Source: a virus. Taken from it: 26,852 nucleotides of DNA. Made by a program: the position numbers and the translations under genes. The notes beneath the pieces were generated by a model that was not told the origin of the DNA, did no database searches, and saw only the letters and a list, made by a program, of their open reading frames with translations. Below are positions 1 to 26,852 of this stretch, one piece after another (within the stretch, counting starts at the first letter, position 1; every line of letters starts with the position of its first letter). The stretch is taken from positions 1 through 26,852 of the IMG/VR virus record IMGVR_UViG_3300042569_002775. One strand, written 5' to 3'.

Positions 1-2
1 CG

Positions 3-299
3 ACGTTGCGCAAGGTTTATTTTTCCGAGGTCGGGAAACGGTCGGAGGCGCGCCTACGGATGGAGATGGTCCAGCTGAGCCGCCTCAATGACCAGGCCGT
101 GGCCGGCAACGTCGCCGCCGAGAAGGAGTTGATCAAGCAGCTCGACCGGTTGCGCCAGCGCGATCAGCAGCAGCAGCTGGCGCCGGCGCCGACCAAGGCA
201 GCCGCCCCGAAGCTGGGCAAGAAGGAAGCAGCAAAGGTGCAGGCCCAAGATGTGCGGGGACTTTATGAGCCGCCCGCGCCGCCGACCCGGTTGAACTGA
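3..299 (+). CDS. small terminase subunit-like protein, C-terminal part (5' end outside window)
   Basis: The frame is open to the left edge, so only the last ~98 residues are visible; the TTG at position 6 need not be the real start. The piece has an alpha-helical, charged stretch (residues about 8-50 of the fragment), a Gln-run (QQQQ), a Pro/Ala/Lys linker and a short tail ending PPTRLN. Its position 3 bp before the large terminase and the 'GKR...Q...AGNVAAEKELIKQL' helix pattern fit the DUF5681-type small terminase proteins that precede HK97-type large terminases. The small subunit recognises the packaging site and delivers DNA to the motor. The assignment relies mainly on gene order; the DNA-binding N-terminus is not visible. 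Confidence 0.5.
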   Translation, partial: TLRKVYFSEVGKRSEARLRMEMVQLSRLNDQAVAGNVAAEKELIKQLDRLRQRDQQQQLAPAPTKAAAPKLGKKEAAKVQAQDVRGLYEPPAPPTRLN

Positions 300-302
300 C
301 CG

Positions 303-2072
303 ATGGCACTGACGTCGGAGCATTTGGAGCGTCGCTGGTCGACGGCGTGCCCCGATTGGGAAGACAGGATCGTCGGGCGCCGCTCGCTGGTGCCATTCGA
401 CCCTCTCTTTCCTGACCAGGCGGACAAGGCCGTGGAGATTTTCAAGTCTCTGCGCATGGTCGACGTGCCGCGCAAGCCGACGTTCGGCGAGGCATGCGAA
501 GAGTTCGTGTTTGACTTCGTGCGCGCTATCTTCGGCGCCTACGATGCTGATACGGGCGAGCGCCTGATCAGCGAGTTCATGCTGCTGATCAGCAAGAAGA
601 ACGGCAAGTCGACGATCGCTGCCGGGATCATGATCACGGCGCTGATCCTCAACTGGCGCGACCTGGCCGAACTGCTGATCCTGGCGCCGACCAAGGAAAT
701 CGCTCAGAACAGCTTCAAGCCGGCGGCGGCGATGGTGCGGGCATCGTCCGAACTGTCGCAGATATTGAAGCCGATCGATCACCAGCGGACGATCAAGCAT
801 CTGGTGACAGGTGCCGAGTTGATGGTGGTCGCCGCTGACGCGGAAATCGTCGGCGGCAAGAAGGCCGGTTTTGTGCTGGTCGACGAACTATGGCTGTTCG
901 GCAAGCGCGCCAACGCCGAAGCGATGTTGGAGGAAGCCACCGGCGGCCTTGCATCGCGGCCCGAAGGGTTTGTCGTCTATCTGACGACGCATAGTGACGA
1001 ACCGCCCGCCGGCGTGTTCAAGGATAAGTTGGACTATTTCCGGGGCGTCCGCGACGGCACGATCGACGATCCGCACGTTTTCGGCATGCTGTATGAATGG
1101 CCCGAAGCCATGATTGAGGCGCAGGCCTATCTGCAGCCCGAGAATTTCTACGTCACCAACCCGAACATGGGGCGGTCGGTGTCGGAAACATACATCGCCG
1201 GCAAGCTCAAGAAGGCGGCGGGCGGCGAGCTGGACGATGACGGCGACACCGGCAGCATCCAGATCGTGCTGGCCAAATATCTCAATGTCGAGATCGGCTT
1301 GCGCCTTCGCCGCGATCGGTGGCGTGGTGCCGACTATTGGGAGGCGGCGGCCGACAAGACGCTGACGCTGGAAAGCCTGCTGGAGCGCTGCGAAGTTGCG
1401 GTGGTCGGCGTCGATGGGGGCGGCCTGGACGATCTGTATGGCCTGTGCGTTGCGGGCCGGGAAAAGGTGACCGGGCGCTGGCTGTTCTGGTTCAAGGCAT
1501 GGGCATGGCCTGACGTATTGAAACGTCGCAAGTCGCTGGAAAGCGTGCTGAAGGACTTCATGGAGGACGGCGACCTTGTGCTGTGCGAGGCCGCAGATGT
1601 CGGCAGCGGCCTCGACGTCGATCCGCAAGATTATGTCGTTCCTCAGGACATTCGCGAGATTGTCGAGATCATCGACCAGGTGAAGGCCAGCGGCCTCTTC
1701 CCGGAGCAATCTGCAATCGGGCTCGATCCGCACGGGGTGTCCGATCTGGTCGATGAACTGGCCGATATCGAGCTGGAGGCGGGCGGCGCGGGCAATCCGG
1801 TGCAGGCGGTCGGGCAAGGCTATCGCCTGATGTCGGCGGTCGTGGGCCTTGCCCGTAAGCTCAAGTTCGGCGGCGCGGTCCATAACGGATCGCGGATGAT
1901 GGATTGGTGCGTCGGCAACGCCAAAGAGGAAAAGGGCCGTTCGACGGTCATGATCGTGAAGGACGCGGCAGGGACGGCGAAGATCGACCCCCTCATTGCA
2001 GCCTTCAACGCCTTCAAATTGCTGGAGCTGAACCCGGTCGCGACCGGCAGCTTCGAATATACAGGGATCTAA
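303..2072 (+). CDS. phage terminase large subunit (Terminase_1 / HK97 type)
   Basis: This is the ATPase/nuclease motor that fills the prohead with DNA and cuts the concatemer. The 589-residue length is normal for the family. A Walker A motif SKKNGKST lies at residues 97-104 and Walker B FVLVDE at 190-195. A motif-III-like LTTHSDE follows near 228. A RNase H-like nuclease domain begins around residue 365, with [10 protein letters not shown] (368-377) supplying the first acidic metal ligand. The ATG at 303 sits directly after the upstream stop codon. The next gene, portal, starts 4 bp after this stop, so the two are transcribed and probably translated together. No truncation or missing catalytic residue is apparent. 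Confidence 0.93.
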
Positions 2073-2076
2073 CCGC

Positions 2077-3399
2077 ATGGGATTGATGGATCGCGCCCGT
2101 GCGGCTGCGCGGGCGTTTCGCGCGTCCGACGCGCCAGTAATCGAACAGGGCGATGGCCCGCGCTTCACCAGCGGGCCGGTCGCGGCAACCGATGGCATGA
2201 ACGACGCGGGCGGCTTCACCGTGATGAACCTGCTGGGCGCCAATGGATCGGGCGCGCCGATGGGCGAGAGCCGGGCCATGTCGCTGACGTCCGTGCTGCG
2301 CGCGCTGGAAGTGCTGTGCGGCCTCTTTGCCATGACGCCGTGCCACTATTATCGGAACACCGAGGGCGGCAAGGAACGGGTCAACGATGCGCCCCAAGCG
2401 CTGATGTTCTCGACCAGCGCCAACGCGGTCCAGCCCGCCTTCCTGCTGAAGGAACTGATGCTGGGCGACCTGCTGATGCGGGGGAAGTTCGGCTCCTATA
2501 TCCATCGGGACGCCCTCTATCGCCCCAATGCGCTCAGCCGCCTCCAGCCCGATGGCATCGCACCGGTCCAGCATTGGGACCGGGAAAGCGGGCTGGAAAT
2601 GTTCTATGATGCCAGCCTCCCCGATGGGTCGCGCGAGCGTCTGACCCGAAACGATATCTGGTTCGTGCCTGGCTTCAGCCGGGATGGACTGGTCGGGGTC
2701 GATCGGCTCAAATTGTTGGCCGATGCAATCGAAGGCGCGGCAGCAACCAGCGAATTTGCCCGGCGCTTCTGGGACAATAATGCCCAGCCTTCGACCATCC
2801 TGACCACCAAGTCGAAGATCGACCGGGAGGAAAAGGGTAAGATCAAGTCGGACTGGCAGGCCCGGTTTTCTGGTCCTCGCAACGCCGCCGGCGTCGCGGT
2901 GCTGGATCAGGAGATGGACGCCAAGTTCCTGTCGCACGACAACAAAGCGTCGCAATTCATTGAGGCTCGCAGCTTCAGCGTGGTTGAAGCGGCCCGCGCG
3001 TTCGGTGTTCCGCCGCATGTCCTGTTCGAGCTGAGCCGCGCCACCTTCTCCAACATCGAACAGCAGAGCCTGGAGCTATACCTGTACACGATGATGGGCC
3101 ATTTCGGCCGCGCCGCTGCCCACATGACCCATCAATTTGCGGAGCCGGGTTGCTTCTATGAGTTCCTGCCCGAAGCGCTGCTGAAGGGCGATATCAAGAG
3201 CCGGTATGAGGCCTACGCCATCGCGGTCGACAAGGGCATCCTCAACCCCAACGAGATCCGGCGCAAAGAGAATATGAACGATCGGCCCGGCGGCGAAGAT
3301 TATCGCCTCGGCTCCGGTTCGCAGGTCGAGGGGCAGGAACGGCCTCCCGTCGATCACCGCCCACCTGCCCCCACTCCAGAGACGTCGGAGGACGAATGA
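2077..3399 (+). CDS. portal protein (HK97 family)
   Basis: This protein forms the dodecameric channel at the capsid vertex through which DNA enters and leaves. At 440 residues it has the usual HK97-portal length. Recognisable features are the SLTSVLRALEVLCGLFAMTP helix after residue 68, the 'KSDWQARFSG' region with 'GVAVLDQEM' (around 265-280), 'FGVPPHVL' near 311, and the helical 'EQQSLELYLYTMMGHF' near 328. The C-terminal ~40 residues are Pro- and acid-rich, as is common. The stop overlaps the protease start by 4 bp (ATGA at 3396), so the two genes are likely coupled. The ATG at 2077 is the first in frame and is followed by a basic, Arg/Ala-rich N-terminus. Confidence 0.92.
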   Translation: MGLMDRARAAARAFRASDAPVIEQGDGPRFTSGPVAATDGMNDAGGFTVMNLLGANGSGAPMGESRAMSLTSVLRALEVLCGLFAMTPCHYYRNTEGGKERVNDAPQALMFSTSANAVQPAFLLKELMLGDLLMRGKFGSYIHRDALYRPNALSRLQPDGIAPVQHWDRESGLEMFYDASLPDGSRERLTRNDIWFVPGFSRDGLVGVDRLKLLADAIEGAAATSEFARRFWDNNAQPSTILTTKSKIDREEKGKIKSDWQARFSGPRNAAGVAVLDQEMDAKFLSHDNKASQFIEARSFSVVEAARAFGVPPHVLFELSRATFSNIEQQSLELYLYTMMGHFGRAAAHMTHQFAEPGCFYEFLPEALLKGDIKSRYEAYAIAVDKGILNPNEIRRKENMNDRPGGEDYRLGSGSQVEGQERPPVDHRPPAPTPETSEDE

Positions 3400-4325
3400 A
3401 CCAGCATATTCTGGCCGCGATCCGATCGCAGCCATGGGCCATCATGCCTGCCTATCTGGATGCGATCGAAGCGGTCGCCCTGCGCATGATCGAACATCCG
3501 ATGCTGATCGAGGTCGAGCGCGACGGCCACCAGGCGCGTTTCGAAGCGGCATCCGCCCGAATGGGCGAACGCGCGCCGGGAACCCGTACCGCCGCGTTGC
3601 GCGATGGTGTCGGATCGCTGCCGGTATTCGGTCCGATCTTCCCACGCGCCAGCGGCCTTTCGACGTCGGGCGCCACCACGATTGACGTGTTGGCGGCGGA
3701 TCTGCGCGCGCTGGAAGCCTCTTCGGACGTTCGCACGATCCTGATGACGATCGACAGTCCTGGCGGGGCCGTCGCCGGCATCCATGATTTCGGCCAACTG
3801 GTCGCATCGATCAGCAAGCCGGTATCCGTGCATGTGACGGGCCAGTGCTGCTCGGCAGCCTACTGGATCGCCAGTCAGGCACCCGGCGGTATCAGCCTCG
3901 ACCCGACCGGCATCGTCGGTTCGATCGGCGTCTGCATGTCGACCAGCTTTCAGGAAAATGCCGATGCTGCCGGGCGACGCTCGATCGACATCGTCAGCAG
4001 CGGCGCGCCGAACAAGCGCCCCGATCTGTCGACCGAAGAGGGCCGCGACGCCCTGCGCCCCACGCTCGATGCGTTGGAAGCCGTTTTCATCGCTGCCGTC
4101 GCGAAAGGGCGCGGCACCACGGAAGCTACCGTCCGCGCCGACTTCGGCAAGGGCGGCACCCTGACCGGGAAGGACGCCAAGGCCGTCGGCATGGTGGATC
4201 GCGTGGAGGCCGAAGGCCTTGACGGGGCCATTCGCCGGCTTGCCCGCAGCGCCCCTCCGGCTGCGCCCCGGCGGACGGCCGCGGCGAACCGAAACGCTGT
4301 CGCGCTGCTGCGCGCCGGCTCGTAA
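3396..4325 (+). CDS. prohead protease, S49 / SppA-like
   Basis: A serine peptidase of the S49 (signal peptide peptidase A, ClpP-fold) family that in phages matures the prohead by removing the capsid scaffold part. The catalytic serine is probably Ser153 in GQCCSAAYW; the general-base lysine is probably Lys207 in SGAPNKRPD. 'TIDSPGG' (118-124) is the conserved oxyanion-region motif and 'GIVGSIGV' (172-179) is also typical. The C-terminal ~40 residues are Ala/Arg-rich and could act as scaffold or binding tail. A Shine-Dalgarno-like GGAGG lies just before the start. It sits between portal and capsid genes, the standard HK97 order. It replaces the U35-type protease of HK97 itself, a common variation. 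Confidence 0.9.
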   Translation: MNQHILAAIRSQPWAIMPAYLDAIEAVALRMIEHPMLIEVERDGHQARFEAASARMGERAPGTRTAALRDGVGSLPVFGPIFPRASGLSTSGATTIDVLAADLRALEASSDVRTILMTIDSPGGAVAGIHDFGQLVASISKPVSVHVTGQCCSAAYWIASQAPGGISLDPTGIVGSIGVCMSTSFQENADAAGRRSIDIVSSGAPNKRPDLSTEEGRDALRPTLDALEAVFIAAVAKGRGTTEATVRADFGKGGTLTGKDAKAVGMVDRVEAEGLDGAIRRLARSAPPAAPRRTAAANRNAVALLRAGS

Positions 4326-4343
4326 CAACCCAAGGAGACAGTC

Positions 4344-5642
4344 ATGCGGATTACCGCACTCAAAGCATCTCTGGCGGCCGTCATCGCATCGATGGATGGG
4401 GCGCTGGAACTCGCGGCAAGCGAGGACAATCGCGATCTGACCGCCGAAGAGCAGACGCAGTTCGACGCCTGGCAGAAGGAAGCCGAAGGCCTGCAGGCTT
4501 CGATCAAGCGCGAAGAAAGCATTCTGGCGCTCAAGGCGTCGGCCGCAACGCCGATCGTTCTCGGCGGTCCGGCCCCGACCGTTCCCGCCGCCGTCAAGCA
4601 GAAGCTGGAGCCGGGTGCGATGGTCGGCCGTATCGCCGTGGCCATTGCCGCGACCGGCGGCAACGATCAGCGCGCCATGGCCAACCATGCACAGCAGGTC
4701 TGGGGCGATGAAACCGGCCAGATCGTGGCCAACATGGAACAGTCGACCAACACCAAGGGCGGCTATCTGGTCGACACCGACTATAGCCGTGATTTCATCG
4801 ACCTGTTGCGGCCGCAGGTCGTCATCCGTCGCCTGGGCGCCCGGTCGGTGCCGATGCCCGATGGCAACCTGACCATGCGGAAGAAAACCGCTGGTACGCA
4901 GGCCAGCTATGTCGGTGAGCGTGTCCCTGCGCCGACCACCGACATGCAGGTCGGCCAGCTGACCATGAACGCCAAGAAGCTGATGGCGCTGGTGCCGATC
5001 ACCAACCAACTGATCCGTCGCGCCAGTTTTGGCGTCGACAACCTGGTTCGCGACGATCTGCTGTCTTCGGCGGCGGTGAAGGAAGATCAGCAGTTCCTGC
5101 GCGGTGCCGTGGCCGCCGGCGCACCGACGGGTGCCCGCTATCTGGCGGCGGCGGGCAATGTGCTGGCGATGACGGCCGATCCGGATCTGTTGACCGTGTC
5201 GTCCGATCTGTCGCGCTTGATCCTTGCGGTGAAGAACGCCAACCTGCCGATGCTCAGCTGTGGCTGGGTCATGTCGCCGACGGTCAAGGAATTCCTCGCC
5301 AATCTGCGCGATGGCAACGGCAACATCGTCTATCCCTCGATCGAGGCCAACAATACGCTCAAGGGCTACCAGATCGGCGAGACCACCTCGGTTCCCGACA
5401 ATCTGGGCGTCGGCGGCAACGAATCGGAGCTGTATTTCGGCGACTGGAGCCAGTTCCTGATCGGCGACACCTATCAGGTCGCCTTGGCCGCTTCCACCGA
5501 GGCCGCATACGACGACAATGGCACGATCCGGGCGGCGTTTTCCAACGATGAGACGGTTATCCGCCTGATCGAAGAGCACGACACTCAGTTGCGCTATGAC
5601 CGCGCCGTTTCGGTCCTGACCGGCGTCACCTGGAAGCCGTAA
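4344..5642 (+). CDS. major capsid protein (HK97 fold)
   Basis: This is the shell subunit, 432 residues. Residues 1 to ~85 form the helical, acidic 'delta' scaffold region (LTAEEQTQFDAWQKEAEG, about 34-51) expected to be cut off by the upstream protease. The HK97-fold body follows, with 'QSTNTKGGYLVDTDYSRDFIDLLRP' (about 133-157), where the N-arm meets the body, and 'KLMALVPITNQLI' near 212. The C-terminus 'LRYDRAVSVLTGVTWKP' is family-typical. A strong AAGGAGA ribosome site lies 7 nt before ATG 4344. A hairpin follows the gene (5657-5678), in keeping with its expected high expression. Confidence 0.92.
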   Translation: MRITALKASLAAVIASMDGALELAASEDNRDLTAEEQTQFDAWQKEAEGLQASIKREESILALKASAATPIVLGGPAPTVPAAVKQKLEPGAMVGRIAVAIAATGGNDQRAMANHAQQVWGDETGQIVANMEQSTNTKGGYLVDTDYSRDFIDLLRPQVVIRRLGARSVPMPDGNLTMRKKTAGTQASYVGERVPAPTTDMQVGQLTMNAKKLMALVPITNQLIRRASFGVDNLVRDDLLSSAAVKEDQQFLRGAVAAGAPTGARYLAAAGNVLAMTADPDLLTVSSDLSRLILAVKNANLPMLSCGWVMSPTVKEFLANLRDGNGNIVYPSIEANNTLKGYQIGETTSVPDNLGVGGNESELYFGDWSQFLIGDTYQVALAASTEAAYDDNGTIRAAFSNDETVIRLIEEHDTQLRYDRAVSVLTGVTWKP

Positions 5643-5656
5643 CCGGCAGCCACCCC

Positions 5657-5678
5657 GGCGGGTGCAGCCGTGCCCGCC
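5657..5678 (+). terminator. GC-rich hairpin after the capsid gene (weak terminator or mRNA stabiliser)
   Basis: Arms GGCGGG (5657-5662) and CCCGCC (5673-5678) enclose a 10-nt loop and are followed by CACTTTCT, a poor U-tract. It sits 15 bp after the capsid stop and 12 bp before the AAGGAGG site of the next gene. It could be a leaky terminator that sets capsid mRNA above downstream genes, or a stabiliser of the 3' end. The function is inferred from position. Confidence 0.35.
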
Positions 5679-5701
5679 CACTTTCTCGCAAGGAGGCCAA
5701 T

Positions 5702-5863
5702 ATGGCTGTGAAGTTTCTGACCCAGACGCAGGTCGGCACCCTCTACAACAAGGATGATGTCGCCGGCTTCGACGAAAAGACCGAAGAAGAGCTGATCAAG
5801 GCCAAATGCGCTGTGGCTGTGAAGCCGAAGGCGCCCAAGGAACCGGAAGGTTCCGGCCAGTAA
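5702..5863 (+). CDS. small conserved head-region protein (53 aa)
   Basis: This ORF starts ATG at 5702 behind a strong AAGGAGG, and ends in tandem stops TAATAA (5861-5866). Residues 1-40 have the pattern K-F-L...Y-N-K-D-D-V-A-G-F-D...L-I-K-A-K-C-A-V, recurrent in small proteins next to phage capsid or tail genes; a Lys/Pro-rich tail (KPKAPKEPEG) follows. The same layout occurs in the 62-aa protein at 7486, so the two may be distant paralogues. The exact role is unknown; a minor head or connector component is plausible. The ribosome site, the capsid neighbour and the codon pattern make a real gene likely. Confidence 0.75.
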   Translation: MAVKFLTQTQVGTLYNKDDVAGFDEKTEEELIKAKCAVAVKPKAPKEPEGSGQ

Positions 5864-5885
5864 TAAGGGGGCAGCGGCGATCGTC

Positions 5886-6179
5886 ATGGCCGACATCATC
5901 ACCATTGCTGCTGCGCGCGCCCATCTGCGCGTTGGACCCGAGGTTTCCGACGCGCAGATGGGCGACATCATTGCGGCTGCCACCGACGCGGTCGCCGGCT
6001 TCATGCAGCGCCCCATCACTGGCGAGGATGGCTTTGCCGATGGCGAGGTGCCCTTTGGCGTCATCCAGGCGATCAAGGTCATGATCGTGGAGCTATATGA
6101 CAATCCGGGCGCGCCGATCGTCGATGAGGACGTGATGCGCGGTTTGGTCGGCTTCCATTCGCGGCCGTCCTTCGCATGA
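5886..6179 (+). CDS. head-tail connector protein, gp6-like
   Basis: A 97-residue all-helical protein with the gp6/gp15-type connector layout: 'ITIAAARAHLRV' N-terminal helix, then 'DIIAAATDAVAGFMQRPI' (around 27-45), then 'VPFGVIQAIKVMIVELYDNP' helix (around 55-75). In HK97-type phages this protein forms a ring beneath the portal. Start ATG 5886 is chosen because the mature family begins close to this 'ITxAxAxxHLR' motif; no strong ribosome site is visible, so the exact start is less certain. The stop overlaps the next start (ATGA at 6176). Confidence 0.83.
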   Translation: MADIITIAAARAHLRVGPEVSDAQMGDIIAAATDAVAGFMQRPITGEDGFADGEVPFGVIQAIKVMIVELYDNPGAPIVDEDVMRGLVGFHSRPSFA

Positions 6180-6541
6180 ACCGTCGCCGCGACAAATCGA
6201 CCGCCCGCGAGCTGGATAGCTTCGTGCGGATCGAGCAGCCGGTGGTCGACGAAAGCTTTGACGGTGCAGGTTCGGGCAGTTGGACGCTGGTAGCCGAAGT
6301 CTGGGCTGGTATCGTCGATATCCTGCCGAGCCGGGGCGAGAGCCTGGCGGAGGGCATCAACATGCACCGGCGGCCTGCGCGGGTTCGTATCCGGAGCCGC
6401 GCCGACGTCACCGCCGCGATGCGGATCGTCCATGGCGACCGCATCATGCAGATTGTCGCTGGTCCCGCTGAGTTGAAGGGGCGGCCGCCTCGGCAGGAAT
6501 ATATGGTCGAGGATTATCGGCCTGCGGGCAATCCGGCCTGA
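6176..6541 (+). CDS. head-tail joining / head closure protein (Phage_H_T_join family)
   Basis: This 121-residue beta-rich protein matches the SPP1 gp16 / HK97 gp7-like stopper family: 'LDSFVRIEQP' near the start, 'WTLVAEVWAGIVDILPSRG' (about 40-58), 'RVRIRSRADVTAAMRIVHGDRIMQIV' (about 69-94) and 'YMVEDYRP' at the end. It closes the connector after packaging and gives the tail a docking surface. It overlaps its neighbours on both sides (ATGA at 6176, TGATG at 6539-6543), so it is part of one tightly coupled translation unit. Confidence 0.85.
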   Translation: MNRRRDKSTARELDSFVRIEQPVVDESFDGAGSGSWTLVAEVWAGIVDILPSRGESLAEGINMHRRPARVRIRSRADVTAAMRIVHGDRIMQIVAGPAELKGRPPRQEYMVEDYRPAGNPA

Positions 6542-7077
6542 TGCCGACCGTTCGCGGGAAGGACGGGGTGAAGAGCTACTTCGCGGGCCTTCCCAAGCAG
6601 ATTTCCGACGTCCTGCGCGGCGCAGGGCGCGCGGGCGGCCGTGTCATTGCCGAAGAGGCCAAGGATCGTTCGGCGTCCGACGATGTCGCGGGCGATATCG
6701 TCGTCAGGACAAAGGCTGATGATGGTCGGATCGTCGTCACCGTGACTGTGAAGCCCGGCTATAATTGGTATCGCGCGCTCTGGCTGGAATATGGGACCGA
6801 TCCGCATTTCATCACGGTCGACGACAGCCAGCGCGGTGGCCAGGGCGTCCGCCGCATCAACCAGCAGGTCCGCGCTGCCGGCGGAGATGGTTCGCTTGTG
6901 ATCGGCGGTCAGTTCGTCGGCGCGACCGTCTGGCACCCTGGTGCGCGGCCAGAGCCGTTCCTGCGTCCTGCGCTCGACATCAAGGAAGCCGAGGCGATCC
7001 GCGCGGCGCAGGCCTATATCAATTCCCGCATCGCGCGGGGCCGGTTTGTCGGCAAAGACGAAGGGGACGATGCATGA
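6541..7077 (+). CDS. HK97 gp10-family head-tail / tail-completion protein
   Basis: This 178-residue protein has the gp10 family layout: 'GLPKQISDVLRGAGRAGGRVIAEEAK' amphipathic helix (15-40), 'WYRALWLEYGTDPH' around residue 76-89, and the hallmark 'HPGARPEPFLRPALD' near 136-150. It carries a longer insert between the 'EYGT' and 'HPGA' motifs than minimal members (about 40 residues including a Gly-rich 'AAGGDGSLVIGG'). It is expected to sit at the head-tail interface. The start overlaps the upstream stop by one base, and its own stop is overlapped by ATGA at 7074. Confidence 0.83.
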   Translation: MPTVRGKDGVKSYFAGLPKQISDVLRGAGRAGGRVIAEEAKDRSASDDVAGDIVVRTKADDGRIVVTVTVKPGYNWYRALWLEYGTDPHFITVDDSQRGGQGVRRINQQVRAAGGDGSLVIGGQFVGATVWHPGARPEPFLRPALDIKEAEAIRAAQAYINSRIARGRFVGKDEGDDA

Positions 7078-7475
7078 CCGGGGCCGATATTATCGGCGCA
7101 CTGTTGTGCGCGGACCTGACCGAAGCGGATCCGATCCCGGCTGATCGCATCAAGGAAGATCGCCTGCCAGACGGCATTACGCTGCCGGCCCTGCTGGTGC
7201 GCACAACCAGCAGCGTCGACCGTCAGGTGCTGATGCGCGAGGAGCTGGTGCGCCGCACCGACCGTATTTCGGTTACCGTGCGCGCTGCATCCGTCAAGGA
7301 TCGCAAAGCGGCGATCGGCTGGGTCCGCCGGCGCTGTGCTGGCCTGACGGGCGACATCGCTGGCGCGTTGCGCGTTTCGATCCTGACCGCCGGATTGGGG
7401 CCAAGTCTCAATGGCCCGGGAAACAGCTTTGAACAGACACAGGATTTCCGCGTCAGTTGGGACGCGGAGGATTGA
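7074..7475 (+). CDS. tail terminator / DUF3168-like protein
   Basis: The start is taken as ATG 7074 (ATGA overlap with the gp10 stop). Upstream extension in this frame is only read-through of the gp10 region. The 133-residue product starts 'MTGADIIGALL' and contains 'LPALLVRTTSSVDRQVLMREELVRRTDRISVTVRA', the strand pattern of the DUF3168 / gpU-like tail terminators that cap the tail tube. It ends 'FEQTQDFRVSW', a strand that closes these folds ('rsqDFrvwy' in relatives). Gene order gp10-DUF3168-tail tube is the standard one. Confidence 0.8.
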   Translation: MTGADIIGALLCADLTEADPIPADRIKEDRLPDGITLPALLVRTTSSVDRQVLMREELVRRTDRISVTVRAASVKDRKAAIGWVRRRCAGLTGDIAGALRVSILTAGLGPSLNGPGNSFEQTQDFRVSWDAED

Positions 7476-7485
7476 GCAGGAGACA

Positions 7486-7674
7486 ATGATGTCGACGACC
7501 ACCAAGGCGAAGGCCCTTCGCAAATTCAAGGATGCGGGCACGGGCGGCAGTTATGCCGCCGACCAGATCATCGAAAATCTGACGCCGGGTCAGCTGGCCA
7601 ATTACGTGGCCGCCGGCCTCGTCGAACCGGTTGCGGCTTCCGCCAAGGCCGAGAGCGAGAGCAAGAAGGCCTAA
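7486..7674 (+). CDS. small conserved tail-region protein (62 aa)
   Basis: The start is ATG 7486 behind CAGGAG; a second ATG at 7489 is equally possible. The product has a Lys-rich N-terminus, then 'LRKFKDAGTGGSYAADQIIENLTPGQLANYVAAGLVEPV', and an Ala/Lys tail. This is the same arrangement (basic strand, Y-x-x-D-x-I/V, helix ending in a Leu/Ala-Val-x-x-V strand) as the 53-aa protein at 5702. Such proteins are frequent beside tail tube genes; the function is not known. The 10-bp gap from the DUF3168 gene places it in the same operon. Confidence 0.7.
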   Translation: MMSTTTKAKALRKFKDAGTGGSYAADQIIENLTPGQLANYVAAGLVEPVAASAKAESESKKA

Positions 7675-7682
7675 CCCCTTTC

Positions 7683-7723
7683 GTCCGCCCGCGCGGACAC
7701 CATTCGCCGGATGAACCGGCTTT
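7683..7723 (+). terminator. double hairpin before the tail tube gene
   Basis: Two adjacent stems lie in the 67-nt gap: GTCCGC (7683-7688) with GCGGAC (7693-7698), and GCCGG (7706-7710) with CCGGC (7716-7720). The second stem is followed directly by TTT. The pair looks like a weak intrinsic terminator or a 5' stabiliser for the highly expressed tail tube message. The CAGGAGA ribosome site lies just downstream. Confidence 0.3.
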
Positions 7724-7741
7724 CCAACCAGGAGACAGACC

Positions 7742-8182
7742 ATGTCCACCACTGCTGCGGGCACGACGATCGGCATCTCGGCCGCCCTGCCCACCACCGA
7801 AGACGTTACCGGCTATTCCGCGCTGACTTTCACCAAGATCGGCAAGGTCGAGCAGATCGGCACGATCGGCGCGACCACGAACAAGGTCGAGTTTCAGCCG
7901 CTCGACGGCCCCAAGGAAAAGCATAAGGGCAGCACCGACTATGGATCGCTGCAGCCCTCCATGGCCTATGATGAGGACGATGCCGGCCAGGTGCTGCTGC
8001 GCACCGCTGCCGAACCCGACAATAATGCGCTCTATTCGATCGAGGTCACCTATCCGACCGGCGAAAAGCGCTGGTCGCAGGGCCGCGCGTTCGGCTTCCC
8101 CGAGAATGTCGGCAATGCCGACAGCATCGTGATGGCAAATCCCACGATCGAGCTCAGCAAGAAGGTGGTGAAGTCCGTCTAA
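7742..8182 (+). CDS. major tail tube protein
   Basis: A 146-residue protein behind CCAGGAGACAG. The sequence is beta-rich: 'MSTTAAGTTIGISAALPTTEDVTGYSAL', 'FTKIGKVEQIGTIG', 'GSTDYGSLQPSMAYDEDDAGQVLL', 'LYSIEVTYPTGEKRWSQG' and 'IELSKKVVKSV'. The 'Ysiev.yp.G....f.g.v' segment is typical of siphophage tube subunits. It stacks as hexamers to form the tail tube through which DNA passes. It has wide non-coding flanks on both sides, unlike its neighbours, as expected for an abundant structural product with its own expression level. A strong hairpin follows (8220-8251). Confidence 0.85.
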   Translation: MSTTAAGTTIGISAALPTTEDVTGYSALTFTKIGKVEQIGTIGATTNKVEFQPLDGPKEKHKGSTDYGSLQPSMAYDEDDAGQVLLRTAAEPDNNALYSIEVTYPTGEKRWSQGRAFGFPENVGNADSIVMANPTIELSKKVVKSV

Positions 8183-8219
8183 CCAATTTCCGGCCCATCT
8201 GCCGGTCCACTCGCATCAG

Positions 8220-8251
8220 CCCGCCCCGCAGATCGCGGGTCGCGGGGCGGG
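8220..8251 (+). terminator. strong GC hairpin between tail tube and chaperone genes
   Basis: Perfect 10-bp arms CCCGCCCCGC (8220-8229) and GCGGGGCGGG (8242-8251) enclose a 12-nt loop. The 3' side continues GTTGGTGCACC, so there is no good U-tract. It is probably a partial terminator or 3' mRNA protector that lowers chaperone expression relative to the tube protein. The AAAGGAAC ribosome site of the chaperone starts about 20 nt downstream. Confidence 0.45.
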
Positions 8252-8280
8252 TTGGTGCACCTTCCCGCGAAAGGAACATC

Positions 8281-8709
8281 ATGTACGATATCACTCAGCA
8301 GGCGGCGGTCGATACCACTGCCATCCACATCAAGGGCCTCGACGGCGAGCATCTTTACGCTGACGCCAACCGCGAGCAGCCCGTGCGCATCGTCATTTAT
8401 GGACCTGGCTCCAAGGCCTATGCGGCCGTCGAGGCGCGCCAGACCAATCGTTCGCTGAAGCGGATGCAGGACAATGATGGCAAGCCCAGCGTCGCATCGC
8501 CCGAACAGCGCCTGATCGAGCAGGCGGAGGATCTGGCCGACATCACCGTCGCATTCGAAAACCTCGGCTATCCGCCCGCTGGAGGAAAGCAGGGCAAGGA
8601 ATTATTCCAAGCCCTCTATGCTGATCCAACACTCGGCAACATCGCACAGCAGGTGCTGAAGGGGGTAAAAGACTGGGGAAACTTCAAGCCCGCGCCGAGC
8701 GGGAACTGA
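8281..8709 (+). CDS. tail assembly chaperone, upstream frame (lambda gpG-like)
   Basis: A 142-residue acidic protein between the tail tube and tape measure regions, the position of gpG in lambda-type tails. It starts ATG 8281 after AAAGGAAC and reads 'MYDITQQAAVDTTAIHIKGLDGEHLYA...PVRIVIYGPGSKAYAAVEARQTNRSLKRM', a phage chaperone pattern in which the first half is a small beta domain and the second half a helical bundle. The chaperone coats the tape measure during tail assembly and recruits tube subunits. Ten codons before its stop is a GGGAAAC slippery site that leads into the second frame; see the fusion entry. Confidence 0.8.
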   Translation: MYDITQQAAVDTTAIHIKGLDGEHLYADANREQPVRIVIYGPGSKAYAAVEARQTNRSLKRMQDNDGKPSVASPEQRLIEQAEDLADITVAFENLGYPPAGGKQGKELFQALYADPTLGNIAQQVLKGVKDWGNFKPAPSGN

Positions 8710-9140
8710 CGCTCTACGTGCGGCAGCTGGCGTGGCTCCATGCCACGCCAAAGCCGCCGCCTGGAACGAAGCGCGCGGCGGCAAAGGATCAGCCGCCGCC
8801 GGTCAGCCGGATGGAGAAGCTCAAGCGGGACAAAATCGGCCCGCAAATGCCGCCCAATCCGATGCCCCACATCATCGCTCGGCTGCTGGAAATCGGCCTG
8901 ACCGAGGCTGCCGGCATGGGATCAGGCCCGGTCAGCTGGCAGGCCATCGACGCCTGGTGCAATCGCACCGGCATCGACCTGCTCCCGTGGGAAGCCAAGC
9001 TGGTCCGCTCCCTGTCGCTTGCCTATGTGGCCGAAGGCCGCAATGCCGAAAGTGAGAATTGCCCAGCGCCTTGGTGCGCGCCGATCAGCGACCGGGAAAA
9101 GGAGGTCGAGTTGGCGCGGTTGCGGATGGTGCTGGGCTAG
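8281..9140 (+). CDS. tail assembly chaperone -1 frameshift fusion (gpGT-like)
   Basis: The frame ending at 9140 has no credible start of its own (first candidate is GTG 8718, no ribosome site) and lies exactly -1 relative to the 8281 frame. The slip at 8676-8682 moves decoding from GGA AAC to GGG AAA; the next codon is then 8682-8684. The fused product would be 134 residues of the upstream frame plus 152 of the downstream frame, about 286 residues. The downstream part is Pro/Lys-rich at first, then has a helical 'PMPHIIARLLEIGLTEAAGMGSGPVSWQAIDAWCNRTGIDLLPWEAKLVRSLSLAYV' stretch, similar to phage proteins annotated near tail chaperones. Both forms are expected at a fixed ratio. The fusion was not tested; it follows from the slippery site and frame relation. 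Confidence 0.75.
8676..8682 (+). promoter_or_regulatory. programmed -1 ribosomal frameshift heptamer GGGAAAC
   Basis: The heptamer has the X-XXY-YYZ form in the correct phase: the zero frame reads TGG GGA AAC (8674-8682), so G GGA AAC can re-pair as GGG AAA. It falls 27 nt before the zero-frame stop (TGA 8707-8709). Lambda uses GGGAAAG at the same place between G and T. The downstream GC-rich sequence (8690-8705, GCCCGCGCCGAGCGGG) could form a short stimulatory stem. Confidence 0.8.
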
Positions 9141-9182
9141 GTAATTTTATGCGAACTGATTCGACTCGCTGAGATTATCCAA

Positions 9183-9869
9183 ATGACAAACATGAAATGG
9201 GTGCTTGACCAAGGTAACTACAAGCTAAATGGGGCGAAGGAAGCGAGCGCTGCCATTTCCGTCGCTGAGGACAATGACCCAGTCACGATTGTTTCTCGTG
9301 GCCAGCATCTTGATTTTTTTGATAGTAGAGGATCGTATCTGGGCACTTTGACCGCTCGTAATGCGGTCGCAAAGCGCATCCATAGTGGCGTTCCCTTGCT
9401 CATGTGTCACGTAGCTTGGAAACTGCCCCCTTGCGAACGATATCCGGATGGAGTGGTGAGTGTCCGGATAATAACTGGTGACCCCGATGATCCGTATGTA
9501 AAATGGTGCGCTAAAGAAATATGGGGCAAGGCCCGCGAGCTAAGGCCTATGCGCTCATACCCGATCAGGCTGGCGGGCGGAGCGAATTACCTAACCGCAA
9601 TTTCAAATTGCCGCGAGGGGGACAATGTAACTTTATTTCGTGAACCGGATAACCCTCACGACAATAGAGCGATCGTGGCTAAAACATGTACCGGTTTAGT
9701 TATTGGATACATTCCCAGACGAAGTTTTTTACACCAAGCGGTTCACGACGGCGGATGTGGCGCAGTCGCGAAGGTTTTATCTATACCAACATTACCTGAC
9801 AATAATATCGTATTAGACGTCACGGTAAGTGGAGATGAGATGCTATTAGCATCCTATGGCGTTAATTAA
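9183..9869 (+). CDS. HIRAN-domain protein (cargo gene)
   Basis: A 228-residue protein whose second half is a HIRAN domain (about 126-215): 'YPIRLAGGANYLTAI', then 'REPDNPHDNRAIVA' (153-166) and 'GYIPRR' (175-180), the strand signatures of this OB-like fold, which in HLTF/Rad5 helicases binds 3' DNA ends. No helicase or nuclease domain accompanies it. The N-terminal half (34-95) also has small-barrel-like strands ('VTIVSRGQHLDFFDSRGSYLGTL'), maybe a degenerate second copy. Codon use and GC are clearly lower than in flanking tail genes, which marks recent acquisition. Its stop overlaps the stop of the minus-strand repressor-like gene by 3 bp. Possible roles are protection of phage DNA ends, interference with host repair nucleases, or defence; none is shown. 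No strong ribosome site precedes ATG 9183. Confidence 0.8.
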   Translation: MTNMKWVLDQGNYKLNGAKEASAAISVAEDNDPVTIVSRGQHLDFFDSRGSYLGTLTARNAVAKRIHSGVPLLMCHVAWKLPPCERYPDGVVSVRIITGDPDDPYVKWCAKEIWGKARELRPMRSYPIRLAGGANYLTAISNCREGDNVTLFREPDNPHDNRAIVAKTCTGLVIGYIPRRSFLHQAVHDGGCGAVAKVLSIPTLPDNNIVLDVTVSGDEMLLASYGVN

Positions 9870-10051
9870 CGCAGAGCCTTTTCCATTAGTCGTCGGATTG
9901 CTTCGGGGCGAGATAGTTTACCGGGTTGCTCTGCAATCCATGAGTCCAAATTCGCAAGGTCATCAGGTTGGAGGCGAACGCCTATCAACTGACCAACCCC
10001 TGTTTTTGGTCGGCCGCCAAGGTTTTTGTTATCAACGCTTGTTTCGCTCAT
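9866..10051 (-). CDS. ribbon-helix-helix-like DNA-binding protein
   Basis: The only minus-strand gene within the late operon. From ATG 10051 it encodes 61 residues: a polar N-terminus with 'NLGGRPKTG', then 'LIGVRLQPDDLANLDSWIA' (strand plus helix 1) and 'LSRPEAIRRLMEKALR' (helix 2), the pattern of MetJ/Arc/CopG-type repressors and antitoxin N-domains. An upstream GTG (10069) would add six residues. No toxin gene is next to it unless the HIRAN protein plays that part. It lies convergent to the HIRAN gene and divergent from the 10132 gene, with an 11-bp inverted repeat (10077-10105) in the divergent gap that could be its operator. No convincing ribosome site is visible. Confidence 0.65.
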   Translation of the reverse strand: MSETSVDNKNLGGRPKTGVGQLIGVRLQPDDLANLDSWIAEQPGKLSRPEAIRRLMEKALR

Positions 10052-10076
10052 GGGTTTTTGATAACACACGGTCAGA

Positions 10077-10105
10077 CCGGAAGGAAGCTACCAACTTCCT
10101 TCCGG
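10077..10105. promoter_or_regulatory. 11-bp inverted repeat in divergent intergenic gap (candidate operator or hairpin)
   Basis: Arms CCGGAAGGAAG (10077-10087) and CTTCCTTCCGG (10095-10105) are perfect, with a 7-nt spacer CTACCAA. The site lies 26 nt upstream of the repressor-like gene start and 27 nt upstream of ATG 10132. Neither side has a T-run, which argues against an intrinsic terminator. An operator bound by the adjacent ribbon-helix-helix protein is the simplest reading, but is inference. Confidence 0.45.
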
Positions 10106-10131
10106 CCCTAACCATCGACACGGAGTGACCC

Positions 10132-10662
10132 ATGTCTCAGGCTGTTGCCGCCCCTAGCACGGGCGATTGCGTTATTGTAGGCGGTAAATCCGCCAATGCT
10201 ACCGATATTCCAACGGGAAATATCGGGCGGCGATCCCCCTCCCGCCGTGCTGTGCTGGCCGGTATGTTGCTGGCTCCAGCGGCAGCCGCGCTGCCGACCG
10301 TGGTTGCCGCAGCCGATCAGGCAGAGGCATGGGAGGATCCTGTCCTGCAATCGAAGCGTGTGGACGCGATATTCTGGGCGCAGCGCGACAAATGGATGCA
10401 GGTTCGGGAAGCATGGAAGTCAGCCGATGCGGGGGCCTATCTTACGGATGCCGAGAATGACCGTTACTGCGCGGAAGCGGACAGTGCCGAATATTCGATG
10501 ATGACGTGCCGGATCGTCACGCTGCCGGCGCTGTACGCAAAGATGCAGGCGATCCAGGAAGAGCCTGAAAATAAGCTGCACGGCGGTAGCGACCCCACGA
10601 CCATGTTCGACGTGATCATGTGGGATGTCGAGCGGCTGATCATGAAGGAGTATCGGGCATGA
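10132..10662 (+). CDS. protein with twin-arginine-like signal or anchor, unknown function
   Basis: 176 residues, start ATG 10132 behind CGGAG with a 6-nt spacer. After a polar lead of ~32 residues come 'RRSPSRRAVLAGMLLAPAAAALPTVVAAA' features: SRRAVLAG matches the twin-arginine motif and is followed by a hydrophobic segment to about residue 61, then an Ala-rich possible cleavage site. The remaining ~110 residues are helical and Trp/Met/acid-rich ('VDAIFWAQRDKWMQVREAW', 'MTCRIVTLPALYAKMQAIQ') with no domain that I recognise. It shares an ATGA overlap with the pRha gene and so probably its expression. An exported or membrane-anchored product is suggested, but the long pre-signal lead is unusual. 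Confidence 0.65.
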   Translation: MSQAVAAPSTGDCVIVGGKSANATDIPTGNIGRRSPSRRAVLAGMLLAPAAAALPTVVAAADQAEAWEDPVLQSKRVDAIFWAQRDKWMQVREAWKSADAGAYLTDAENDRYCAEADSAEYSMMTCRIVTLPALYAKMQAIQEEPENKLHGGSDPTTMFDVIMWDVERLIMKEYRA

Positions 10663-11435
10663 GCGCGCTGGTGCAGGTGCGCGGCGACGCGGTGCTGGCG
10701 AGCAGCCTGGATGTGGCGCGGTCGTTTGGAAAGCAGCATCAGCATGTGATGCGTTCGATCCGTACGCTGGTGGACCAGGCACATGATCTTGCGTCCAATT
10801 TTGGACGGATGATCGTACAGGTTGAAACTGGCAAGTCTGCGCGGCGCGATAGCCATTATTACGAAATGGATCGCAAGGGTTTTACCCTGCTGGCAATGGG
10901 CTTCACCGGGCCGAAGGCGCTGGAATGGAAGATTGCCTATATCGATGCATTCGACCGGATGGAGGCGGCGCTGCGCGCGGCGGTGAATGACGACGAGGAA
11001 GAAGATATGCTTCCCGTCGCCCGTCCGGCGGCCGATACCGGGCTGGCCTTTGTCGAGCGGATGAAGTTCGAGCCGCCGAATATCCAGTTGGCCTATGTTC
11101 GCGAAATGCGGATGGCGCGCGGGCGCCCCGGCGCGATCATGGCGATGCGCGAACTGGGATGGGAGCAAGCGGAAGATACGGGGCCGGAACAGGTGATGGC
11201 CGCGAGCAATCCGGTTATTCGGCAAGTGCTGCAATGGGTGCAGGATCGCACCATGGCGGCGCCTGGCAACCGGATCAGGACGATGACGATGTATAATGAT
11301 TTCGTTCGGTGGTGCGCCGATTTGGGGGCGGAAGTGTTGAGCCTGCCAGCTTTCGGCCGATCGCTAGGCGCGTTGGGCTATCCATCGCGGCGGTCGAACG
11401 CGACCTATCGTGACGGGCTGAAGCTGAGAGATTGA
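10659..11435 (+). CDS. pRha-family phage regulatory protein with D5-like C-terminal winged helix
   Basis: The start ATG 10659 is chosen for AAGGAG 8 nt upstream and the ATGA overlap with the previous stop; 258 residues. The N-terminal pRha domain (about 13-105) is clear: 'SSLDVARSFGKQHQHVMRSI', 'HYYEMDRKGFTLLAMGFTGPKALEWKIAYIDAFDRME'. After an acidic linker ('DDEEED'), the C-terminus (about 185-258), with 'VLQWVQDRT', 'MYNDFVRWCADLG', 'LPAFGRSLGALGYPSRRS' and 'YRDGLKLR', follows the winged-helix pattern at the end of D5/P4-type phage primases. Rha proteins of lambdoid phages affect growth in IHF-deficient hosts. A DNA-binding regulator is likely. Its place just before the tape measure gene is unusual. 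Confidence 0.8.
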   Translation: MSALVQVRGDAVLASSLDVARSFGKQHQHVMRSIRTLVDQAHDLASNFGRMIVQVETGKSARRDSHYYEMDRKGFTLLAMGFTGPKALEWKIAYIDAFDRMEAALRAAVNDDEEEDMLPVARPAADTGLAFVERMKFEPPNIQLAYVREMRMARGRPGAIMAMRELGWEQAEDTGPEQVMAASNPVIRQVLQWVQDRTMAAPGNRIRTMTMYNDFVRWCADLGAEVLSLPAFGRSLGALGYPSRRSNATYRDGLKLRD

Positions 11436-11473
11436 GCCGCCGCCGGGCGGCAATCGTGTTGATGGGCAATGTA

Positions 11474-11505
11474 GGCTGCCGGGATGGTCCCGGTGGCCCC
11501 TTTTT
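11474..11505 (+). terminator. intrinsic-terminator-like hairpin abutting the tape measure ribosome site
   Basis: An 11-bp stem (11474-11484 with 11488-11498, core CCGGGA/TCCCGG plus two G-U pairs, loop TGG) is followed by CC and TTTTT (11501-11505). The next bases CGTGGAG (11506-11512) contain the ribosome site of the tape measure. It ends the cargo block and would limit read-through from the pRha gene. A near-identical module precedes the endolysin (22324-22345). Confidence 0.55.
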
Positions 11506-11519
11506 CGTGGAGATCGCAG

Positions 11520-14500
11520 ATGGACTATGCTGATGGCCTTGGCGTCAATCTCGCGATCGGCGCGGAGGGTGCGTTCGAGACGTTGCGCCAGGTCGAAACG
11601 GCGATGAACACGACCGAAGCCCGGATCGTGGCGGAAGCTGCCAAGGTCGAGCGCGCTATCGGCGGCATGATCAATGTCGATAACGCAACGGTTCAGTTGG
11701 CATCGCTCGGCAATGAGATGACCAAGACGAGCTTCAGGGCGGCCAGCGAGGCGGCGCGGATCGAGCGATCCGGCGAGCGTCTAGTGCGGCAACTGGAACG
11801 TCAGAACGCCGCCTATGGTCTGACCCGGGAGGAGTTGCGTCGCCTGAAGGTGGAAGAGCAAGCCGCCGATGCCGAGCGCGTCGGTAATTTCGACCTTGCC
11901 AACAGGTTGCTGGCGCAGGAAGCGTCCCTGTACGATCAGGAATTTGCCGCTATGCGCAAGGTGCGCATGGAGGCGGAGGCCCTGGCCGAGGATAAGGCCA
12001 TGGCCGCGCAGCAGGCTGCCGCCGCTGCCGAGCGGGAAGCCACCGCCACACGCGAAGCAGCCTTCGCCTATCAGATGTTCGAGGCCAGGGCGCGTGAAGG
12101 CGCCGCGGCGTTGCGGGAATTTGAAGCCGCTGAAAAGGCGGCCGCAGCGGATGCTCATGCTCAGAATTTGCGTGAAGCCGCTTTCGCCCATCAGATGTTC
12201 GAGGCAGCGGCGCGCAAGGGTATCGTTGCGATGCGTGAACAGGATGCGGCCGCCCAGCGGGATGCTGCCACCCTTGCCAATCTACGTGCAGCCTTGGATC
12301 CCGCAGCAGCAGCGCAGGAGCGTTTGAATAATCAACTGACCGAAGCCCGTCGTGTCATGCAGGCTGCCGGCGCCAGCGGCGAGGAGCTTGCGCGGGTCGA
12401 ACTGATGCTTTCCCGGCAGCACAACAATGTCGGGCAGGCGACGGACGCGTCTCGTGCCGCCATGCAAAATCTTGGCTTCCAGTTGCAGGATTTCGCAGTG
12501 CAAGTGGTTGGTGGCACCTCCGCTCTACGCGCGTTTGCGATGCAGGCGCCTCAGGCGGCCGGGGCATTGACCGGCTTTGAAGGCAAACTGGGTACTGTCG
12601 GCCGCTTTCTGAATGGCCCTTGGGGCATCGCGCTGACGCTCGCCAGTGTTCTCGCTGCGGGTTTTGCCGACGAGCTGCTGGGCGCGTCGAAAGCCCTCGA
12701 TCAAGTGCAGTTCTCGTCCAATGCCGTTGGCAACGCCCAGAACATCCTGGGTAATGTGATGGACATCACGACCGGCAAGATCACTTCTCAAAGTGGTGCC
12801 CTTATGGGCCTTGCGCAGGCGCAGTTGGCTGTCGCGCGAGTTCAGGCTCAGCAACGGCAGGCAGAGGCCCGCGCGGGCATTGAGGGCGCAGGTAAGCTTG
12901 GTTTCACCGACAGCTTCTATGGTGCGTTCGCCAGCAAGAAGACGTTGCAGGGTAGCTGGACCACGCAAAATCTGATGGCCTCATTGCTTGGTGGCGCGAC
13001 GGATTCCAAAAGTGTGCTTCGGTCGTTGGAAAGCCTGCAACAGGGCGGCCTCATCACAGCCGAGACATTTGCAAAAGCGGCGGCATCTGTCGCCAATTTT
13101 GCGGTCGAGGGCGAAAATCTCAAGGTCTATGAATCTGCGCAGCGGGTTCTGGACGGCGTCGGCACGAGTCTCGATCGAGGTATCATTCTCCGCGCGCCCA
13201 AGGCCACTAAGGCAGCCAAAGAGACAGAGGCCGCCCTGAAGGAGTTGTTGAAAACAGCCGAATGGCTTTCCGCAACGAAGGCGGCGGCGCAGGGCAACGT
13301 CTGGAGCATGGCTCAAGATGTTGCCAAACGGAACAGCGAGTGGGGCAAGGATATGCCTACGCTTGGCTCCCAGATGATCCAGGAAGACGAAGACGCAGCC
13401 AAGAAGCTGCGTGCGCAACAGGATTTGCGCCAGGAAGTGATCGGCGCCTTCATTGCCGACCTTGATAGCGTTTCCGACCGGGTCGACGTCGTAGCTGCCA
13501 ATATGCGCGATGCGTTCGGCAGCGTCGGGGGCGCCATCGGCGGCCTGATTACCGTGCTCGACGAATATGGCAAGCGCCAGGCCGAGATCGATAAGCAGCG
13601 CGAACTGGGCGGCCTGTCAGCAAAGAAGCAGGCCGGTCTGCGCCGGCAAGAGGCCGATAATCAGATTGCCGGTATGGTGGCCCTGACCAGCGCGGCCAAG
13701 GGCCTCTTCAGCGAACATAGCAAGGGATACAAGGCGATGGAGGCAGCCGAAAAGGCGCTGACCGTCATCCAGCTGGCTCGCACGGCGGTGGACGTCGCCG
13801 GCGGCGCGGCGCGCATGTTTGCCACGCTTGGCCCCTATGCCTTCCCCGCTGTCGCCGCGATGCTGGGCGTCATGGCCTCGCTCGGCTTTGGCGGTGGCGG
13901 CTCGGGTGGCTCGCTGCCCAAATCGAACGACGGGACCGGCACCGTGCTGGGCGATGCGTCGGCGAAGTCGGAGAGCATCAAGCGCGCGATCGACAGCCTG
14001 AAGGAGGTCGACACCGTGATGTTGACCTATTCGCGCCAGATGGCCGCCTCGCTGAGCGCGATCGAGAGCAATATTTCCGGCTTTGCCGCACTGGTGCTGC
14101 GCACCGACAACGTCAATGCGTCCGCCGGCGTCAACACCGGCTTCTCGCAGGACACGACGGGCAAGGTGCTGGAAGGCATCATCACCGGCGGCGGCCTGTT
14201 CTCTGAGATCCCGGTGGTCGGCGGCATCATCGGCGGGATCGGCAGCATCATCGGTTCGCTGTTCGGATCGAAGACGAAGGTGGTCGGCAGCGGCCTCTAT
14301 GGAGGTGCGCAGAGCCTGGAGGATATCCTGTCGGGCGGGTTCGACGCCTCCTATTACAGCGACATCCAGAAAAAGAAGAAGCTGTTCGGCCTGACCACGT
14401 CGACCAAATATTCGACGCAGTATAGCGATGCGGACAGCGGCCTTGAAAACCAGTTCACGCTGATCCTGCGCGAATTCAACAATGCGATCCTGGCCGCCGC

Positions 14501-15848
14501 CGGACCGCTGGGCGTCGCGACCAGCGAGATCCAGCAGAAGCTCAATGGCTTTGTCGTCAACATCGGCAAGATCGACCTGCAGGGCCTGACCGGCGAAGAG
14601 ATCGAAGAGAAGCTGACCGCCGTATTCGGCGCCGCAGCCGATGACATGGCCAAGGCCGCCTTCCCCGGTATCGAGAAGTTTCAGGCGGTGGGCGAAGGCC
14701 TGTTCGACACGCTGGTGCGCGTTGCGTCCACCGTCGAGAGCGTCACGTCGTCGCTGACCATGCTGGGATCGTCGGCAAGCCTGATGAGTGTCGACCTGAA
14801 AATGGCGCTGGCAGACCAGTTCGACAGCGTCAGCGATTTCAGCAGCGCAGTCGATAGCTATTTCGAGACCTATTACACGAAGGAGGAACAGGCCGCCGCC
14901 CGCACCGCGCAGTTTGCGACCGTGTTCGACAGCCTGGGCCTCGCCATGCCCGGCACGCTGGCCGCGTTCCGCCAGCTGGTCGACGCGCAGGATCTGACCA
15001 CCGCCGCCGGCCAGGTCACCTATGCCACGCTGCTGCAGCTGGCGCCGGCCTTCGCCGACCTGCAATCGGCCCTCAACGGCGCCAAGAGCGCGGCCGATAT
15101 CCTGTCCGAGCGGCAGGATCTGGAAAAGCAGCTGCTGGAGCTCCAGGGTAACACCGCCGCGATCCGCGAAATGGAGCTGGCCAATCTCGACGAGAGCAAC
15201 CGCGCGCTACAGCAGCAGATCTGGGCGTTGCAGGACGCGCAGGACGCCGCCGACGCCGCGCAGAAGCTGAAGGACGCCTGGTCGTCGGTGGGCGACAGCA
15301 TCATGGATGAGGTCAACCGGATCCGCGGCATCACCGACGGCACCGGCACCGGCAGCTTCGCCCAGCTGCAGGGCCAGTTCAATGCCGCTGTCGCAGCCGC
15401 CAAGGCGGGCGACCAGGATGCTGCCGGCACGCTGCCCAGCCTGTCGCAGGCGCTGATCCAGGCGGCCGAGCTCGCGGCGACGAGCCGGCAGGAACTGGAC
15501 CGGGTGAAGGCCCAGACCGCCGCCACGCTGGAAAGCGTCTATGCGTCGGTGCTGGCGCTGGCTGGCGGGACCAGCTCGACCGGCGTTGCCACCGGCACCG
15601 GCGCGCCGACCGGCACGATCCTGGAGGCCGCGGCCACTGCGGCACAGGCATCGGCCACGTCCAGCGATAGCGACAGCGTGATCGCCGAGCTCAAGGCGCT
15701 GCGCGAGGAAGTCGCCCAGATGCACAGCGACAATAATAGCGGCCATGCCGCGAATGCGTCGAACACTGGCGCCATCAAGCGGAAGTTCGAGGACGTGACA
15801 GCAGACAGCGGCGGCAATGCCATCACCGTGACGGGGCGTGCCGCATGA
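11520..15848 (+). CDS. tail tape measure protein
   Basis: The start ATG 11520 is preferred because GTGGAG lies 7 nt upstream; the longer frame from 11484 would begin inside the terminator hairpin. The 1442-residue product fits a siphophage tape measure, which sets tail length and is ejected with DNA. It has long Ala/Glu/Arg coiled coil (about 35-340), including a 40-residue tandem repeat (REAAFAYQMFEA / REAAFAHQMFEA), hydrophobic spans near 350-400, 760-800 and 880-925 ('FPAVAAMLGVMASLGFGGG', 'VVGGIIGGIGSIIGSLFG'), and a second coiled coil near the end. At about 1.5 A per residue the tail would be ~215 nm. GC3 rises sharply from about 13560, suggesting a mosaic join inside the gene. The stop overlaps the next start (ATGA 15845). 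Confidence 0.87.
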   Translation: MDYADGLGVNLAIGAEGAFETLRQVETAMNTTEARIVAEAAKVERAIGGMINVDNATVQLASLGNEMTKTSFRAASEAARIERSGERLVRQLERQNAAYGLTREELRRLKVEEQAADAERVGNFDLANRLLAQEASLYDQEFAAMRKVRMEAEALAEDKAMAAQQAAAAAEREATATREAAFAYQMFEARAREGAAALREFEAAEKAAAADAHAQNLREAAFAHQMFEAAARKGIVAMREQDAAAQRDAATLANLRAALDPAAAAQERLNNQLTEARRVMQAAGASGEELARVELMLSRQHNNVGQATDASRAAMQNLGFQLQDFAVQVVGGTSALRAFAMQAPQAAGALTGFEGKLGTVGRFLNGPWGIALTLASVLAAGFADELLGASKALDQVQFSSNAVGNAQNILGNVMDITTGKITSQSGALMGLAQAQLAVARVQAQQRQAEARAGIEGAGKLGFTDSFYGAFASKKTLQGSWTTQNLMASLLGGATDSKSVLRSLESLQQGGLITAETFAKAAASVANFAVEGENLKVYESAQRVLDGVGTSLDRGIILRAPKATKAAKETEAALKELLKTAEWLSATKAAAQGNVWSMAQDVAKRNSEWGKDMPTLGSQMIQEDEDAAKKLRAQQDLRQEVIGAFIADLDSVSDRVDVVAANMRDAFGSVGGAIGGLITVLDEYGKRQAEIDKQRELGGLSAKKQAGLRRQEADNQIAGMVALTSAAKGLFSEHSKGYKAMEAAEKALTVIQLARTAVDVAGGAARMFATLGPYAFPAVAAMLGVMASLGFGGGGSGGSLPKSNDGTGTVLGDASAKSESIKRAIDSLKEVDTVMLTYSRQMAASLSAIESNISGFAALVLRTDNVNASAGVNTGFSQDTTGKVLEGIITGGGLFSEIPVVGGIIGGIGSIIGSLFGSKTKVVGSGLYGGAQSLEDILSGGFDASYYSDIQKKKKLFGLTTSTKYSTQYSDADSGLENQFTLILREFNNAILAAAGPLGVATSEIQQKLNGFVVNIGKIDLQGLTGEEIEEKLTAVFGAAADDMAKAAFPGIEKFQAVGEGLFDTLVRVASTVESVTSSLTMLGSSASLMSVDLKMALADQFDSVSDFSSAVDSYFETYYTKEEQAAARTAQFATVFDSLGLAMPGTLAAFRQLVDAQDLTTAAGQVTYATLLQLAPAFADLQSALNGAKSAADILSERQDLEKQLLELQGNTAAIREMELANLDESNRALQQQIWALQDAQDAADAAQKLKDAWSSVGDSIMDEVNRIRGITDGTGTGSFAQLQGQFNAAVAAAKAGDQDAAGTLPSLSQALIQAAELAATSRQELDRVKAQTAATLESVYASVLALAGGTSSTGVATGTGAPTGTILEAAATAAQASATSSDSDSVIAELKALREEVAQMHSDNNSGHAANASNTGAIKRKFEDVTADSGGNAITVTGRAA
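12051..12250 (+). repeat. 120-nt tandem repeat inside the tape measure gene
   Basis: The sequence CAGATGTTCGAGGC occurs at 12072 and again at 12192, exactly 120 nt apart, within similar flanks (CGCGAAGCAGCCTTCGCC versus CGTGAAGCCGCTTTCGCC). The two units encode related 40-residue coiled-coil blocks that share R-E-A-A-F-A-x-Q-M-F-E-A. Tape measure length variation often arises from such repeats. Confidence 0.7.
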
Positions 15849-18800
15849 AGGTCATCACCGACGCCGGCGTGATCGAGATCGGCACGACGGAAACGGCGCC
15901 CACCATCGGCCTGACCGACTATAGCCGGCGCGAGACCGATGATTTCGGCGTCACCACCGTCGTCAAGCGTAACTTCTCGCGGACCATGTCGGCGCGGGTG
16001 ATGGTGCCTACTGCCAATGTCGACGCCCTGCAGCGCCAGCTGGCCGCCCTGCGCGCCAAGCCGGTCCAGTGGGTGGCCGATGACCGTTTCGACAGCCTGT
16101 CCATCACCGGCTTCTACAAGGATCTGTCGATCGATCTGGCGATCCCGCCCGTCAGCTATTGCACGCTGACGATCGAGGGTCTGGCCGAGGGCGCCGATTA
16201 TGCCGATCCTGGCACGGACCCGGCAACCGATCAGCGCAAATCGTCGCTGCGGCTGTTGCGGCCAGCCTCGATCGATGATGCTGTTCTGACGTCGAGCAAT
16301 GTGCCGGAAAATGATTATCCGGCCTGGTCGGCGTCGGCCACCTATGCGCTTGGCGCTTGCGTCATCCTTTCGGCGACGCACAGGATCTACGAGAGCGCGG
16401 CCAACGGCAATGTCGGCAATGATCCGACGGGCACCGCCGGCCAGTGGATCGATATCGGGCCCACCAACCGCTGGGCGATGTTCGACCAGGCGCTGGGATC
16501 GCAGACCGAACGGGCGGGCAGCATCGTCGTTTCGCTCGATCCGGTCGATCCGATCGATGCAATCGCGCTGCTGGACGTCACGGCCGTGAGCGTGCGGGTG
16601 CAGGCTCCCGGCTATGACCGAACCTTGTCGCCCGCGATCCAGCCCGGTGCGGTCACCTTCCTCGACCTGCCGGCGACGGCCGGCACCGTCACCATCACCA
16701 TTTCGGGAAGTGGCACCGTTTCGGCGGGGACGTTGCTGATCGGCACGCTGCTGGGCCTTGGCACGACGGAAGCCTCGCCCAGGGCAGCGATCACCGACTA
16801 TAGCCGCAAGGACACCGACGCGTTCGGTGAAGTGACGGTGGTCGAGCGCGCCTGGGCCAAGCGCATGGACGTGAAGTCGCTGATCAGCACTTCCGCCGTT
16901 GACGTCGTCGCCGCGCGCATTGCCAATGTGCGCGCGATGCCGGCGCTGTGGATCGGTGACGCCACGCTGGAAAGCCTGGCCATTTACGGCTTCTTCAAGG
17001 ATTTCTCGATCGCGGTTGACGAACATGTCAGCACGCTGTCGCTCTCGATCGAGGGGCTGAGCACTGCCGCCAAGCTAGCGCCCCTAATATCCCCGGAGGA
17101 TATTGGCTTTACGGACGGCACAACGTTGGATGATCTGAAAGACCAGGCCGACGCAGACAGCGACAAGTTGGAAACCATTCAGCCTGGCGCTACTGCCGGC
17201 GGCACGGTTGGCGTCGATCTCTGGGTTCCAGAATTGCCCGACGTTCCCGCGCCGCCCGGACTGCTGCGCAACGACCTGATTTCCCTGCGGGAAGACGGGG
17301 TGCTGCAATATCAACCCTATCCCGACAATGCTGACCTGAAGGTTGCGCTGGGCCAGGTCGCTATCCCTGACATTGCCGGACAGTTGACGCTCGCCAGCGA
17401 TGGCTCGCTCGTTTTCGAAGCGACGGACGGTTCTGTTTCGACGCTCGGCAAAATCAGCCTGCCGGATATAGGCGCCGCCAGCGATGCGTCGCGTCGGACG
17501 CTGGAAAATGCTGTTGATCAGCTGGGCGCGGCGGTTGCGCAGGTGGTCAGCGAAGCAAGCCAGACGCGCGAAAATTTTCGCGATGCCGGCTTCTACGTCG
17601 ATCCCACGACCGGCCAAATCCGTCTCAGCGCGATTGATCAAACAGGCGAGCGGATCAGCACGGCGGAAGTGCGCTTGTCGGCGGCGGAAGCCAGCATAAC
17701 ATTGCGCGCAACCACCAGCTATGTCGATGGGCGGATCGCCCAGCTGGTTCTCGACCCTTCCCAGTTTCCGGTCTACGAAGGCATCGAACTGCGCGTCTCG
17801 GATGTCGAAGTGCGCCTGTCAGCGGCAGAATCCAGCATCGCTCAAAAGGCGAGCCTGATCGACCTCAATCTGCTCGGCGGTCGTGTATCCAATGCTGAAC
17901 AGACGATCGATGCGCTGTCCGGCGCGATCACCCTTAAGGTCGATCGAACGGAATTCGATGCCGTAGAAGCCCGGGTCAGCACCGCAGAACAGACGATCGA
18001 TGCACTGGGTGATAGCGCATCCATCGTGCAGGCCCTGAGCGCCGTGCGAATGTTGCCTGATCAGGCGGCATCCGCGCAGGAGAGCGCCTTGCGCGCGCTT
18101 TTGAACGGCGATCTTGCGGCCCGCAGCCAGGTCGCCGCCATCGCATCGGCCCGGACAGAGTTGACAGCCAAGATCAACGGCGATCTTGACGCGGAGGCGC
18201 GAGCACGAACAGAGCTTGCTGTCCGCATCGGCCGTGCTGAGGCCAGCGCGCTGACGGAAACGCAGGCGCGGATTGACGGTGCCCAGGCGATCACCCTCCA
18301 AGTGACGCTGTTGACCAGCCAGTTCAACGACAGCAAGGCGACCTTCACTGCCCAGATCGCCACCCTCGCAACGCAGACCGAGGCCCTGGCCGCTCGTTCG
18401 GATGCCCTGGAAATTGGTGTCGGCGAAAATGCCGCGGCGATACAGGCCGAAGAGGCTGCGCGCATCACGGAGGCTGGGGAGATCAGGGCGAGCGCCCGGG
18501 AAGCGATTAGCGCCGCGCGCGGTCTTAATGCGCGCGTCGATGCCGTGCTCGACATCGTTACGGCCGACCTGTTGCGGGGAGACGCCCGCTCGCGCGATCT
18601 CGCGGGAACGATCGCGGCAGCTCGGCAGGAAATTACGGCTAAGGTCAACGAGGACGTGGAGGCCGTCGTTGCGCGCGTGACCCTACTCTTTGCGCGCATG
18701 GACGACGCCGAAGCGGCGATCTTGATTGAAGAATTGGCGCGCGCCACCCAGCTCGATGCGATCGTCAGACAGATCACGACGTTGTCAGCCACGGTCGCCG

Positions 18801-20509
18801 GCGCCAACGCAGGCTTCACCGATCAGATTGCCGCATTGGCGAATGACGCCCTGGCAGCGACCGAGCGCATGGACAGCATGCAAAGCGCCATTGGCGACAA
18901 TGCTGCCGCCATTGGCAATGAGGCGTCGACGCGTGCGCAGGTTGATGACCAGATCATAGCTGCGGCCGGCCAGACCGTTGCCGCAGTTCGCAACGCCGAT
19001 AATAGTGCAGCGGATGCCGCCGAGCAGGCTTTGCGCGCGCTGCTCACCGGCGACCTGGCCAAGCGCGATGCAACGACCGCCATCGCTGCGGCGAGGCAGG
19101 AGGTGACGGCCAAGATCAACGGCGATGTCGATGTGCTTGTGTCCAGAATTGTCGCGCTCATCGCGCGGCTGGGATTGGCAGAGGCATCTATCGCCCTCGA
19201 GCAATATACCAGAGCGACCGCGCTGGCCGCGATGGCGAGCCAGATCGAAACCGTTCTGGCATCGATCGAAAATGTCGAGAGCATGGTTTCACTGGAAACC
19301 AACGCACGCGTGGATGCCATCACCGCGCTCGCTCAGCAGGTGCTCGCGCTCAAAGCTCAGGTGGATGGCGAGATTGCCGATCTTTCAGCAGGCATCAGCG
19401 CCGCGCTGCAGGCCATGTCTGACGGCGACAATGCGCTTGCCCTGTCGATCGAGCAGCTGCGCGCGGAGAAAAACAGCGATATCGATTCAGTCGTCGCCAG
19501 CGCGGTGGCGGAAACGCAGGCGCGCATCGACGGGCAGGCCGCACTGGCATCACGTATCGACGCGCTGGATGCCGCCAATGACAATATGAGCGCTTCATTC
19601 CTGGAGGAAAAGCAAGCCCGGCTGGACGGCGATCTGGCGCTGAGTGCACAGGTCATCGCCCTCAAGGCAGAGAAGGATAGCGATATCGGCGCCCTGCAGG
19701 CTGCGAACACTACCGAGCAGCAGGCGCGCATTGATGGGGATGGCGCTTTATCAGCGAGCCTTCTGACTGTGAGCGCGGCGCTTGATGACCAGACCGCCCT
19801 CGTCCAGCAAAACAGTGTGGCGATCGCCGACGCGATGGGACGGCTTGGTGCCTATTGGGAAGTCTATGCGATTGGCGATGGTGGCGAGGCGTTCGTTCGC
19901 CTTGCTTCCGCCGAAGGCCAGACGGCCTTCGTCGTCGGCACCAATCTGCGCGTCCTGGGCGATGCCGTCATTGACGGCACTATCAATCCGGCTGCTTTGG
20001 CGCTGAGCCGCTTCGTGCGGCGTGTCAGTGCCAGCGGCACCGGCTCTCCCCAAGCTGGCCAAAATCTTCTGCTCACCACTGTCGATCTTGGCGAGGTCAC
20101 CCCCAATGGCAGTTATGCTCTGGAGGTCACTGGATCGTTCAAGGCCAATGTCGGCCGGGCGGCCAGCACCTACAATGGCAAGACGCTCTACACCAATACT
20201 CTACCGGACGGTGGATTGCTTATCCAGATCGTGCGCGCAGATGAGACGGTGGTCGCAGCCTATGAAGTGACCGCCTCACAATATGGAGCCGACACCCCAG
20301 TGACGCGCACGATTAATGGTGGCGCCGACCTTATCTATGATGCGCCAGCGGCCGATGATGTCGGTGGCAATCGCATCATGCGCATCTATGCAAAGCGTGG
20401 CGAAGCCGACAGCGGCATCGTGAGTGAGGGCGATTATTATCGTCGCGACATGAGCGCCACCTATTCCAATTTTTCAATCTCAACCAAACTGAAGTGGACG
20501 TTCATATGA
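15845..20509 (+). CDS. giant tail tip / central fibre protein with duplicated N-terminal domain
   Basis: A 1554-residue protein directly after the tape measure, where distal tail and tip genes belong. Architecture: domain A (1-113, 'LTDYSRRETDDFGVTTVVKR...FDSLSITGFYKDLSIDLA...CTLTIEGLAE'); a CBM5/12-like carbohydrate-binding segment (about 158-203, 'WSASATYALGACVIL...IYESAANGN...W'); a beta domain (206-300); domain B (304-408), a second copy of A ('ITDYSRKDTDAFGEVTVVER...LESLAIYGFFKDFSIAVD...LSLSIEGLS'); a linker; a long coiled-coil region (~545-1350) with a 157-residue repeat; then 'WEVYAIGDGGEAFVRLASAEGQTAFVV' and 'VLGDAVIDGTINPAALA', typical of the C-terminal part of lambda-J-like proteins; and a beta-rich end (~1385-1554). 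It probably combines baseplate hub, fibre and receptor recognition. GC3 drops after ~17085. The stop overlaps the next start. Confidence 0.75.
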   Translation: MKVITDAGVIEIGTTETAPTIGLTDYSRRETDDFGVTTVVKRNFSRTMSARVMVPTANVDALQRQLAALRAKPVQWVADDRFDSLSITGFYKDLSIDLAIPPVSYCTLTIEGLAEGADYADPGTDPATDQRKSSLRLLRPASIDDAVLTSSNVPENDYPAWSASATYALGACVILSATHRIYESAANGNVGNDPTGTAGQWIDIGPTNRWAMFDQALGSQTERAGSIVVSLDPVDPIDAIALLDVTAVSVRVQAPGYDRTLSPAIQPGAVTFLDLPATAGTVTITISGSGTVSAGTLLIGTLLGLGTTEASPRAAITDYSRKDTDAFGEVTVVERAWAKRMDVKSLISTSAVDVVAARIANVRAMPALWIGDATLESLAIYGFFKDFSIAVDEHVSTLSLSIEGLSTAAKLAPLISPEDIGFTDGTTLDDLKDQADADSDKLETIQPGATAGGTVGVDLWVPELPDVPAPPGLLRNDLISLREDGVLQYQPYPDNADLKVALGQVAIPDIAGQLTLASDGSLVFEATDGSVSTLGKISLPDIGAASDASRRTLENAVDQLGAAVAQVVSEASQTRENFRDAGFYVDPTTGQIRLSAIDQTGERISTAEVRLSAAEASITLRATTSYVDGRIAQLVLDPSQFPVYEGIELRVSDVEVRLSAAESSIAQKASLIDLNLLGGRVSNAEQTIDALSGAITLKVDRTEFDAVEARVSTAEQTIDALGDSASIVQALSAVRMLPDQAASAQESALRALLNGDLAARSQVAAIASARTELTAKINGDLDAEARARTELAVRIGRAEASALTETQARIDGAQAITLQVTLLTSQFNDSKATFTAQIATLATQTEALAARSDALEIGVGENAAAIQAEEAARITEAGEIRASAREAISAARGLNARVDAVLDIVTADLLRGDARSRDLAGTIAAARQEITAKVNEDVEAVVARVTLLFARMDDAEAAILIEELARATQLDAIVRQITTLSATVAGANAGFTDQIAALANDALAATERMDSMQSAIGDNAAAIGNEASTRAQVDDQIIAAAGQTVAAVRNADNSAADAAEQALRALLTGDLAKRDATTAIAAARQEVTAKINGDVDVLVSRIVALIARLGLAEASIALEQYTRATALAAMASQIETVLASIENVESMVSLETNARVDAITALAQQVLALKAQVDGEIADLSAGISAALQAMSDGDNALALSIEQLRAEKNSDIDSVVASAVAETQARIDGQAALASRIDALDAANDNMSASFLEEKQARLDGDLALSAQVIALKAEKDSDIGALQAANTTEQQARIDGDGALSASLLTVSAALDDQTALVQQNSVAIADAMGRLGAYWEVYAIGDGGEAFVRLASAEGQTAFVVGTNLRVLGDAVIDGTINPAALALSRFVRRVSASGTGSPQAGQNLLLTTVDLGEVTPNGSYALEVTGSFKANVGRAASTYNGKTLYTNTLPDGGLLIQIVRADETVVAAYEVTASQYGADTPVTRTINGGADLIYDAPAADDVGGNRIMRIYAKRGEADSGIVSEGDYYRRDMSATYSNFSISTKLKWTFI
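17086..17104. repeat. 7-bp inverted repeat at a composition break in the tip gene
   Basis: AATATCC (17086-17092) and GGATATT (17098-17104) surround CCGGA. The element lies within codons just after duplicated domain B and where high-GC3 sequence to the left gives way to more mixed codon use on the right. It may mark an old recombination join; it may also be chance. Confidence 0.35.
18094..19140 (+). repeat. 471-nt period repeat in the coiled-coil region of the tip gene
   Basis: The block coding 'T-A-K-(I/V)-N-(G/E)-D' starts at 18164, 18635 and 19106, spaced by exactly 471 nt (157 codons) twice. Each is preceded by a 'LL.GD...R...I..AR.E(L/I/V)' block. Units 1 and 2 also share 'IGxxENAAAI / IGDNAAAI' downstream. 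The units are divergent at DNA level, so the duplication is old or selection keeps the spacing. Confidence 0.75.
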
Positions 20510-21858
20510 CATGGTATTCGAGCGGGACTGTCACTGTCACGAATGGATCGCGCACTGTCACAGGCAGCGGCACCGACTTTGTCAGCAATGTGCTGGCGGG
20601 GCAGGCTTTCATCGGCGCTGGTGACAGCCGGTCGTATGAAATCGAACAGGTGGTTTCTGCAACGCAGCTGTTGTTGCGGCGGCCATATCTGGCTGCAAGC
20701 GGATCGGGCCAGAGCTACGACATCCTGCCAACGCAGTCGCTGATGAAAGATCTTGCCGACCAGGCCGGCAGCCTCATTTCGTCCTTCGCTTCGGTTCGCG
20801 ATGGCATTGGTCAGGGCTTGATGCAGCCTGGTTCGGTATCCTCGCCCGGGCTGCGCTTCGCCAATGACCAGGACACCGGTTTGTTCTGGAGCGGCAGCAA
20901 CAGCATGAGTCTCGCGACCGCTGGCATTGAGCGGATGATCGTCGAAGGCTCTGGTCGTGTTCTCATGGGCACACCGCAGTCAGCCGAGCGTCTGAATGTC
21001 GGCGGCAAGGTTTACGCGATCTCCGACGGGGAGGCGGGTTACCGGCTCTACAACGGCGGCCAGAGCGTCGAATGGTTCATGGGGCAGAAGTCCATCAGCG
21101 AGCACGCCCTGGCGTTTCAGACATGGGTTGGTGCCGCCAAGACCGACATTCTTACCATCGATGTGAGCGGCAACCTCTACTCGGGTAAGGATAATAATCT
21201 TAACGCGCTGGGCCTGCCCAGCAGCCGTTGGTCAACTGTCTACGCCGGCACCAGCACGATCAACACGTCCGACGCGCGCGAAAAGGTGTGGCGCGGCGGC
21301 CTCTCCTCATCAGAGCGTACTGCTGCCCGGCGTATCATAGCCGAACTTGGTTTTTTCCAGTGGACGGATGCCGTCGCGGAAAAAGGTGCGGATGGAGCAC
21401 GCTATCATTTCGGTGTGCGCGCGCAGGCTGTCGCGCGCATCCTGATGGAAGAAGGGCTGGAAGATGAGCATGCTCTCGATCTGCCTTCCGATATTTTTGT
21501 GACGGACGCGCAGCGTCCATCGTTCCGCGCAGCATTCATGTGCTTTGATACCTGGGAAGATCAATTCGCGGCCGAGTATCAAATGGTCGATGTTGAAAAA
21601 CAGGTTTTCAGCGGACTGTATGATGCCAATGGCGTCGAGGTCATGAAAACCGTGACGGTGCAGGAGCGGCATGCGACCGGTCGCAACGTCAAGACGGTCT
21701 CTGCCGGCAACCGCTTTGGCCTGCGCACTGATCAGCTTGCCATGTTCATTGCTGCCGGACTGGCGGCGGATCTCAGCGAAGCCAGTGAAGTGCATGATGC
21801 ATTATCCGATCAAGTTAACGCATTGGAGGCGCGGCTGAGTGCGCTGGAGGCGGCCTGA
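20506..21858 (+). CDS. tail fibre with C-terminal Peptidase_S74 intramolecular chaperone
   Basis: Start ATG 20506 (ATGA overlap with the tip gene); 450 residues. The N-terminus is a small beta domain ('SSGTVTVTNGSRTVTGSGTDF'), seen at the start of many fibre proteins. 'GLRFANDQDTGLFWSGSNSMSLATAG' (about 115-140) and 'LNVGGKVYA' are fibre-shaft motifs. The S74 domain starts with 'TINTSDAREKV': Ser255-Asp256 are the expected cleavage dyad, with the cut just before Ser255. It continues 'AARRIIAELGFFQW', 'YHFGVRAQAVARIL' and ends in a coiled coil ('VNALEARLSALEAA'). The C-terminal part folds the fibre trimer and then cuts itself off. At about 195 residues it is longer than minimal S74 domains. 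The fibre probably binds a host surface glycan. Confidence 0.85.
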   Translation: MTWYSSGTVTVTNGSRTVTGSGTDFVSNVLAGQAFIGAGDSRSYEIEQVVSATQLLLRRPYLAASGSGQSYDILPTQSLMKDLADQAGSLISSFASVRDGIGQGLMQPGSVSSPGLRFANDQDTGLFWSGSNSMSLATAGIERMIVEGSGRVLMGTPQSAERLNVGGKVYAISDGEAGYRLYNGGQSVEWFMGQKSISEHALAFQTWVGAAKTDILTIDVSGNLYSGKDNNLNALGLPSSRWSTVYAGTSTINTSDAREKVWRGGLSSSERTAARRIIAELGFFQWTDAVAEKGADGARYHFGVRAQAVARILMEEGLEDEHALDLPSDIFVTDAQRPSFRAAFMCFDTWEDQFAAEYQMVDVEKQVFSGLYDANGVEVMKTVTVQERHATGRNVKTVSAGNRFGLRTDQLAMFIAAGLAADLSEASEVHDALSDQVNALEARLSALEAA

Positions 21859-21861
21859 CGC

Positions 21862-22299
21862 ATGTCTGATCCGGGCTCGGCCGCCGGCGAGGCGGGGGGA
21901 ATTATCGCCGGGGCTGTGGCCGTGCTCTATGCCTTTGGCAAGGGCACGGCCTGGCTACTCAACTGGAAGGATGCACGGGCGCAATCCCGCGCGGCGAAGC
22001 TCCAGCTTTGGCATGACGAACTGGCCAAGCGGGAAAAAGAGCAGGATGATCGAGACCTGCAATATCGGCAGCACATCGAAACGCAGCTTCGGCGCCTGGC
22101 GCTGGAAAATCGGGTGCTGCGCCGCGCATTCGAACTGGTCGCGGAACCGCTGCGGCGACTGGAGCCAGACAATCCCAAGCTCGCGCAGGCGCAGAACATG
22201 CTGGACCGGGCCTTCCCGCTCGATCCGGGGCTGCCGATCGATATGGGGATTCTGGTCTCGATGATCGACGAACCGGGCGGCGAGGCCGAACTGGTCTGA
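21862..22299 (+). CDS. small membrane / coiled-coil protein of the lysis region
   Basis: 145 residues, ATG 21862, 3 bp after the fibre stop. A Gly/Ala-rich hydrophobic segment (about 12-33, 'GGIIAGAVAVLYAFGKGTAWLL') is followed by a long charged coiled coil (36-95, 'RAAKLQLWHDELAKREKEQDD...QLRRLALENRVLRRAF') and a Pro-rich end. N-terminal anchor plus coiled coil is the layout of i-spanins (Rz-like), and of some holin partners. No sequence family is recognised. Position between fibre and endolysin favours a lysis or membrane function. Confidence 0.7.
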   Translation: MSDPGSAAGEAGGIIAGAVAVLYAFGKGTAWLLNWKDARAQSRAAKLQLWHDELAKREKEQDDRDLQYRQHIETQLRRLALENRVLRRAFELVAEPLRRLEPDNPKLAQAQNMLDRAFPLDPGLPIDMGILVSMIDEPGGEAELV

Positions 22300-22323
22300 G
22301 GCTAGCGATAATCTGAAACCATA

Positions 22324-22345
22324 GGGCGCCGAGGGCGCCCTTTTT
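22324..22345 (+). terminator. intrinsic terminator abutting the endolysin ribosome site
   Basis: Perfect 7-bp stem GGGCGCC (22324-22330) / GGCGCCC (22334-22340) with a GAG loop, then TTTTT (22341-22345). The following CGTGGAG (22346-22352) is the ribosome site for ATG 22359. The U-tract plus CGTGGAG is identical to that before the tape measure (11501-11512). It is the best intrinsic terminator in the window by shape. Confidence 0.7.
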
Positions 22346-22358
22346 CGTGGAGCAAGAC

Positions 22359-22919
22359 ATGAACATTGATCAGCTGATCGATGACGCGATCGGCCGCGAG
22401 GGCGGCTATGTGAACAATCCCAAGGATAAGGGAGGGCCAACGCGCTGGGGCACCACCGAGCAGGTGGCGCGAGCCTTTGGCTATACGGGCGACATGCGTG
22501 TTTTCCCGCGAGAGTCGGCCGTCGAAATCTACCGCAAGCGTTACCTGATCGAGCCGGGCTTCGATAAGATCCTCGCTATGTCGGCCGCGATCGGCGAGCT
22601 GCTGTTCGATACCGGCATCAACATGGGTCAGGCCATGGCTGGTCAGTTCCTCCAGCGTGCGCTCAACCTCTTCAACCGGGGCGCCTCGCTATATCCGGAT
22701 CTCAAGGTCGACGGCGCTTGCGGCCCGATGACGCGGCAGTCGCTGGCCAGCTACCAGCAGCGGCGCGGCGCGACCGGCGAAGGACTCCAGGTGCTGCTCT
22801 GGACTATCCACGCCTTCCGAACCGAACGTTATGAGGAAATCAGCCTCGTGCGTCCTGCAAACGAAGAGTTCAGCTATGGCTGGGTCGCGCGGCAGGTTCG
22901 CATGGGGTTCGACGCATGA
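22359..22919 (+). CDS. endolysin, glycoside hydrolase family 108 (N-acetylmuramidase)
   Basis: Start ATG 22359, 6 nt after GGAG; the frame extends upstream only into the terminator. 186 residues. The GH108 catalytic motif 'REGGYVNNPKDKGGPTRWG' (13-31) includes the proposed catalytic Glu14. 'MGQAMAGQFLQRALN' (near 88-102) and 'DLKVDGACGPMTRQSLASY' are typical of the C-terminal peptidoglycan-binding (PG_binding_3) part found with GH108. It cuts the glycan backbone of peptidoglycan. No signal peptide or anchor is seen, so it depends on the downstream holin for release. The stop overlaps the holin start (ATGA 22916). Confidence 0.9.
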   Translation: MNIDQLIDDAIGREGGYVNNPKDKGGPTRWGTTEQVARAFGYTGDMRVFPRESAVEIYRKRYLIEPGFDKILAMSAAIGELLFDTGINMGQAMAGQFLQRALNLFNRGASLYPDLKVDGACGPMTRQSLASYQQRRGATGEGLQVLLWTIHAFRTERYEEISLVRPANEEFSYGWVARQVRMGFDA

Positions 22920-23236
22920 ACGCGTTTCGCGATCGCGAGGGCGACCGCCGCGTCCTCACCCTGATCGGCGGGGGCATCATCGCCACGATCCTGTCGATCA
23001 TCGCTGCTATCGCCTTTGCACGCAATACGCCAGACTGGGCGGAGAGCGTGTTCAGCGCGATCGTCGGCGGCATGATTGTCAAGCTGGCCGACGTTCTCTC
23101 GGCGTTGGTGTCCCTGTCCAGTAATCGCCAGATCGAGCGCGTTACCGATCAGTTAGCAGTGGCCACCCCGCCTGGCCCGCAGACGGTGAAGATTGAGCAG
23201 CCGCCGGAAGAGCCGGTGCCTGTGCAGGCTCAGTGA
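22916..23236 (+). CDS. holin-like membrane protein
   Basis: 106 residues with a charged start (MNAFRDREGDRR), two hydrophobic spans (about 14-35 'LTLIGGGIIATILSIIAAIAFA' and 43-67 'AESVFSAIVGGMIVKLADVLSALVS') and a Pro/Glu-rich soluble tail. Two spans suit a class II or similar holin. It is coupled to the endolysin by ATGA and to the next gene by TGATG (23234-23238). It would form the inner-membrane lesions that release the endolysin. Confidence 0.75.
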   Translation: MNAFRDREGDRRVLTLIGGGIIATILSIIAAIAFARNTPDWAESVFSAIVGGMIVKLADVLSALVSLSSNRQIERVTDQLAVATPPGPQTVKIEQPPEEPVPVQAQ

Positions 23237-23427
23237 TGGGGCTGGGCAAGATCACGCGCGGGCTCGGCAAGGTCGGGCTCGCTTTCGAGGCTTTGGGCTA
23301 TGTCTTGGCTGGCGCTAAGGCGTTGGTGTGCGCGGTTCGTGGAGCCCCTGACGGACGCCGCGATGATGAACGCCAGGAGCAGGATCAGCATACTGACGAA
23401 TCGAGATTATTCAAACAGGCGGATTGA
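23236..23427 (+). CDS. small protein at the end of the lysis operon
   Basis: 63 residues from ATG 23236 (TGATG overlap with the holin stop). The N-terminal half is moderately hydrophobic ('GLAFEALGYVLAGAKALVCAV', 15-35), followed by a strongly charged tail ('GRRDDERQEQDQHTDES'). It could be a spanin component or an anti-holin, but no lipobox is convincing; Cys33 is in LVCA, not at a standard signal-peptide position. It overlaps the convergent gene at 23411 by 17 bp. Confidence 0.55.
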   Translation: MGLGKITRGLGKVGLAFEALGYVLAGAKALVCAVRGAPDGRRDDERQEQDQHTDESRLFKQAD

Positions 23428-23635
23428 TGTCGGACCAGTGTGTGGGCGCAATGACCGGGAATTTCCCAGCGGGAAGGCCCGCGAAAGCAAGGCACCAGTC
23501 CTGGGCGCCCTCTGTGTCATCCCAAGCTGCGACAGAGATGCCTAGCTGGTTCCAAAGCAGCATCGTCCGGCCGTCCTTCCTATCTTCCGGTAGGAGTTCC
23601 ATTACCTGCCAAGGAATTAGAGAAACGGATATCAT
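23411..23635 (-). CDS. DUF551-like small protein
   Basis: The start ATG 23635 is favoured by a GAGG 5 nt upstream; an extension to 23752 has no signals. 74 residues: 'MELLPEDRKDGRTMLLWNQLGISVAAWDD', a Trp-rich middle ('AQDWCLAF') and a C-terminal 'VIAPTHWSDINPPV'. The 'P-T-H-W' box near the end and 'WDD' are marks of short phage proteins of the DUF551 sort, often encoded in early or accessory regions. The function is unknown. Minus strand, convergent with the lysis operon, probably the last gene of the small minus-strand cluster. Confidence 0.65.
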   Translation of the reverse strand: MISVSLIPWQVMELLPEDRKDGRTMLLWNQLGISVAAWDDTEGAQDWCLAFAGLPAGKFPVIAPTHWSDINPPV

Positions 23636-23779
23636 GACCACCTCACTTCTCAGGATTAAAGCTGGGCGCGCTTGCGGTTTATCGACCAAGGAAAGGTGAG
23701 CCCGACGCGGCCAAATTTCTTGGGGAAATATCGGGGTGCGCGCCGGGCTCAAGTCTCAGGTACCCGCGCTGCATAAATA

Positions 23780-23847
23780 GCGCCAGACCTGTCACGAGAA
23801 GGTGCTCCTGGCGCGCGCCGCTATGACGTTGAACCTCGCCAGGAGCA
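23780..23847. repeat. alternative-pairing inverted repeats
   Basis: TGCTCCTGGCG (23803-23813) pairs perfectly with CGCCAGGAGCA (23837-23847) across 23 nt. The first arm can instead pair with GCGCCAG (23780-23786) via CTGGCGC (23808-23814). Two mutually exclusive stems in or just downstream of the 3' end of a minus-strand ORF might act in termination; no T-run is visible on either side. Confidence 0.35.
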
Positions 23848-24019
23848 GTTGCAGGATAATCGCGAAGAAGAAGACGTTCAAGGGTAACCCCGCCTGCCTC
23901 AGGCGGGTCGCTACCAACTGAACTGCAGACGGGGTGTCCAACGGGCCGGGCAGTCCGAACCGAATCGCGGGACGGCACTCGGTAGGCTGCGGCTGTCTCT
24001 CCGGCAAGCTGGCAGCCAT
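23792..24019 (-). CDS. possible small membrane protein
   Basis: From ATG 24019 (or GTG 24025) the minus strand encodes 75 residues: a Pro/Arg-rich first half and 'LPLNVFFFAIILQLLLARFNVIAA', a likely transmembrane helix near the C-terminus. It begins 14 bp after the zinc-ribbon-like gene, in line with the same operon. The ribosome site is weak and no family is recognised; it overlaps another minus ORF frame. It may be genuine, but the support is moderate. Confidence 0.4.
   Translation of the reverse strand: MAASLPERQPQPTECRPAIRFGLPGPLDTPSAVQLVATRLRQAGLPLNVFFFAIILQLLLARFNVIAARARSTFS
23889..23907. repeat. 8-bp hairpin, 3-nt loop
   Basis: CCCGCCTG (23889-23896), loop CCT, CAGGCGGG (23900-23907). 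Perfect stem inside the possible membrane-protein frame. It lacks a T-run on both strands, so its role, if any, is unclear. Confidence 0.35.
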
Positions 24020-24032
24020 CGGCACAGCCCGT

Positions 24033-24362
24033 TTACCCGCGATATCGGTTGACGATCCGCTTCCATTCCCGCTCGTCAGGTTGGCGCAGTGTGATGGTGC
24101 CTGGTGGATAGGGTTGCATCAGATCAAGCCGGCGCGGCCTGACCTTCTGCCCAAGCGATTGCCGACAGACGCGGCACCACATCTTTGCTCGCACCGATCG
24201 GAAGTCATCTGCCCAACCCTTGGTATGAAAATGCCAGAACAATCCGTGCGGATCGAACGATGCAAAATGACCGCAGCCGCACATGACCTTGACGGCATAG
24301 TGCCAAGCCGCCGCCTCGAACAAGCAGGTGGCCTGCTTTAGTCCGTCACGATAGCGGGCCAT
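24033..24362 (-). CDS. zinc-ribbon-like small protein
   Basis: 109 residues on the minus strand, ATG 24362 directly adjoining the stop of the previous gene (TGAATG). Cys28, Cys30 and His32 in 'CGCGHFASFDPHGL', and Cys63/Cys66 in 'WCRVCRQ', could form a metal site; 'FWHFHTKGWADDFRSVRAK' is aromatic-rich. Similar short proteins with this C-x-C-G-H...C-x-x-C layout appear in sphingomonad phage and prophage regions, to my recollection; the function is unknown. No ribosome site is visible before the start, so translational coupling is likely. Confidence 0.65.
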   Translation of the reverse strand: MARYRDGLKQATCLFEAAAWHYAVKVMCGCGHFASFDPHGLFWHFHTKGWADDFRSVRAKMWCRVCRQSLGQKVRPRRLDLMQPYPPGTITLRQPDEREWKRIVNRYRG

Positions 24363-24533
24363 TCATTGCGCCGAACTGGTCACGATATGCTCCGCCCAGA
24401 TCATTGCACCGACCATGAAGGGGGTGTCGTCTCGCCGCCCTTCCCGAATGTCATTCCAGAATGGCGGCTGTCCAATATCGCGCTCTTGCAGCGCTTCAGC
24501 CACTGCTGCTCGCACGTCCTCAATCTTCACCAT
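24363..24533 (-). CDS. short conserved-looking protein, first gene of minus-strand cluster
   Basis: The start ATG 24533 is chosen since GGAGG lies 5 nt upstream; a TTG at 24545 is less likely because it overlaps that site. 56 residues: 'VKIEDVRAAVAEALQERDIGQPPFWNDIREGRRDDTPFMVGAMIWAEHI'. It is acidic and helical; no domain is recognised. It heads a probable operon with the zinc-ribbon-like gene. Confidence 0.6.
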   Translation of the reverse strand: MVKIEDVRAAVAEALQERDIGQPPFWNDIREGRRDDTPFMVGAMIWAEHIVTSSAQ

Positions 24534-24745
24534 GCCGTCCTCCAATCCGTGAACGTATGAAGAACAAAAATCGAGTCGGTCAAGCGCAGCGCTTTACCGC
24601 TGGCTGCTAAGCTATTGATCAAAAAGGCAGGGATTTTTGCGCGTTTTACACGCGAGCGCCCGGAATTGCTGAATTTTGTAGAGCTTGGAAGGCTTGTTAT
24701 GGCTCTCCCTTGACTATCAAATATCGTATGAGCTTATGATGCCCG
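24534..24745. other. divergent intergenic region between minus cluster and DUF3800 gene
   Basis: AT-rich for this genome. It holds a TTGACC (minus strand, 24578-24583), a possible -35 for the minus cluster, without a good -10 at 17 nt. Short stems are CAGCG/CGCTG (24587-24591, 24598-24602), CAAAAA/TTTTTG (24620-24625, 24634-24639) and CGCGT/ACGCG (24640-24644, 24650-24654). The forward promoter candidate is listed separately. Confidence 0.4.
24710..24740 (+). promoter_or_regulatory. candidate promoter for the DUF3800 gene, leaderless transcript
   Basis: TTGACT (24710-24715) and TATGAT (24735-24740) match sigma-70 type boxes at 5 of 6 positions each, with a long 19-nt spacer. The predicted start of transcription falls near 24746, the ATG itself. 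The gene has no ribosome site, so a leaderless mRNA would fit. Confidence 0.35.
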
Positions 24746-25567
24746 ATGCAAATATTCTTCATCGACGATGCCGGACAAAAGAATTGCCGTCGGGGCATCA
24801 ATGATCTGCTTACAGCCGGCGGACTAATGATCTCGGCTGACGTTTGTAGGGAGCTCGATAGATCCATCAGCGCTCTGTGCGTCGAACAATACGGCTTCCC
24901 GCCCGGCGAGCCTTTTAAATGGTCGCCTTCAAAAAGTCATTGGATGCGTGAGGGACTGGTTGACGCACGTCGATCGTCTTTTTTCAGGGACGTTTTGAAA
25001 CTCGCCAAGGACGCCGGCGCAAAAGGTATCGCAGCAATTTCGGAGCGAACAGCGAAGCCCGCCACAGGGGTAGATGAGATAGAACTAGACGTGCTTCAGC
25101 TTGCCTTGGAGCGGTTTAATACCGCTCTTAAGGTAGATGAGACCGGCCTCGTTATCGTCGCCCGTCCATCCGGTGGCAGGACCGATGAAGATAAATTTCT
25201 CGGCCGATGCAGCGAGATTGTTGAAACGGGAACGTTTTTCGCCAAGTTTGATCGACTTGCTACCACCATTTTGACGCTGCCTTTCGAGAGATCCAGGTTG
25301 CTACAGGTGGCCGATCTGGTCGCATCGATTTTAACGGCATATGTGGCAGGAAGCGGTTTCGCCGATGCTGTGGCGCCCGATGTAATTTCTTTGCTTCGAC
25401 ATGATGGGAAGCGGCTAGGCGGCGTCGGTGTTAAGCTGCATCCGGACTACAGGTTGCAGAACTTGTATCACTGGCTTTTTGATGATCAGCATTTTGTAAA
25501 AGGAAATACTGGCTTCCCTCTACCAAGGCCGGATCGACCATTCTTTGAGTCGGCTGATGTGTTTTGA
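24746..25567 (+). CDS. DUF3800 protein, putative metal-dependent nuclease (cargo)
   Basis: 273 residues from ATG 24746; the 'MQIFFIDDAG' start is the usual N-terminus of DUF3800 ('YIDESG'). Asp7/Asp8, Glu55 in 'GEPFKWSP' and Asp190 in 'LLQVADLVASIL' line up with the acidic positions of this RNase H-like fold family. 'VIVARPSGGRTDEDK' (136-150) holds further acidic residues. The family is widespread on mobile elements and proposed to be a nuclease; its biology is largely undescribed. GC and codon use are below the phage average. It stands alone with its own promoter candidate, separate from lysis genes, as typical of cargo near a prophage end. Defence or exclusion is plausible, not shown. Confidence 0.82.
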   Translation: MQIFFIDDAGQKNCRRGINDLLTAGGLMISADVCRELDRSISALCVEQYGFPPGEPFKWSPSKSHWMREGLVDARRSSFFRDVLKLAKDAGAKGIAAISERTAKPATGVDEIELDVLQLALERFNTALKVDETGLVIVARPSGGRTDEDKFLGRCSEIVETGTFFAKFDRLATTILTLPFERSRLLQVADLVASILTAYVAGSGFADAVAPDVISLLRHDGKRLGGVGVKLHPDYRLQNLYHWLFDDQHFVKGNTGFPLPRPDRPFFESADVF

Positions 25568-25906
25568 AGCGACCCAGGCTCAGGGATCTATTGAGATGTT
25601 GCCCCGGCAGTCATTGAAATCAGATGCTTTCATTCCGCTAGTCGAGAGCCTAGCGGCGTGATTTGACTGTCATGTATGTTAGCGACTGATCCCCGCTATC
25701 CGCTCAGCCCCTGCAGAGGTTCTGCAGTTCCCCCACCGCTCTGAAAGCCGCAGAAATCTGCGAGCAGCTGTGGTGCGCATTTGGGGGAGGGATCGTTGAA
25801 TTATCAGGCGAAAATGCTTCCACGGCTAAAAAATCGATCACGCCCGACTTAGATTGTTGCAATCAATTTTCTTGCTCAACGGAATATAAATGCTCAAATT
25901 ATAACA
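25568..25906. other. 339-nt gene-free, hairpin-rich gap
   Basis: No credible ORF. Stems seen: CCGCTAG/CTAGCGG (25635-25641, 25650-25656; loop 8), CTGCAGA/TCTGCAG (25711-25717, 25721-25727; loop 3), CGCAGA/TCTGCG (25749-25754, 25757-25762) inside an outer CCCCCA/TGGGGG pair (25730-25735, 25782-25787). The first could end DUF3800 transcription, though the U-tract is missing. The 25711-25787 block resembles a structured RNA or protein-binding region. TATAAA at 25885-25890 is a possible -10 for the following gene; no fitting -35 is seen. Confidence 0.5.
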
Positions 25907-26458
25907 ATGACTGATCCATCAAATCCCTCGCCCTACTCCAGTCACGTGGCGCTAATCGCATCTCTAAATTCGCAACATGCAAAGGCGTGGGAAATGGCTT
26001 TGTACGAGCGAGAGCAAGCGGATAAGTTCACCTCACAGATTCGATTTGGCCTGGTAGCAGGTAACGCTGCATCCCTATTAACCATTTTAAATATCGGAAA
26101 ATCGATTTCGTGGCTAAGTTATAGCCTCCTCGTTTTGTCTTGCATTGTTTTCTTGTTGGGAACGGTTGCGGCGGGCTGTGCACTGATATTCCAGCAAAGC
26201 GCGCTCGTTGAGAAGGCGAGCTTACTGAACAGCCGCGCTCAATATTTAGAAATGGCAGCCAGCCTCTCGCAGTTTTCTCCGCAGAGTGTGGAATTTGATG
26301 CTGCGCAGACACATCTGACCAAGGCTAACGATAATCTGAAAGCCGCGCTCACGCTCCGAACTGGTCCAATTTGGATGCAAAATTGCGCCATTGGTTGCTG
26401 GCTGTCGGGGGCAGCTATTATTGCGTTACCCGCCGTCGCTCAGTTGATTTGCAGATGA
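25907..26458 (+). CDS. small multi-pass membrane protein (cargo, unknown function)
   Basis: 183 residues. Three hydrophobic segments: about 46-63 ('RFGLVAGNAASLLTILNI'), 67-95 ('ISWLSYSLLVLSCIVFLLGTVAAGCALIF') and 160-181 ('CAIGCWLSGAAIIALPAVAQLI'). A helical loop of ~65 residues lies between segments 2 and 3 ('VEKASLLNSRAQYLEMAASL'). The N-terminal ~45 residues are soluble ('LNSQHAKAWEMALYEREQADKF'). The layout recalls small bacterial proteins with a 'NAAxxxALL' first membrane span found in accessory and defence loci; no named family is assigned. GC is low compared with the phage. There is no ribosome site before ATG 25907. It could be an effector partner of the DUF3800 protein or a superinfection-exclusion protein. 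Confidence 0.7.
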   Translation: MTDPSNPSPYSSHVALIASLNSQHAKAWEMALYEREQADKFTSQIRFGLVAGNAASLLTILNIGKSISWLSYSLLVLSCIVFLLGTVAAGCALIFQQSALVEKASLLNSRAQYLEMAASLSQFSPQSVEFDAAQTHLTKANDNLKAALTLRTGPIWMQNCAIGCWLSGAAIIALPAVAQLICR

Positions 26459-26478
26459 TTCGAATCCTCCTCCGGAGG
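26457..26478. repeat. two adjacent perfect 10-bp palindromes
   Basis: GATTCGAATC (26457-26466) and CCTCCGGAGG (26469-26478), separated by CT, right after the membrane-protein stop. The TTCGAATCC string also recalls a tRNA T-loop, but no matching stem precedes it. The element lies close to the presumed prophage end and may be an integrase- or regulator-binding site, or a hairpin. Confidence 0.45.
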
Positions 26479-26564
26479 TTCATACCGACAGGCTGAGCGA
26501 CTCTTCCCGTCGATGACCGCCATGTCGACATCGCATAGGTCGCAACAGTGACGCTAACAGCCAA

Positions 26565-26852
26565 TTAGTTGAAGCCCATGGGAAGTCCCTGACAGTGAGG
26601 GAATTTCTTGGTGCATCCATTCCCTCTGCTGGCGTCGCCTGCGCCTTTGAAAGAAATATATTGGCCGCTCTCGCCCCTCATGCTGGCGCGGGGCCATTCG
26701 ATCCGGGGTCATTGACCGAAGATTATGAAGCGGGGTTGCGGATCGCCGACATGGGCGGCCGGGGCATCTTCCTGCGCATCCGTGATGCACAGGGCCGTCT
26801 TGTCGCGACCCGCGAATATTTTCCCGACAGCGCCCCGGCCGCCATCCGCCAG
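26565..26852 (+). pseudogene. NfrB-like family 2 glycosyltransferase, 5'-truncated (also cut by window end)
   Basis: The frame is open from 26517 to the end, but has no ATG; GTG 26595 is the only possible start. From Glu at 26571 it reads 'EAHGKSLTVREFLGASIPSAGVACAFERNI...FDPGSLTEDYEAGLRIADMGGRGIFLRI...REYFP...IRQ', matching the middle of the glycosyltransferases related to NfrB (phage N4 adsorption protein): 'PSAGVGxAF' and 'SLTEDYExGLR' are the nucleotide-sugar-binding and catalytic-region motifs. The N-terminal membrane segments and the first GT-A motifs, which should lie upstream, are missing; instead there is unrelated sequence. So the gene was probably cut by the prophage insertion. The family match is from memory; a search is needed to confirm. 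Confidence 0.7.

Follow-up and report, generated by a model that had tools for sequence, protein, structure and literature searches.

The tail-tip gene and its surroundings

The window, by which we mean the whole 26,852-nt stretch of DNA that was analysed, is a phage fragment carrying terminase, portal, capsid, tape measure, tail-tip and S74 fibre genes. The tail-tip protein consists, in order, of a head, a joint, a shaft with units of 157 residues, a distal array and a C-terminal domain. The features referred to below are as follows.

11484..15848, plus strand, tape measure protein gene (phrog_7740), directly upstream of the tip gene
15845..20509, plus strand, tail-tip protein gene, 1554 residues, from its open frame and translation; the head matches phrog_6278
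15845..17185, plus strand, head (residues 1–447), a tube-like domain present twice, around a jelly roll; fold of JBD30 gp49 and the Chi tail tip
17186..17251, plus strand, head/shaft joint (residues 448–469) with a GATxG linker; homology between the window and L083 starts here
17252..17956, plus strand, proximal shaft (residues 470–704), a 30-residue repeat resembling a β-layer coiled coil; offset-30 self-match from residue 650
17957..18427, plus strand, 157-residue unit 1 (residues 705–861), TAKINGD at 18164
18428..18898, plus strand, 157-residue unit 2 (residues 862–1018), TAKVNED at 18635
18899..19369, plus strand, 157-residue unit 3 (residues 1019–1175), TAKINGD at 19106; the last 30 or so residues blend into the distal array
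19370..19864, plus strand, distal helical array (residues 1176–1340), with shorter periods (offsets 36, 68 and 104)
20494..21858, plus strand, downstream tail fibre with a peptidase S74 chaperone domain

The tape measure, tip protein and S74 fibre genes are followed by an endolysin-like gene (22347–22919), and among these window genes there is none for a separate distal tail, NlpC/P60 or J-like protein; the order in L090 is different. Within the structural cluster, genes for a HIRAN-domain protein (9183–9869) and a Rha-type regulator (10620–11435) separate those for the major tail protein and the tape measure. The shaft matches no Pfam family at an E value of 0.01, and the single NCBIfam row that it returned is far under the cut-off of that family.

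The 157-residue repeat

The blocks TAKINGD, TAKVNED and TAKINGD begin at residues 774, 931 and 1088 and are 471 nt apart both times, as the sequence-only reading had pointed out. Self-alignment of the protein indicates that this observation was understated, with the repeat extending beyond the motif to the whole 157-residue stretch. The best ungapped self-match (BLOSUM62) is at an offset of 157 and pairs residues 705–1058 with 862–1215, giving 113 identities in 354 columns and a score of 417. When the coil was shuffled in blocks 200 times, the scores averaged 55 and did not exceed 87. A repeat limited to the motif is ruled out, as the self-match covers the full unit. The next-best offsets include 314, which is the double, and 293, which is a separate duplication in the head. 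A sub-repeat of 32 residues is present inside the unit.

Any two of the units in the window share 52–53 of their 157 residues (about 33%). The DNA between the motifs had been described as diverged, and it is: the units are 42–48% identical in DNA and 31–37% identical at third codon positions, which are near saturation, and the copies are therefore old. At the DNA level the only tandem repeat found is an 18-nt array of 2.1 copies at 15579–15616.

In gapped alignments units 1 and 2 of the window still pair without gaps, while the pairs that involve unit 3 gain compensating gaps; the aligner adds such gaps in two of the three unit pairs of the window, in all three of L082 and in one of the three of L083. 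Because these alignments put a 7-residue gap in the last 30 residues of unit 3, which run into the distal array, and MAFFT also gives a 7-column gap, we regard the period as exact over residues 705 to about 1146 and as less certain beyond.

Hydrophobic core and shaft structure

Across the 471-residue array, large hydrophobic residues recur with one sharp period, of 3.565, in each of the three proteins with three units (the window protein, L082 and L083). This value falls in the coiled-coil range of 3.5 to 3.67. The power of the core period is 4.6–5.5, compared with a null maximum of 2.1, and none of 1000 block shuffles was as strong for any of the proteins. Peaks at some value of 157/k are expected because the units are homologous, and only the sharpness at k = 44 is informative: the power is concentrated at 157/44 (3.57) and is almost gone at 157/43 and 157/45. 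Arithmetically, 157/44 corresponds to 13 heptads plus six hendecads. Along the array the local phase of the core stays at roughly 31–96°, and only the beginning of unit 1 departs from this. The single period across all three copies indicates that the core is continuous and that the copies join in register, as judged from the placement of these residues. Each unit thus holds a near-whole number of core turns, 44, although we estimate that about one-third of all lengths would do so by chance.

A single-chain AF2 model of the shaft has low confidence (mean pLDDT 54, pTM 0.22) and is almost all helix over residues 706–1334, with helices at 739–888, 898–951, 954–1051 and 1073–1334, the last of which takes in the distal array up to residue 1334. 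In this low-confidence model the helix breaks near unit positions 31–34, 28–36 and 34–54 of units 1, 2 and 3, respectively.

The proximal shaft resembles the β-layer modules of α/β coiled coils, as indicated by its IxxK[AV][DS] motifs, which were compared by eye with those in the available part of PMC4786415. At 17792–18025 a 30-residue repeat of the ITLKVDRTEF type leads into unit 1, and its length is equal to 9 + 3 × 7. It could be argued that the TAKxN block is likewise a β-layer, at which the chains cross over, and that the unit is the segment from one layer to the next. The block does resemble the IENKADKAD-type layers, with a pattern of aliphatic-x-x-K-aliphatic-N (PMC4786415, as far as it was available). 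However, its hydrophobic positions (77, 80/81, 84, 87 and 91), read by hand, misfit the nonad register that the upstream repeats fit, and the low-confidence monomer model gives helix at the block. We therefore consider a β-layer at this position to be unlikely.

Relatives of the shaft and their heads

A search with the whole protein returned 79 loci, mostly matched through the head. The periods in the shafts of these relatives are different, for example 28, 36, 40, 108, 121 and 216. We note strong periods in the shafts of same-head tip proteins (216 in L026, 238 in L031, 122 in L045, 108 in L057 and 36 in L058); higher-order repeats are therefore common in this head family. Of the 79 proteins, eight match a profile built from the three units at an E value of 0.001. 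One of them, L002, has the same sequence as the window protein, six others carry one or two copies, and in L013 the match is significant only at profile positions 66–153.

Searching with the unit alignment found L082, L083 and L084, which are 61, 69 and 50% identical to the window protein, respectively, over a region of 511 residues. L082 and L083 each have three units spaced exactly 157 and 157, as in the window, and L084 has two units spaced 125. The proximal shaft as query added L091, L092 with its copy L093, and L094, and a further search added L101, which has two units. The spacing is 165 in L091, 219 in L092 and L101, 231 in L094 and about 121 in L005 and L008. The number of complete units is one, two or three in the 13 proteins scored, so the repeat number, a comparison that had been proposed earlier, does vary between relatives. 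These counts omit matches of less than 12 bits or not spanning profile positions ≤45 to ≥100, and the second unit of L091 (49 bits), which is cut by the end of the contig, was also left out. Thus, 157 is not a universal unit length; more distant shafts carry the unit once or twice at other spacings. Nor is there a universal rule of whole turns, as 3.57 does not divide evenly into 165, 219 or 231. Pattern scans of genome contigs gave 88 and 34 pattern matches but no confirmed relatives, and in phage and plasmid collections all of the matches listed are to the head or the distal coil.

The head of the window protein contains the tube-like domain in duplicate (residues 9–96 and 302–389, with 37 identities in 88 columns) and, at residues 138–303, a jelly roll with matches such as CBM32. 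Its model (mean pLDDT 78) superposes on the Chi tail tip with a Z score of 11.0 (239 residues, r.m.s. difference 5.8) and on the JBD30 baseplate chain 8rk3_D with a Z score of 10.9 (217 residues, r.m.s. difference 4.2), the fold match running through both tube-like domains (residues 9–407). Foldseek alone returned one match at E < 0.001, the Chi tip. We take chain D of 8rk3 to be gp49 from its length and residue ranges. The JBD30 distal tail protein is described in the available part of PMC11445458 as a trimer with two tube-like domains per chain, which converts sixfold to threefold symmetry. By analogy, a trimer of the window head would present six tube-like domains, matching a sixfold tail.

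Shafts closely related to that of the window are attached to heads of three families: phrog_6278 in the window, phrog_5616 in L082, L083 and L092, and phrog_8917 in L094, whose N-terminal sequence those of L091 and L101 resemble when read by eye. When the window is compared with L083 in steps of 40 residues, the identity climbs at the joint, near residue 448, from 15 to 65 and then to 80%. For L083 against L084 it drops from 90 to 38% just past the joint. The latter two appear as a head/shaft recombinant pair, with heads 96% identical (614 of 640 residues), shafts about 50–60% identical, and three and two units, respectively. A linker of the form [DGN]AT.G lies near the joint in 14 of the 17 tips chosen for this examination. 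The shaft therefore behaves as an exchangeable module at a short linker. A spacing of 157 is found under both phrog_6278 and phrog_5616 heads and a spacing of 219 under both a phrog_5616 and an L094-like head, showing that the spacing goes with the lineage of the shaft and not with the head.

These comparisons also bear on the view that the length is set from outside, with an accessory protein, receptor layer or assembly partner binding once per unit at the TAKxN block. The block is the best-conserved part of the unit, and the spacing is constant in all three of the three-unit proteins, as such a ruler would have it. On the other hand, the unit is spaced by 121–231 residues in other shafts, identical spacings occur under different heads, and the 235 residues ahead of the units, which have no period of 157, are also gapless. 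An external ruler is in our view improbable.

Insertions and deletions

The window protein, L082 and L083 were aligned over residues 470–1175, proximal shaft included, and the 705 columns contain no gap; the three pairs differ by 228, 227 and 243 substitutions. For comparison, 20 pairs of heads at 60–75% identity have 62 gaps, mostly of 1–2 residues, in 2945 substitutions, the pairs coming from 20 of the 79 loci and being non-independent. The heads of L082 and L083 have three gaps in 107 substitutions and those of L083 and L084 none in 26. At the rate of the heads, the 698 substitutions in the shaft predict about 15 gaps, or about seven when halved for shared history.

The same pattern extends to more distant proteins. 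A MAFFT alignment of 13 proteins at 33–93% identity covers 245 residues of the proximal shaft and unit 1, from the RDAG block through the core of the first unit, and shows indels at three sites only: one of three residues, one of four residues (L009 only) and one of 30 residues (L009 only), the last of which is the length of the proximal repeat. Steps of three and four residues are special in coiled coils in that they are close to one helical turn, as described in the available part of PMC4786415. In raw pairwise alignments of the same 13 proteins there are 13 one-residue gaps, three two-residue gaps and some longer ones; we read many of these as alignment noise because they are absent from the multiple alignment.

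The constant spacing had been taken in the sequence-only reading to imply a structural constraint, such as a repeated trimer segment of fixed length. Part of this holds, as the spacing is old and the head accepts many more indels than the shaft does. A length that is fixed in all shafts is not supported, since related shafts space the unit by 121, 125, 165, 219 or 231 residues. The data partly support a constraint on indels and register within one shaft lineage, and not on the number 157 itself.

In most proteins substitutions outnumber indels, and the length might have been retained passively, if the time since duplication was too short for the diverging copies to accumulate indels. The divergence of the paralogous units, in protein and at third positions, together with dS values of 1.5–1.9, argues against this, as does the absence of every one of the gaps predicted from the head rate, and we regard passive retention as quite improbable. 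Unit divergence and dS likewise rule out a recent duplication. Between phages the shaft has dN values of 0.19–0.31 and dS values of 1.4–1.9, and substitution in it is strongly constrained.

Age and history of the copies

In a tree of the nine units from the window protein, L082 and L083, the copies group by position (first, second and third) across the three phages, with support of 0.95–1.00. As the units cluster by position and not by phage, the triplication preceded the divergence of these three phages. The three ancient 157-residue copies thus arose by internal duplication and then changed by substitution, not by indels. When unit cores from other proteins are added to the tree, the two units of L084 fall with the first and third positions.

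Continuing recombination between copies, which would keep the array regular by concerted evolution, would account for the length difference of 189 residues in L084 (157 + 32, one unit plus one internal sub-repeat), but it is contradicted in the three-unit proteins by this tree, in which copies are not homogenised within a phage, and is very improbable.

Interpretation

In our view, the period is probably that of a coiled-coil module present three times in the helical shaft of the tail-tip protein of a siphophage. Because the head has a fold like that of the trimeric JBD30 distal tail protein, a coil of three chains is the likeliest form of the shaft by analogy. The three chains would run parallel in this coil, with a trimeric, ring-like head above it. 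The rise of a coiled coil is 1.48 Å per residue, and each unit would add about 23 nm of stiff shaft. Such a shaft would hold the C-terminal domain and the fibre encoded by the next gene away from the tail. A small indel would shift the core register in three chains at once and would be removed, while gain or loss of whole units, or changes of one turn (3–4 residues), would restore the core register at the same phase and could be tolerated. In lambda, the helical shaft of gpJ, which is shorter, is rearranged when the receptor is bound, and the tip is opened, according to the available part of PMC11101478; by analogy, a continuous shaft that stays in register could carry an opening signal of this kind.

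On the L083 contig the tip gene is preceded by genes for the tape measure, a distal tail protein, a tail protein and an NlpC/P60-like protein, in that order, and is followed by the fibre gene; in the window the tape measure gene is immediately followed by the tip gene. The fibres that follow the window and L083 tips share N-terminal families (e.g. phrog_1980, phrog_2712 and phrog_38424). We suggest tentatively that shaft and next-gene fibre together make up an exchangeable cassette, whose array is joined at an unchanged spacing, through GATxG, to different tips and whose length changes only in steps that are compatible with the register. The tips concerned may be, again tentatively, a distal-tail-protein head in the window phage and a lambda-like tip in L083. 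If this is the case, the reach of a fibre and the tail on which it sits would be inherited separately.

It is easy to take a long tail-fibre shaft for a featureless spacer, and this one shows how a shaft evolves: its units duplicate and diverge to about 33% identity without gain or loss of a residue, and its relatives are found on unrelated heads. It offers a natural set for testing what fixes the length of a fibre and how threefold shafts join different tips. No model of tail structure is overturned by these results.

Comparison with known systems

Among solved structures, the only sequence matches up to an E value of 1 are the tail fibre of an F2-pyocin (PDB entry 25vf), which matches residues 919–1050 with an E value of 0.00086, and a chain of the central straight fibre of tip J (PDB entry 9ze4_N), which matches residues 1082–1232 with an E value of 0.019. 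Both are weak matches between composition-biased coiled coils and are not evidence of the 157-residue unit. A search of the literature for such repeats gave no description that we recognised as this unit.

In gpJ of lambda, a helical segment of a trimeric tip protein lies between hub domains and the receptor-binding end (PMC11101478, available part), and the shaft of the window protein may be placed in a similar way. The order of genes at L083 may also be likened to that of gpJ, with the shaft after tape measure, distal tail and NlpC/P60 genes. The window head itself matches phrog_6278 and no J-type family, which is in itself no exclusion. The helices of gpJ lie within residues 809–861 in the same portion of PMC11101478, whereas here the predicted helix extends over about 630 residues and has a higher-order repeat of 157. 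The JBD30 gp49 protein shares with the window head the two tube-like domains per chain, but it is, in the part of its description available, a separate protein without a long shaft, while the window head is fused to one.

The α/β coiled coils also accept insertions of three and four residues, and their KAD-type layers are like the proximal 30-residue repeats, but the 157-residue unit, judged from its sequence, appears to misfit the β-layer register (PMC4786415, in part). A further parallel is fibritin (gpwac) of T4, as far as the accessible portion of PMC3797505 describes it. Fibritin has a trimeric coiled-coil shaft which likewise shows modular swapping and deletion or duplication of segments. 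In fibritin a C-terminal domain is swapped on a conserved shaft, whereas here the heads differ and the shaft is shared; compared with fibritin, the unit here is long and its spacing exact. Coiled-coil tail-fibre shafts of modular construction are thus known, and the shaft that we report here is a variant of that type.
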